This document shows positions 1 to 47,026 of a stretch of DNA of 47,026 nt, in pieces. How positions within the stretch are numbered: position 1 is the stretch's first letter; every line of letters starts with the position of its first letter. The notes below the pieces were generated by a model that saw nothing but the letters and a program-made list of their open reading frames with translations, ran no database searches and was not told the DNA's origin. The stretch is from Chloroflexi bacterium OHK40. Lineage in GTDB: Bacteria > Chloroflexota > Chloroflexia > Chloroflexales > Chloroflexaceae. Location of the stretch: the NCBI GenBank assembly GCA_004367505.1, contig SFCB01000249.1, positions 1 through 47,026 on the forward strand, in the 5' to 3' direction. The position numbers and the translations under genes are program-made.

Positions 1-206
1 ATCGGGAGGCTGCCGGTGTTGGTGATGCGGATGGAGAACTCGAGCAACTCGCCCACGCGCACCACCTCGTCGCCGACAAGCGTCTTGGTGATGGCGAGGC
101 CGAGGTCCTGGGCGGCGAGGGCCTGGGCGCGCAGGCCCACGGCGAAGAGCGCGACGGCGAGAAGGGCCATCCCCACGGCGAAGAAGAGGCGCTGCGGTGT
201 CGGCAT
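1..206 (-). CDS. Secreted DUF11-type repeat protein, N-terminal fragment
   Basis: Only the first 68 codons are in the window; the gene runs off the left edge. It begins MPTPQRLFFAVGMALLAVAL, a signal peptide or N-terminal anchor. The mature part (LGLAITKTLVGDEVV, then VGELLEFSIRITNTGSLPI) is the opening strand pattern of a DUF11/COG1361 'conserved repeat' beta-sandwich, found in tandem in many Chloroflexota surface proteins. The ATG at 206 has a GGAG about 8 nt upstream on the minus strand. It is divergent from dnaN. The surface-protein role is inferred from the family; total length and domain number cannot be seen. Confidence 0.75.
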   Translation of the reverse strand, partial: MPTPQRLFFAVGMALLAVALFAVGLRAQALAAQDLGLAITKTLVGDEVVRVGELLEFSIRITNTGSLP

Positions 207-261
207 GGTCTGCTCCGGGGCTCGGCGGGGTGAAGGTACGACTATTATACGCGCCACCCTG

Positions 262-270
262 TGCTATAAT
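262..270 (+). promoter_or_regulatory. Extended -10 promoter of dnaN (TGCTATAAT)
   Basis: A perfect TATAAT lies at 265-270, preceded by TGC (262-264) to give an extended -10. No good -35 is seen at 16-18 nt upstream. Predicted transcription start is near 277, giving a leader of about 107 nt before the dnaN ATG. Confidence 0.6.
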
Positions 271-321
271 TTTGGTACTCGAACCGAGCCACGCGGGCCG
301 CTCCCACAGCAGTACCTTGAG

Positions 322-357
322 CCGGCAGGCGGCGCCTCGCCGGGCGTCATTTTGTTT
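322..357 (+). terminator. Hairpin plus T-rich tract in the dnaN leader (attenuator-like)
   Basis: CCGGC AGGC (322-330) pairs with GCCT, a bulged C, then GCCGG (334-343) around a GGC loop. GCGTCATTTTGTTT follows. The layout is that of an intrinsic terminator in the plus orientation, but it lies between the only visible dnaN promoter and the dnaN ribosome binding site, so it may attenuate. On the minus strand there is no T tail. Confidence 0.45.
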
Positions 358-383
358 GTCTCGGAAGCGAAGGAGTCACCTCG

Positions 384-1517
384 ATGAAGCTGACCTGTCT
401 GCAGGAGAACCTGAAGCGTGGCCTGGCCACGGTGAGCCACGCTGTGGCGGGCAAGAGCACGCTGCCGGTACTGGCGAACGTGCTGCTCGCTACCGATGGG
501 GGCCGCCTGAAGCTCGCCGCCACCAACCTGGAGGTCGGCATTACACACTGGATCGGCGCGCAGGTGCAGGAGGAGGGCGCCGTGACGGTGCCCGCCAAGC
601 TCCTGGCCGATGTGGTCGGCAACCTGCCGAACGACCGGGTGACCCTCACCCTCGATGCCCGCACCCAGACGGTGAAGGTGGAGTGTGGGCGCTTCACGAG
701 CAATATCAAGGGGATCGAGGCCGACGAGTTTCCCACCATTCCGACGATCACCGACCGTGATCCCACCGCCAGCCTGCCGCCCGATGTGCTGCGTGAGGCG
801 ATCGACCAGGTGGTCTTCGCGGCCGCCTCCGACGACTCGCGGCCGGTGCTGGCCGGGGTGCTCGTGCGCCTGCGCGATACACGGCTTTTCCTCGCCGCCG
901 CTGATGGCTTCCGCCTTGCCACCCGTACCGTGACGCTCCCCGAACCGGTGGCCCAGGCCGCCGAGTTCATCGTGCCCGCGCGGGCCATGGCTGAGCTTGG
1001 GCGCATCGCCGGCGACTCCGAGGGCCCCGTGACGATTACCGTCACGCCGGGCGGCGGCCAGGTGCTCTTCCACAGCGAGAGCACCGAGCTCGTCTCGCGG
1101 CTGATCGAGGGCAAGTTTCCCGATGTGGAGCGAATTATTCCGCAGCAGTACGCCACCCGTAGCGTGCTGGAGACTGCCGAGCTCGCCAAGGCGGTGAAGC
1201 TCGCTTCGCTCTTCGCCACCGCCAGCCAGAATGTGGTCAAGCTGACGATGGAACCCGGCGGCGAGCTCGGCCCCGGTCGCCTGATCATCAGCGCCAATGC
1301 CGCCGAGGTGGGCGACAATACCGGTGAGCTCGATGGGATGATCCACGGCGAGGGCGGCCAGATTGCGCTCAATGTGAAGTACCTCAGCGAGTTGCTCGGC
1401 TCCGTCAAGGCCGCCCAGATCGCCGTGGAAACCCAGTCGCCCCAGAGTCCCGGCGTCTTTAAGCCCGTTGGCCAGGATGGCTACATCCACATTATTATGC
1501 CCATGAGCATCCGGTAG
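384..1517 (+). CDS. dnaN: DNA polymerase III sliding clamp (beta subunit)
   Basis: This 377-residue protein has the length and three-domain layout of bacterial beta clamps. It opens MKLTCLQENLKRGLATVSHA and has the KSTLPVLANVLLAT segment characteristic of DnaN domain 1. It ends with HIIMPMSIR, close to the typical clamp C-terminus (MPMRL/MPMSL) that helps form the protein-binding pocket. The clamp encircles DNA and tethers Pol III and repair enzymes. The start is supported by GAAGGAG upstream of the ATG. dnaA is not in the window, so this is not a classical dnaA-dnaN arrangement. The gene is followed 6 nt later by a lipoprotein gene and may be co-transcribed with it. Confidence 0.97.
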   Translation: MKLTCLQENLKRGLATVSHAVAGKSTLPVLANVLLATDGGRLKLAATNLEVGITHWIGAQVQEEGAVTVPAKLLADVVGNLPNDRVTLTLDARTQTVKVECGRFTSNIKGIEADEFPTIPTITDRDPTASLPPDVLREAIDQVVFAAASDDSRPVLAGVLVRLRDTRLFLAAADGFRLATRTVTLPEPVAQAAEFIVPARAMAELGRIAGDSEGPVTITVTPGGGQVLFHSESTELVSRLIEGKFPDVERIIPQQYATRSVLETAELAKAVKLASLFATASQNVVKLTMEPGGELGPGRLIISANAAEVGDNTGELDGMIHGEGGQIALNVKYLSELLGSVKAAQIAVETQSPQSPGVFKPVGQDGYIHIIMPMSIR

Positions 1518-1523
1518 GTCGCT

Positions 1524-2669
1524 GTGCGTCTCCTGCTTGCACCGCTCGCGCTCTGTCTGCTGCTCGCCGGCTGCGCCGCGCCTGCCGAGCCCGAGGTCCG
1601 CGCCAGAATCGGCGCCATCGAGGCCATGCGCGCCGATCCGGACGCCGGCTTCGCCCGGGCCACCGCGCCACGAAGCTTTCGCTTCCCCCAGGACCACGGT
1701 CCCCACTCCGCGTTCGCGATCGAGTGGTGGTACTGGACGGGCAATCTGGACGCGGGCGGGCGCCACTTCGGCTACCAGCTGACGATCTTCCGCCGCGGGC
1801 TGGCGCCCCAACAGCCGGCCCGCGCCTCGGCCTGGGCCGCTGGCAGCATCTACTCGGCCCACCTCGCCCTCACCGATGTGGCCGCCGGCCAGTTCTACGC
1901 CTTCGATCGCTTCAGCCGCGATGGGGCCGGGCTCGCGGGCGCCTCCGGCGAGCCCTTCCGCGTCTTCCTGGAAGACTGGTCGGCCGAGGGTTCCGGGCCC
2001 GAGGGCATGACGATGCGTCTGCGGGCCGCCGAGGGCGATGTCGCAATCGACCTGACCCTGGAGAGCCTGAAGCCACCCACGCTCCAGGGCGACCGGGGGC
2101 TGAGCCAGAAGGGGCCGAGCCCGGGCAATGCTTCCTACTACTACTCGCTCACCCGGATGGCCACCAGCGGCACCGTGAGCGTCGGCGGCAGTAGCTTCGC
2201 CGTCACCGGCCTGAGCTGGATGGACCGCGAGTGGAGCACCAGTTCGCTGGAGGGTGGGATCGTCGGCTGGGAGTGGTTCGCCCTGCACCTCGATAGCGGC
2301 GACGACTTGATGTTCTATCGCCTGCGGACCGCCGAGGGCACGGCCTCGCCATTCACGGCCGGCACGCTCACCGGCGCCAATGGCAGCGTCACACCGCTGG
2401 CCGCCACCGATGTGCGCCTGGAGCCCCTGGGGAGCTGGCGCAGCCCGCGCAGTGGGGCCACCTACCCGGTGCGCTGGCGCCTGGAGGTGCCCGGACTCGA
2501 CCTCAGCCTCACCGTGGAGCCCTACCTGGAAGACCAGGAGCTCCCTGTGACGATCATCTACTGGGAAGGTGCCATGCGCGTCAGCGGTTCGATGGCCGGG
2601 CAGCCCGTTGGAGGCAATGGCTACCTCGAACTCACCGGCTACGCCGACGAGCGCCAGGGCCGGCTCTGA
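1524..2669 (+). CDS. CrtC/AttH-like lipoprotein (lipocalin-like carotenoid 1,2-hydratase superfamily)
   Basis: The 381-residue product starts at GTG, 6 nt after dnaN. A signal peptide ends in the lipobox LAGC (Cys17), so it should be a lipoprotein on the outer face of the membrane. The segment EWWYWTGNLDAGGRHFGYQL and the later WMDREWSTSSL and GWEWFALHLDSGDDLMFYRL segments are hallmarks of the CrtC/AttH family, two lipocalin-like barrels related to hydroxyneurosporene synthase. Members include carotenoid 1,2-hydratases that add water to an end double bond of acyclic carotenoids. Many homologues, including lipoprotein forms, have no tested activity, so a carotenoid role is plausible but not shown. 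No carotenoid genes are adjacent. Confidence 0.85.
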   Translation: MRLLLAPLALCLLLAGCAAPAEPEVRARIGAIEAMRADPDAGFARATAPRSFRFPQDHGPHSAFAIEWWYWTGNLDAGGRHFGYQLTIFRRGLAPQQPARASAWAAGSIYSAHLALTDVAAGQFYAFDRFSRDGAGLAGASGEPFRVFLEDWSAEGSGPEGMTMRLRAAEGDVAIDLTLESLKPPTLQGDRGLSQKGPSPGNASYYYSLTRMATSGTVSVGGSSFAVTGLSWMDREWSTSSLEGGIVGWEWFALHLDSGDDLMFYRLRTAEGTASPFTAGTLTGANGSVTPLAATDVRLEPLGSWRSPRSGATYPVRWRLEVPGLDLSLTVEPYLEDQELPVTIIYWEGAMRVSGSMAGQPVGGNGYLELTGYADERQGRL

Positions 2670-2687
2670 CCGGTGCCTCCAGCGTTT

Positions 2688-3629
2688 ATGCAAGCAACTC
2701 CGGGCATCACCATCGTTACCGGATTCCTCGGCAGCGGCAAGACGACCCTGCTACGGGCCTTGCTGGAGCGCGGCGCGGGCGGCCGGCGCCCTGGCCTGAT
2801 CGTCAACGAGTTCGGGCAGATCGGCCTGGACGGCCCGGCGCTCGAGCGAGCCGGCGGCGCGCCCGTCGTGGAGTTGAGTGGCGGTTGCGTCTGCTGCGAG
2901 GCCGGCAGCGACTTTCTCGTGGCGGTCGAGGAGTTGCTCGATTATGAGCCCGACCAGATCGTGATCGAGACGAGCGGCCTGGCTGAGCCAGGCGGGATCA
3001 TTCGCCGCGTCCGTGCCGCCGGGCTGCCGCTGGATGCCGTGATCGCCGTGGCCGACGCCGCCAACCTCGATGCGGCCCTCGCCGCCTCGCCCGTGGCCGA
3101 GTGGCAGTTGCGCGCCGCCGATCTCGTGGTGCTCAGCAAGGCCGATCTGGTGGACCCGGCGGCCGCCATCGCCCGTGTGCGCGCCATTACCCCGCGCGCC
3201 GCCATCCTCCCCGCCGCCCACGGCGCCGTGCCGCCCGAGTTGCTCTTCGGCCCGCGCGTCCGGCCTGGCGACCCCGCGCCGATGCCCGGGCACACCGCCC
3301 ACGATGGGTTCGAGAGCCTCGCCTGGACGGGCGAGGCGCCACTGCGCCGGGCAACTTTCGAATCAGCCCTCGCCACGCTGCCGCGCAACGTCTACCGCGC
3401 GAAGGGCCTCGTTCACTGCAGCGACGCGCCCTGGGCCGATGAGGTGCAGGTGGTGTGCGGGCGAGTGGCCCTCAGCGCGGTGCGCCTGAAGGCCCTCACC
3501 ACGCCGCTCAACCAGCTCGTGTTGCTGGGGCCAGGTCTGGATGAAGTCGCCCCCACCATCCTCGCCGCCCTCGATGCGTGCGCCGACACGCCCGAACGGG
3601 TAGAAGCCTGGCGGGGGCGCCGCGTGTAG
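2688..3629 (+). CDS. CobW/COG0523 family GTPase (metallochaperone)
   Basis: The 313-residue P-loop GTPase of the G3E class has a Walker A GFLGSGKT (residues 12-19), the metal-binding CxCC motif (GGCVCC, residues 65-70), the ETSGLAEP switch segment (94-101) and an SKAD base-specificity motif (SKAD rather than the NKXD of other GTPases). A CobW_C-like domain follows. Family members insert or deliver Zn, Co or other metals using GTP. No metal operon or Zur-like site is visible, so the client is unknown. ATG 2688 gives the usual short N-terminus (ITIVTGFLGSGKT); an in-frame GTG at 2673 is an alternative. The gene starts just after the lipoprotein stop and may share its transcript. It converges with the gene ending at 3663. 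Confidence 0.9.
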   Translation: MQATPGITIVTGFLGSGKTTLLRALLERGAGGRRPGLIVNEFGQIGLDGPALERAGGAPVVELSGGCVCCEAGSDFLVAVEELLDYEPDQIVIETSGLAEPGGIIRRVRAAGLPLDAVIAVADAANLDAALAASPVAEWQLRAADLVVLSKADLVDPAAAIARVRAITPRAAILPAAHGAVPPELLFGPRVRPGDPAPMPGHTAHDGFESLAWTGEAPLRRATFESALATLPRNVYRAKGLVHCSDAPWADEVQVVCGRVALSAVRLKALTTPLNQLVLLGPGLDEVAPTILAALDACADTPERVEAWRGRRV

Positions 3630-3662
3630 CACCACCGCGTCCGTGGTACCTATACACGGGCT

Positions 3663-4604
3663 TTACGGAGCCTCCTCCGCTCGCCCCAGCGCGTCCAGCG
3701 CGATCGCCGTGGTCAGGGCGGGTGATCCATCGTGGTGGGGTGGGTAGCCGGAGTAGGCGGCGGCGATCGGCCAGGCGCCATCGGGCCCCTGGCTCGCCAG
3801 CAGCGCTTCCAGCGCCCGGTTGGCCGCCGGCCACGCCCCCAGCGCTAGTAGGGCGTTGGCCCGGCAGGCGGTGTGAAAGGGGACGCCGTCGGTGTCCCCG
3901 AGGAGCGCCAGCCCCGCCCGTAGTGCCGGCTCCAGCTCCGGCAGGGGGCCGTCGGCATAGGCGCGGGCCAGCACGTACACCAGCAGGTGCGGCGTGAAGG
4001 TGTAGACGCTCGAGACGTCCAGCAGTCCTTGTTTCGTTATGTCGAGTATATAGGCCAGGGCGCCGGGCAGCGGCTGGCCAAGCAACGCGGCGCAAAACAG
4101 CAGATTGGTATTCACCAGCGCGTCTACCTGGCGAGCGAGCAGATGCGCGCCGCCATTGACGCCCACCCAGGTGTAGTAGGGCCCGCCGGGCGTAGCCTCC
4201 TGCTCCCAGAGTAGCCGGTAGAAGCTCAGGTCCGGGCGCTCGCCGAGCACCAGGAGCGCCGCCACGGCACATGCTGTATCGTCGAGGTCGGGAGGCACGC
4301 GCCGGGTGAGGCGGCCTTCGTAGCTCCACGAGCCGTCCGGGTTACGCTGGGCGCGCAGGTGCGCACCGGCCCGCCGGAGCGTCTCATCGGCGCCGGGCAG
4401 ATGGATGTGGCGGCGCAGGGCATGGATGGCGAAGGTGGTCGTGTAGACGCTACAAGGATAGGCGCGCGCGCCGGCCATCGCGAGATCTGGTGCGGTGCAG
4501 GTAGGCAGTTCGCCCCCGGGACGCTGCATGGTCTGCAACGCGGCCACCGCGCGGCCAGCGGCCAGCCGAAACAGCAACGGGGCGACAATAAACTGCTTAC
4601 CCAC
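3663..4604 (-). CDS. Short squalene-hopene-cyclase-like / prenyltransferase-repeat protein with DxDD motif
   Basis: The 313-residue alpha-toroid protein has a DLDDTA motif (residues 106-111), matching the DxDDTA acid motif of class II terpene cyclases. It also has two QW-type repeats (QRNPDGSW, 86-93; SQGPDGAW, 271-278) and the segment DALVNTNLLF (161-170) seen in squalene-oxidase/prenyltransferase-repeat proteins. Real squalene-hopene cyclases are about 630 residues, so this is roughly one alpha/alpha barrel. It could be a single-domain cyclase, half of a heteromer, or a non-catalytic toroid. GTG 4604 starts 5 nt after the phosphatase stop, so the two are almost certainly co-transcribed. It is the last gene of the prenyl-synthase/peptide/phosphatase locus. 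Substrate unknown; cyclase activity is inferred from the motif only. Confidence 0.75.
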   Translation of the reverse strand: MGKQFIVAPLLFRLAAGRAVAALQTMQRPGGELPTCTAPDLAMAGARAYPCSVYTTTFAIHALRRHIHLPGADETLRRAGAHLRAQRNPDGSWSYEGRLTRRVPPDLDDTACAVAALLVLGERPDLSFYRLLWEQEATPGGPYYTWVGVNGGAHLLARQVDALVNTNLLFCAALLGQPLPGALAYILDITKQGLLDVSSVYTFTPHLLVYVLARAYADGPLPELEPALRAGLALLGDTDGVPFHTACRANALLALGAWPAANRALEALLASQGPDGAWPIAAAYSGYPPHHDGSPALTTAIALDALGRAEEAP

Positions 4605-4609
4605 CGGAG

Positions 4610-6046
4610 CTACCCGCCCACAGCGGGCGCCTCCACCTGCACCGGGGCAGACTGGCCACTGAGCGGCTGGGCAACCTGGATCACCACGACGGTAATATCG
4701 TCGTCCTGCTCGGTCTCGCCACGGAAGCCAGCCACTGCCTGCCAGAGTTGCTCGATTGCACGCTCGGGGACCAGCGGGTCAGCCCCGGTGATCGCCGCGC
4801 ACAAACGCTCATAGCCAAAGAGCTCACGGCGATGATTACGCTCCTCGATCAGGCCGTCGCTCACGAGGTAGAGCTGGTCGCCCGGCTGGAGGTGCAGCAC
4901 CTGCTCGCCGTAGCGGGCGTCGGGGCGCGCGCCGAGCGGCAGGCCGGGCTGTTCCAGCTCCAGAAGCGTTCCATTGCGGCGCAGCAGGGGGTAGGGATGC
5001 CCGGCGTTGGAGAAACGCAGTGTCAGGGTGCGTGTATCGAGCACCCCGTAGAAGGCGGTGATCATCTGGTGGGCCGAGTGATCGCGACAGAGCGCCTCGT
5101 TGGCATCGTGGAGCACATCGGCGGGAGGGCCGTGGCGGCGTGCCACGGAGCGCAGGGTACTGCGGGCCAGGGCCATCATGAGCGCGGCGGCAATACTCTT
5201 GCCCGTCACATCGGCCACGACGATCCCCAGCAGGCCATTGTCGAGATCGATGAAGTCGTAAAAGTCGCCGCTCGTCTCACGGGCAGGCTCGGAGCGCGAG
5301 GCGATGTGCAGGTCGGTGCCGGTGAGGGGTGGCGGTGGGTAGAGCCGCTGCTGCAACTCCCGGGCAATCGCGAGATCGCGGCGGATCAGCTCATCCTGCA
5401 TAATCCGGCGGCGCGCGACACTCAGTCGCGCCTCAGAGAACTCGATCGCCCGCAGGTAGAGCCAGGTGATCACGGCGGCGAGGAAGAGAAAGACGGCGAT
5501 CGGTACTCCGATCGATAGGGTTGCGACGAGTGGCACGATCCCCGGGCTCGCTCCGACACCACTAAAGAACTGGTGGAGCAGCGCAATCACCGCGATCGTG
5601 TTGGCGACGGAGAAGATGACGGCATACGCTCCGCCAAGCAGCAAGCCGGCCAGCACCACGCTCAGCGTCAGCACACAGGCGAAGACGGCCCCATTGGCGA
5701 GCCCACTCGCGGTGAGCAGGTTGAGCCCGCTGAGCACCAGGGTACCGCTATTGAGCCAGAGCACGAAGATCACCGCCGCTATACTCGTGCGCCCGAACCG
5801 ATCAAGCACGGCAACGACGATGTTCAACAGCAGGCCAGTCGCGATGATCACGTAGCCCCAGCGCGCCCCGCCGACGCTCACCATCACGGCAAGCCCGACG
5901 AAAGAGGCCGCAATGAGGCTCGCATTGAGCGGGCGCAGGAGCGCCGATCGACGCTGGCGCCGGGTCTCCGGCGCCAGCGCTGCCAGTACGTCTTCGATGT
6001 CGAACGAAACCGTGGCCATAGCGGGCGCTCGACCGTGCTCCGTCAC
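4610..6046 (-). CDS. Polytopic membrane SpoIIE/RsbU-type PP2C serine/threonine phosphatase
   Basis: This 478-residue protein has about six hydrophobic helices between residues 40 and 200, a short coiled linker (EARLSVARRRIMQDEL, ELQQRLYPPPP) and a SpoIIE-class PP2C domain. Catalytic and metal motifs are intact: GDFYD (260-264), VADVTGKS (277-284), SNAGHPYPLL, LVSDGLIEE and DDDITVVVI. Relatives dephosphorylate anti-sigma-factor antagonists or other phosphoproteins in response to a sensor domain. Here the sensor would be the membrane region, which I cannot match to a named ligand domain. The GTG start at 6046 overlaps the TGA of the upstream peptide gene (GTGA), so translation is probably coupled. 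An internal ATG at codon 10 is an alternative. No anti-sigma factor gene is nearby. Confidence 0.88.
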   Translation of the reverse strand: MTEHGRAPAMATVSFDIEDVLAALAPETRRQRRSALLRPLNASLIAASFVGLAVMVSVGGARWGYVIIATGLLLNIVVAVLDRFGRTSIAAVIFVLWLNSGTLVLSGLNLLTASGLANGAVFACVLTLSVVLAGLLLGGAYAVIFSVANTIAVIALLHQFFSGVGASPGIVPLVATLSIGVPIAVFLFLAAVITWLYLRAIEFSEARLSVARRRIMQDELIRRDLAIARELQQRLYPPPPLTGTDLHIASRSEPARETSGDFYDFIDLDNGLLGIVVADVTGKSIAAALMMALARSTLRSVARRHGPPADVLHDANEALCRDHSAHQMITAFYGVLDTRTLTLRFSNAGHPYPLLRRNGTLLELEQPGLPLGARPDARYGEQVLHLQPGDQLYLVSDGLIEERNHRRELFGYERLCAAITGADPLVPERAIEQLWQAVAGFRGETEQDDDITVVVIQVAQPLSGQSAPVQVEAPAVGG

Positions 6047-6264
6047 GCCCAGACGCCACCGGCCGCTGCATCGGTGATCTTGTCGTCGAGGGCAATACCC
6101 TGCCGGGCACGCTGGCGGATCGCTTCACGCACCTGATCCATCTCGTCGGGCGTCAGGGTAAAACCGCCGTCCTTCACAGCTCCATCAGGGTCGCTCAATA
6201 GCCGCTCACGAAACGTTGGGTCAAGGATGGCCCGACCGACAAGCCGCTCGAGATCAGGGCTCAC
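6043..6264 (-). CDS. NHLP-clan leader-like small peptide ending GG-VWA (Os1348-like)
   Basis: The 73-residue peptide begins MSPDLERLVGRAILDPTF, followed by RERLLSDPDGAV and GFTLTPDEMDQVREAI. This FRxxLLxDPxxAxxxxGFxLTxxE signature is typical of nitrile-hydratase-leader-peptide (NHLP/Nif11-like) RiPP precursors and of the stand-alone Os1348-type NHLP proteins I recall from Chloroflexota. It ends DAAAGGVWA: a double glycine at 69-70 followed by only three residues with a single Trp (72). The GTG start at 6264 has a perfect AGGAGG 5 nt upstream. A TTGACA promoter lies just ahead, and the stop overlaps the phosphatase start. No radical SAM, YcaO or peptidase-transporter gene is adjacent; the nearest enzyme is a prenyl-synthase-like protein. 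Whether it is processed or prenylated is unknown. Confidence 0.8.
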   Translation of the reverse strand: MSPDLERLVGRAILDPTFRERLLSDPDGAVKDGGFTLTPDEMDQVREAIRQRARQGIALDDKITDAAAGGVWA

Positions 6265-6294
6265 ACATGCCTCCTGGCGTTCAGCGCTACTGCA

Positions 6295-6323
6295 AGGGTA
6301 ACCCACGCTGGGGAGACTGTCAA
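6295..6323 (-). promoter_or_regulatory. Promoter ahead of the NHLP-like peptide gene
   Basis: On the minus strand a perfect -35 TTGACA (6323-6318) is separated by 17 nt from TACCCT (6300-6295), a weak -10. The predicted start near 6288 leaves about 24 nt before the GTG, containing the AGGAGG. This would transcribe peptide, phosphatase and cyclase independently of the prenyl-synthase gene. Confidence 0.5.
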
Positions 6324-6396
6324 TCGGAGGGGATAGCTCCCGCGCGGTACTCCCGCCTATTGAACGCCTGCGGGCTCTACCATTGGAGCGCAGGCC

Positions 6397-6412
6397 GGCT
6401 CCCGCCGGAGCC
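6397..6412 (-). terminator. GC hairpin just after the prenyl-synthase-like gene
   Basis: GGCTCC (minus strand, 6412-6407) pairs perfectly with GGAGCC (6402-6397) around a four-base loop, ten nucleotides after the stop codon at 6422. There is no T tract, so this is at most a weak or factor-dependent terminator or an mRNA-stabilising stem. It separates the prenyl-synthase gene from the peptide promoter. Confidence 0.35.
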
Positions 6413-6421
6413 TCCAGGGTG

Positions 6422-7408
6422 TCAACCGTCGGGAGGCGCGCTACCGAGCGCCTGCGCGCCAAACACGCTGCGCAGCGTAGCGCGGCGCTGGCGCATCCGG
6501 GCAAAGACGGCCTCGTCGTGGGCGCGCTGCCGCTCGACAAGCTGCTGGAGCCGGCATGGCCCGTAAGGCGCGAGGCGCGCCAGCGCCCGGCTGCAGAGTC
6601 CCGCGTGGGTCTGCTCTACCTGCGCCCAGAACGGTTCAGCCCGGAGCTCGAAGCCGGCCAGCCGCTCCAGGCTCAGGCTCCCCCAGTTCTCCGGCGCTGT
6701 ACGCGCCCGAAGGGAGCGGATCAGCCCCGCCGCAACCACGTTCAAGTGGCCAGCCTTAAGGTCGGCCAGCCAGTCCGAGGCATCGTCGGCGAGCTGGCGC
6801 GCCCCCAGTAGCTGGCGCAGGGCGGAAGCGATGTCGGCGCGCAGCGTGGCTTGCGGCTGCGCCGCCAACGCCAACTGCGCCGTCACCACAAAGCACGCCG
6901 GTCCCGCCCGGTCCATCGCGAGCTCAGGGGTCCAGGCGGCCAGCAGTTCATCACTCACGGTTGCCACGTCCAGCGGGCGCGTGGCCAGTTCGCGAGCGTA
7001 GGCGTGGGCCGAGGCCTCGCTGAGCGCTAGCAGTTCACCCCAGGCATCAGCGCTAGCAAGCAAGCCAGCCTGTTGATAACCATCGAGCGCCCGCGTGAGC
7101 GCGAACTGCGCGACTGGCAGCGCATCCAGGCCCTCGGCACCGTCGATCAGGTCGTCGATCAGCTGCCCGTGCCACCAGAGGTAGAGGCTGGCGCTGCCGA
7201 GCAAATCGCAGCGCCCATCGTCGAGCGGGGCGAGGTCGGTGAGCCAGGCTGGCAGCAGCGCGACGATCCGGCTGAAGGCACCCGTGATCAGGCGGCCCAG
7301 CCGTTCGGTCGCCTGCGCCCGCAGTGGCGGCCCCAACTGCCCTACCGCTGCCCAGGCCCGCCCGGCGATGCGCTCAAACCGGGCCGGCTCGTCGGGAAGC
7401 AGCTCCAT
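6422..7408 (-). CDS. Class I isoprenoid synthase-like protein (trans-IPPS fold, two Asp-rich motifs)
   Basis: The 328-residue all-helical protein has a first aspartate-rich motif DDLID (residues 85-89, in HGQLIDDLIDG) and a second QLADDASD (205-212). These are the two Mg-diphosphate-binding DDxxD motifs of trans-prenyl-diphosphate synthases and related class I terpene enzymes. The sequence between them is not that of a standard FPP/GGPP synthase; the YLWWHGQ lead-in is different. It may be a divergent synthase, a class I cyclase or a ComQ-like peptide prenyltransferase. The ATG at 7408 has GAAGGGA upstream. It is the first gene of the locus containing the NHLP-like peptide, membrane phosphatase and DxDD protein. 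Diphosphate chemistry is likely from intact motifs; the acceptor is unknown. Confidence 0.75.
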   Translation of the reverse strand: MELLPDEPARFERIAGRAWAAVGQLGPPLRAQATERLGRLITGAFSRIVALLPAWLTDLAPLDDGRCDLLGSASLYLWWHGQLIDDLIDGAEGLDALPVAQFALTRALDGYQQAGLLASADAWGELLALSEASAHAYARELATRPLDVATVSDELLAAWTPELAMDRAGPACFVVTAQLALAAQPQATLRADIASALRQLLGARQLADDASDWLADLKAGHLNVVAAGLIRSLRARTAPENWGSLSLERLAGFELRAEPFWAQVEQTHAGLCSRALARLAPYGPCRLQQLVERQRAHDEAVFARMRQRRATLRSVFGAQALGSAPPDG

Positions 7409-7561
7409 TTCGACGTCCCTTCATCCGCGCTTTACCCGGCCATAATCTCGCTGTGGCATACTTGTTGCTGCCGGGCGTTGAAACAGCGCCCTTCGCTTCG
7501 CATTCCTAGATGTAGGCGTGACACGCGGTATAACTCCGCTGCCGACCCTACATCTTGTGGT

Positions 7562-7598
7562 TTATACACACTATATCCACAACATGTGGATAAGTCGA
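7562..7598 (-). promoter_or_regulatory. Putative promoter with palindromic operator / DnaA-box-like cluster
   Basis: On the minus strand TCGACT (7598-7593) and TATAGT (7575-7570) are spaced by exactly 17 nt. The inverted repeat TATCCACA-N3-TGTGGATA (7574-7592) fills that spacer, as in spacer-operator promoters. The same bases form DnaA-box-like 9-mers: a perfect TTATCCACA (7593-7585, minus), ATATCCACA (7573-7581, plus) and TTATACACA (7562-7570, plus). Transcription would begin near 7563, leaving a leader of about 155 nt before the prenyl-synthase-like gene. It could be a regulator site, a DnaA-titration site or part of an origin; the sequence alone does not decide. Confidence 0.45.
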
Positions 7599-7648
7599 CA
7601 CGCTTGCGATCTACATTTAGTCATCGACCTGCCTGGCGTAGAGCTTCG

Positions 7649-8482
7649 TCAGACCCGCTCCAGGAGCTCGTGGAGGCGCGGAGCCAGATCGGCGAGCGCC
7701 GGAGGCAAGGGGTCGCCGCGTAGAATAGCCTGCCCGAGGGCCGAGCTCTTCAGCTCCAGGAGCTCGCGCTCCAGCTGGCTATCCATGGTGACATCGCGCT
7801 GGATCGCGCCGTCGCGGATGGTGATCACCCGCTGCGCGGCGGCGGCCACCTCGGTATTGTGAGTCACGAGCACGAGCGTCACCCCTTGCTCACGGTTGAG
7901 CTTGCCGAGCAGGGCCATGATCTCGGCGGTCGTGGCGCTATCAAGGTTGCCGGTGGGCTCGTCGGCGAGCACGATGGCCGGGCGGTTGGCGAGAGCCCGG
8001 GCGATCGCCACGCGCTGCCGCTCGCCGCCTGAGAGCTGATTCGGCAGGTGGTCGCCACGCTGCGCGAGCCCCACCAGCCCCAGCAACTCGGTCGCGCGGG
8101 CGCGCCGCTGGGCCGGCCGCATGGGAAGCTCGTACATCGGCACTTCGACATTCTCGCGGGCGGTGAGGGTGGGCAGCAGGTTATGGCTCTGGAAGACGAA
8201 GCCGATCGTCTGCCCACGGAAGCGGTCCAGGTCGCGCACCTGCGAGAGCGGCGTGCCGCCGACGATCACCTCACCGGAGGTGGGCCGGTCGAGCGCGCCG
8301 ATCAGGTTGAGCAAGGTGGATTTACCGGAGCCCGACGGGCCGACGATCGCCACGACCTCGCCAGCACGGATGCGCAGATCGACGCCGCGCAGGGCCTGGA
8401 CCGGCACTCGCTCGCCGTACACGCGGGTGAGCTGGCGCGTCTCCAACACGTAGTCAGCAGCCATCGGTTTCTCACTACTCAT
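7649..8482 (-). CDS. ABC transporter ATP-binding protein, LolD/MacB type
   Basis: The 277-residue ATPase has Walker A GPSGSGKS, a Q-loop [13 protein letters not shown], the signature [15 protein letters not shown], Walker B IVLADEPT followed by GNLDSAT, and an H-loop VLVTHNTEV. This is the LolD/MacB/FtsE-like subfamily that powers mechanotransmission exporters. A C-terminal extension of about 45 residues after the core domain ([18 protein letters not shown] onward) is unusual. The ATG at 8482 overlaps the permease stop by 8 nt, showing operon coupling; a second ATG at 8464 is possible. Together with the permease and HlyD-like lipoprotein it should form an efflux or lipoprotein/peptide-export complex. 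Substrate unknown. Confidence 0.93.
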
Positions 8483-10718
8483 AGTGCAGCGCCTCGATTG
8501 GCCGCAGGCGCACCGCGCGCCAGGCCGGGAGCAGCCCGCCGATCGCGCCGAGGGCAAGGGCCATGCCGAGCACGCGGCCGAGGGCGTCCAGGGTGTAGGC
8601 CGCCGTGAGGACGTCGCCGTAGATGGGCAGCAGCGCCAGCATGGAGTTCAGACCCACGCCGATCAACACGCCCGCCAGGGCGCTCAGCAGGCTCAGGGCC
8701 AGCGCCTCGATGAGGATCATGCGTAGCACCCGCCCGGCGCGCCAGCCCACGGCCCGCAGCACGCCGATCTCGTGCGTGCGCTCAAAGACGCTCATCAGCA
8801 TCACGTTCATCATCACGATCCCCCCCACCACGAGCATCAGCAGCAGCAAGGCGCCAAAGACCGCGTCGAGCGTGGCGAAGTCCTGCATGCGCGAGGTCAG
8901 ATCCGCCGTGCGGGCCACCATCAACTCGGGGAAGCGGGCTTCGAGCTCGGCGGCCACCTCGGCGGCGCGGTCGGGCTCGTGCAGGGTGATCCCGAGGAAG
9001 GAGACCTGCCGGGGCTTGCCGAAGATGCGCTGGGCCTCTTTCAGCGTCACAACGGCGCCGGTGTCTTCATAGGAGATGCCGGTCTCGAAGATCCCCACAA
9101 TCTCGAAGCTCTGGCCACCGAAGCGCAACTCGTCGCCGACACCTTTGTCGAGGCTGGTGGCGGCCAGCCGGCCAAGGATCAACTCACCAGCCCGCGCGAT
9201 CGTACGCCCCTCCGTCACGCGGTAGTGCTCCAGGTAGCTCTCGCGGGGGTCGAGCCCGTAGACGAGGAAGAAGGGCAGGCCAGGCACGGTGGTGGTGCCG
9301 AAGACGAGCCGGGAGACACTCTTGACGGCGGGATGGGTGCGGAGTTGGTCGGCCAGACGCTCATCGATCGTGGAGAAGGTCGCGTCGGAGGCGCCGGCCT
9401 GCTCGGCGATGATATCGGCCTGGCCGGCGCTGAGCAGCCGGGTGATCATCTGGCGCGAGCCCTCGGCGATCCCGCTCATGGCCACGATCAGGCCAATCCC
9501 CACGCCGAGGCCGGTGAGGGTCATCAGGCTGCGGGTAGGGCGGCGCAGCAGGTTGCGCAGGGCCGGGCCGCGCAGCAGCGGGGCCAGCAGGCGCGCCAGC
9601 AGCCCCCAGCGTACGCTCGCGCCACTCTCGGCCCGCATCGCCTCGACCGGCGCCAGGCGGGCCGCCCGCCAGGCCGGGTAGCCGCCACCCACGAGCCCGA
9701 GCAGGGCAGCGATCAGCAGGGCCTGGGCGACGGCGCCCGGCTCCACCCGGCCGGTGAGGAAGCCGCCGAGGGCGGCACTACGGGCGAAGAGGCTGATCAG
9801 CACAACGCTGAGCAACAGGCCGAGGGCGCCGCCGATCAGCGCCAGCAGCATGGCCTCACTGACAATCATGCGCACCACTCGCCGGCGCCGCCAGCCCATG
9901 GCGCGCAGCACGCCGATCTCGCGGGTGCGCTCCAGCACGCTCATCAACTGGGCGTTCATCATCCCCAGGCCGCCCACCAGGACGGCGAAGAGGCCGATCA
10001 CCCAGCCGAGCGAGCGATAGATCCGCAGCAACTCGTCCTGGTTGGTTGCGTCGCCGGAGCGGGTGGCGGCCAACTCGGGCCAGCGGGCCTCGATCGCCGC
10101 CTTCACCGCCTCGCGCTCGGCCGGGTTGCGGAGCCGCACCTTGAAGTAACTGACCTGTCGGCGCTTATCAAAGGCCCGCTGCGCGTCTTCGAGATGGATG
10201 ACCGCGCCGTTGTCTTCAAAGCTCGAACCGGTCTCGTAGATCCCGACGATGCGGTAGCTGATCTCGTTGATCCGGAACTTATCGCCGACGGTTTTCCGAA
10301 AGTTCTCAGCGCTCTGACGGCCCAGCATCAACTCGCGCCTGGCCGTGAGCGCCCGACCGGCCACCAGCCGGTAGCGCTCGATCGCGAAGCCCCGGGGCTC
10401 CTCGCCGCTCACCAGGAAGTAGGGCGTCTCGGGGAGCTGAAGGATGCCAACCGCCGAACCGACAACCTCGGCGACGCCGGGGATCCGGGCGATCTCCTCG
10501 CCCACACCCTCGTCGATCGCGCCGACGATGATCATCACCGCGTCCTTCTGGCTCACCAGCAGGTCGGCGTCGCCCGAAGCGCTGACGTTCCCGAAGCCAC
10601 GGGCCATGCCCTCGCCGAAGGCCGAGAGCACCACCACACCCGCCACCCCCGCGGCGATCCCGAGGAGTGTGAGCAGGCTGCGCACTTTGCGCCGCAGGAG
10701 GTTTTTGAGGCTGAGCAT
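8475..10718 (-). CDS. Double-length MacB/FtsX-type ABC permease
   Basis: The 747-residue protein is an internal duplication: two MacB_PCD extracellular domains, each with a following FtsX-type three-helix block. Paired motifs show this: SFEDNGAVIHLEDAQRAF and SYEDTGAVVTLKEAQRIF; RTREIGVLRAMGWR and RTHEIGVLRAVGWR. The classical MacB permease has one such unit and works as a dimer, so this fusion may supply both halves in one chain. The ATG at 10718 (MLSLKNLLRRKVRSLLTLLG) gives the usual first helix. It is 5 nt from the HlyD-like gene upstream and overlaps the ATPase gene downstream. Confidence 0.92.
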   Translation of the reverse strand: MLSLKNLLRRKVRSLLTLLGIAAGVAGVVVLSAFGEGMARGFGNVSASGDADLLVSQKDAVMIIVGAIDEGVGEEIARIPGVAEVVGSAVGILQLPETPYFLVSGEEPRGFAIERYRLVAGRALTARRELMLGRQSAENFRKTVGDKFRINEISYRIVGIYETGSSFEDNGAVIHLEDAQRAFDKRRQVSYFKVRLRNPAEREAVKAAIEARWPELAATRSGDATNQDELLRIYRSLGWVIGLFAVLVGGLGMMNAQLMSVLERTREIGVLRAMGWRRRRVVRMIVSEAMLLALIGGALGLLLSVVLISLFARSAALGGFLTGRVEPGAVAQALLIAALLGLVGGGYPAWRAARLAPVEAMRAESGASVRWGLLARLLAPLLRGPALRNLLRRPTRSLMTLTGLGVGIGLIVAMSGIAEGSRQMITRLLSAGQADIIAEQAGASDATFSTIDERLADQLRTHPAVKSVSRLVFGTTTVPGLPFFLVYGLDPRESYLEHYRVTEGRTIARAGELILGRLAATSLDKGVGDELRFGGQSFEIVGIFETGISYEDTGAVVTLKEAQRIFGKPRQVSFLGITLHEPDRAAEVAAELEARFPELMVARTADLTSRMQDFATLDAVFGALLLLMLVVGGIVMMNVMLMSVFERTHEIGVLRAVGWRAGRVLRMILIEALALSLLSALAGVLIGVGLNSMLALLPIYGDVLTAAYTLDALGRVLGMALALGAIGGLLPAWRAVRLRPIEALHYE

Positions 10719-10723
10719 GGGTG

Positions 10724-12208
10724 CTACTCCGCCCCCAGGCTCACCGTGGCCGTCATGTTCCAGCGCAGCCGCTCGTCCCAACTCGTCGGCTCCACCGTGA
10801 CGGTGTAGATCACATCGCCCTGGAAGGTTTTGCCAAGGGCCTCGATCTCGGCGACGACCCCATCGAGGGTGAGCTCCGGCAGGGCATCGAAGCTGATGAG
10901 CACCGGGTCGCCCTCGCGCACAAACACCACATCGAGCTCGGTGAGGTCGCTGGTCTCCACACGCCAGGCGCGCAGGTCGGCCAGCACCAGGGCCGGGGCA
11001 TCGGCGGGCGGCTGCTCGCCCGGCTCCAGGTTCAGCTCAACCACGGTGCCATCGAAGGGTGCGGTGAGGGTTGCCCGCCCCAGGGCCACTTCGGCACGCC
11101 TGAGGGCGGCCTGGCTGGCGCGTACGCGGGCTTCGGCAGCGGCGAGCTCGGGCGCGCGCGCAGGAGCCAGCAGTTCCCGGAGGGCGGCCTCGGCCTCAAC
11201 CACGGCTGCCTGGGCAGCGGCGATCTCACCGGCGCGAGCCTCTCCGCTCAGGCGAGCAAGGTTGGCCTCGGCGCTGGCCACGCGGGCCCGGGCGGCGGCG
11301 AGCGCATCGGCATCGGAGCCCTGGAGCAGCTGATCGAGGGCGGCCTGCGCGTCCCGAAGCCCGGCCTCAGCGGCGGCGACGCCCGTCTGCTCGGCCTGGC
11401 GCGCTTGATCCAGCTCGACCCGCGCCTGTGCCACGGCGGCCTCACTATTCTCGACAGCGCGCAAGGCGGCGGTTTCGGCATCGGCGCGCTCGCGGGGCAG
11501 GTCGCCGGGGAGCCGCTCCAACTCCCTGTTCTCCCAGTAGATCCGGCTGTAGGCGTCCTGGGCGTCGCGCAACTGGTTGGCGGCCTGCGCCAGCCGCAGC
11601 TCAGCCTCGGTCTTTGCGGCGGAGCGAGCGTCGCGTTCGGCCAGGAGCGCGGCCTCGGCCCGGGCTACCGCAGCGCGGGCCCGTTCGACCTCCGTGCTCC
11701 TGGGGCCAGCCTCGAGCCGGGCAAGGAGCGCGCGGGCCTCTTGCAGCTCGGCCGTCGCGGCCCGCAGGTCGGCGTCGGTGATACTCCCGACCGTCTGCTG
11801 CTCGGCAGCCCGGGCCTGCGCCAGACGCGCCTCGGCGGCGGCCACGGCCTCAGGCTGGGCCCCAGCCTGGAGCAACTCATAGCGGGCGGCGGCCTCGTCC
11901 ACGGCGGCACGGGCTTCGTCCACGGCGGCTTCGAGCTCGGCCGTATCGAGGCGGGCCAGCGGGATGCCGGCGGCCACCTGCTGGCCCTCGGCCACGAGCA
12001 CCTCCGCCACAGTGCCCACGCTCGTAAAGCGTAGCTCCGCGCTACGAGCAGGCACCACGCGGCCATCGGCCACAACGCGAGGAGCTGGCTCCAGGGCCTC
12101 GAGATCGGGCGTAGGGGTCGGGGGATTCGCCCCGGGCATACCGCAGCCAGCCAGCAACAATACGGTCAGTACTGCGCAAAAGGGCGAACGGACAGCGCGC
12201 AGGGACAT
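10724..12208 (-). CDS. HlyD/MacA-like periplasmic adaptor lipoprotein
   Basis: The 494-residue protein has a lipoprotein signal (lipobox LLAGC, Cys22), then a Pro/Thr linker. A split biotinyl-lipoyl half-motif (VVPARSAELRFTSVGTVAEVLVAEGQQVAAG) and its C-terminal partner (LTAPFDGTVVELNLEPGEQ) flank an Ala/Glu-rich coiled coil of about 300 residues. A beta-barrel domain and membrane-proximal region follow. This is the membrane-fusion/adaptor subunit of a MacAB-like exporter. The ATG at 12208 has GGAGG 7 nt upstream. The coiled coil is much longer than in MacA. It is the first gene of the three-gene export operon; no outer-membrane channel gene is present, as expected for a cell without a classical outer membrane. 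Confidence 0.92.
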   Translation of the reverse strand: MSLRAVRSPFCAVLTVLLLAGCGMPGANPPTPTPDLEALEPAPRVVADGRVVPARSAELRFTSVGTVAEVLVAEGQQVAAGIPLARLDTAELEAAVDEARAAVDEAAARYELLQAGAQPEAVAAAEARLAQARAAEQQTVGSITDADLRAATAELQEARALLARLEAGPRSTEVERARAAVARAEAALLAERDARSAAKTEAELRLAQAANQLRDAQDAYSRIYWENRELERLPGDLPRERADAETAALRAVENSEAAVAQARVELDQARQAEQTGVAAAEAGLRDAQAALDQLLQGSDADALAAARARVASAEANLARLSGEARAGEIAAAQAAVVEAEAALRELLAPARAPELAAAEARVRASQAALRRAEVALGRATLTAPFDGTVVELNLEPGEQPPADAPALVLADLRAWRVETSDLTELDVVFVREGDPVLISFDALPELTLDGVVAEIEALGKTFQGDVIYTVTVEPTSWDERLRWNMTATVSLGAE

Positions 12209-12475
12209 CGAAAACCTCCACAGAGCGGCCCACCTCGGGCCACCCATGCGGGCGGCGGCGCGGCCAGAGCCGGTCGTCGTCCAGGGCTGCTGTTCACGCT
12301 ATGATACAACCATTGCTCAAATCCGGCATCACGCCATTGGCGGATATCGACGCCCTGTGCGGAGAAGAGATATTCACGCCACCTGAAGGACTCTTTTCGC
12401 CTGGCGCGCGCTGGCGGGCTAGGATGGGAGCAACCCCGGCGAACAACGAGCGGCGCAGCGGAAAGGAGCACGGCC

Positions 12476-12880
12476 ATGGTTGTCCGCGATCGGATGAGCG
12501 CCTACCCCGTCACGATCGAGCCCGCCGCGAGCGCGCTCGCCGCGCTTGGCCTCATGCAGTACCACCACCTGCGCCACCTGCCCGTGGTGGATGGCGGCGC
12601 GGTGGTGGGCATCCTGGCTGAGCGTGATCTGCTCCTGGCGGCCTCGCGCCACCTGCACGCCGGCATGGAGGTGGCGGAGGTTATGTCGCGCAACGTGGTG
12701 ACGGTGGCCCCGGAGACGCCGCTGACGGAGGCGGCGCGACTCATGGCGACCCACAGCATCGGCAGCCTGCCAGTGGTGGACGACACGGCGCAGATCGTCG
12801 GTATCATCACCGAGAGCGACATCTTCCGCGCCTTCGCCGATCTCGCGAGCGAGGCGCGCGAAGTGGGTGACGCGGGGTGA
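12476..12880 (+). CDS. CBS-domain pair protein
   Basis: The 134-residue protein consists of two CBS motifs: VRDRMSAYPVTIEPAASA with LPVVDGGAVVGILAERDLL, and VMSRNVVTVAPETPLTEAA with LPVVDDTAQIVGIITESDI. Such stand-alone Bateman modules bind adenine nucleotides and report energy state to partners. The partner here is unknown. The start is ATG 12476 with GAAAGGAG upstream. A possible -10 (GGCTAGGAT, to 12425) lies about 50 nt ahead. The next gene, ruvB, is 319 bp away and has its own promoter. Confidence 0.93.
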   Translation: MVVRDRMSAYPVTIEPAASALAALGLMQYHHLRHLPVVDGGAVVGILAERDLLLAASRHLHAGMEVAEVMSRNVVTVAPETPLTEAARLMATHSIGSLPVVDDTAQIVGIITESDIFRAFADLASEAREVGDAG

Positions 12881-12969
12881 GCAGGAGCGGGAGGAAGCAG
12901 CCCGTCAGGATGCAGCACATCGCCACGCGAACGTGCGTGCTGTCTGCCCTTCAAATGTGCGCGGGGGGC

Positions 12970-12995
12970 TGGGTTCCCGCTTTCGCGGGAACGAC
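12970..12995. repeat. Partial copy of dispersed intergenic palindromic repeat
   Basis: TGGGTTCCCGC, TTTC, GCGGGAACGAC forms a stem of GTTCCCGC with GCGGGAAC. The same core occurs inside the 88-bp repeats at 22598, 22713 and 31077. The 319-bp stretch 12881-13199 holds only this repeat and the ruvB promoter. Confidence 0.7.
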
Positions 12996-13155
12996 TGGCC
13001 CGGATCTGGGTGGGGCGCACCATCGTGCAGGCCAACCCGCCGGGGGTGTCGCCGCCGTGGTGTGTTCTGGGCAACCATCGCCACGCGCTTCAGCGCCACA
13101 GCAGGCGGAGGGCAGAAACATCCGCCACACCTCCCGACCGGCCAGCACCCCGGCG

Positions 13156-13164
13156 TGCTATAAT
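13156..13164 (+). promoter_or_regulatory. Extended -10 promoter of ruvB (TGCTATAAT)
   Basis: TGC followed by a perfect TATAAT (13159-13164), identical to the dnaN element. The predicted start near 13171 gives a short leader of about 29 nt with GGAGGGG just before the ATG. No convincing -35. Confidence 0.65.
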
Positions 13165-13199
13165 GCGGCCAGACTGGCGCACACCCGTGCGAGGAGGGG

Positions 13200-14252
13200 A
13201 TGGACGACGAGGAGCGGCTGCTCAGCCCGAAGCCCGACGGCGACGACCAGCAGGTCGAGAAGAGCCTGCGCCCAAAGAGCCTGGCCGAGTTCATCGGCCA
13301 GGAGCGGGTCGTGGAGCAACTGCGGATCGCGATCACGGCGGCCAGGGGGCGTGGCGAGCCGCTGGACCACATCCTCTTCTACGGCCCCCCGGGCCTCGGG
13401 AAGACCTCGCTCTCCAACGTGCTGGCCAACGAGATGGGGGTGAAGATCAAGATCACCTCCGGGCCAGCGATCGAGCGCGCGGGCGATCTGGCCGCGATCC
13501 TCACCAACCTGCAGAAGAACGACATCCTGTTCATCGACGAAGTTCACCGCCTCAACCGCGCGGTCGAGGAGGTGCTCTACCCGGCGATGGAGGATTTCGC
13601 GCTCGACCTGATCGTAGGCAAAGGCCCCAGCGCCCGCAACCTGCGTCTGAAGCTGCCCCGTTTCACGGTGGTGGGCGCCACGACACGCCTGGCCCTGCTC
13701 ACCTCGCCCCTGCGCGACCGGTTCGTTGCCCCGCACCGGCTCGACTTCTACTCCGATGATGCGATGCGCGAAATCGTCAGCCGCTCGGCACGCATTCTGG
13801 CCATGCCGATCACCGAGGAGGGCGCCAGGGAGATCGGGCGGCGGGCGCGGGGCACGCCGCGCATCGCCAACCGGCTGCTCCGCCGCGTGCGCGACTACGC
13901 CCAGGTAGTGGCTGATGGCCAGATCGACCTGGCCGTGGCCCGCGCCGCGCTGGCCCAGCTCGAGATCGACGAACTCGGCCTCGACGAGAACGACCGGCGG
14001 GTCCTGCGGGCGATCATCGAGCTGTTCAATGGCGGCCCAGTGGGGCTGAGCACCCTCGCGGCGGCCCTGGCAGAGGAGGTCGACGCAATCGAGGATGTGT
14101 ACGAGCCCTTCCTGTTGCAGCTAGGCTTCCTGCAGCGCACCCCACGCGGCCGCATCGCCACGCGCCGGGCCTACGCCCACCTGGGCGTCCCCTACATCGA
14201 GCGCGCCGTGCCACCCGACGATGGCGGGGCCACCCAGGGGCGGCTCTTCTAG
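13200..14252 (+). CDS. ruvB: Holliday junction branch migration ATPase RuvB
   Basis: The 350-residue AAA+ motor has the RuvB opening [20 protein letters not shown], Walker A GPPGLGKT (62-69), Walker [21 protein letters not shown], sensor [20 protein letters not shown], the arginine-rich [17 protein letters not shown] region, and the C-terminal winged helix ending [14 protein letters not shown]. It drives branch migration with RuvA at recombination intermediates. ruvA and ruvC are not adjacent. The start is set by the overlapping GGAGGGGATGG and the nearby promoter. It converges with the AAA protease gene, separated by a bidirectional terminator. Confidence 0.97.
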
Positions 14253-14377
14253 CGCGAGAACCGAGCACCAGGAACCGGAGCACCGCAAGCAGCCAGCGCA
14301 CTGACAGGCTCCAGCCATCCGCAGATGGCTCAGCCACTCTGAAACCTGCGCGTGCGACCACGTATCGTGACAAACGC

Positions 14378-14417
14378 AAAAGGCGCGAAGCTCCATGAAT
14401 GGAACTTCGCGCCTTTT
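14378..14417. terminator. Bidirectional intrinsic terminator between ruvB and the AAA protease
   Basis: AAAAGGCGCGAAG (14378-14390) pairs with CTTCGCGCCTTTT (14405-14417), extended inward past one mismatch by TCC/GGA around an ATGAAT loop. A/T runs on both sides make it work in both directions, as expected between convergent genes. Confidence 0.85.
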
Positions 14418-14433
14418 ACATTCGCGTCTTTCG

Positions 14434-16404
14434 CTATCCTTCACGCCCTTCGCGTTCGCCCCCTTCGGGCTGGTTGTGGCGGGCATCAATGATGATCGTG
14501 CCAGGCGACGGAAGCACGGGCGGAGCCTCGCGGCGGCGGCGCACCAGCGTCGTGGCACCGTTGCTCCTGGTGGCGGCGGCAAACCCGAAGGCGGGCCGCT
14601 CCTTCTTCGCACTGATCGGCGTAAAGGGGTGCTCGGCCTCAACCCGCTCGAGGATCTCCTTCACATCGAGATCGGTCAACTCGTTGCGGAGGATGAGCGC
14701 CTCGGCGATCGCGATCACCGCCTCACGGTTATGCTCAAGCAGCTGCTTCACCTGGCGGTACTGCTCCTGCAGGATCGCCTCGATCCGCGGCTTAATATCG
14801 CCCGCGCTCAGCCCTTGCAGCCCGAAGAGCAGGTAGGAGAAGTAGCTCTCATCCATCCCATAGGCGCCCACCATCATCGCGGCGTGATAGGTAGCGCTCT
14901 GCAGATCGCTGGTGACGCCACTCATCTGGATTCCCAGGAAGAGCTCCTCGGCGGCGCGGCTGCCGAGCGAGATCTTGATCCGGTCGAGCAACTCATCCTT
15001 GGTGCGGGTGTGGATCTCCTCCTCAGGCTTCCAGGCGGCAAAGCCGAGCGCGGAGCCGTGGCGCACGATCGTCACCTTGGTGAGGCGCTCCTTCTTCAGC
15101 AGCTTGACCATGGCATAGGCGTGACCAGCCTCGTGGTAGGCGATGCGACGCCGCTCCTCGTAGGACATGCTGCGGATCGGCTGCTTCAGGCCCCACTCGT
15201 GCGTCTCACGGGCCTGCGTGAAGTCCCAGTAGTTGATCGCGGCGCGACCATCGAAGTGAGCGTGGATCGTCGCCTCGTTGATACAATACTTGATGGCGAC
15301 GGGCGTATAGCCGATCGTATCGGAGACCATGCGGTCGAGCGGCATGGGCTCGTGCTTCACCTTACTCAGGTAGTACTCGATCACCTCGCGGCGGCCATCG
15401 GCATCAGGCGCCTCGACGGCAATCTTGCGGTCGAAGCGTCCGGGGCGCAGGAGCGCCGCATCGAGGCTCTCGGCCAGGTTGGTGGCGGCCATCGTCAGCA
15501 CGGGGGGCATGTCGGGCTTGCCACGGCGCAGGCGCAGCGTGCGCAGCATCTTGCCCCACCAGCTATCCTGGGGCGGCGGGTCCATCTGCAGCAGCAGCTC
15601 GTTAAGGATGCCACTACCACCACCCATCATACCGCCTACCCCCATCACCACACGGTTCAGGCCACCCTTCGCCGGCTCGCCATCCATCCCAACGGCGCCA
15701 GTGCCCTGCAAGGAGGATGAGCGCGCCATTCCAATGGCATCGATCTCGTCAATGAAAATGATGCAGGCGCCGTACTCACGGGCAAAGCGGCGGGCCTTGC
15801 GGTACAGGTTCATCACCTTGATATTGCCCATACCCATCCAGGCCGACTGCAGCGACGGCGCGCTGAGGTAGCCGAAGGGCACACCGGCCTCGGTGGAGAT
15901 CGCCTGGGCCAGATAGCTCTTGCCCGTACCGGGTGGGCCGATCAGCAGGATACCGCGCGTCACCTCGCCGCCCATCTTCTTGAACTCCTTAGCGCCTTTG
16001 AGCAGCGTCACCACGCGGCGCGCCGCCTCAAGCACCTCGGGGTTCCCACGGTAGTCCTTGAAGCTGATGCCCGTCTCGCCCGGGCGCACCCAGTAGATCC
16101 GGGTACGCGCCATGAAGAAGTACATCAGGAAGAACTGGAAGCCGATGAAGAAGAAGAGATAGGCCGCCACCGGGATGAACTGCAGGATGGTCGGCCCCAG
16201 TTCGCCCGAGAAGACCATCTCGAAGATCGGCGGCAGCAGGTTCACCGCCAGCCAGATGCCGATCGCAATGAAGATGCAGGTGCGGATGAAGCGAAACAGC
16301 TTCCAGTTCCAGCGGTGGAAGAACTTATCGATCTTCTTGTCCAGCTCCCGGTCAAGGTCGTCGCGGTGCTGGCCGTCGCCGGGGCGGTAGGGCTCGATTG
16401 CCAT
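14434..16404 (-). CDS. FtsH-like membrane AAA metalloprotease, divergent
   Basis: The 656-residue protein has two membrane helices (about 38-58 and 75-98) joined by a loop of only some 16 residues, where true FtsH has a folded external domain of about 70. The AAA domain has Walker A GPPGTGKS (156-163), Walker B IIFIDEIDAIG and ALLRPGRFDR. The peptidase domain has HEAGH (424-428) and a SDLQSAT segment that should supply the third zinc ligand. The pore loop reads AWMGMG instead of the usual FVGVG. A Gly/Met-rich insertion follows Walker B. It should extract and degrade membrane or cytosolic proteins, but loop loss and pore changes suggest different clients. GTGGAG lies before the ATG at 16404. 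Its partner gene is just upstream. Confidence 0.88.
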   Translation of the reverse strand: MAIEPYRPGDGQHRDDLDRELDKKIDKFFHRWNWKLFRFIRTCIFIAIGIWLAVNLLPPIFEMVFSGELGPTILQFIPVAAYLFFFIGFQFFLMYFFMARTRIYWVRPGETGISFKDYRGNPEVLEAARRVVTLLKGAKEFKKMGGEVTRGILLIGPPGTGKSYLAQAISTEAGVPFGYLSAPSLQSAWMGMGNIKVMNLYRKARRFAREYGACIIFIDEIDAIGMARSSSLQGTGAVGMDGEPAKGGLNRVVMGVGGMMGGGSGILNELLLQMDPPPQDSWWGKMLRTLRLRRGKPDMPPVLTMAATNLAESLDAALLRPGRFDRKIAVEAPDADGRREVIEYYLSKVKHEPMPLDRMVSDTIGYTPVAIKYCINEATIHAHFDGRAAINYWDFTQARETHEWGLKQPIRSMSYEERRRIAYHEAGHAYAMVKLLKKERLTKVTIVRHGSALGFAAWKPEEEIHTRTKDELLDRIKISLGSRAAEELFLGIQMSGVTSDLQSATYHAAMMVGAYGMDESYFSYLLFGLQGLSAGDIKPRIEAILQEQYRQVKQLLEHNREAVIAIAEALILRNELTDLDVKEILERVEAEHPFTPISAKKERPAFGFAAATRSNGATTLVRRRREAPPVLPSPGTIIIDARHNQPEGGEREGREG

Positions 16405-16446
16405 GCGGTTACTCCACGTGAAGCTGCGGGGATCCCAGGAGGTACA

Positions 16447-16462
16447 CTGGCCCGTGGGCCAG
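16447..16462. repeat. Short perfect palindrome between two co-oriented genes
   Basis: CTGGCCC, GT, GGGCCAG lies 42 nt upstream of the AAA protease start. The two-base centre makes a hairpin unlikely, so it is more like a protein-binding site; no T tract is present. Confidence 0.35.
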
Positions 16463-16488
16463 AAAGTGCCGTAAGCGGCTACATGCGG

Positions 16489-17136
16489 CTACTCGACACT
16501 GATAATCTTACCATTGGCATCGACGGTGAATACGAAGGAGATTGTGCTCTCGCGCTGGGGCGAGGCCACCTCGACGGCGTAGAAGTACATGGCCCGGTTG
16601 CCATCGAGCTTCAGACCGCCAACGTACTCATACTTGCGGTAGCGCTGGCCCGCCTGTCGCTCACTCTCGATCTGCTCGGCCAGCCGCTCGCGGGTGAAGT
16701 CGCGCTGTTCGAGCTCTTCGCGGAAGCTCGGGCTGAACGACTCCCACATCAGGTCGGCGTCGTAGGTCTGCTGGCCGCGCAAAAAGTCCACCACCGAGGG
16801 CGCGGGCTGGATGAGCGCTACCCGCTGGTCCACCTGGGTCTCAGCACGCAGGCTCCGCAGGAGCGGCGGCACCACGAGCAACCCGCTCAAGAAGACGATG
16901 ATCCCAAGGAGGACGGAGGTGAGGATGACCCAGCCGAGACGGGGCTGGAGCACCCGCCAGATCTGATCGGCCAGCCAGAAGAGGCGCCGGAGGAGCAAGC
17001 GTGTAAAGCGTACCCCAACGGTGGCACTGGAGGGAGCCATCGCAGGCACGGGCGTCCCATACGCGGCTGGCGCGGGTACCGGCCCACCAGGCGGTGCCGA
17101 GGGGAGAGGCTGCTCGCGAGGTTCTTCCATAGTCAC
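16489..17136 (-). CDS. Single-pass membrane protein with extracytoplasmic domain, unknown function
   Basis: The 215-residue protein has a Pro/Ala-rich N-terminus, an Arg-rich amphipathic segment (FTRLLLRRLFWLADQIWRVL), one membrane helix (about 70-92, WVILTSVLLGIIVFLSGLLV) and an outside domain ending TISFVFTVDANGKIISVE, reminiscent of NTF2/DUF-type cone folds. It lies directly upstream of the FtsH-like protease on the same strand and may be its partner or adaptor. GTG 17136 and ATG 17130 are both possible starts; neither has a strong ribosome binding site. I do not recognise a named family. Confidence 0.75.
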   Translation of the reverse strand: MTMEEPREQPLPSAPPGGPVPAPAAYGTPVPAMAPSSATVGVRFTRLLLRRLFWLADQIWRVLQPRLGWVILTSVLLGIIVFLSGLLVVPPLLRSLRAETQVDQRVALIQPAPSVVDFLRGQQTYDADLMWESFSPSFREELEQRDFTRERLAEQIESERQAGQRYRKYEYVGGLKLDGNRAMYFYAVEVASPQRESTISFVFTVDANGKIISVE

Positions 17137-17173
17137 TTTTCTACAGGGGCGTTAGTGTATGGCAAGCCCACCT

Positions 17174-17192
17174 CGCGGCGCTCTACGCCGCG
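17174..17192. repeat. Perfect hairpin in the divergent intergenic region
   Basis: CGCGGCG (17174-17180) and CGCCGCG (17186-17192) flank a CTCTA loop. It lies between the divergent membrane-protein and solute-binding-protein genes. No T tract. Confidence 0.4.
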
Positions 17193-17275
17193 CAGGCCTG
17201 CGATACATGCCTGTGCGTTTCTGTGCGTGTGGAATGTTGGCGAGCGATACGCGGCTGCTGTTGTGGTCCAGCTAG

Positions 17276-17310
17276 CACCTGTGTGCGCAGGTGTTACTGT
17301 CAAGTATACT
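17276..17310 (+). promoter_or_regulatory. Inverted repeat and possible -10 upstream of the solute-binding protein
   Basis: CACCTG-N6-CAGGTG (17276-17293) lies just upstream of TATACT (17305-17310), covering where a -35 would be. This is a typical operator position, although no -35 match is visible. Regulator unknown. Confidence 0.35.
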
Positions 17311-17348
17311 GAGTCCCCTCGGAATCCGCAAGGAACCATGATGAGAAT

Positions 17349-18158
17349 ATGATGAGTCCCTCTCAGAATACGGTTCGAAGGCGTCTCGCCGATGGCGCCG
17401 CATGGGCCATCCTGCTGCTCTACGCGCTGATCGCCTGGGGCGCGGAAGGCGGGTTCGGCGCCCCGCTCGATCCGGTGCTGGCGGCGGCGCGCGCGCGTGG
17501 CACGCTGCGCGTGGCGGTCGATGTGGGCTTCCGGCCATTTGCCGACATGCGCGAGGGGGTGCTTGTCGGCTACGACATCGAGCTGGCCAGCGCGCTCGCG
17601 GCGCGGCTCGGGCTCACGGCGGAGTTCGTGCCTACCGGCTACGACGCGCTCTACGATGCGCTGACAAGTGGCCGGGCCGATGTGGTGGCAGCGGCCCTGC
17701 CCTACGCCCCCGAGCAGGGCTATCGGGCACGCTTCACCAGCGTCTACTTCGATGCCGGACAGGTGCTGGTCGTAGCCGCCGACGGGCCCATCGGCGGGCC
17801 CACGCACCTAGCTGGCCGCCAGGTCGGGGCGGCCCTGGGCAGTGACGCCGATGCCCTGGCGCGACGCATGGCCGAGCGAGGTAGCTTTGCCCTGCGCTCG
17901 AACTACGACGAGCCGGCCGAGGCCCTGGCCGACCTGCGGGCAGGCCGGCTCGACGCGGTGATCACCGATGCGGTGACGGCCCTCGGCGCCGTGCAGGGCG
18001 CCCCCGGCCTGCGGATCGCCGCGCCGCTCACCTCCGAGCCGCTAGTCATGGCCGTGCCTCGCCCCGCCTTTCAGCTGGAAGCAGAGCTGAACCGGGCCCT
18101 GGCCGACCTGCGGTCCGAGGGTTTCTTCGAGGAGTTGAACCGGCGCTGGTTTCGCTGA
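17349..18158 (+). CDS. Family 3 extracellular solute-binding protein (amino-acid type)
   Basis: The 269-residue protein has an N-terminal signal or anchor (WAILLLYALIAWGAEGG). A periplasmic-binding-protein type II fold follows: GTLRVAVDVGFRPFADMR, VGYDIELASALAARLG, YDALYDALTSGRADVVAA and YDEPAEALADLRAGRLDAVI. This is the PF00497 pattern, normally binding polar amino acids for an ABC importer. No permease or ATPase is adjacent, so it is an orphan receptor or works with a distant transporter. A micro-ORF (ATG ATG AGA ATA TGA, 17338-17352) with its own AGGAA overlaps the start, which lacks a well-placed ribosome binding site, so re-initiation is possible. Confidence 0.85.
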   Translation: MMSPSQNTVRRRLADGAAWAILLLYALIAWGAEGGFGAPLDPVLAAARARGTLRVAVDVGFRPFADMREGVLVGYDIELASALAARLGLTAEFVPTGYDALYDALTSGRADVVAAALPYAPEQGYRARFTSVYFDAGQVLVVAADGPIGGPTHLAGRQVGAALGSDADALARRMAERGSFALRSNYDEPAEALADLRAGRLDAVITDAVTALGAVQGAPGLRIAAPLTSEPLVMAVPRPAFQLEAELNRALADLRSEGFFEELNRRWFR

Positions 18159-18173
18159 GCGGGCGCGTGAGCT

Positions 18174-18935
18174 TCAGGGCCGCCAGCGGCGCACCGGCTC
18201 CGGGGGGGGAATGGGCGCAGGCGCGCCGCTGAGGATCGCGGCGGGCACATCCCGGGTGAAGGCATCGGCGAGCGCGGGCCCCAGCAACTCGGCAGCGCGG
18301 GCGCGGGCCGCCCCGAGGTTGGGCAGGCGGCCAAAGTGCGGGCCGTGGGCGTCGCTGGCGATCAGCTGGACGAGGCGGTGGCACAACAGTGTCTCCGCGA
18401 GGCCGTTTGGCCGTCCTTTGATCAAGGCCGAGGCGGTAAGCTGCGCCAGCGCCCCCCGCTCGGCCAGAGCGATCAGGGCGTTGGGATCATCCTGCACAAA
18501 TGCGTAGCGCTCGGGGTGGGCCACCACTACGCGGTAGCCGGCCAGCTGGAGCGCAAAGACGATCTGCTCAGCAGCAGCCCGTGTGACGGCGAGTGGAAAC
18601 TCCACCAGCACGGCCCGCGTGTCGGCGTAGGGCAGCAGATCGCCCGCCCGCAGCCGCTCCACCACCCCCGGCTCGCCGTAGATCTCCGTACCGGGCACAA
18701 GCTCCAGCGGAATGGCCGCCTCTACCAGGGCGGCCCGGAGCTCAGCGAGCCGCTCGCGCAGCAGCGCCACACTGTAGCGGGAGAACCCGGCATTGGCCAC
18801 GCTACGCCCGTGGGGCGTTGCCGCCATGAGCGTCACGCCATCGGCAACCGCTGCGCGAGCCATGGCCAGAGCGTCTTTCAGCGAGCGCGCCCCATCGTCG
18901 AGATCGTGGAGGATGTGCGCGTGCAGGTCGATCAT
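18174..18935 (-). CDS. PHP-type protein-tyrosine phosphatase (CapC/CpsB/YwqE family)
   Basis: The 253-residue protein opens MIDLHAHILHDLDDGARSLK, the PHP metal-binding signature of CpsB/YwqE phosphatases. Further metal ligands lie in MAATPHG, ELVPGTEIY, VVVAHPERYAF and LIASDAHGPH. The enzyme dephosphorylates BY-kinases and so controls polysaccharide polymerisation. It is the last gene of the exopolysaccharide control operon, 4 nt after the kinase stop, exactly the kinase target expected from the family. Confidence 0.9.
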   Translation of the reverse strand: MIDLHAHILHDLDDGARSLKDALAMARAAVADGVTLMAATPHGRSVANAGFSRYSVALLRERLAELRAALVEAAIPLELVPGTEIYGEPGVVERLRAGDLLPYADTRAVLVEFPLAVTRAAAEQIVFALQLAGYRVVVAHPERYAFVQDDPNALIALAERGALAQLTASALIKGRPNGLAETLLCHRLVQLIASDAHGPHFGRLPNLGAARARAAELLGPALADAFTRDVPAAILSGAPAPIPPPEPVRRWRP

Positions 18936-18939
18936 CGGC

Positions 18940-19608
18940 TTAGTAGCTGTATCCGCGTTCCAGCTTCGCCCCGTTCAGCACCACACCGACAATATTGGCC
19001 TTCACCTTCTCAAGCATCTGGCGCGCCTCGCGCGCCCGGTCCCGACGCGTCTGGCCCGCGTGGAGCACGAGCAGTACCCCATCGACGCGAGGGGCAAGCA
19101 CGGCGGCATCGGTCACTGCCACCACCGGCGGCGTATCGAAGAGGATGATATCGGCCTCGGCGCGGAGTCGCTCGATCAGGGCGCCCATCCGGCGGGAGCC
19201 AAGCAGGTCGGCCGGGCGAGGCGGCAACGGGCCGCTCGTGAGCAGGCTGAGCCCCGGCACGCTGGTGCTCTGGATGGGCAGGGGCGCCTCGCCCTGTTCG
19301 AGGATGGCGCTGGTCAGGCCCTGCTCGTTCGGCAGGCCGAAGAGCGCATGCAGGCTGGGCCGGCGGAGATCACAGTCAACGGCGAGCACCCGCTGTTCGG
19401 CCTGGGCCATGGTGACAGCGAGATTGGCGAGGGTAGTACTCTTGCCCTCATTGGGCGCGGTGCTGGTGACAAGGATCGTATGTAGGGGCTTATCGAGGCT
19501 GGAGAAGAGGATGTTGGTACGCAAGGTGCGATAAGCCTCGGCCGCAGCCGAGCTCGGGTCGCGCAGCGTGATCAGGGCTGTGCTGGCGGTTGTGCCATTG
19601 ACGCTCAC
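18940..19608 (-). CDS. Bacterial tyrosine kinase (CapB/CpsD family)
   Basis: The 222-residue P-loop kinase has Walker A APNEGKST (51-58), Walker A' VLAVDCDLRRP (74-84) and Walker B IILFDTPPV. The N-terminal EAYRTLRTNILFS segment is the one used for ring assembly. BY-kinases autophosphorylate on a C-terminal Tyr cluster; here the tail is only GYSY, with two Tyr residues, which is short. I choose GTG 19608 because AGG lies at a suitable distance and the upstream codons are not kinase-like. It needs a membrane activator, provided by the Wzz-like proteins encoded just upstream, and is opposed by the adjacent PHP phosphatase. Confidence 0.88.
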   Translation of the reverse strand: MSVNGTTASTALITLRDPSSAAAEAYRTLRTNILFSSLDKPLHTILVTSTAPNEGKSTTLANLAVTMAQAEQRVLAVDCDLRRPSLHALFGLPNEQGLTSAILEQGEAPLPIQSTSVPGLSLLTSGPLPPRPADLLGSRRMGALIERLRAEADIILFDTPPVVAVTDAAVLAPRVDGVLLVLHAGQTRRDRAREARQMLEKVKANIVGVVLNGAKLERGYSY

Positions 19609-19744
19609 AGAAACCTCATGTAGGTAGTGCGTCGTACCGGGTTCGCGGCGCACGCAGGTGTCGCTCGCGAGCCTGATGGTGAACCTCGGCGCCGCACAGG
19701 GTCCGGGTAGCCAGCCTCCCGGATCGAGACGACGCGACCGAATC

Positions 19745-20398
19745 TCACTTCTCCACCGTAGGGATGGCACCGATCGTGGTGAGCCCGACGAAGCGCTCTA
19801 CATCGGCGCTGCTCTTCAAGGTGTCGTCGAGAAACTCCAGCACGTAGGCGAGTAGCACGCCAACCACCAGCCCGAGAATGGCGCCGGCAAGGACATTGAC
19901 ACGGGTGTTGGGCTGGATGCTCACCAGACGCGCGCGCTGGATCTGCTGGACGTTGATGCGGGCCGTGCCCTCGAGCGTGGCATTGATGCGGTTCACCTCG
20001 GCGACGATCCGGGCGCCCACGGCATCCGCCATGGCCATGGCCTGTTCGAGGGAGGGCGCATCGACCTCGATGATGATCTTCTGCTCGTCGGGCCGTGGCT
20101 GGATGTTCACGTCCTGCATCCACTGTTCACCGCTGACATCGAGGCCGTTGGCCTGGCTGATCTGGTCGAGTACATCGGGCTGGAGCACCAGCTCGCGGTA
20201 GCTGTTCATGGAGTTGCGCAGCACGATGTTGAGGCCGTTGTCGGCCTGGTTGGCGAGCACCAGGTAGACGGCCTGTGCGCGGTAGGTGTCGGGGAGCAGC
20301 TTGCTCACACCGTAGGCACCCACAGCCGCCGCGAGCAGGCTGAGGGCCACTACCCACCAGCGCTTCATCAGCACATTCACGTAGTCTTGCAGTTGCAT
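19745..20398 (-). CDS. Wzz/CapA-type chain-length and BY-kinase activator protein (1)
   Basis: The 217-residue protein has the Wzz layout: a short cytosolic start MQLQDYVNVLMKRWW, TM1 (about 15-33), an external alpha/beta domain and TM2 (about 165-187, NVLAGAILGLVVGVLLAYVL). A cytosolic tail DDTLKSSADVERFVGLTTIG ends in a Pro-containing motif (AIPTVEK) as in kinase activators. It should regulate chain length and switch on the BY-kinase. It lies between the second Wzz-like gene and the kinase on one strand. Confidence 0.9.
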   Translation of the reverse strand: MQLQDYVNVLMKRWWVVALSLLAAAVGAYGVSKLLPDTYRAQAVYLVLANQADNGLNIVLRNSMNSYRELVLQPDVLDQISQANGLDVSGEQWMQDVNIQPRPDEQKIIIEVDAPSLEQAMAMADAVGARIVAEVNRINATLEGTARINVQQIQRARLVSIQPNTRVNVLAGAILGLVVGVLLAYVLEFLDDTLKSSADVERFVGLTTIGAIPTVEK

Positions 20399-20474
20399 GA
20401 GCTATCTCTCTTGGGGGCGTCTTTTGGGGGCGTCGGGACGGGCGGGAGCCAGGTACGTGGCCCGGAGCACTGAC

Positions 20475-21167
20475 CTACTGTTCACGTGGAATCACACCGA
20501 TCACCGGCGCGCCGGTCCACTGCTCAGCTTGCCGCGCGCTGCGCAGACGGTCGTCCAGGGCGTGGACGAGAAAGGCGAGGCCAACTCCGGCAACCAGGGC
20601 GAGCGCGGCGCGCAGGGCGGCATCCTGCGCCACGTCACGCAGCCCGATGGTGGGGGCCGCATTGCCGGGCGGATCGAGCACGGCCACCTCGAGCCCCCCC
20701 TCGCTGGCACGGCCCCAATACTTGAGGCCACCTCGCTGGAGGGTGCTCACGGCGGCCCGCACCAGCGCGGCAGCCAGTTCAGGAGTCGCGGCGGTACCCG
20801 TCAGGTAGACCGAGCGGTGGGTGATTTCGGGCCGCAGGCCACCCTGGATTGCGCCAGGGTCGAGCTGATAGCCCTCGGCGCTCATCGTGGCGCGCACATC
20901 GGCGGCGAAGGTGGCGCTCTGCAACACGAAGGGCAGATCATCGAGCACGTACTCGGTTGTCGTCCATGTCGCGCCGTCATCGAGGGCCGTGAGGGCCTGA
21001 CCAGCGGCGGGCGGGGGCGCCACCGTCACGATCAGCCGGGCGGCGGCCTGGTAGGCCGGGGAGCGTCCAAGCGTGAGGGCCAGGCTCAGGCCACCGGCGA
21101 GGAGCGGCAGCAGCACGACCAGGAGCCAGAAGCGGCGCAGGATGTGAAGATACTCATGGAGTTGCAT
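20475..21167 (-). CDS. Wzz/CapA-type chain-length protein (2), divergent
   Basis: The 230-residue paralogue of the next gene starts MQLHEYLHILRRFWLLVVLL, with TM1 at about 15-35 and TM2 near 185-205 (AALALVAGVGLAFLVHALDD). The tail RLRSARQAEQWTGAPVIGVI resembles its neighbour. The external domain is more diverged (RLIVTVAPPPAAGQAL). ATG 21167 is preferred because it aligns with the paralogue's N-terminus; ATG 21191 would add eight residues. Two tandem Wzz-like proteins may form a hetero-oligomer. Confidence 0.85.
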   Translation of the reverse strand: MQLHEYLHILRRFWLLVVLLPLLAGGLSLALTLGRSPAYQAAARLIVTVAPPPAAGQALTALDDGATWTTTEYVLDDLPFVLQSATFAADVRATMSAEGYQLDPGAIQGGLRPEITHRSVYLTGTAATPELAAALVRAAVSTLQRGGLKYWGRASEGGLEVAVLDPPGNAAPTIGLRDVAQDAALRAALALVAGVGLAFLVHALDDRLRSARQAEQWTGAPVIGVIPREQ

Positions 21168-21251
21168 GGGCCTGAATAGAGCCACAACCATCGTTCGGTC
21201 GTATGTGCGGGGGCGCAGCCTGCTACGTCCAGGCGCAGTACGGGAAGAAAG

Positions 21252-22391
21252 TTATGGTTCCAATGAGAAGTGGCCCGCGCGGACGGCACGAGCGGGCCGG
21301 GGCTCCTGACAGATCTCGATCGTCTCCTCGACGAGGGCACGCATGCGCTTCAGGAAGCGCGCGCGGCCAAACTGCTCGGCGTGCCGGCGGATGCTGAGCG
21401 GGTCGTAGCGATCCGAGCGGGTTGCGGCAACGGCGGCGGCGACGGCGGCGGCGCTGGGCTCGTGGAAGAAGCGTCCTGTTACCCCATCCACGACGGTCTC
21501 AAGGGCGCCTCCGGCGCGGTAGGCGATCACTGGACGACCGGCGGCCATGGCTTCGAGCGGGGTGATCCCGAAATCCTCCTCCCCCGGGAAGATGTAAGCC
21601 CGGCAGCGGGCGAAGAGATCACGGCGGGTGGGCTCATCGACCCAGCCAAGGAACTCGATCGTCGGGCCGGCGATGCGCTCGAGACGGGCCCGGTCGCGAC
21701 CGTCGCCGAAGATCTTCAACGGGAGGCGCAGGCGGGTGAAGGCCTCGACGATCAGTTCGATCCGTTTGTAGGGGATGAGCCGACCACCGGCCAGGTAGTA
21801 CTCCTCAGCGGGTTGCGGGGCGTAAGGGGGCAGATCGACGGGGGGGGGAATAACCTCCGCCTCGCGGCGGTAGTACCGATGAATGCGGCGAGCCACCTCA
21901 TGAGAGTTTGCCACAAATGCGTCCACCCGGTCGGATGTGACAACGTCCCAGAGTCTAACATAGGTGAGTGCGAAGGGCAAGATAGCGCCCTGGAGCCCGC
22001 GGATGCCCTCGCGCGACACATAATCGCTGGTGCGCCAGGCAAAGCGCATTGGCGTGTGGCAGTAGCAGATATGCACCGCGCCCGGGCGGGGAATCACGCC
22101 CTTGGCGAACGCGCTACTACTGGAGAGCACCAGGTCGTAGGCGCTGAGGTCGAAGCTCTCGAAGGCGGTGGGGTAGAGCAGAAAATAGCGCCGGAAATGC
22201 TGCCGCCAGCCGGGCAGGCGCTGCATAAACGACGTGCGAATATCCCAGTGCCGGTACTCATCCGGCATGGCCTCGGCATCGTAAAGCGAGGTGTAGACCG
22301 GGGCCTCAGGGTAGAGCGCGTGCAGAGCCTCGAGCACGCGCTCGGCTCCACCATACTGGTTCAGGTAGTCGTGGACGATCGCCACGCGCAT
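21252..22391 (-). CDS. GT4-family glycosyltransferase
   Basis: The 379-residue GT-B enzyme starts MRVAIVHDYLNQYGGAERVL, the usual retaining GT4 opening with a Gly-rich loop. Acceptor-side and donor-side domains follow, with ICYCHTPMRFAW, VANSHEVARRIHRYY, AGGRLIPYKRIELIVEAF and the E-x7-E motif GEEDFGITPLEAM that binds the sugar nucleotide. It probably adds a mannose-like or other hexose unit to an exopolysaccharide repeat. The ATG at 22391 has AGGGG upstream. It is the first gene of the exopolysaccharide control operon. Sugar specificity cannot be read from sequence. Confidence 0.92.
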   Translation of the reverse strand: MRVAIVHDYLNQYGGAERVLEALHALYPEAPVYTSLYDAEAMPDEYRHWDIRTSFMQRLPGWRQHFRRYFLLYPTAFESFDLSAYDLVLSSSSAFAKGVIPRPGAVHICYCHTPMRFAWRTSDYVSREGIRGLQGAILPFALTYVRLWDVVTSDRVDAFVANSHEVARRIHRYYRREAEVIPPPVDLPPYAPQPAEEYYLAGGRLIPYKRIELIVEAFTRLRLPLKIFGDGRDRARLERIAGPTIEFLGWVDEPTRRDLFARCRAYIFPGEEDFGITPLEAMAAGRPVIAYRAGGALETVVDGVTGRFFHEPSAAAVAAAVAATRSDRYDPLSIRRHAEQFGRARFLKRMRALVEETIEICQEPRPARAVRAGHFSLEP

Positions 22392-22461
22392 AGGTATGCC
22401 CCTGAGCGTGCGCGGGCGGACGGGGCCCGCAGCCCGGCCATCGCCGCGCCGGCAGCGCCTT

Positions 22462-22470
22462 AGGATAGCA
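22462..22470 (-). promoter_or_regulatory. Possible extended -10 of the exopolysaccharide operon (TGCTATCCT)
   Basis: On the minus strand TGC precedes TATCCT, resembling the dnaN and ruvB elements. The start would be near 22455, giving a leader of about 64 nt before the glycosyltransferase ATG. No clear -35. Confidence 0.4.
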
Positions 22471-22597
22471 TAAGTTGGCGGGGACGCTGACGGCCCGGGT
22501 GCGACGGGGTATGGCGTACCATCCGGCTCGCCAGCTCGCCGTGGGCGCCACTGCCGCGACGCGCGCCGATCCCACCCCCGCGCAAACCCGCGTGCGA

Positions 22598-22685
22598 TGG
22601 GTTCCCGCGTGCCCTGGGTTCCCGCGTGCGCGGGAACGACACTCCGGCGCATTTGGGTCACGCCCGCGCCGGCGGGCGTCCAGGG
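22598..22685. repeat. 88-bp intergenic repeat, copy A
   Basis: It starts TGGGTTCCCGCGTG, holds the hairpin core GTTCCCGCG/CGCGGGAAC, then GACACTCCGGCGCATTTGGG, and ends with a second imperfect stem in the GTCACGCCCGCG to GCGGGCGTCCAGGG region. About six of 88 positions differ from copy B. The 519-bp gap 22392-22910 contains copies A and B, the 3' module and the operon promoter; I see no gene in it. Confidence 0.85.
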
Positions 22686-22712
22686 AGCGACGCGGGCGCG
22701 CCCCGCGTGCGC

Positions 22713-22800
22713 TGGGTTCCCACGTGCGCTGGGTTCCCGCGTGCGCGGGAACGACACTCTGGCGCATTTGGGTCACGCCCGCGCAGGTGGACGTCCAGGG
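22713..22800. repeat. 88-bp intergenic repeat, copy B
   Basis: A tandem neighbour of copy A with a 115-bp period. It keeps the GTTCCCGCG hairpin core and the GTCACGCCCGCG and GTCCAGGG segments. Differences from copy A sit partly in the terminal stem. Confidence 0.85.
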
Positions 22801-22842
22801 CGGGACGCCTGCGGGCCTGCCCGCGCTTGCCCCCGCGCATAC

Positions 22843-22908
22843 GGGGGTGAGGGCTATATGCGCATCCCAACGCCGTGAGTCACTGTTCCGACCAGACGTT
22901 CTGTCCGC
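22843..22908. repeat. Second intergenic repeat module, copy 1
   Basis: GGGGGTGAGGGC, then AACGCCGTGA, then TTCCGACCAGACGTTCTGTC. The same order of blocks, with different sequence between them, recurs at 30988-31050. Confidence 0.7.
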
Positions 22909-22910
22909 CC

Positions 22911-23543
22911 CTAAACCCTGGCGAGGAAGGCGGCGCCCTTGCCTACGCGGGTATTGATCGGCACTCCGGCCCGACAGAGCGGGCACTCCTCGGCCGCAAA
23001 GCTTTCCAACGGCACTTCGGAGAGGCTGTAGAGCACCGGGGCGCTAATGGCCGCAGCCGATACCGCGCCACGATTGCACAGGGCACCTACACCCACCACC
23101 GTGCCACCTGCCGCGCCTACCGCCTCGACCACCATCCGCACCGACCCGCCGGTGGTGAGGATATCCTCCACGACCAGGACCCGGCAGCCCGCCACCAGCT
23201 GATCGTAGCCCCGGCGGAAGAGTCTGCGCCGCACTCCCTCGGCCTGCTCCTCCTCGGCGTAGACGGCCAGCACCTCGCGACCGGTCAACAAGCTCAGGTG
23301 ATGGGCCGTCCACTGGGCCATGATCACTCCGCCTACCGTTGGGCCAGCCACCACATCAATCGCGGCCCCGGCGAAACGCTCGGCGATCTGCGCACACACT
23401 GCGCTCGTGGCGGCTGTGTGGGGGTAGAGTGCATCTTTGTTTACGTAGCTACTGCCGTGGCGGCCCGAGGTATAGACAAGGTGATCGCCCGTGATCAGTG
23501 CGCCCACACGGGCGAGCGTCGCGAGCACGTCAGTATCGGTCAT
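22911..23543 (-). CDS. pyrE: Orotate phosphoribosyltransferase
   Basis: The 210-residue type I phosphoribosyltransferase has the PRPP-binding motif RVLVVEDILTTGGSV, the OPRT-like substrate region TSGRHGSSYVNKDALYPH, and GPTVGGVIMAQWTAHHL. It makes OMP from orotate and PRPP in pyrimidine synthesis. The C-terminal CPLCRAGVPINTRVGKG, with its CxxC, is found in the long-form OPRTs of several thermophilic phyla. The ATG at 23543 has AAGGTGG 4 nt upstream. It lies next to pyrF, and pyrD is in the same run of genes, so a pyrimidine cluster is well supported. Confidence 0.92.
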   Translation of the reverse strand: MTDTDVLATLARVGALITGDHLVYTSGRHGSSYVNKDALYPHTAATSAVCAQIAERFAGAAIDVVAGPTVGGVIMAQWTAHHLSLLTGREVLAVYAEEEQAEGVRRRLFRRGYDQLVAGCRVLVVEDILTTGGSVRMVVEAVGAAGGTVVGVGALCNRGAVSAAAISAPVLYSLSEVPLESFAAEECPLCRAGVPINTRVGKGAAFLARV

Positions 23544-23656
23544 ATACCACCTTATGATCCTGGATGATCGGCGATGCAACCCGATGAACGGTTAGCGCTC
23601 TTACGTCGTCGTGTGGCGCCCTCTCCGCTGATCACGGGTGGGGCCGGTCAGGCAAC

Positions 23657-24379
23657 TCAGAGCGTACCATCGCACTCGGCGAGCAGCCGGGCAGCGGCAG
23701 CAGCGGGGTCGGCGGCGGCGGTGATGGGCCGCCCGATCACCAGGTAATCGGCACCGGTGCGCAGGGCCTCGGCCGGGCCGAGCACGCGGCGCTGGTCGCC
23801 CACGCCGGCCCAGGCGGGCCGTACGCCTGGCGTGACGATCAGCGGGCCAGGGCCGCAGGCCTGCCGGACCGTTGCCGCCTCATGCGGTGATGCTACCACG
23901 CCGTCGAGCCCGCTGTCCAGGGCCAGCCGGGCCAGGCGCAACACGTGCGCCTCCAGCCCCTCGGCTACCCCGAGCTCGCCCGCCAGCACCGCAGCGTCGA
24001 TGCTGGTGAGCACCGTGACACCGAGCAACCGGGGCCGCGCGGGAGCGACCGCCGCAGCCTCAACCGACGTCCGCAGCATGGCCGCGCCGCCCTGAGTATG
24101 GAGCGTCAGCATGCGCACCGCCGGCCCGAGCGCACAAACCGCCCGGACCGCGCCGGCTACCGTGTTCGGAATGTCGTGAAGCTTGAGGTCGAGGAAGACA
24201 GCCCCACCGGCGGCGGCTATAGCCTCAACCACTTGCGGCACACCCACGGTAGTGCACAGCTCAAGCCCCACCTTGAAGCCACCAACGTAGGGCCGCACCT
24301 GCTCCACGAGCGTCAGGGCAGCAGGCAGATCGGCCACGTCAAGGGCCACGAAGATGCGATCGCGGGGGTGAAGGGGCAT
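23657..24379 (-). CDS. pyrF: Orotidine 5'-phosphate decarboxylase
   Basis: The 240-residue TIM barrel begins MPLHPRDRIFVALDVADLPA. It has the catalytic DLKLHDIPNTVAGAV (Lys/Asp network), KVGLELCTTVG, GVVASPHEAATVRQ, VTPGVRPAW and the C-terminal phosphate motif ADYLVIGRPIT. It converts OMP to UMP. AGGAG lies 6 nt before the ATG at 24379, which excludes the longer in-frame extension. It follows the DUF420 gene by about 200 bp with no other gene between. Confidence 0.95.
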   Translation of the reverse strand: MPLHPRDRIFVALDVADLPAALTLVEQVRPYVGGFKVGLELCTTVGVPQVVEAIAAAGGAVFLDLKLHDIPNTVAGAVRAVCALGPAVRMLTLHTQGGAAMLRTSVEAAAVAPARPRLLGVTVLTSIDAAVLAGELGVAEGLEAHVLRLARLALDSGLDGVVASPHEAATVRQACGPGPLIVTPGVRPAWAGVGDQRRVLGPAEALRTGADYLVIGRPITAAADPAAAAARLLAECDGTL

Positions 24380-24582
24380 AGCGACTCCTGGATCGATGTG
24401 ACGACACGGTATTGCTTCAACTTCCACAACCCCACCGCTCCCCACCGCCTGAGGTGAATATCCGATAGCCGACAGGGCCGCCGCGCGCTGCAGCCGTACG
24501 GAAGTAGCCCCCTCCATTGAGCACTATTGCCACCAGGGAATGGGGCCAGGATGCGGCGCCCATCATCTTTCACAACGCTTTG

Positions 24583-25026
24583 CTATGTGTGCAACACCAC
24601 GTAGACCACAATCCCGATCAGGGTCGCCGCCATGTACAGGCCATAGGCCACACGCATGTACGGTTTGTAGTTGCGAAACTTGAGCCGCGCCGGTACCAGT
24701 TCGTTGCCCCGCAGCACCACGAAGAGCCCGAAGATCAGACCGGCAGCGCCCACAAACTCGTGGGCCGGCATGGCTACGAAAGCCGAGGCTGGCAGGTCAA
24801 CATTTTCGGCGGGATCGACCGCCAGCAATGAGGGAATCATGATCCCGAAGACGAGCAGGGCATTGACGATTGCGGCGATGGTCTGCACCCATCGGTGGGC
24901 CTCGTAGCGGCCCCGGATGGCCAGCCAGGCCCCGATGGTGAAGGCGATCGCGACGAGGATGCTGCCGACAAGCGAGATGTCCGCCCCGAGTGAGGCGTTG
25001 GTGCCGAGAAAGCCAGGTCCGTTCAT
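24583..25026 (-). CDS. DUF420-family four-helix membrane protein
   Basis: The 147-residue protein has four predicted membrane helices: ISLVGSILVAIAFTIGAWLA, WVQTIAAIVNALLVFGIMIP, FVGAAGLIFGLFVVLRG and YGLYMAATLIGIVVYVVL. Conserved His residues lie near helix starts (EAHRW, MPAHEF). This is the pattern of DUF420/CtaM-like proteins linked in some bacteria to heme-copper oxidase assembly. No oxidase genes are present here; it sits inside the pyrimidine cluster between pyrD and pyrF. PyrD of class 2 donates electrons to quinone, so a membrane redox link is imaginable but untested. Confidence 0.75.
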   Translation of the reverse strand: MNGPGFLGTNASLGADISLVGSILVAIAFTIGAWLAIRGRYEAHRWVQTIAAIVNALLVFGIMIPSLLAVDPAENVDLPASAFVAMPAHEFVGAAGLIFGLFVVLRGNELVPARLKFRNYKPYMRVAYGLYMAATLIGIVVYVVLHT

Positions 25027-25053
25027 GGATGCTCCCCTGAGATTGGGAGACGC

Positions 25054-26124
25054 TCACGTCTCCTTCACCCTGCGCGCCAGGGACCGGTTGATGCGGCCCG
25101 GCAGGCCAGGACCCTCGTAGACGAGTCCGGTGTAGAGCTGCACGAGTGTCGCGCCAGCATCCAGCATGCGGCAGGCGTCATCGGGGCCAGCGATTCCGCC
25201 CACCCCAATAATTGGCAGGCGACCGCCCGTTTCGCGGGCGAGCAAGGCGACCACGGCCAGGGCACGCGCGGCGAGGGGCCGGCCACTCAGGCCCCCGGGC
25301 TCGGAGGCGAGCGACGTGGGCACACCTTCCAGGCCATCCCGCGCCAGGGTCGTGTTGGTGGCGATAATCCCCGCCACACGTTGCTCGGCGCACACCTCCA
25401 GCAACTCCAGCAGCGCTGGCTCGCTCAGGTCGGGGGCAATCTTCACCAGGATGGGCCGTGGAGCCGTGCCTCGCCGGGCGGCGAGGGCGATGTTCTCGCG
25501 ACCCAGGGCAGCTAACAACTCCCCGAGTTGCGCCCGGTCCTGCAGGGTCCGTAGGCCGGGCGTGTTGGGCGAACTGACGTTGATCGCGACATAGCCAGCG
25601 TGATCGAAGAGGACGCGGAAGGAGGCGCGGTAGTCCTCGACGGCGCCCTCCAGGGAGGTAGCCCGCGACTTACCGATGCTCACGCCCAGGGGCACGGACA
25701 GGGGCGGGCTCGCGGCCAGGCGGGCAGCGAGCGCCACGGCGCCACCGTTGTTGAAGCCCATCCGGTTGATCAGTGCTTCGCGTTGGGGCAGGCGAAAAAG
25801 GCGCGGTCGCGGATTGCCCGGCTGGGCCTGCCAGGTGACGGTACCGACCTCGATGAAGCCAAAGCCGAGCGCGGCCCAGACCGCCAGCGCCACGCCATCT
25901 TTGTCCATGCCAGCGGCCAGACCGACGGGGTTCGGGAAGCGGAGGCCGAAGAGGCTGCGCGCAAGGGCGGGGTGCTGGTAGCCGTAGGCGAGCGCGATCA
26001 CGCGCAGCGCGGCGCGGGAGCGGCTAGCGAGGGCCAGGAGTGCAAGCGTGCACTCGTGGGCACCCTCAGCGTCGCCATGCCGCAAACGAAACAGAATCGG
26101 CCGCACAACCTGCTTGTAGAGCAT
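25054..26124 (-). CDS. pyrD: Dihydroorotate dehydrogenase (quinone), class 2
   Basis: The 356-residue protein has the N-terminal membrane-associating helices of class 2 enzymes ([20 protein letters not shown]), then the FMN barrel: [35 protein letters not shown]-like [31 protein letters not shown] and [12 protein letters not shown]. It oxidises dihydroorotate to orotate and passes electrons to quinone at the membrane. ATG 26124 is the likely start. A TTG at 26139, with GGAG 5 nt upstream and overlapping the stop of the preceding gene, is an alternative. Confidence 0.95.
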
Positions 26125-26135
26125 CACGGGCCGGC

Positions 26136-26462
26136 TCAAAACGGCTCCACACCGACCTCGGAGAGCGCCTCGGCGAAGCGCTCCACATCCCCCACCCGTC
26201 GCAGCCGTTCCACCCGCTCCAGCAGCCGGTGCCGGTCGGCCCCCTCGGCCAGTACGGCCCGTTCCAGGTACTGGCGCAGGTAGAGTTTGATCAGTGCGAG
26301 CTGCGCATCGCTCAGCGGCTCGCTACGCAGATAGACCTCGATGGCCGCCGCGAGTTGCCCCGTAGTCTCCTCCATCCAGAAGCGCGGCGGCCGCTCCACG
26401 GCAAAGGGATAGGGATAATCGGGGTTCTCCACAAAAATGAGCGGACCGATCTGCTCTTCCAT
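26136..26462 (-). CDS. Conserved-looking small protein, unknown function
   Basis: The 108-residue protein opens [20 protein letters not shown], followed by [20 protein letters not shown] and a helical second half ([20 protein letters not shown], then [21 protein letters not shown]). It looks like a compact cytosolic protein with a charged helical hairpin. I do not recognise it. Longer starts (ATG 26471, GTG 26483) are possible; none has a clear ribosome binding site. Its stop abuts pyrD and it follows the DRTGG protein, so it is part of the run from the acyl-CoA synthetase to pyrE. Confidence 0.65.
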
Positions 26463-26528
26463 AGTGCACATTGCGCGATCCACCGTGCGCGCCTGTCCAG
26501 ATGCCAGTACGCACGGTGGCCGGGCGCG

Positions 26529-27596
26529 CTACCGCTCCATGCCCAGAGCCTCGTAGAGGCGATCGTATTGAAAGTGCGTGTCCATCAACTCGGTGAAGCG
26601 CTGGAGTTTGGCGCGCTGGTGGAAACGCACCCGCCCGAAGAGCCGCTCCGCCCGGTCCACTGTGGCAAGGGTGTCGTCCGGCACGAGAATGATCGGCACC
26701 TGCCGCTCCTCGGCCCGATCCACCACCTGGGGTGCCGGGCGGAAATTGCCGGTGAGTACCAGAGCACTGGTACTCGTCTCCAGGGCGGCCAACTGTAGAT
26801 CGCTGCGGTCGCCACCGGTGATCACCGCCTTGTTGGCGCGGCGGCGGAAGAAGGAGAGACTCGCATCGGCGCCCATCGCGCCGATCATCAACGACTCCAC
26901 AGTGCGGGTGCACCAGTCGCGCCGGCCGATCAACTGGCCGCCGAGGTGTTCCAGCAACTCCTCCACGCTCACCCCGGCAAGTGCCGAGTCGCGCGGGAGC
27001 AGACCAAACACGGGGATCCCGCGACCCTCCAGGAAGGGCACCACCCGGCTCTGCACGAACTCCATCTGGGGCTCCTCCACCTGATTCAGCAGCACGCCCA
27101 GGAGCCGGTCGCCCACGTAGCGCTGCACAGAGAGGATCGTGTCCACATTCAGCGTAGAGCTGTAGCGGCTCACCAGCAGACCAGGCGCCTGGAGCAGATC
27201 CGTCACCTGGTCAGCCGTCAGGTCAACTAGCGCCCCCTCCGCCCAAGTGTTGGTGCCCTCGAGCACCACGACATCCTTGTCGCGGCTTACGGCGAGGTAG
27301 GCATCGCGCAGCACGCGGGTGAAACTCGTGGGCTGGCCGCGCAAGATCGACTCGACCACGCCGGGGGTGATCAGCACCGGAGCGATCTGATCCAGGCTGG
27401 CGCTGAGGCCTAGCGAGGCGCGGATGAAGGCGGCATCCTCGTCGAGCACCGCGTCGGGGGTATGGGCCACTGAGACGCTCACCGGCTTCATGTAGCCCAC
27501 GCTGAAGCCGTCGCGCTGCATACGCTGGAGCAGCCCGATACAAACGGCGCTCTTGCCAACAAACGTTTCGGTAGACGCGACATACAGCGTTGCCAT
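26529..27596 (-). CDS. P-loop/DRTGG-domain protein (Pta N-terminal-like)
   Basis: The 355-residue protein has an N-terminal dethiobiotin-synthetase-like P-loop (TETFVGKSAV, residues 9-18) and a BioD-like fold (VVVLEGTNTWAEG, LGVLLNQVEE). A DRTGG domain follows (KAVITGGDRSDLQLAALETS). This pair forms the regulatory N-terminus of some phosphotransacetylases, but the catalytic PTA domain is absent. It starts 15 nt after the ADP-forming acyl-CoA synthetase gene, a pairing that suggests it senses nucleotides or acetyl-phosphate/CoA for that enzyme. That role is inference. Confidence 0.85.
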   Translation of the reverse strand: MATLYVASTETFVGKSAVCIGLLQRMQRDGFSVGYMKPVSVSVAHTPDAVLDEDAAFIRASLGLSASLDQIAPVLITPGVVESILRGQPTSFTRVLRDAYLAVSRDKDVVVLEGTNTWAEGALVDLTADQVTDLLQAPGLLVSRYSSTLNVDTILSVQRYVGDRLLGVLLNQVEEPQMEFVQSRVVPFLEGRGIPVFGLLPRDSALAGVSVEELLEHLGGQLIGRRDWCTRTVESLMIGAMGADASLSFFRRRANKAVITGGDRSDLQLAALETSTSALVLTGNFRPAPQVVDRAEERQVPIILVPDDTLATVDRAERLFGRVRFHQRAKLQRFTELMDTHFQYDRLYEALGMER

Positions 27597-27611
27597 ACCA
27601 GCCTCCGTGGC

Positions 27612-29702
27612 CTACTGCAGAATGATCCGCGCATCGAGCACGATCACGCCCTCGCCCTCATTGTGGGCCACGAGCGGGTTAATATCCATCTCCACGATCT
27701 CTGGGAAATCGGTAACGAGCTGGCTCACACGCAGCACCGTCTCCTCAATCGCGGCGATATCGGCGGGGGGCTCACCACGTACCCCGCGCAGCAGCGGGAA
27801 GGTGCGGATCGAGCGCAGTTGCTCGCGCACCTCCTGCTCGCTGATCGGGGCGAGGCGGAAGGCGATGTCCTTGAGCACCTCGACGTAGATCCCGCCCATG
27901 CCCACCGCCACCAGGGGGCCAAACTGCGGATCCCGGCTGACGCCTACCAGCAACTCGCGCCCCTTGCGCACCATCTCCTGCACGAGCACACCCCAGATCC
28001 TGGCGTCGGGGCTATACTTGCGGGCGCGATACTCGATCAGCTCATAGCTGTCGCGGGCCGCTGTCGGGTCGCCCACACCTACCCGCACGCCACCGATATC
28101 GCTCTTATGGAGGATGTCGGGGCTAGAGATCTTCATCACCACCGGGAAGCCGATCTGGGCGGCGATCTGGGCGGCCTCCTCGGGCGAGCGTGCCAGCTGG
28201 CTTTTGGGGAGCCGCATCCCGTAGGCCTCCATCACCTCGCGGGCCTCGACCTCGCCCAGCTCCACCCGCCCGCTGGCTCGCACCTCGGCAAAGAGCTTGC
28301 GCACCCGCTCCCGGTCCACCTCGAAGGAGCGGTAGCGTGGCTCGGGCCGCTGGCGACGCTGGGCGTAGCTGTACATCGCCGCCAGCGACTGCACGGCCCG
28401 CTCGGGAAAGGTGTAGTTCGGGATGCGGGCCGCCGTCAGGCGCTCCAGGGCCGGCCCCAGGCTGTAGCCACCCATAAAGCTAGTGACCACCGGCTTATCG
28501 TGCGCCGCCGCCAACTCGGCGATCACCTCCACCGTCTCCGCCAGATCGGTCTGGGCCTGGGGCGTGAGCAACACGATCACCCCGTCCACATGCGGGTCGT
28601 TGAGGGCCGCGTCGATCCCGATCCGGTAGCGGTCGCTGCGGGCATCGCCGATGATGTCGATCGGGTTGTAGATGTTGGCGGTAGGGGGCAATTCTCGCTG
28701 GAGGCGTTCGTGGGTGGCCGGGCTCAACTGGGCCATCACCATGCCGTTGCGCTCCACCGCGTCGGTGGTGATGATCCCGGGGCCGCCGGCGTTGGTGACG
28801 ATCGCCAGGCGATTCCCGCGGATCAGCGGCTGGTAGGCGAAGAGCATCGCGAGATCGAACAACTCGCTCATCGTGTGGGCCCGCAGGATGCCCGACTGGG
28901 CGAAGGCGGCCTCATAGGCCGCCTCGGAGCCGGCCAGGGAGCCCGTGTGGGAGGAGGCCGCCCGGGTGCCGGCAGCCGTCGTGCCGGATTTGATCGCCAC
29001 CACCGGGGTGTTGCGCGTCACCTCGCGCGCGGCAGCCACGAATCCAGGGCCATCGGAGATCCCTTCGAGGTAGGCCAGGATCACCTTGCTGTGCTCGTCG
29101 TGGTTCCAGGCCTGCAGCAGGGCCACCTCGTCCACATCGGCTTTGTTGCCGAGCGAGACGAAGCGCGAAAAGCCGATGCCCTGGGTCTTGCTCCAGTCGA
29201 GGATGGCGGTGCACATCGCACCCGACTGGGACATAAACGCGATCTCGCCCGGCTCGGGCATGAGCGCCGCGAATGAGGCGTTCAGGCTGCTGACGGTATC
29301 GATGATGCCCAGGCAGTTCGGGCCCACCATCCGCATCCCGTGAGCCTGCACCAGGGCAAGCAACTGGCGCTCCAGCTCTTTGCCGGCGCCGCCAACCTCC
29401 TTGAAGCCGGCCGTGATCACTACCAGCCCCCGCACGCCCTTTTTGCCACACTCCTCCACCACCGCGAGCACATGCTCCGGCGGGATGACGATCACCGCCA
29501 GGTCGATCGGGCCAGGGACCACGCTGACGCTCGGGAAGGCCGTGTGGCCAAGCACCTCCTCGGCCCGCGGGTGAATAGGGTAGATCGCCCCCCGGTAGCC
29601 GTTGGTGATGATATTCTTCAGAACCGTGTGGCCGAGCCTGGTCGGGTCTGGCGAGGCCCCAACCACCGCGACCGATCGCGGCGCGAAGATCTCCTCGAGC
29701 AT
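27612..29702 (-). CDS. ADP-forming acetate/acyl-CoA ligase (fused alpha-beta)
   Basis: The 696-residue protein has a CoA-binding domain (SVAVVGASPDPTRLGHTVLKN), succinyl-CoA-ligase-like domains with FMSQSGAMCTAILDW and the SSHTGSLAGSEAAYEAAF histidine loop. A C-terminal ATP-grasp domain follows (FPVVMKISSPDILHKSDIGG, then ELLVGVSRDPQFGPLVAVGMGG). Alpha and beta parts are in one chain, as in many archaeal and bacterial ACDs. It interconverts acyl-CoA + ADP + Pi with acid + ATP, giving substrate-level ATP. The ATG at 29702 has AGGAGGGG upstream. A likely -10 is at 29740. It is the first gene of a long minus-strand run ending at pyrE. Confidence 0.93.
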   Translation of the reverse strand: MLEEIFAPRSVAVVGASPDPTRLGHTVLKNIITNGYRGAIYPIHPRAEEVLGHTAFPSVSVVPGPIDLAVIVIPPEHVLAVVEECGKKGVRGLVVITAGFKEVGGAGKELERQLLALVQAHGMRMVGPNCLGIIDTVSSLNASFAALMPEPGEIAFMSQSGAMCTAILDWSKTQGIGFSRFVSLGNKADVDEVALLQAWNHDEHSKVILAYLEGISDGPGFVAAAREVTRNTPVVAIKSGTTAAGTRAASSHTGSLAGSEAAYEAAFAQSGILRAHTMSELFDLAMLFAYQPLIRGNRLAIVTNAGGPGIITTDAVERNGMVMAQLSPATHERLQRELPPTANIYNPIDIIGDARSDRYRIGIDAALNDPHVDGVIVLLTPQAQTDLAETVEVIAELAAAHDKPVVTSFMGGYSLGPALERLTAARIPNYTFPERAVQSLAAMYSYAQRRQRPEPRYRSFEVDRERVRKLFAEVRASGRVELGEVEAREVMEAYGMRLPKSQLARSPEEAAQIAAQIGFPVVMKISSPDILHKSDIGGVRVGVGDPTAARDSYELIEYRARKYSPDARIWGVLVQEMVRKGRELLVGVSRDPQFGPLVAVGMGGIYVEVLKDIAFRLAPISEQEVREQLRSIRTFPLLRGVRGEPPADIAAIEETVLRVSQLVTDFPEIVEMDINPLVAHNEGEGVIVLDARIILQ

Positions 29703-30085
29703 AGCTCCCCTCCTGGGCAGGCGTGTGCCCCGCAATTCTACCGCATGGGGTTCCGGAGCGCAACGCGGCGCCGGGGGCACCACCACCCGCCGGGCCATCA
29801 TCGGGGCGCCGGAGTCCAGGCGGAACCCCTAGGAGCGCAGCGCGCTGTGTCCCTCTACGACGACACTCCCAGCGTCCCACCGACACCGAAAGTGTCCCAA
29901 GGGCACCGCCGGCGTACCTACCCCCTCCCCAACCCGAACCGTGGGGTTTATGCACGCACAGCACGATGGGACGATTCGCGAGGGTGGTTCGCGGTGTGGG
30001 AACCCGCACCGCCCCACCGGCGTCCTCTCTGTGACGACAGATTCCCGGCGGGCTCGTGCCCGCAGTGTACTCAGGAGCACCTTCA
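29703..30085. other. Divergent intergenic region with promoter-like and inverted-repeat elements
   Basis: No gene is seen in these 383 bp. On the minus strand TAGAAT (29740-29735, GCGG before it) is a candidate -10 for the acyl-CoA ligase. GCGGTGTGGG-AA-CCCGCACCGC (29991-30012, one mismatch) is a near-perfect inverted repeat, and GCGGGC-TCGT-GCCCGC (30048-30063) is a perfect hairpin just before the AGGAG of the SIMPL gene. Confidence 0.45.
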
Positions 30086-30835
30086 ATGGACACCCGCAAC
30101 CCGACCCTTCTCGGCGTTCTCGCTGGCGCCCTGCTCGTGGCCGTCCTGGCCCTCGGCGGGCTGGCCGGCCTCACCCTCGCCCGCCCTGGCGCTGCCCAGG
30201 CGCAGCCAGGCGTCAACGGCATGCGGCAGATCACCGTGATCGGCAACGGCGAGATCCGCGTGGCCCCGGACATGGCCAGCGTGCAGATCGGCGTGGAGAC
30301 CACCGCGCCCACGACCCGCGAGGCCCTCGACCAGAATACCGCCCAGGCCGAGGCGATTATCGATCAGGTGAAGCAGCTTGGCGTGGCCGAAAAGGATATC
30401 CAGACCAGCGGCTTTAATATCTATGCCACCTACAGCGACGCCGGCCGCACCGTTACCGGCTACACCGTCAGCAACACCGTTAACGTCACCATCCGCGACC
30501 TTGCTCAGGCCGGCGACCTGCTCGACAAAGTGGTGCAGGCCGGCGCTAACCGCGTCTACGGCATCAGCTTCGGTGTCAGCGACCCCAAGGCTGCGCAGGC
30601 CCAGGCCCGTGATGCGGCCATGGCCGACGCCCGTGCCCGCGCCGAGCGCCTCGCCCAGAGCGGTAGCGCCTCGATCGGCCAGATCCTGGTGATCAGCGAG
30701 AGCATCGGCTCGGGGCCCGTAGTGCCGCTGCCCGCGATGGCCGACCGTTTTCAGGGTGCAGGGGCACCTGTGCCTATCCAGGCTGGCGAGCAGGTGATCA
30801 CTGCCGCTGTCCAGGTGACGTACGAACTGCGGTAG
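30086..30835 (+). CDS. SIMPL (DUF541) domain secreted protein
   Basis: The 249-residue protein has an N-terminal signal (LLGVLAGALLVAVLALGGLA to AQAQPG). It then has the SIMPL pattern: ITVIGNGEIRVAPDMASVQI, LDQNTAQAEAIIDQVKQLG, DIQTSGFNIYATYSDAGRTV, GYTVSNTVNVTIRDL and AQARDAAMADARARAERLAQ. SIMPL proteins (BP26, YggE-like) form secreted oligomers linked to stress tolerance; biochemical function is unclear. ATG 30086 is chosen from AGGAG 8 nt upstream. Confidence 0.93.
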   Translation: MDTRNPTLLGVLAGALLVAVLALGGLAGLTLARPGAAQAQPGVNGMRQITVIGNGEIRVAPDMASVQIGVETTAPTTREALDQNTAQAEAIIDQVKQLGVAEKDIQTSGFNIYATYSDAGRTVTGYTVSNTVNVTIRDLAQAGDLLDKVVQAGANRVYGISFGVSDPKAAQAQARDAAMADARARAERLAQSGSASIGQILVISESIGSGPVVPLPAMADRFQGAGAPVPIQAGEQVITAAVQVTYELR

Positions 30836-30956
30836 GGGTCAGAGACACAGCGGGCTTGTGCCCCACCCACGAGCCGCGCAGCGCCGCACACCCATGGCTG
30901 CGCGCTCGGCAGCCACCCCCTCGGCGGAACGGTTCCGCATCCTGACGGGCTGTGTT

Positions 30957-30984
30957 CCCCCTCTCCCGCATGCGGGAGAGGGGG
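30957..30984. repeat. Perfect 28-bp palindrome (14-bp arms)
   Basis: CCCCCTCTCCCGCA is followed directly by TGCGGGAGAGGGGG. It begins a cluster of dispersed repeat modules in the 606-bp gap 30836-31441, which contains no gene I can support. It may act as a transcript end for the SIMPL gene, but it lacks a T tract. Confidence 0.75.
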
Positions 30985-30987
30985 ACA

Positions 30988-31050
30988 GGGGGTGAGGGCC
31001 AGAAGCCCCCAACGCTGTGAACCGCAGTTCCGACCAGACGCTCTGTTCGC
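30988..31050. repeat. Second intergenic repeat module, copy 2
   Basis: GGGGGTGAGGGC, AACGCTGTGA and TTCCGACCAGACGCTCTGT blocks in the same order as at 22843-22908. Here the module lies before, not after, the 88-bp module. Confidence 0.7.
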
Positions 31051-31076
31051 GCACGCCCCCGCTTGCACGGGGGCGC

Positions 31077-31164
31077 TGGGTTCCCACGTGCGCGGGGTTC
31101 CCGCGCAGGCGGGAACGACACCTCCGGCGCGCCTGGGTCACGCCCGCGTAGGCGGGCGTCCAGG
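31077..31164. repeat. 88-bp intergenic repeat, copy C
   Basis: TGGGTTCCCACGTGCGC, hairpin core GTTCCCGC/GCGGGAAC, then GACACCTCCGGCGC, GGGTCACGCCCGCG and GCGGGCGTCCAGG. It is the same length as copies A and B about 8.4 kb away. Confidence 0.8.
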
Positions 31165-31441
31165 CCGGAACACCGGGGGCCGCTCGGGCGCCTCCACCCC
31201 CCCCGCACTCCCCGGTTCAAGGGCGAACGATTCCGGCATCTGCGTAGCGGTGTGCCATATCCTCACGGGCGGCGTTCCCTCGCAACCACCACGTCATCCA
31301 GCAGTAACCACAATCGCGCCCCCACACTCGTTCTGCTGATCATCGGAGCCTCTTTCCTACCACGCCCCTGCCACGGCATCCTCCGCGCGCGGCGCGAGGC
31401 CGCTCGCGGCCTGCCTACGCCACGCGCAGAAAGGACGCCGC

Positions 31442-34400
31442 ATGCGCCTGTCCATCCGCCGCCGGGCGTTGGCCCTGGTGCTGGCACTGGCCGCTCTTCC
31501 CCCCACCCTCGCCCTCGCCGGTGCCCGGACCCTCAACGGCCCGCTCGCCCTCGGCATGCAGATCGAGCCCGTGGAGCGCCTCGACGTTCGGTTCGGGCGC
31601 TCGCTCCTCCCTGGCTACCAGTTCACGCCCGGCGGCGACGTGCTCTTCCTCGCCGACCAGACGACTAGCGGCGTTATCGAGCTCTACCGCGCCCACGCCA
31701 ACGGCAGCACTCCTACTCGCCTGAGTGCTCTCCTCGCCCCTGGCGGGAACGTCATCGAGTTCGCCACCACTGCGACCCACGCCGTCTACCTGGCCGACCA
31801 GCGTGTCGATGAGACGTACGAGCTCTTCAGTGTGCCACTCACCGGCGGCGAGCCGGCCCTGCTGAACTCCTTGCTTGTTCCCGGCGGCGATGTAACCAGC
31901 TTCGTGCTCAGCCCCGACGGAAGCACCGTGATCTTTCGCGCTGATCGGGACGAGGACGAGATCTTCGATCTTTTCAGCGCGCCCCTGACCGGAGGTGGCC
32001 CCGAGCAGCGTCTCAACCCACGCCAGGGGCCAACTGGCGATGTTCAGCCCGATCTTGCGATCAGCGCCGACAACCAGCGCGTGCTGTTCCGCTACAACCC
32101 CGCTGATCCCGCTAGCTTCGATCTCTTCAGCGCGCCTCTCACCGGCGGCGCCCCGGCCCTCGACGTCACCCCGACTCCGATCGGCGACCCGGGCGGCCCC
32201 TCTGTCCTCGACTTCGCGCTCAGTCCCGACGGGAGCCGGGTTGCCCTGCGCACCCGTGACCCCGCTACCGGTAGCGTCAATCTGCACATCGCAGCCGTCA
32301 GCGGTGCCCCCACCCTCTTCGCCCTCACCGCCTTTGATGCTGGTAGCGCCGTGGAGGCCCCTGGCACCGCCGATGTGCCTCCCGAGGACCAGCCTCCCAC
32401 GCCACAGCTCCCCTACGCCTTCGCTCCCGCTGGTGACCAGATCGTCTTCATCGCCGACGCCACCGACGGTGTCTACCAACTCCATAGCGTGGAGGCCCCT
32501 GCCGGCCCTGGCGCCGCGCCGCCGCCCCTGCTCATCAGCCCAATCATCACCGGCACCCAGGACGTGACGAACTTCGCGATCAGCCCCGACGGCCGGCGGG
32601 TGGTCTACCGCGCCGACGTGGTGGAGGGCGCCTTCGAGCTCCTCGCGGTAGACATCGCCGGCACCGGCACGACCTTCTTGATGCCCGCCCCACCCGCCAC
32701 CGCCGATGTCGATCGCTTCGCGATCACCGCCGATAGCCAGCGGGTTATCTTCCGTGGCGATATAGAGGCCGATGGGCGCTACGAGCTCTTCAGCAGCGCA
32801 CTCGGCCGTAGCGCCGACAGGACGCGCATCAGCGGCGAGCTCCCATCGGGCGGCGATGTCGCCGTCTTCGCCCTCGCAGCCGACGGCCAGCGGGTCGTCT
32901 ATCTGGCCGACCAGGCAATCGACGGCGTGACAGAGCTTTTCGTTGTGCTCGCCACAGGCGGTGCGCCCCTCCGCCTGAGCCCGCCACTTGTCAGTGGCGG
33001 GACGATCGGGGACTTCATCGTTGGACCGGAGCCTGGCCGCGCCCGTGTGCTCTTCCGCGCCGACGCCAACGCCGATCGCGTCGCGGAGCTCCGGGCAGTG
33101 CCCGCCACCGGAGGCGCCGCTACCCTCATCACCGCTGGCGGCGCGGTGGGTGGCGATGTCCACCGCTTCGCGCTCGCACCCGACGGCGGCCACGTGGTCT
33201 ACCTGGCCGACCAGGATGTCGATGGGGTCGTCGAGCTCTACAGCCGCGCGCTCGGTGGCGAGGGCGCGCTCAGCAAGCTCAACGCGCCCCTGGAACCCGA
33301 CGGCCAGGTGCTGGATGTCGCCGTCAGCCCCGATGGCCGCCGGGCCGTCTACCTGGCTACGCAGGGTGGAGAGCCCGTTCTGGGCAGCGTGCCAATCAGT
33401 GGTGGCGAGGGGAGCATCCTCACCAGGCCGCTCCCGGAGGGCGGCGCCATCCTGCGTTTCCGCATCAGCCCGGACAGCCGCCGGGTGGTCTACCTGGCCG
33501 ACCACGAACGCGCTGGCGTCTTCGAGCTCTACAGCGTCCCGATAACCGGTGGCCCGGCGGAGCGGCTGAGTGCGCTGATCGATGGCCGGGTGATTAGCGC
33601 CTACGCGATCAGCCCGGACAGCCGCCGGGTGGTCTACCTGGCCGACCAGGAAGCGGCTGGCCGGCAGGAGCTGTTCAGCGTACCGATCGGCGGCGGGGCC
33701 GTACGCGCGCTCAATGGCCCGCTCCCCGAAGGCGGCACCATCGGCGCCTTCGCGATTAGCCCGGTGGGTGGCCTGGTAGTGTACGCCGGCGAGCAGCGCC
33801 AGGCGGGCACAGTGGAACTCTACCGCGTGCCGATCGGCGGCGGCGTGCCGGTCCCCCTCGGCATGCCCCCGGAGAGCGGGAGCGGCGTGGATCTGACCCT
33901 GGCGTGCGCGGGGCAGGCGCGGCCCGGCGCGGAACTCGCGCCCTTGCTGGTAAGCCCGGACGGCCGCCATGTGCTGTTCTGCGCCAGCCAGATCTCTGGC
34001 GGCCCGCGTGCGCTCTACAGCGTGCCGCTTGCCGGTGGCAGCACGGTCAGGCTCAACCTCCCGACCGGCGCGGGCGGTGGCGTCACCCGCTACACCCTCA
34101 GCGACGACGGCGCGTGGGCCGTCTTCGTCGTTACTTCACCGGCGGACGCCGGCACGCGGGAGCAACTCTACAGCGCGCCGATCGAGGGCGCGAGCCCACC
34201 CACGGCGCTCTATGCCCCGGAACAGGGGCCAGCACGGGTCGCGGCTTTTGCGATTAGCCCCGACAGCGCCACGGTGGCCATGATCGGGGCCGACGAAGCG
34301 AACCGGCCGGCACTCTTCGCGGCCCCGATCGACGGTGGAGCACCACGGCGCCTCAGCGGGGTGCTGGCCACAGGCGAGGGCGTGGTCGCCTTCGCGATCG

Positions 34401-34744
34401 CCGATGCCATCCGGGCCATCTACCTGCTCGATGGGCCTGAGGGCGCCACCCTCTACGTGCGCCGGCTGGACGGCAACGGTGTGCCGGTGAGGATCAATGG
34501 AGCTCTGGTGGCCGGCGGCGACGTGTGGCCCGACTTCGCCCTGCTCCCCGGTGGCGCTGGCGTCGTCTATCGCGCCGACGCCACCACCGACGAAGTCGAA
34601 GAACTCTACCTTGTGCCACTGCTCCCCCATCGCCTCCACGTCCCCTTGCTCGGCTGGGAGAGTGCCACCGACAATGACACCGCATGGCACACATGTACGA
34701 CTCCGCCCGCAGACCCATGCAAAGGGCGGGCCAGTGCGCTATAA
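31442..34744 (+). CDS. Secreted TolB/PD40-like multi-blade beta-propeller protein
   Basis: The 1100-residue protein starts with a signal peptide (MRLSIRRRALALVLALAALP). About twenty repeats of 40-55 residues follow, each shaped like FAISPDSRRVVYLADQ, then xxELFSVPxxGG, then LNxxLxxGGxV, the pattern of TolB/PD40 propeller blades. Examples: TSFVLSPDGSTVIFRADRDE, TNFAISPDGRRVVYRADVVE, SAYAISPDSRRVVYLADQEA. Twenty blades would make about three propellers. The tail HRLHVPLLG resembles the YLPLLRR end of other secreted proteins here. There is no enzyme domain, so it is probably a surface binding or structural protein. AAGGA precedes ATG 31442. The stop codon lies inside the uvrB -10. Confidence 0.85.
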   Translation: MRLSIRRRALALVLALAALPPTLALAGARTLNGPLALGMQIEPVERLDVRFGRSLLPGYQFTPGGDVLFLADQTTSGVIELYRAHANGSTPTRLSALLAPGGNVIEFATTATHAVYLADQRVDETYELFSVPLTGGEPALLNSLLVPGGDVTSFVLSPDGSTVIFRADRDEDEIFDLFSAPLTGGGPEQRLNPRQGPTGDVQPDLAISADNQRVLFRYNPADPASFDLFSAPLTGGAPALDVTPTPIGDPGGPSVLDFALSPDGSRVALRTRDPATGSVNLHIAAVSGAPTLFALTAFDAGSAVEAPGTADVPPEDQPPTPQLPYAFAPAGDQIVFIADATDGVYQLHSVEAPAGPGAAPPPLLISPIITGTQDVTNFAISPDGRRVVYRADVVEGAFELLAVDIAGTGTTFLMPAPPATADVDRFAITADSQRVIFRGDIEADGRYELFSSALGRSADRTRISGELPSGGDVAVFALAADGQRVVYLADQAIDGVTELFVVLATGGAPLRLSPPLVSGGTIGDFIVGPEPGRARVLFRADANADRVAELRAVPATGGAATLITAGGAVGGDVHRFALAPDGGHVVYLADQDVDGVVELYSRALGGEGALSKLNAPLEPDGQVLDVAVSPDGRRAVYLATQGGEPVLGSVPISGGEGSILTRPLPEGGAILRFRISPDSRRVVYLADHERAGVFELYSVPITGGPAERLSALIDGRVISAYAISPDSRRVVYLADQEAAGRQELFSVPIGGGAVRALNGPLPEGGTIGAFAISPVGGLVVYAGEQRQAGTVELYRVPIGGGVPVPLGMPPESGSGVDLTLACAGQARPGAELAPLLVSPDGRHVLFCASQISGGPRALYSVPLAGGSTVRLNLPTGAGGGVTRYTLSDDGAWAVFVVTSPADAGTREQLYSAPIEGASPPTALYAPEQGPARVAAFAISPDSATVAMIGADEANRPALFAAPIDGGAPRRLSGVLATGEGVVAFAIADAIRAIYLLDGPEGATLYVRRLDGNGVPVRINGALVAGGDVWPDFALLPGGAGVVYRADATTDEVEELYLVPLLPHRLHVPLLGWESATDNDTAWHTCTTPPADPCKGRASAL

Positions 34745-34745
34745 T
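34740..34745 (+). promoter_or_regulatory. -10 element of uvrB (CGCTATAAT), overlapping the upstream stop
   Basis: A perfect TATAAT (34740-34745), preceded by GCGC, includes the TAA stop of the propeller gene (34742-34744). The transcript start would be near 34752, about 75 nt before uvrB. No -35 match. Confidence 0.45.
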
Positions 34746-34827
34746 GGTTGCTGACCAGTAGTTAGCCACTCCCAGCCCGGCCCCCCACATCGCCGGCTAC
34801 CCCTTATACAGACGGACGAGCATCAGC

Positions 34828-36834
<2,007 letters not shown>

Positions 36835-36903
36835 CGCAGGACGCACCAGGCAGAATGGAACCCGATTCATTTTGCACGGTGCATCCTGCACGTTGCACCC
36901 ACC

Positions 36904-38310
36904 ATGGCGGTTCAAGTCTGGATCGGCGAGAAGCCTGAGCATCCCAACGAGCGTCGCGCCATTGTGGCCCTGGCCCAGGGTCTCGACCGGCTAGACGGCC
37001 TCTACCTCATTCTGGCAAATTTCAGCGTCGGCGGGCGCTCCGTTGACCTGGTGATCATCAAGCACGACGCGATCTTCATCATCGAGCTGAAGCACTGCGA
37101 TGGGCGGGTGCTGGGCAGTGTGAACGGGCCGTGGTTCGTCGAGGGGCGCAACGGTGAGCGTAAACGGCTCAACCCGGGCCGCAAGAATCCGTACAACCAG
37201 GTCATCTCCTACTTCCACGCGCTCACCAACTACCTCAATGAGCACCGGCGGGAGTTCCTCTCGGCGCAGAAGGCCAGCGACATCGATTTCCGCACCTGCA
37301 AACGGGTCGTGGTGATCGCGCCGAGCATCCAGGAGGGCTCGGAGATTGAGCTCGATTGGAAGGTCGAGCTGAAGGGCATGGATGAACTGCCCTCCTACCT
37401 AATCACGGAGCGCTCCTCGGAGATCGAGCTTAGCGATGAGGAGATGCTCGCCATCCCCGTGATGCTGCACTGCACGCCGTGGCAGGAGATCAACACGGTG
37501 CTGCGCGGTATTCTGGCCGACCCCGTCGCGCTCGCGGATCCGACTGAGATGGTGACGCACCGTGGTGCATCGCCCGGTGGCGCTGCGGGGGCGCCGGCCC
37601 CCACTGTGGAGGAGCCCCGGCCGATCGCCGCGCCCCCCGCTCCCGAGTCGGTGCCGGAACCTGCCCCGCCCCGCAGCTTCTGGCAGCGCACCCGAGCGGC
37701 CCTCGGCACAACTACGGGCCGCGTGGCCGCCGCCATGGCGACCCTGGCCGCCGTACTCTTCCTTGCACTCTTGCTGCGGCCCACCCGCCTGGTGCCCCTG
37801 CCCGATCAGCCGCCGGCGCCACTGGCCGAGATCACCGGCGTCCCCACCGGGGCCGCCGGGGCGACCAGCGCGGGCCTGCCCGAGGCGGCCTGCCGCTGGT
37901 CGGGGGCGCAGCTCGTCGGAAAGCGCTTCGATGCGGCCACCCAGAGCTGGCTCAGTGTGGCGCAGGGCGGCAGCTCCGCCATCATCCCCGAGGTTGTTGT
38001 TGCCCTTGAGCAGGTCTCCACGTGCAGTGGCACGATCGAGCTCACCTGGAGCGTGCAGAATAACTCCGACCGCGAAGTCGAGTTCCCACTCCGCAACGAT
38101 AACGTGCGCATCAGCGACAGCCTGGGCAACGAGTACCTGCTCGACGACGAGGCCTCTTCACCGCCTGCCATGCGGGTGGCGCCTGGAGGCCAGGAGCGCG
38201 GCACTGCGGTCGTCAGCCGGCCCCTCAGCAGCGCCGCCACCGCGCTCCTGGTACGCCTGCGGGAGCAGCCCTTCGGCGAGGCTAGCTTCGTCGTTGCCGT
38301 GCAGCCCTAA
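36904..38310 (+). CDS. NERD-domain protein with membrane helix and C-terminal outside domain
   Basis: The 468-residue protein has an N-terminal nuclease-related (NERD) domain with nuclease-like acidic residues: GGRSVDLVIIKH (Asp48) and FIIELK (Glu61-Leu-Lys63), a D-ExK-like layout. An acidic middle (SSEIELSDEEMLAIPVMLH), a Pro-rich linker (about 225-260), one membrane helix (about 273-294) and an Ig-like outside domain (VSTCSGTIELTWSVQNNSD, then LRNDNVRISDSLGNEYLLDD; DUF4352-like) follow. A cytosolic nuclease-like domain fused to an outside sandwich is unusual. ATG 36904 lacks a strong ribosome binding site. It follows uvrB by 69 bp on the same strand. Function is inferred from the fold only. 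Confidence 0.8.
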   Translation: MAVQVWIGEKPEHPNERRAIVALAQGLDRLDGLYLILANFSVGGRSVDLVIIKHDAIFIIELKHCDGRVLGSVNGPWFVEGRNGERKRLNPGRKNPYNQVISYFHALTNYLNEHRREFLSAQKASDIDFRTCKRVVVIAPSIQEGSEIELDWKVELKGMDELPSYLITERSSEIELSDEEMLAIPVMLHCTPWQEINTVLRGILADPVALADPTEMVTHRGASPGGAAGAPAPTVEEPRPIAAPPAPESVPEPAPPRSFWQRTRAALGTTTGRVAAAMATLAAVLFLALLLRPTRLVPLPDQPPAPLAEITGVPTGAAGATSAGLPEAACRWSGAQLVGKRFDAATQSWLSVAQGGSSAIIPEVVVALEQVSTCSGTIELTWSVQNNSDREVEFPLRNDNVRISDSLGNEYLLDDEASSPPAMRVAPGGQERGTAVVSRPLSSAATALLVRLREQPFGEASFVVAVQP

Positions 38311-38514
38311 TCTACCAGAGCTGGTACACCGGCGATCGCCACGATGTGCGCCACGCGCACACCGTGTGGTACGGCCTGTCAGGCGTCCACCGGCAGTTCT
38401 CCCTAGTGGCGTTCAGAGGCGGGCAGACTATCCGCGCCAGAACGGCTTCGGTCCCACTGGGACGCCCCGGCGTACGGCGCTGGTTGCTCCGCTCCCGTGC
38501 GTGGAAGTGGGGGC

Positions 38515-38531
38515 CGGGGCCTGCGGCCCCG
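38515..38531. terminator. Strong GC hairpin between convergent genes
   Basis: CGGGGCC-TGC-GGCCCCG is a perfect 7-bp stem between the NERD gene (+) and the thioesterase gene (-). There is no T run, so termination would be weak or factor-dependent. Confidence 0.35.
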
Positions 38532-38574
38532 CAGCGCCTCCCCGCCGATGCACGCTGCGAAGCCGGACTTGAGA

Positions 38575-39018
38575 TCAATCAGCGCCTCCTGGTGTACGCT
38601 CACCCTGTGCGCCCGCCATGCGCACCACTTCAGGGACTGGCACCGTCTGTCGGGTCGCGTAGTCGTAGGCGACCAACACCGACCGCCCCGTCGCGATGAG
38701 CGCCTCGTCTCCGTCCCGCACGACCGCGTACTCCATCACAAAGCTCTTCGTGCCGATTGATACGATCCGCACGCCAATCGCCAGGTGGTCGCCGAAGAGG
38801 GCTGGCGCTCGGTAGCTGATCGTGAGCTCGGCCAGGATCAGGCCGAGATCCTCCAGCCGCTGCCCGGTGAGTTGCTGGTAGTAGGCGATGCGCGCCGACT
38901 CCAGGTAGGTCGCATAGACGGCGTTATTCACATGGCCAAGCAGGTCGAGGTCGCGGAAACGCACCTCTTCCCGATGCACAAAGGGGTAGTCGGCCAGCAG
39001 GCCCGGCGTGTCGCTCAT
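38575..39018 (-). CDS. Hotdog-fold acyl-CoA thioesterase (YbgC/4HBT-like)
   Basis: The 147-residue single-hotdog protein has the signature VRFRDLDLLGHVNNAVYATYLE, with the catalytic Asp in the RDLDLLGHVNN segment, then LILAELTISYRAPALFGD and SFVMEYAVVRDGD. The family hydrolyses acyl-CoA or acyl-ACP thioesters; chain preference is unknown. AAGGAGG upstream of ATG 39018 removes a longer in-frame extension. It is divergent from the response regulator gene. Confidence 0.93.
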   Translation of the reverse strand: MSDTPGLLADYPFVHREEVRFRDLDLLGHVNNAVYATYLESARIAYYQQLTGQRLEDLGLILAELTISYRAPALFGDHLAIGVRIVSIGTKSFVMEYAVVRDGDEALIATGRSVLVAYDYATRQTVPVPEVVRMAGAQGERTPGGAD

Positions 39019-39057
39019 GCGCCTCCTTCGAGATAATGCAACGGACATAAATTTGTG

Positions 39058-39066
39058 TGGTAGAAT
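39058..39066 (+). promoter_or_regulatory. Extended -10 of the response regulator (TGGTAGAAT)
   Basis: TGG (39058-39060) precedes TAGAAT (39061-39066) in an A/T-rich patch between divergent genes. The start would be near 39073. No clear -35. Confidence 0.5.
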
Positions 39067-39140
39067 TGCCAGCGTCCCGGGCCCGAGAGCGAATACGAAC
39101 GGATGTGCCGCGCGGATAGGGCGCGCGGGAGGGTAAGGCA

Positions 39141-39512
39141 ATGACCCAGCCCAAGGGCACTATCTTCATCATGGACGACGATCTGGCGCTGCAGACGGTG
39201 CTCGAGTTCGCGCTGCGTAACGCCGGATACGATGTGATGCTCGCCCCTGATGGCCAGGAAGGCCTGCGCATGCTCGAGCACATCACTCCCAGCCTGGTGA
39301 TCAGCGACATCATGATGCCCAATATGGATGGCGTCGAGGTCTTCCAGCATATCAAGGAGCGCCTCCAGGACGACGGCATCCCGATTATCATTATGACCGC
39401 GCTCAACCGCAAGCCCTGGTTCGCTGACCTGGAGGCCGACGGCGCGGTGATCCTCCAGAAGCCCTTTGAGGTGGAGCGGCTGATCGAGCTGATCAACGTT
39501 ACCTTGCACTAG
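39141..39512 (+). CDS. Stand-alone CheY-like response regulator receiver
   Basis: The 123-residue receiver has all active-site residues: Asp12-Asp13-Asp14, phospho-acceptor Asp56 (LVISDIMMPNMDG), Thr86 (IIMTALN) and Lys107 (LQKPFE). It has no output domain, so it acts through a partner or a phosphorelay. No histidine kinase is adjacent. GGGAGGGTAAGG precedes the ATG. Its 3' end overlaps the convergent HIT gene by 14 bp. Confidence 0.95.
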   Translation: MTQPKGTIFIMDDDLALQTVLEFALRNAGYDVMLAPDGQEGLRMLEHITPSLVISDIMMPNMDGVEVFQHIKERLQDDGIPIIIMTALNRKPWFADLEADGAVILQKPFEVERLIELINVTLH

Positions 39513-40014
39513 CCCCTTCCAGCCGGTCAAAGGCCGGGCGCAGCCGGCCATACGTGACATCAAGCTCTTCCGGGATCAGCTTGGTTCCCCCGACCACCGG
39601 CATAAAGTTGGTGTCGCCGTTCCAGCGCGGCACGACGTGCATGTGCAGGTGCTCCGCGATCCCCGCCCCCGCCGTCTGGCCAAGATTCATCCCCAGATTG
39701 AAGCCCTGCGGTCGATACTCCTGCTCTAGCAACGCCACGCTTTGCCGTGTCAGCTCGAAGAGCTCTTGCGCCGCCGCCGCTTCCATGCCCGGCAGATCGG
39801 CTGTGTGGGCGAAGGGCACCACCATCAGGTGGGCGGTGTTATACGGGTAGAGGTTCAACACCACAAAGCAGTGCGCACCGCGATAGAGCACCAGGTGCGC
39901 TGCGTCGTGGGCTGGCTCTGCCGTGCCGATCGCGCACAGAACGCACCCTCCGTCCTGCGGCGTATCGCCGCGTTTGATGTAGCGCATCCTCCAGGGCGTA
40001 AATTTTGTCTCCAT
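39499..40014 (-). CDS. HIT-family nucleotide hydrolase/phosphorylase
   Basis: The 171-residue protein has the histidine triad HLHMHVVPRW, a CVLC zinc-like pair (GGCVLCAIG), VLNLYPYNTAHLMVVPF and the C-terminal NFMPVVGGTKLIPEEL. This resembles the Ap4A-hydrolase/phosphorylase branch. Substrate likely a dinucleoside polyphosphate or AMP-lysine-type bond; not decided. ATG 40014 has GAGGAG upstream. Confidence 0.93.
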   Translation of the reverse strand: METKFTPWRMRYIKRGDTPQDGGCVLCAIGTAEPAHDAAHLVLYRGAHCFVVLNLYPYNTAHLMVVPFAHTADLPGMEAAAAQELFELTRQSVALLEQEYRPQGFNLGMNLGQTAGAGIAEHLHMHVVPRWNGDTNFMPVVGGTKLIPEELDVTYGRLRPAFDRLEGASAR

Positions 40015-40188
40015 TGCAGCTCCTCATTGAGCGCTTTCCCAACGTTTCCATGTCCCTGCGCCACACCCTGACGCGCCTGCGTTCGCGCGAAGGAGCGTGG
40101 CATTGCAATCGCCCGGTAGGTTGCTCCCGCGCCTGGCCTACCGCCGCTCCGGCCCACTCGCCGATCGACGCACAGACGGGTGCTGGGG

Positions 40189-41529
40189 TCACGGGCGCTT
40201 ATCTACCCCTGCCAGCCGCAGGCCCACCAGCAGCGCCGCGCCCGCCACTACAATCCCTACCACGCAGCAGAGCGCCAGGGCAGTCGCTGTGGCCAGGGGG
40301 CGTGTGCCATTCAGCAGGCCCGCCCATGGCGGCTCGCCCGGCCGCGCCGCAAACGGGCCCCCGCCCGCCGGCTGCTCCTCAAAGCGCTCCGGTGGGGCCA
40401 CCGGTGGCCCGGAGAGGTCGGGCGGCTGGCGCTCCTGAGGCGGCAGTGTGGCGCGCCATTCGGCATCCAGCTCATCGACCGTCAGGCCAAGCACGGCGGG
40501 CAGGGCTTCGGCCACCGGAGTGGCCGAGGCGAAGGCCGCCGTCAACTCCGCGAGCTTTGCCTCGCCGTATACGGCGATGATATGCTCAACGACATCGCGG
40601 CTCTGGGCGTAGGAGAGCAGGGCCTGCTCCGGGTCGGCGGGGAAACTCGCCTCGAGTGCCTCCAGCGGGATCAGGCGCCCTTCCCGTGCGGCCTCGGCCA
40701 CCATCTCGTCCCAGCCGATATCCCGCTGCTCCTGGTTGTGGACGGCCAGGCCCTCATCGAACCAGACCGGAACGCCGCCATAGGGATTCTCGGTAGCCTG
40801 GTGCAGCACCTGGTGTGAGAGTTCGTGGGGGATGAGGCGCGCCAGCTCCGCGCGATCGCCCGGAGCGATCGGGCCGACGATCACGCCATAGCCGGGCCAG
40901 GCGGCGCCGCCGATCCACTCCACCGCATTGCTCTGCAGGGCCGAGCGCATATCGGCGTTGTTGGCATAGACGTAGATCCGCACCGGCTGGGTCAACTGGG
41001 CGCCGATCTGGGTTTGCAGCCGGTCGAGGGTCCGGGTAGCGCTGCTGAGCAACTCCTCACCGAAGGCTTCGTCGCCCCGGTACCAGTAGACGATCACGTT
41101 GCGATCCTGGAGTTCCCGCCATGGGAAGCGCTCATCGTGGTACACGAACTCCTGCGGCTCGGTGGTCAACTCGCTGCCGGCAGCGTCGCGCAGCACCCAG
41201 CGGAAAGAGATCTCGGTGCCCGGCGGGTAGTAGTAGACCCGCGTATCCAGGCGGTGGCTCGCCATCACCCGGGTTCCCGGCGTGAACTCGGGCTCCACGA
41301 CGGTGAGCGTTTCGTCGCGGGTGGGGCCGTAGAGGAGTTGGGCCTCCACGATCTCAGGACCGGCCGACTCGGCCTCCAGCGTGAACGTGATCCCGTCTGG
41401 AAAGTCGGGCTCGGCGGCGCTCACGGTCACGCGGAGGGCCTGGGACTCCTGGGCTCGGGCCGGAACGACGAGCAAGAGCAGCGGGGTGAGGGCCGCCGCA
41501 AGCGCCCAGAGCAGGCGACGGGGGGGCAT
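40189..41529 (-). CDS. Secreted, membrane-anchored MA-family zinc metallopeptidase
   Basis: The 446-residue protein has a signal peptide (LLWALAAALTPLLLLVVPARAQ), a beta-sandwich N-terminal domain and a peptidase MA-like catalytic domain: zinc motif HELSHQVLH with the third ligand in WFDEGLAVHN. A Pro-rich linker and a C-terminal membrane helix (ATALALCCVVGIVVAGAALLVGL) follow. It should be an outside-facing gluzincin. ATG 41529 is favoured by GGAG 8 nt upstream over an in-frame TTG at 41562. It lies just after prfB. Substrate unknown. Confidence 0.85.
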   Translation of the reverse strand: MPPRRLLWALAAALTPLLLLVVPARAQESQALRVTVSAAEPDFPDGITFTLEAESAGPEIVEAQLLYGPTRDETLTVVEPEFTPGTRVMASHRLDTRVYYYPPGTEISFRWVLRDAAGSELTTEPQEFVYHDERFPWRELQDRNVIVYWYRGDEAFGEELLSSATRTLDRLQTQIGAQLTQPVRIYVYANNADMRSALQSNAVEWIGGAAWPGYGVIVGPIAPGDRAELARLIPHELSHQVLHQATENPYGGVPVWFDEGLAVHNQEQRDIGWDEMVAEAAREGRLIPLEALEASFPADPEQALLSYAQSRDVVEHIIAVYGEAKLAELTAAFASATPVAEALPAVLGLTVDELDAEWRATLPPQERQPPDLSGPPVAPPERFEEQPAGGGPFAARPGEPPWAGLLNGTRPLATATALALCCVVGIVVAGAALLVGLRLAGVDKRP

Positions 41530-41567
41530 AGGCGAGCTCCGGGGTGAGCCGGGGTAGCGCAACCTGT

Positions 41568-42669
41568 CTACCGCTCGGCCACATTCCAGCGTAGGTAGGC
41601 TTCGATGAAGTCGTCGATCTGGCCGTCGAGCACCGCCTGAACGTTGCTCGTCTCGTGATCGGTGCGGTGGTCCTTCACCAGGGTCGACGGGTGAAGGTAG
41701 TAGGTGCGCATCTGGCTGCCGAAGGCGGCCTCACGATACTCCCCACGAAGCCGGGCCCGCTCCTCGGCCTGGCGCTGCAGCTCGCGCTCAAGCAGGCGCC
41801 CCCGCAGAACGCGCAGCGCCGTCTCGCGGTTCTGGAGCTGCGAGCGCTCATTCTGGCAGGTTACCACAATCCCGGTCGGCAGATGGGTAATCCGCACCGC
41901 CGAGTCGGTCGTGTTCACACCCTGGCCGCCGTGGCCCCCGGAGCGAAACACGTCCACCCGGATGTCTTCGGGTTTGATCGCCACCTCAGGCGCATCGTCC
42001 ACCTCGGGCATCACCTCCACGCGGGCGAAGGAGGTCTGGCGGGTATGGGAGGCGTTGAACGGTGAGAGACGGATCAGGCGGTGCACACCGGCCTCGGCGC
42101 GGGCATAGCCGTAGGCGTAAGGGCCACGCACCTCCAGCGTCGCGCTCTTGATCCCCGCCTCGTCGCCATCGCTCTGGTCGACGACGTGCACATCGTAACC
42201 GTGCGACTCGGCCCAGCGGGTGTACATCCGCAGCAGCATCTCGGCCCAGTCCTGGGCGTCGGTGCCGCCCATGCCGGCCTGGATGGAGATGAAGGTGTCG
42301 CGGTCATCGTAGCGGCCGCTGAGGAGCAGCCCGAGCTCACGCTGCTCAAGCTCCTGGCGGGCGGCCCGCAGCTCCTGGGCGAGCTCATCGGCCAGCGACT
42401 CGTCGCCCTCGGAATCGGCCAGTTCCAGCAACTCGGCGAGGCCCGTCAGCCGACGCTCCAGGCTCGTCCACTGCTCAACCTCAGTTTTCAGCCGGGTGAG
42501 CCGTTGCATCACGCCCTGAGCCTCGCGCGGGTCGTTCCAGAGCTCGGGACTGGCGGCCCGCTCCTCAAGCTCGGCGATCTGAGCCTGCTTGCCGGCCAGG
42601 TCAAAGATGCCCCCGGATGAGCGCGTAGCGCTCCTGCAAGGCGGCCAATTCGGTGTGAAGTTCGTGCAT
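41568..42669 (-). CDS. prfB: Peptide chain release factor 2, with programmed +1 frameshift
   Basis: The gene starts at ATG 42669 and reads 22 codons (MHELHTELAALQERYALIRG to HL) to an in-frame TGA at 42603-42601. Reading resumes after +1 slippage on CTT as DLAGKQAQIAELEERA and continues for 344 residues; total 366, the normal RF2 length. The product has the GGQ peptidyl-hydrolysis loop (SGGHGGQGVNTTDSAVR) and the SPF stop-codon recognition tripeptide (LIRLSPFNASHTRQTSF). It releases peptides at UGA and UAA. A reading frame called only from ATG 42512 would lack about 52 residues. The frameshift is autoregulatory: low RF2 favours slippage. Confidence 0.95.
42600..42615 (-). promoter_or_regulatory. 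prfB +1 frameshift site (CGGGGG-CAT-CTT-TGA-C)
   Basis: On the minus strand an internal Shine-Dalgarno-like CGGGGG (42615-42610) stands 3 nt before the slippery CTT (42606-42604), followed by TGA and C. The arrangement matches the Escherichia coli AGGGGG-TAT-CTT-TGA-C site. Confidence 0.93.
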
Positions 42670-43062
42670 CGCGATCAACGCTCCGTCTAGGGTGAGGTAC
42701 CGGCGCCCATGGTACCACAGGTGGCGGGCGCGGTGCCATCCCGCTCCGGGGCCATACAGGGCTGGCGCAACGTCCGGCGCCGCCACCGGCCCACCCCGTT
42801 CAGCCACCGCTCCCAGACCGGCGTAAGGGCAGACAGAACAGTTGAGCGGAAACGCGATACAACCCGGGACGATGGGCCACCCTTTTGGGACACCGCCCAA
42901 CCCCTCGCCTGCGATACTCAGCCTGTTGCAACCTGGCGCATGGCTCGGAACCGTCGAGCCGCCTGCGGAGGGCTGAAGTGTGTCAGAACGCCATCTGCTG
43001 GCGATGCTCGGGCCTGGTGCTCGGTTCGTGCTCCAGGAGGATCAGGTCGCATAGGAGGATTC
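42670..43062. other. Divergent intergenic region, no gene seen
   Basis: These 393 bp separate prfB (-) from the smORF (+). A possible extended -10 for the plus strand is TGCGATACT (42910-42918), and for prfB TGGTACCAT (42717-42709, minus). Neither has a good -35. Apart from these I see nothing. Confidence 0.3.
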
Positions 43063-43146
43063 ATGGAAACCCGCTATCTGCCAACCATCGCCCGCGACGC
43101 GCTGCAGCAGCGCCAGGTACCGGTACGCGAGGAGGTGGCCCGATGA
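43063..43146 (+). CDS. 27-residue smORF coupled to the CSLREA protein
   Basis: ATG 43063 follows a perfect AGGAGG (43053-43058). The peptide METRYLPTIARDALQQRQVP then VREEVAR ends at TGA 43144-43146, overlapping the next ATG (43143) as ATGA. The ribosome binding site of the next gene lies inside it. It may be a leader peptide that couples translation, or a real small basic/acidic protein. I do not recognise it. Confidence 0.55.
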   Translation: METRYLPTIARDALQQRQVPVREEVAR

Positions 43147-44693
43147 GCAACGCCACCGCCAGACGCCCGCGCTGGGGGCTCGTGCTCCTCGCCGCCATAC
43201 TCGCCACCTCGGCGGTAGCTGGCAACCTTACCCCAACCTACGCCGCGTCGTTCGTCGTCAATACCACTGCCGACGAAGACAACACCGATGGAGACTGTTC
43301 GCTACGGGAGGCACTCCGCGCCGCCAACGACGATGTTACCGTTGATGCGTGCGGCGTCCCAGGGCGCGGCGCCGACACCATCAATCTCATACCGGGAACC
43401 TACACCCTGAGCCTGGGTGAACTGAGCATCAGCGACGACCTGACCTTGCGAGGGCTTCCGGACACATTCACCATCATCGACGCCAACGAATCGAGCCGCG
43501 TCATCGCGATCACCGACGGCAGTGTGGTGCATATCGAGCACCTCACTGTCACCGGCGGCGACTCGGGCATCGCCGCCGGAAGCGGGATCTACGTGCAAGA
43601 CGGCAGCCTGACGCTCACACGGGTCAAGGTCAGCAACAATCGCCCGGAAGGCGGCATCTATCTCCTGGGGCCCTCTACGCTGACGCTTGCCGAGAGCCAG
43701 ATCATCGACAATACTGGCCCCGGACTCTACCTGCGCAGCGGTGTGATCGCGACGGTACGCAATAGCCAGATCAGCGGCAACACCAACGATAGCGCGGGCG
43801 GCGGCATCTTCAGCCAGGGCACGCTAGAGGTAATCAACAGCACAATCAGCGGTAATCGCACGACGGTCAATGGAGGTGGGATCCATGTGAGTGGTGGAGT
43901 CACCCGCTTCTACAATGTCACGGTCGCCGCCAACACGGCCGATAGCGATGCCACCAGTTCCACCTCGGGTGGGGGTGTCTCAGTGCAGGGGGATGCGCTA
44001 CTGCAGGTGCGCAACTCGATCATTGCCGACAATATCGACGCCAGCGGCTCGACGAAAGCTCCCGATTGCACGGGGGCACTCACCAGCAATGGCTACAACC
44101 TGATAGAGAACCCCACCGACTGCGCGATCGGCGGTGATACCACTGGCAATCTTACGAGCATCGCCCCAGTGCTCGGCCCGTTGCAGGCCAACGGCGGACC
44201 AACGCTCACCCATGCCCTGTTGAGTGGCAGCCCTGCAATCGATGCTGGCAACCCGGTGGGCTGCGAGGACCAGAACAGCGTAATGCTCTCCACCGACCAG
44301 CGCACCTTCGTGCGCACCGCCCACTGCGACATGGGGGCATACGAGTATGACTCCCCTGGTCTGGCTACCGCAACCCCAACCATAACGCGCACACCATCCA
44401 GCACGCCAGCACCGACCAGAACGCCGACGCGTACGCCGACGAGCTCAAGCACGCCGACGAGCTCAAGTACCGCTCTGCCGCCGCCCGCCGATGGTCCACC
44501 GACCTCCACCCCAACGGCCACCGCCACAACATCGCCACCGCCCGCCGATGGTCCACCGATCTCCACCCCAACGGCCACCGCCACAACATCGCCACCGCCC
44601 GCCGATGGTCCACCGATCTTCAGCCCGACGGCTACCCCGGACAGCAACACAACAGCGGTGCCGGCGCTCTACCTGCCGCTGCTGCGTCGATAA
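43143..44693 (+). CDS. Secreted CSLREA right-handed beta-helix protein
   Basis: The 516-residue protein has a signal peptide (GLVLLAAILATSAVAGN), a CSLREA motif (VNTTADEDNTDGDCSLREAL), and parallel beta-helix repeats (SQISGNTNDSAGGGIFSQG, STISGNRTTVNGGGIHVSGG). A choice-of-anchor Q-like segment (NGGPTLTHALLSGSPAIDAG) and a Pro/Thr-rich stalk with three 19-residue repeats (PPPADGPPISTPTATATTS) follow. It ends VPALYLPLLRR. The form is that of a surface polysaccharide-binding or lyase-like protein with a wall-spanning stalk. No catalytic residues can be assigned. GAGGAGG precedes the ATG. Confidence 0.88.
   Translation: MSNATARRPRWGLVLLAAILATSAVAGNLTPTYAASFVVNTTADEDNTDGDCSLREALRAANDDVTVDACGVPGRGADTINLIPGTYTLSLGELSISDDLTLRGLPDTFTIIDANESSRVIAITDGSVVHIEHLTVTGGDSGIAAGSGIYVQDGSLTLTRVKVSNNRPEGGIYLLGPSTLTLAESQIIDNTGPGLYLRSGVIATVRNSQISGNTNDSAGGGIFSQGTLEVINSTISGNRTTVNGGGIHVSGGVTRFYNVTVAANTADSDATSSTSGGGVSVQGDALLQVRNSIIADNIDASGSTKAPDCTGALTSNGYNLIENPTDCAIGGDTTGNLTSIAPVLGPLQANGGPTLTHALLSGSPAIDAGNPVGCEDQNSVMLSTDQRTFVRTAHCDMGAYEYDSPGLATATPTITRTPSSTPAPTRTPTRTPTSSSTPTSSSTALPPPADGPPTSTPTATATTSPPPADGPPISTPTATATTSPPPADGPPIFSPTATPDSNTTAVPALYLPLLRR
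44471..44640 (+). repeat. Tandem 57-bp repeats encoding the PPPADGPP stalk
   Basis: Three near-identical units of 57 bp (CCGCCCGCCGATGGTCCACC then GATCTCCACCCCAACGGCC and so on), the last diverging, encode 19-residue units. The unit is long enough for recombination to change copy number. Confidence 0.85.
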
Positions 44694-44881
44694 ACGCTGC
44701 TCAATAGTGTCGTGGTACACGCAGGGGTGGCTGTTCTGGATTACGCATTCCGCCCGACGCCGCACCTCCGGCGAGCACGTAGAATGGGCTGTGTCGCCAG
44801 GGCCGCCACAGTGATCCTCCGGCCCTCTGCAAACGCCCCGCCTTTCAGGTGCCGTCCCTACCTCGTAACCGGAGCCGCCCT

Positions 44882-46147
44882 ATGCGCCGTAACGCCGACT
44901 TCTGGAGGTTCTGGTTCGGGCAGACAGCCTCCAACCTTGGCACCTCCGTGACTCAGTTCGCCCTACCGCTGCTCGTCTATCAGCTGACCGGCTCGGCCCT
45001 CAACCTGGGCCTGACGCTCGTCTTCGGCATGCTGCCGAACTTGCTCTTCGGCCTGTTCATCGGCGCCTGGGTGGACCGGGTGGACCGCAAGCGGCTCATG
45101 CTCCGGGTCGATGTCCTGCAGGCCCTCTGTGTCACTTCGGTACCGCTCCTGGCCGCGATCGGCGCCTTGCAACTCTGGTGGATCTACCTGGTCGTCTTCT
45201 GTACCGGCCTGCTCACTATTCTGTTCCAGGCGGCCGAGTTCGCGGCCATCCCCAGCCTGGTATCCAACGACGATCTGGTGACGGCCAACGGCCGCATCCA
45301 GGCGAGCTATTCAGCGGCAACGATCGCAGGCCCGCTGCTGGCCGGCATGCTTGCCGCCTTCATACCCGCCTATCACCTGCTCTGGATCGACGTGGTGAGC
45401 TTCCTGATCTCAGCTACCCTGCTGGGGCAGATCCGGCGCAGCTTCAATGGAGAAGGCCAGCTCCGCAGCACCAGTATCCTCGCCGATGTCCGCGAGGGAT
45501 TACACTACGTCTGGGCACACCCGGTGCTGCGCAACATCTCGATCATGATGTGCCTGGTCAATTTTGTCGGCGCGACGATCTACGCCCAGCTGGTACTCTT
45601 TGTTACCGAGCGCTACAACGCCAGCGAGGCCCAGGTGGGCCTCTTCTTCTCGGCGGGGAGTGTCGGGGTAGTGCTCACCTCGCTTGCAGCGGGGCGCTTG
45701 CACCGCCGCTTCGGCTTCAGCAAAGTCGCCCTCGGCGCCCTGATGCTCAGTGGTCTGCTCATCACTATCATGGCGCTCACCCCCATCTACTGGCTCGGCC
45801 TGCTGCTCTGGGCCTTCAACATGGGCCTCGGCATTCTGTTCAACATCAACACCGGCAGCCTCCGCCAGGCGATCGTGCCCAGCCACCTCCTCGGCCGGAT
45901 CATCAGCGTAGCCATGGTGCTGGCCTTCTCGGCGACGCCCCTCGGGGCTCTCGCCGGCGGCTGGCTCATCGAGCGCACCGGCGATGTGGCCCTCGTCTAC
46001 GCCGCTATTGGGGTCCTCAGCCTGCTGATCCCCCTCGTCTTCGTCTTCACTCCACTGGGCCGGGCGGAGCAGTACATCCGCCCGGAAACGAATAACCAAC
46101 TCTCTGTTAACCAATCTTCTGAGGATCATGCCGTGTTGAGAACCTAG
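44882..46147 (+). CDS. MFS transporter, EntS/MFS_3-like efflux family
   Basis: The 421-residue protein has about twelve membrane helices. It begins MRRNADFWRFWFGQTASNLG, the RNxxFWRLWxGQxxSxLG start of the MFS_3/EntS-like group, with the loop motif GAWVDRVDRKRLM between helices 2 and 3. Members export siderophores, macrolides or other small molecules. The hydrophilic tail (GRAEQYIRPETNNQLSVNQS) is cytosolic. ATG 44882 is preferred (GGAG 8 nt upstream) over GTG 44849. Substrate unknown. Confidence 0.9.
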   Translation: MRRNADFWRFWFGQTASNLGTSVTQFALPLLVYQLTGSALNLGLTLVFGMLPNLLFGLFIGAWVDRVDRKRLMLRVDVLQALCVTSVPLLAAIGALQLWWIYLVVFCTGLLTILFQAAEFAAIPSLVSNDDLVTANGRIQASYSAATIAGPLLAGMLAAFIPAYHLLWIDVVSFLISATLLGQIRRSFNGEGQLRSTSILADVREGLHYVWAHPVLRNISIMMCLVNFVGATIYAQLVLFVTERYNASEAQVGLFFSAGSVGVVLTSLAAGRLHRRFGFSKVALGALMLSGLLITIMALTPIYWLGLLLWAFNMGLGILFNINTGSLRQAIVPSHLLGRIISVAMVLAFSATPLGALAGGWLIERTGDVALVYAAIGVLSLLIPLVFVFTPLGRAEQYIRPETNNQLSVNQSSEDHAVLRT

Positions 46148-46162
46148 CAGCTACGACAACCG

Positions 46163-46190
46163 TTGACAACCTGTAAGGCAGCGCTATAAT
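46163..46190 (+). promoter_or_regulatory. Strong sigma-70-type promoter
   Basis: A perfect -35 TTGACA (46163-46168), 16-nt spacer and perfect -10 TATAAT (46185-46190) precede the partial gene at 46297. The start near 46197 leaves a leader of about 100 nt with a CCCTGG-CA-CCAGGG hairpin (46236-46249). Confidence 0.8.
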
Positions 46191-46296
46191 ATAAGGAAGC
46201 AACCCTCCGTACTCCGACGCCGCGCAGCAGGAGCGCCCTGGCACCAGGGGCCGGCTGCCGCGTGCCCGGCGCCAGAGCCGAGATCCTGGAGCGACT

Positions 46297-47026
46297 ATGC
46301 GTCCCCAGCTCACCCGGCGCTTCCTGCAGGCCTGCGTGGCCAGCCTGTTGCTCGGCATGGCGGCCGGGCTGTGGCTCACCCCTGGCAGCAGCACGGCCCA
46401 GAGCGAAGCGCTCTTCTTTGCGGCCACGGGCCATCGGCTCACCAACGACTACGGCTTCCTGGCACACTGGCGCGCCAGCAACGGACCACTCACCCTGGGC
46501 GCTCCAGTCACCGAGCCGCTGATAGAGGGTGGGCTGGCGGTGCAATATTTCGAGCGCGGACGCCTGGAGCTGCACCCGGCCTATAACGGGGCAATCTTGC
46601 GCGGGCGGCTTGGCGCCGAGTACGCCGAGGCCCTCTGGCGGAGCTTCGCCGCCCCAGTGGCGACCGAGCAGCCTGGCGCACGGCACTTCGCCGCTACGGG
46701 CCAGTTCGTTGGCGAGCCCTTCCTGAGCTTCTGGGAGGCCAATGGCGCCATGGATGTCTTTGGCCTGCCGCTCAGCGCGCCAGCCTGGGAGTATGTGGGC
46801 GCCCAGATGGCTCTGGTGCAGTACTTCGAACGGGCGCGGCTGGAGCACACCCCCGGCGCAGGGGTGCAGATCGGCGCCCTCGGGCGCGATCTCGCGCTGC
46901 TGCGCGGCTTGCCTACCGCCCCTGTGGATCCAGCGGGCGCCCTCGTTGTGGACAGCACCGGCCTACCGCTGCCAGAGCCCGTCGCCCCACCGGCCTTGTC
47001 GGCCCTCCCCACCGTGGCCCCAACGA
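46297..47026 (+). CDS. Secreted LGFP-like repeat protein, N-terminal part
   Basis: The gene runs off the right edge after 243 codons. Its signal peptide (FLQACVASLLLGMAAGLWLT) is followed by two copies of a repeat: FLAHWRASNGPLTLGAPVTE, VQYFERGRLELHPAYNGAIL and, later, FLSFWEANGAMDVFGLPLSA, VQYFERARLEHTPGAGVQIG. These resemble the LGFP-type cell-wall-associated repeats common in Chloroflexota secreted proteins, often joined to a peptidase or L,D-transpeptidase domain. The C-terminal domain is beyond the window; the visible part ends in a Pro-rich linker. GGAG lies 6-7 nt before ATG 46297. Confidence 0.8.
   Translation, partial: MRPQLTRRFLQACVASLLLGMAAGLWLTPGSSTAQSEALFFAATGHRLTNDYGFLAHWRASNGPLTLGAPVTEPLIEGGLAVQYFERGRLELHPAYNGAILRGRLGAEYAEALWRSFAAPVATEQPGARHFAATGQFVGEPFLSFWEANGAMDVFGLPLSAPAWEYVGAQMALVQYFERARLEHTPGAGVQIGALGRDLALLRGLPTAPVDPAGALVVDSTGLPLPEPVAPPALSALPTVAPT

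Follow-up and report, generated by a model that had tools for sequence, protein, structure and literature searches.

A candidate ribosomal lipopeptide signalling cassette in which a membrane phosphatase appears to stand in the place of the sensor histidine kinase

The closest published system that we located is PalQ/PalX/PalP of Paenibacillus alvei, in which an enzyme of the isoprenoid synthase superfamily attaches a prenyl group to the Trp that ends an NHLP peptide and a histidine kinase gene adjoins (PMC10853753). According to the available text of that study, the Trp that PalQ modifies is the last residue of the peptide, added alanines abolished its activity, and P. alvei lysate cuts PalX down to an octapeptide (PMC10853753); a low activity of PalQ on an internal Trp flanked by glycines is described elsewhere (PMC13290415). 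The ComQXPA system of Bacillus shares with the locus studied here an IPPS-like enzyme, a small precursor with a near-C-terminal Trp, a multi-pass membrane sensor encoded next door, and variability of both the peptide and the membrane domain of the sensor, but its ComX precursor belongs to another family and its sensor is the kinase ComP with the response regulator ComA (PMC4008528; PMC13290415). The accessible part of a ComQXPA census lists none outside Firmicutes (PMC4008528). In ChrPC, Trp is prenylated and a cyclase domain then cyclises the prenyl group (PMC13290415).

The window, that is, the whole 47,026-nt stretch of DNA analysed, carries four genes in series on the minus strand, in the order enzyme, peptide, phosphatase and toroid, as the first-pass annotation had described; of the span that it gave (3663-7598), the lower end is the toroid stop at 3663, while the upper end lies 190 nt past the enzyme start at 7408. 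The set resembles PalQXP in that an isoprenoid-synthase-superfamily enzyme is clustered with an NHLP-type Trp precursor and a sensor-type protein, and differs from it in that a membrane PP2C phosphatase is found where PalQXP has the histidine kinase PalP (PMC10853753), and in that 6 of the 22 cassette genomes have a terpene cyclase as well. We read the four genes as a ribosomal lipopeptide signalling cassette like PalQXP and ComQXPA, with the phosphatase in place of the histidine kinase, and give this reading a probability of about 65%. The cassette is not a chance arrangement, as its genes are found again in 22 of the 82 genomes of the order. The combination had been thought undescribed; enzyme, NHLP peptide and sensor kinase are in fact published as PalQXP, while no phosphatase version was found in the literature searched.

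The enzyme gene (6422..7408, minus strand; 328 aa) encodes a probable PalQ/ComQ-like tryptophan prenyltransferase. Its assignment to the IPPS fold, made earlier from DDLID and QLADDASD, is confirmed by both motifs and by the model (pLDDT 92.2), which matches the solved polyprenyl synthase 4jyx over 279 aligned residues (VIA Z 24.1, rmsd 2.6). Seven residues, D85, D89, R204, Q205, D208, D209 and D212, are invariant in all 16 aligned enzyme rows; the first Asp-rich motif (D85..D89) lies at 7156-7142 and the Gln with the second Asp-rich motif (Q205..D212) at 6796-6773, both on the minus strand. Compared with the published description of PalQ, the paired Asp residues correspond (D89/D93 and D200/D204 in PalQ, D85/D89 and D208/D212 in the window enzyme), as does the Gln, which in both precedes the second Asp motif by three residues (Q197 and Q205, respectively; PMC10853753). 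Fold and motifs, including this Gln, are those of the Trp-prenylating group. The protein shows no match at E 0.1 to Pfam and NCBIfam models, including the Pfam polyprenyl synthetase, its profile finds nothing significant among PDB sequences (best E 0.3), and a plasmid search with the enzyme gave no match. Chain-elongating polyprenyl synthases carry the IPP-site signatures GKxR near the N-terminus and RRG after the first Asp motif, and these are found in none of the 16 aligned enzyme rows. The missing signatures and the lack of a polyprenyl synthetase match argue against the enzyme making a free prenyl diphosphate or terpene for the toroid with the peptide incidental, a reading that is suggested by a fold shared with polyprenyl diphosphate synthases and that we consider very improbable. 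With the enzyme as query, a contig collection yielded three partial matches, all of them distant: two in Falkowbacteria and one in Ruegeria.

The precursor gene (6043..6264, minus strand) runs from a GTG at 6264 to a stop at 6043, with a ribosome-binding-like AGGAGG (6275-6270, minus strand) 5' of the GTG. The 73-residue peptide, queried with one extra N-terminal codon, scores above the cut-offs of NF038399, the Os1348 family (64.1 bits versus 40), and PF14407 (53.8 versus 48), which bears out its description as NHLP-leader-like; against ComX-family models it shows no match at E 0.1, its matches being to NHLP/Frankia_peptide families. Os1348 of Pseudomonas sp. Os17 has this NCBIfam precursor family in common with the window peptide, but its partner genes differ, and the main text of that paper, as available, uses none of the words prenyl, tryptophan and phosphatase (PMC7726476). 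The window peptide ends in AAAGGVWA, so that the acceptor-type Trp (Trp72, codon 6051-6049, minus strand) is second-last and not exactly C-terminal. A Trp lies within three residues of the end in all 25 phosphatase-linked peptides, at -1 in 3, at -2 in 21 and at -3 in 1, whereas the Trp of PalX must be terminal (PMC10853753). The terminal-Trp requirement of PalQ, set against a second-last Trp in 21/25 peptides, counts against the lipopeptide-signal reading. Across 11 cassettes, the tail before the Trp averages 25% identity versus 59% in the leader.

NHLP paralogues outside the cassette loci show no near-terminal Trp, neither in 18 peptides nor in 39 further stretches, one of which repeats two of the 18 and two of which are cut by contig ends. 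Such paralogues do occur without the enzyme; peptide homologues regularly lacking the enzyme, which would have spoken against the earlier proposal, were not found among the Trp-ended, phosphatase-linked peptides. Among the 158 genomes of the class searched, six outside the order carry NHLP peptides at E 1e-5, and these loci were not counted as cassettes. In four loci of family f5 the peptide ends in [WF]FR[LVI]GP, with Trp at -6 in G082 and G083 and Phe there in G085 and G086, and nothing in the flanks matches the enzyme, the phosphatase or the toroid at E 1e-3. The peptide of G084, examined alone, also has Trp at -6; the sequences of G087 are outside these counts.

The 22 of 82 genomes that have strong enzyme matches are also those that have a Trp-ended peptide with an adjoining phosphatase; enzyme and peptide are on one contig in 13 of the 22. 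This common distribution further disfavours a peptide that is incidental to the enzyme. In the mixed genera g6, g10 and g12, enzyme and Trp peptide are either both there or both absent. Family f3, with eight genomes, has the enzyme on another contig or far off (in G053, at 2.82 Mb versus 0.87 Mb for the peptide on a single contig), and the enzyme still co-occurs with the Trp peptide. One genome (G061) has an empty site where both flanks align and the cassette is absent. The 60 negative genomes include incomplete ones; of the 56 genomes of the order with a completeness of at least 90% and no more than 5% contamination, 18 carry a strong enzyme match (G027 left out). Significance figures for the co-occurrence (Fisher test and 1/C(82,22)) take no account of relatedness, the Fisher input being moreover a provisional count, and carry no weight here. 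In many genomes, part of the first-look candidates was scored in the searches for the enzyme, the toroid and partial enzyme matches (up to 27, 28 and 5, respectively), and the alignments hold 11 rows for peptide and phosphatase, 16 for enzyme and membrane domain, and 5 for the toroid, not all 22 genomes. Weak enzyme-profile hits in G027 (E 0.006) and G065 (E 0.0099) were set aside from the strong-match count, as were partial matches in G169, G242 and G249; that in G169 is a 426-aa protein without a Pfam match. The invariant near-terminal Trp, the shared distribution in 22/82 genomes and the biochemically tested PalQ/PalX pair together lend strong comparative support to the proposal of a prenylated or terpenoid peptide, and, by analogy, prenylation of the precursor Trp by the enzyme is very likely.

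The phosphatase gene (4610..6019, minus strand) encodes a membrane domain of about 200 residues followed by a SpoIIE/PP2C domain (PF07228, 183.4 bits versus a cut-off of 25). The GTG at 6046, which overlaps the peptide stop and had been taken as its start, is probably not the start: the starts of homologues align with an ATG that follows the peptide stop by 23 nt (6019), and we take this ATG as the likely one. Numbered from GTG 6046, D261, D279, D397, D449 and D450 are invariant in 11/11 phosphatases. Six transmembrane helices, as first described, are plausible: plain hydropathy of the N-terminal part gives five segments over threshold in the window protein and 4-6 across 11 homologues, with six in 3/11. 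SpoIIE/RsbU PPM phosphatases share the catalytic family PF07228, but no neighbouring prenylated-peptide gene set is described for them in the available text (PMC11418112). The genome has 22 matches to RsbW-like ATPases, seven of them above 75 bits; within the cassette, neither a STAS nor an anti-sigma gene was seen. The scan of eight window proteins turned up no histidine kinase or response regulator. Two genomes have PAS-type histidine kinases in the vicinity of the enzyme gene, at a distance of about 1 kb in G057 and 3.6 kb in G044, and G005 has a response regulator about 3 kb from it, none beside the peptide; a kinase may have a role alongside the enzyme gene in these three genomes.

The phosphatase adjoins the Trp-ended peptide in 22/22 genomes, and its membrane domain has strong matches in these 22 and in a single remnant locus (G011) that lacks both enzyme and peptide, has a broken phosphatase frame and keeps exporter genes; membrane-domain hits in G052, G019 and G051 (E 3e-9 to 3e-7) were set aside. 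Tail similarity tracks membrane-domain similarity when leader and catalytic domain are controlled (partial Mantel r 0.60, p 0.0008, 11 cassettes), a result that shared ancestry can inflate. In several pairs of genus g10 the membrane domain is no more variable than the catalytic domain (e.g. 87% versus 81%). The earlier suggestion that the phosphatase is the output fits the fixed adjacency, the common distribution, the co-variation of tail and membrane domain and the phosphatase decay in G011, while sensing of the prenylated peptide by the phosphatase is inferred. The fixed adjacency would also suit a peptide that is prenylated and then retained in the producer's membrane, where it would serve the phosphatase as a small regulatory subunit, as would the folded dimer in which Os1348 crystallised (PMC7726476) and the lack of a recognised exporter or protease beside most loci. 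We consider this unlikely, as a variable tail with a fixed Trp favours a released product, as does the processing of PalX to an octapeptide in P. alvei lysate (PMC10853753), and in G057 and G044 a single phosphatase follows two or three peptides whose tails differ.

Upstream of the enzyme, family scans place on the minus strand a LolD/MacB-type ABC transporter ATPase (7649..8557), a duplicated MacB/FtsX-type permease (8475..10781) and an HlyD-type membrane-fusion protein (10724..12247), a module that might export the product. A MacB-type module is near the cassette in 4/22 genomes; it adjoins the cassette in G028 and, with just the ATPase at a contig edge, in G030, lies one gene off in G032, and has a homologue in the G011 remnant locus. 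That no leader protease is recognised and that the module occurs in 4/22 genomes count against the lipopeptide-signal reading. NHLP precursors are often found in bacteriocin-type clusters, which, with the exporter near four loci, would suit a lipopeptide antibiotic or bacteriocin whose production is self-sensed or stress-regulated by the phosphatase. Os1348 has also been linked to antibiotic activity in Pseudomonas (PMC7726476). No immunity gene is recognised, however, the constant partner is the phosphatase and not a transporter, and the G011 remnant, with neither enzyme nor peptide and with a broken phosphatase, still has exporter genes, and we regard an antibiotic as quite improbable.

The toroid gene (3663..4604, minus strand; GTG 4604) begins 5 nt past the phosphatase stop and encodes a one-domain class II terpene-cyclase-like protein with DLDDTA (DLDD at 4289-4278), in agreement with the short DxDDTA toroid first reported. 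Its model (pLDDT 79.6) matches squalene-hopene cyclases, drimenyl diphosphate synthase (SsDMS) and MstE at VIA Z 22-23, with non-cyclase toroids (glycosidases) next at 20-21; MstE was solved with prenylated dihydroxybenzoate. The DxDD residues D106, D108 and D109 are invariant in 5/5 rows, and the SQHop Pfam matches are below the gathering scores (20.9 versus 26.2 and 15.8 versus 26.1 bits). Strong toroid homologues occur in 6/82 genomes, all within the 22; matches at E 1.4e-6 to 1.0e-5 span no more than 135 positions and were taken to be other proteins. Because 16/22 cassette genomes have no strong match, the toroid is not part of the core, and its cyclase-like character, the other point in favour of a free terpene product, is offset by the same absence. 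The partial matches in G242 and G249 are fused enzyme-cyclase proteins beside a radical SAM RiPP maturase, with SQHop_cyclase_C above the Pfam cut-off. The toroid profile against the cyclase part of the fused protein was not significant in hhalign (probability 5%), so the fusion supports the pairing of enzyme and cyclase in general, not orthology of the window toroid. Unlike ChrPC, the window has two separate proteins, and no sensor phosphatase is mentioned for ChrPC in the available text (PMC13290415).

In the signalling cassette that we favour, the isoprenoid-synthase-fold protein would bind the NHLP part of the precursor and transfer a C10-C20 prenyl group from a prenyl diphosphate to the second-last Trp; in the window genome and five relatives, the toroid might then cyclise the chain by DxDD proton-initiated chemistry. 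The leader would be removed, and the short lipidated tail would leave the cell, in the window genome perhaps through the upstream MacB-type exporter. Recognition of the tail by the membrane domain of the adjoining SpoIIE-type phosphatase would change its activity; judging by the family of the phosphatase, its substrate is probably a phosphorylated STAS anti-anti-sigma protein, through which it may alter transcription. A fuller picture, a peptide pheromone with a cyclised terpene on Trp that is detected at the cell surface by the transmembrane phosphatase, in a quorum-sensing system that uses a phosphatase/anti-anti-sigma switch and not a two-component system and is kept by many members of the order, is offered tentatively, at somewhat less than even odds.

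Prenylated-peptide signals with kinase sensors are already known; what differs here is the phosphatase in the kinase's place, the usually second-last Trp and the cyclase in 6/22 genomes. If the reading is true, prenylated-Trp peptide signalling has an exchangeable sensor, with a phosphatase able to replace a histidine kinase, and the enzyme extends Trp prenylation to the second-last position. The optional separate cyclase would then be a tool for terpene-decorated peptides. As far as we are aware, little is known about the extracellular inputs of SpoIIE/RsbU-type membrane phosphatases, and comparative genomics here names a specific candidate ligand for one of them.

All four minus-strand genes that the first-pass annotation had placed in series are present in the window. 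They encode a 328-aa enzyme with an isoprenoid-synthase fold (7408-6422), a 73-aa peptide (6264-6043), a membrane phosphatase (end at 4610), and a toroid protein of 313 aa resembling class II terpene cyclases (4604-3663). Both NF038399, the NCBIfam model of the Os1348 family NHLP clan (64.1 bits), and PF14407 match the peptide above their curated cut-offs, and the phosphatase carries a SpoIIE domain (PF07228, 183.4 bits). The matches of the toroid to squalene-hopene cyclases are all sub-threshold, and the enzyme matches no family in the Pfam and NCBIfam scan at E 0.1. The GTG codon proposed earlier for the phosphatase does overlap the stop of the peptide gene, but it is probably not the true start, as the starts of the homologues match ATG 6019.

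The AlphaFold2 model of the enzyme (16 homologues; pLDDT 92.2, pTM 0.88) superimposes on solved polyprenyl synthases with a VIA Z of up to 24.1 (rmsd 2.6 over 279 residues, 14% identity), and D85, D89, R204, Q205, D208, D209, and D212 are invariant in all 16 rows of the alignment. Chain-elongating enzymes carry two IPP-binding signatures, GKxR near the N-terminus and RRG after the first Asp motif; both are missing from the enzyme in 16 of 16 rows. The Gln of the enzyme is consistent with the Trp prenyltransferase group but does not discriminate, because a Gln upstream of the second Asp motif is also common in ordinary polyprenyl synthases. The trans-IDS-like peptide prenyltransferases are described as comprising ComQ, PalQ, and the P domain of ChrPC, with tryptophan as the target of every characterised member, and the Gln immediately preceding the second motif and that motif's first Asp are reported as the pair that hydrogen-bonds near the indole NH (PMC13290415).

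An alignment of 11 peptide homologues shows a conserved leader and a variable tail, except for a Trp at or adjoining the end. Across the order of the window (82 genomes compared), all 25 phosphatase-linked peptides have this Trp, located at -1 in three, -2 in 21, and -3 in one. Outside the cassette loci, a near-terminal Trp occurs in none of 18 NHLP paralogues and in none of 39 further paralogue stretches, one of which duplicates two of the 18 and two of which are cut by contig ends. Many paralogues fall into a distinct family about 72 aa long, with RGF[VIFM], GKGF[VIL], or TGLM as typical ends. This second NHLP-clan peptide, which has no Trp near its end (e.g., L076, G000:C265:19260-19427), occurs in single copy in many members of the order; where its flanks were searched, they contain no match to the enzyme, phosphatase, or toroid. 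Tandem peptides with differing tails precede one phosphatase in two genomes, three peptides in G044 and two in G057; in the stretch L073:6880-7886, three tandem NHLP peptides with unlike tails each end in Trp plus one residue and are followed by one phosphatase. A different NHLP family is found in another family of the class (L139-L142), with one or two peptides per locus that end in [WF]FR[LVI]GP; nearby is a conserved gene pair, one member being response-regulator-like and the other large with, by eye, a zinc-ribbon-like start.

The enzyme profile gives strong matches in 22 of the 82 genomes (E about 6e-95 or lower), and the next best in the order are two chance-level matches (E 0.006 and 0.0099). 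A Trp-ended peptide with an adjacent phosphatase is found in the identical 22 genomes. The enzyme and peptide genes share a contig in 13 of the 22, and in G005 they sit at contig ends that match. Family f3 (eight genomes) has them on separate contigs or, in G053, far apart on one contig (2.82 Mb vs 0.87 Mb), and the fetched flanks of the enzyme gene there contain no peptide. Three genera are mixed, with three genomes having and three lacking the pair in g6, seven and one in g10, and one and two in g12; in each case the enzyme and peptide are both there or both missing. Strong matches to the membrane-domain profile of the phosphatase are confined to the 22 and G011 (E 2e-56), with three weak matches elsewhere (3e-9 to 3e-7). 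G011 retains a remnant (L135:3514-4745) in the order permease, ATPase, directly phosphatase, and cobW end; the enzyme and peptide are gone and the phosphatase frame is broken, which in this draft assembly may be a sequencing error. The one-contig genome G061 has an empty site (L136:6147-6597), where DNA from both flanks of the cassette in the relative L038 aligns (71% up to L136 position 6147 and 68% from 6597) but the three genes between them are absent. Of 400 sampled genomes of the phylum, with at most five candidates scored in each, 21 have an enzyme match at E 1e-6, namely 18 of the order and three with weak partial matches. In genus g20, a DnaJ-domain gene (called by Pfam in L032 and by eye in L036), rather than a peptide and phosphatase, comes after the prenyltransferase-like gene (L032:9711-10697, with a similar gene at L036:8004-8987). 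That the enzyme and peptide are lost together, and co-occur even where unlinked, is the strongest evidence that they act together.

The nearest system found is PalQ/PalX/PalP of Paenibacillus alvei, whose cluster is described as encoding a histidine kinase and an NHLP precursor with a C-terminal Trp; PalQ, an isoprenoid-synthase-superfamily enzyme, was shown to prenylate indole C3, and its activity was lost when the precursor was extended at the C-terminus (PMC10853753). The cassettes share with this system, as reported there, the precursor type, a Trp at or near the C-terminus, and the enzyme superfamily. By this analogy, the Trp of the peptide is very likely prenylated. However, the Trp of the cassettes is usually second-last and the putative sensor is a phosphatase rather than a histidine kinase, so the cassette is a variant of the system and not a member. 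It also differs from ComQXPA of Bacillus in precursor family and in kinase and regulator; the ComQXPA census reports no locus outside Firmicutes (PMC4008528). We recognised no description of a phosphatase version of such a cassette in the literature searched, most subscription journals being outside its reach.

The toroid model (pLDDT 79.6) best matches squalene-hopene cyclases, drimenyl diphosphate synthase, and MstE (VIA Z 22-23), whereas its scores against glycosidase toroids are lower (VIA Z 20-21), and the DLDD motif is invariant in five of five sequences. According to their titles, the MstE structures were determined with farnesyl and geranylgeranyl dihydroxybenzoate, whose aromatic ring already carries the prenyl chain. 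Six of the 82 genomes, all within the 22, have strong homologues of the toroid; the gene directly follows the phosphatase in five and lies on the same contig in G057. In G242 and G249, other genomes of the phylum, an enzyme-like domain is fused to a squalene-hopene-type cyclase. The fused protein (681 aa; L125:5238-7283 and L126:3565-5610) has a prenyltransferase-like N-terminal domain and neighbours a radical SAM/SPASM RiPP maturase, making the locus a candidate terpenoid-peptide cluster. In ChrPC, the P domain is reported to install the prenyl group and the C domain to facilitate its cyclisation (PMC13290415). Given the toroid fold, its distribution, the fusion proteins, and the ChrPC precedent, the product in the window is likely a cyclised-terpene peptide, and that of most relatives a linear-prenyl peptide.

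Directly upstream of the cassette and also on the minus strand, a MacB/LolCDE-type module (7649-12247) encodes an ATPase, a double permease, and an HlyD protein. The module is likewise directly upstream in G028, is separated from the cassette by one gene in G032, and is represented by its ATPase only on the contig in G030; related exporter genes adjoin the broken phosphatase of G011. It is not beside the cassette in the other genomes, within the stretches fetched. The module is a candidate exporter of the product, which may first be cleaved from its precursor.

The phosphatase is the constant neighbour of the Trp-ended peptide (22 of 22 genomes). Among 11 cassettes, its catalytic domain has a mean pairwise identity of 58% and its membrane domain one of 35%; for the peptide, the values are 59% (leader) and 25% (tail). 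Within one genus, the G032 and G028 phosphatases are 89% identical in the catalytic domain and 43% in the membrane domain; in g10, the domains differ little, with higher identity in the membrane domain for some pairs. With leader and catalytic-domain similarity removed, the similarity of the tails correlates with that of the membrane domains (partial Mantel r 0.60, p 0.0008, 5000 permutations; the test is liberal under shared ancestry). This resembles ComQXPA, in which ComX and the membrane domain of ComP are described as variable (PMC4008528). PAS-type histidine kinases lie about 1 kb (G057, L029:2996-4207) and 3.6 kb (G044, L031:4135-5817) from the unlinked enzyme gene, and a response regulator lies about 3 kb from it in G005. 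These genes count against a pure phosphatase reading; none adjoins a peptide in the stretches read. PPM phosphatases of the SpoIIE family are reported to dephosphorylate STAS anti-anti-sigma factors and thereby control transcription (PMC11418112), and in the genome of the window seven RsbW-like ATPases score above 75 bits. The phosphatase is a candidate sensor of the modified peptide, and its output may run through an anti-anti-sigma factor.
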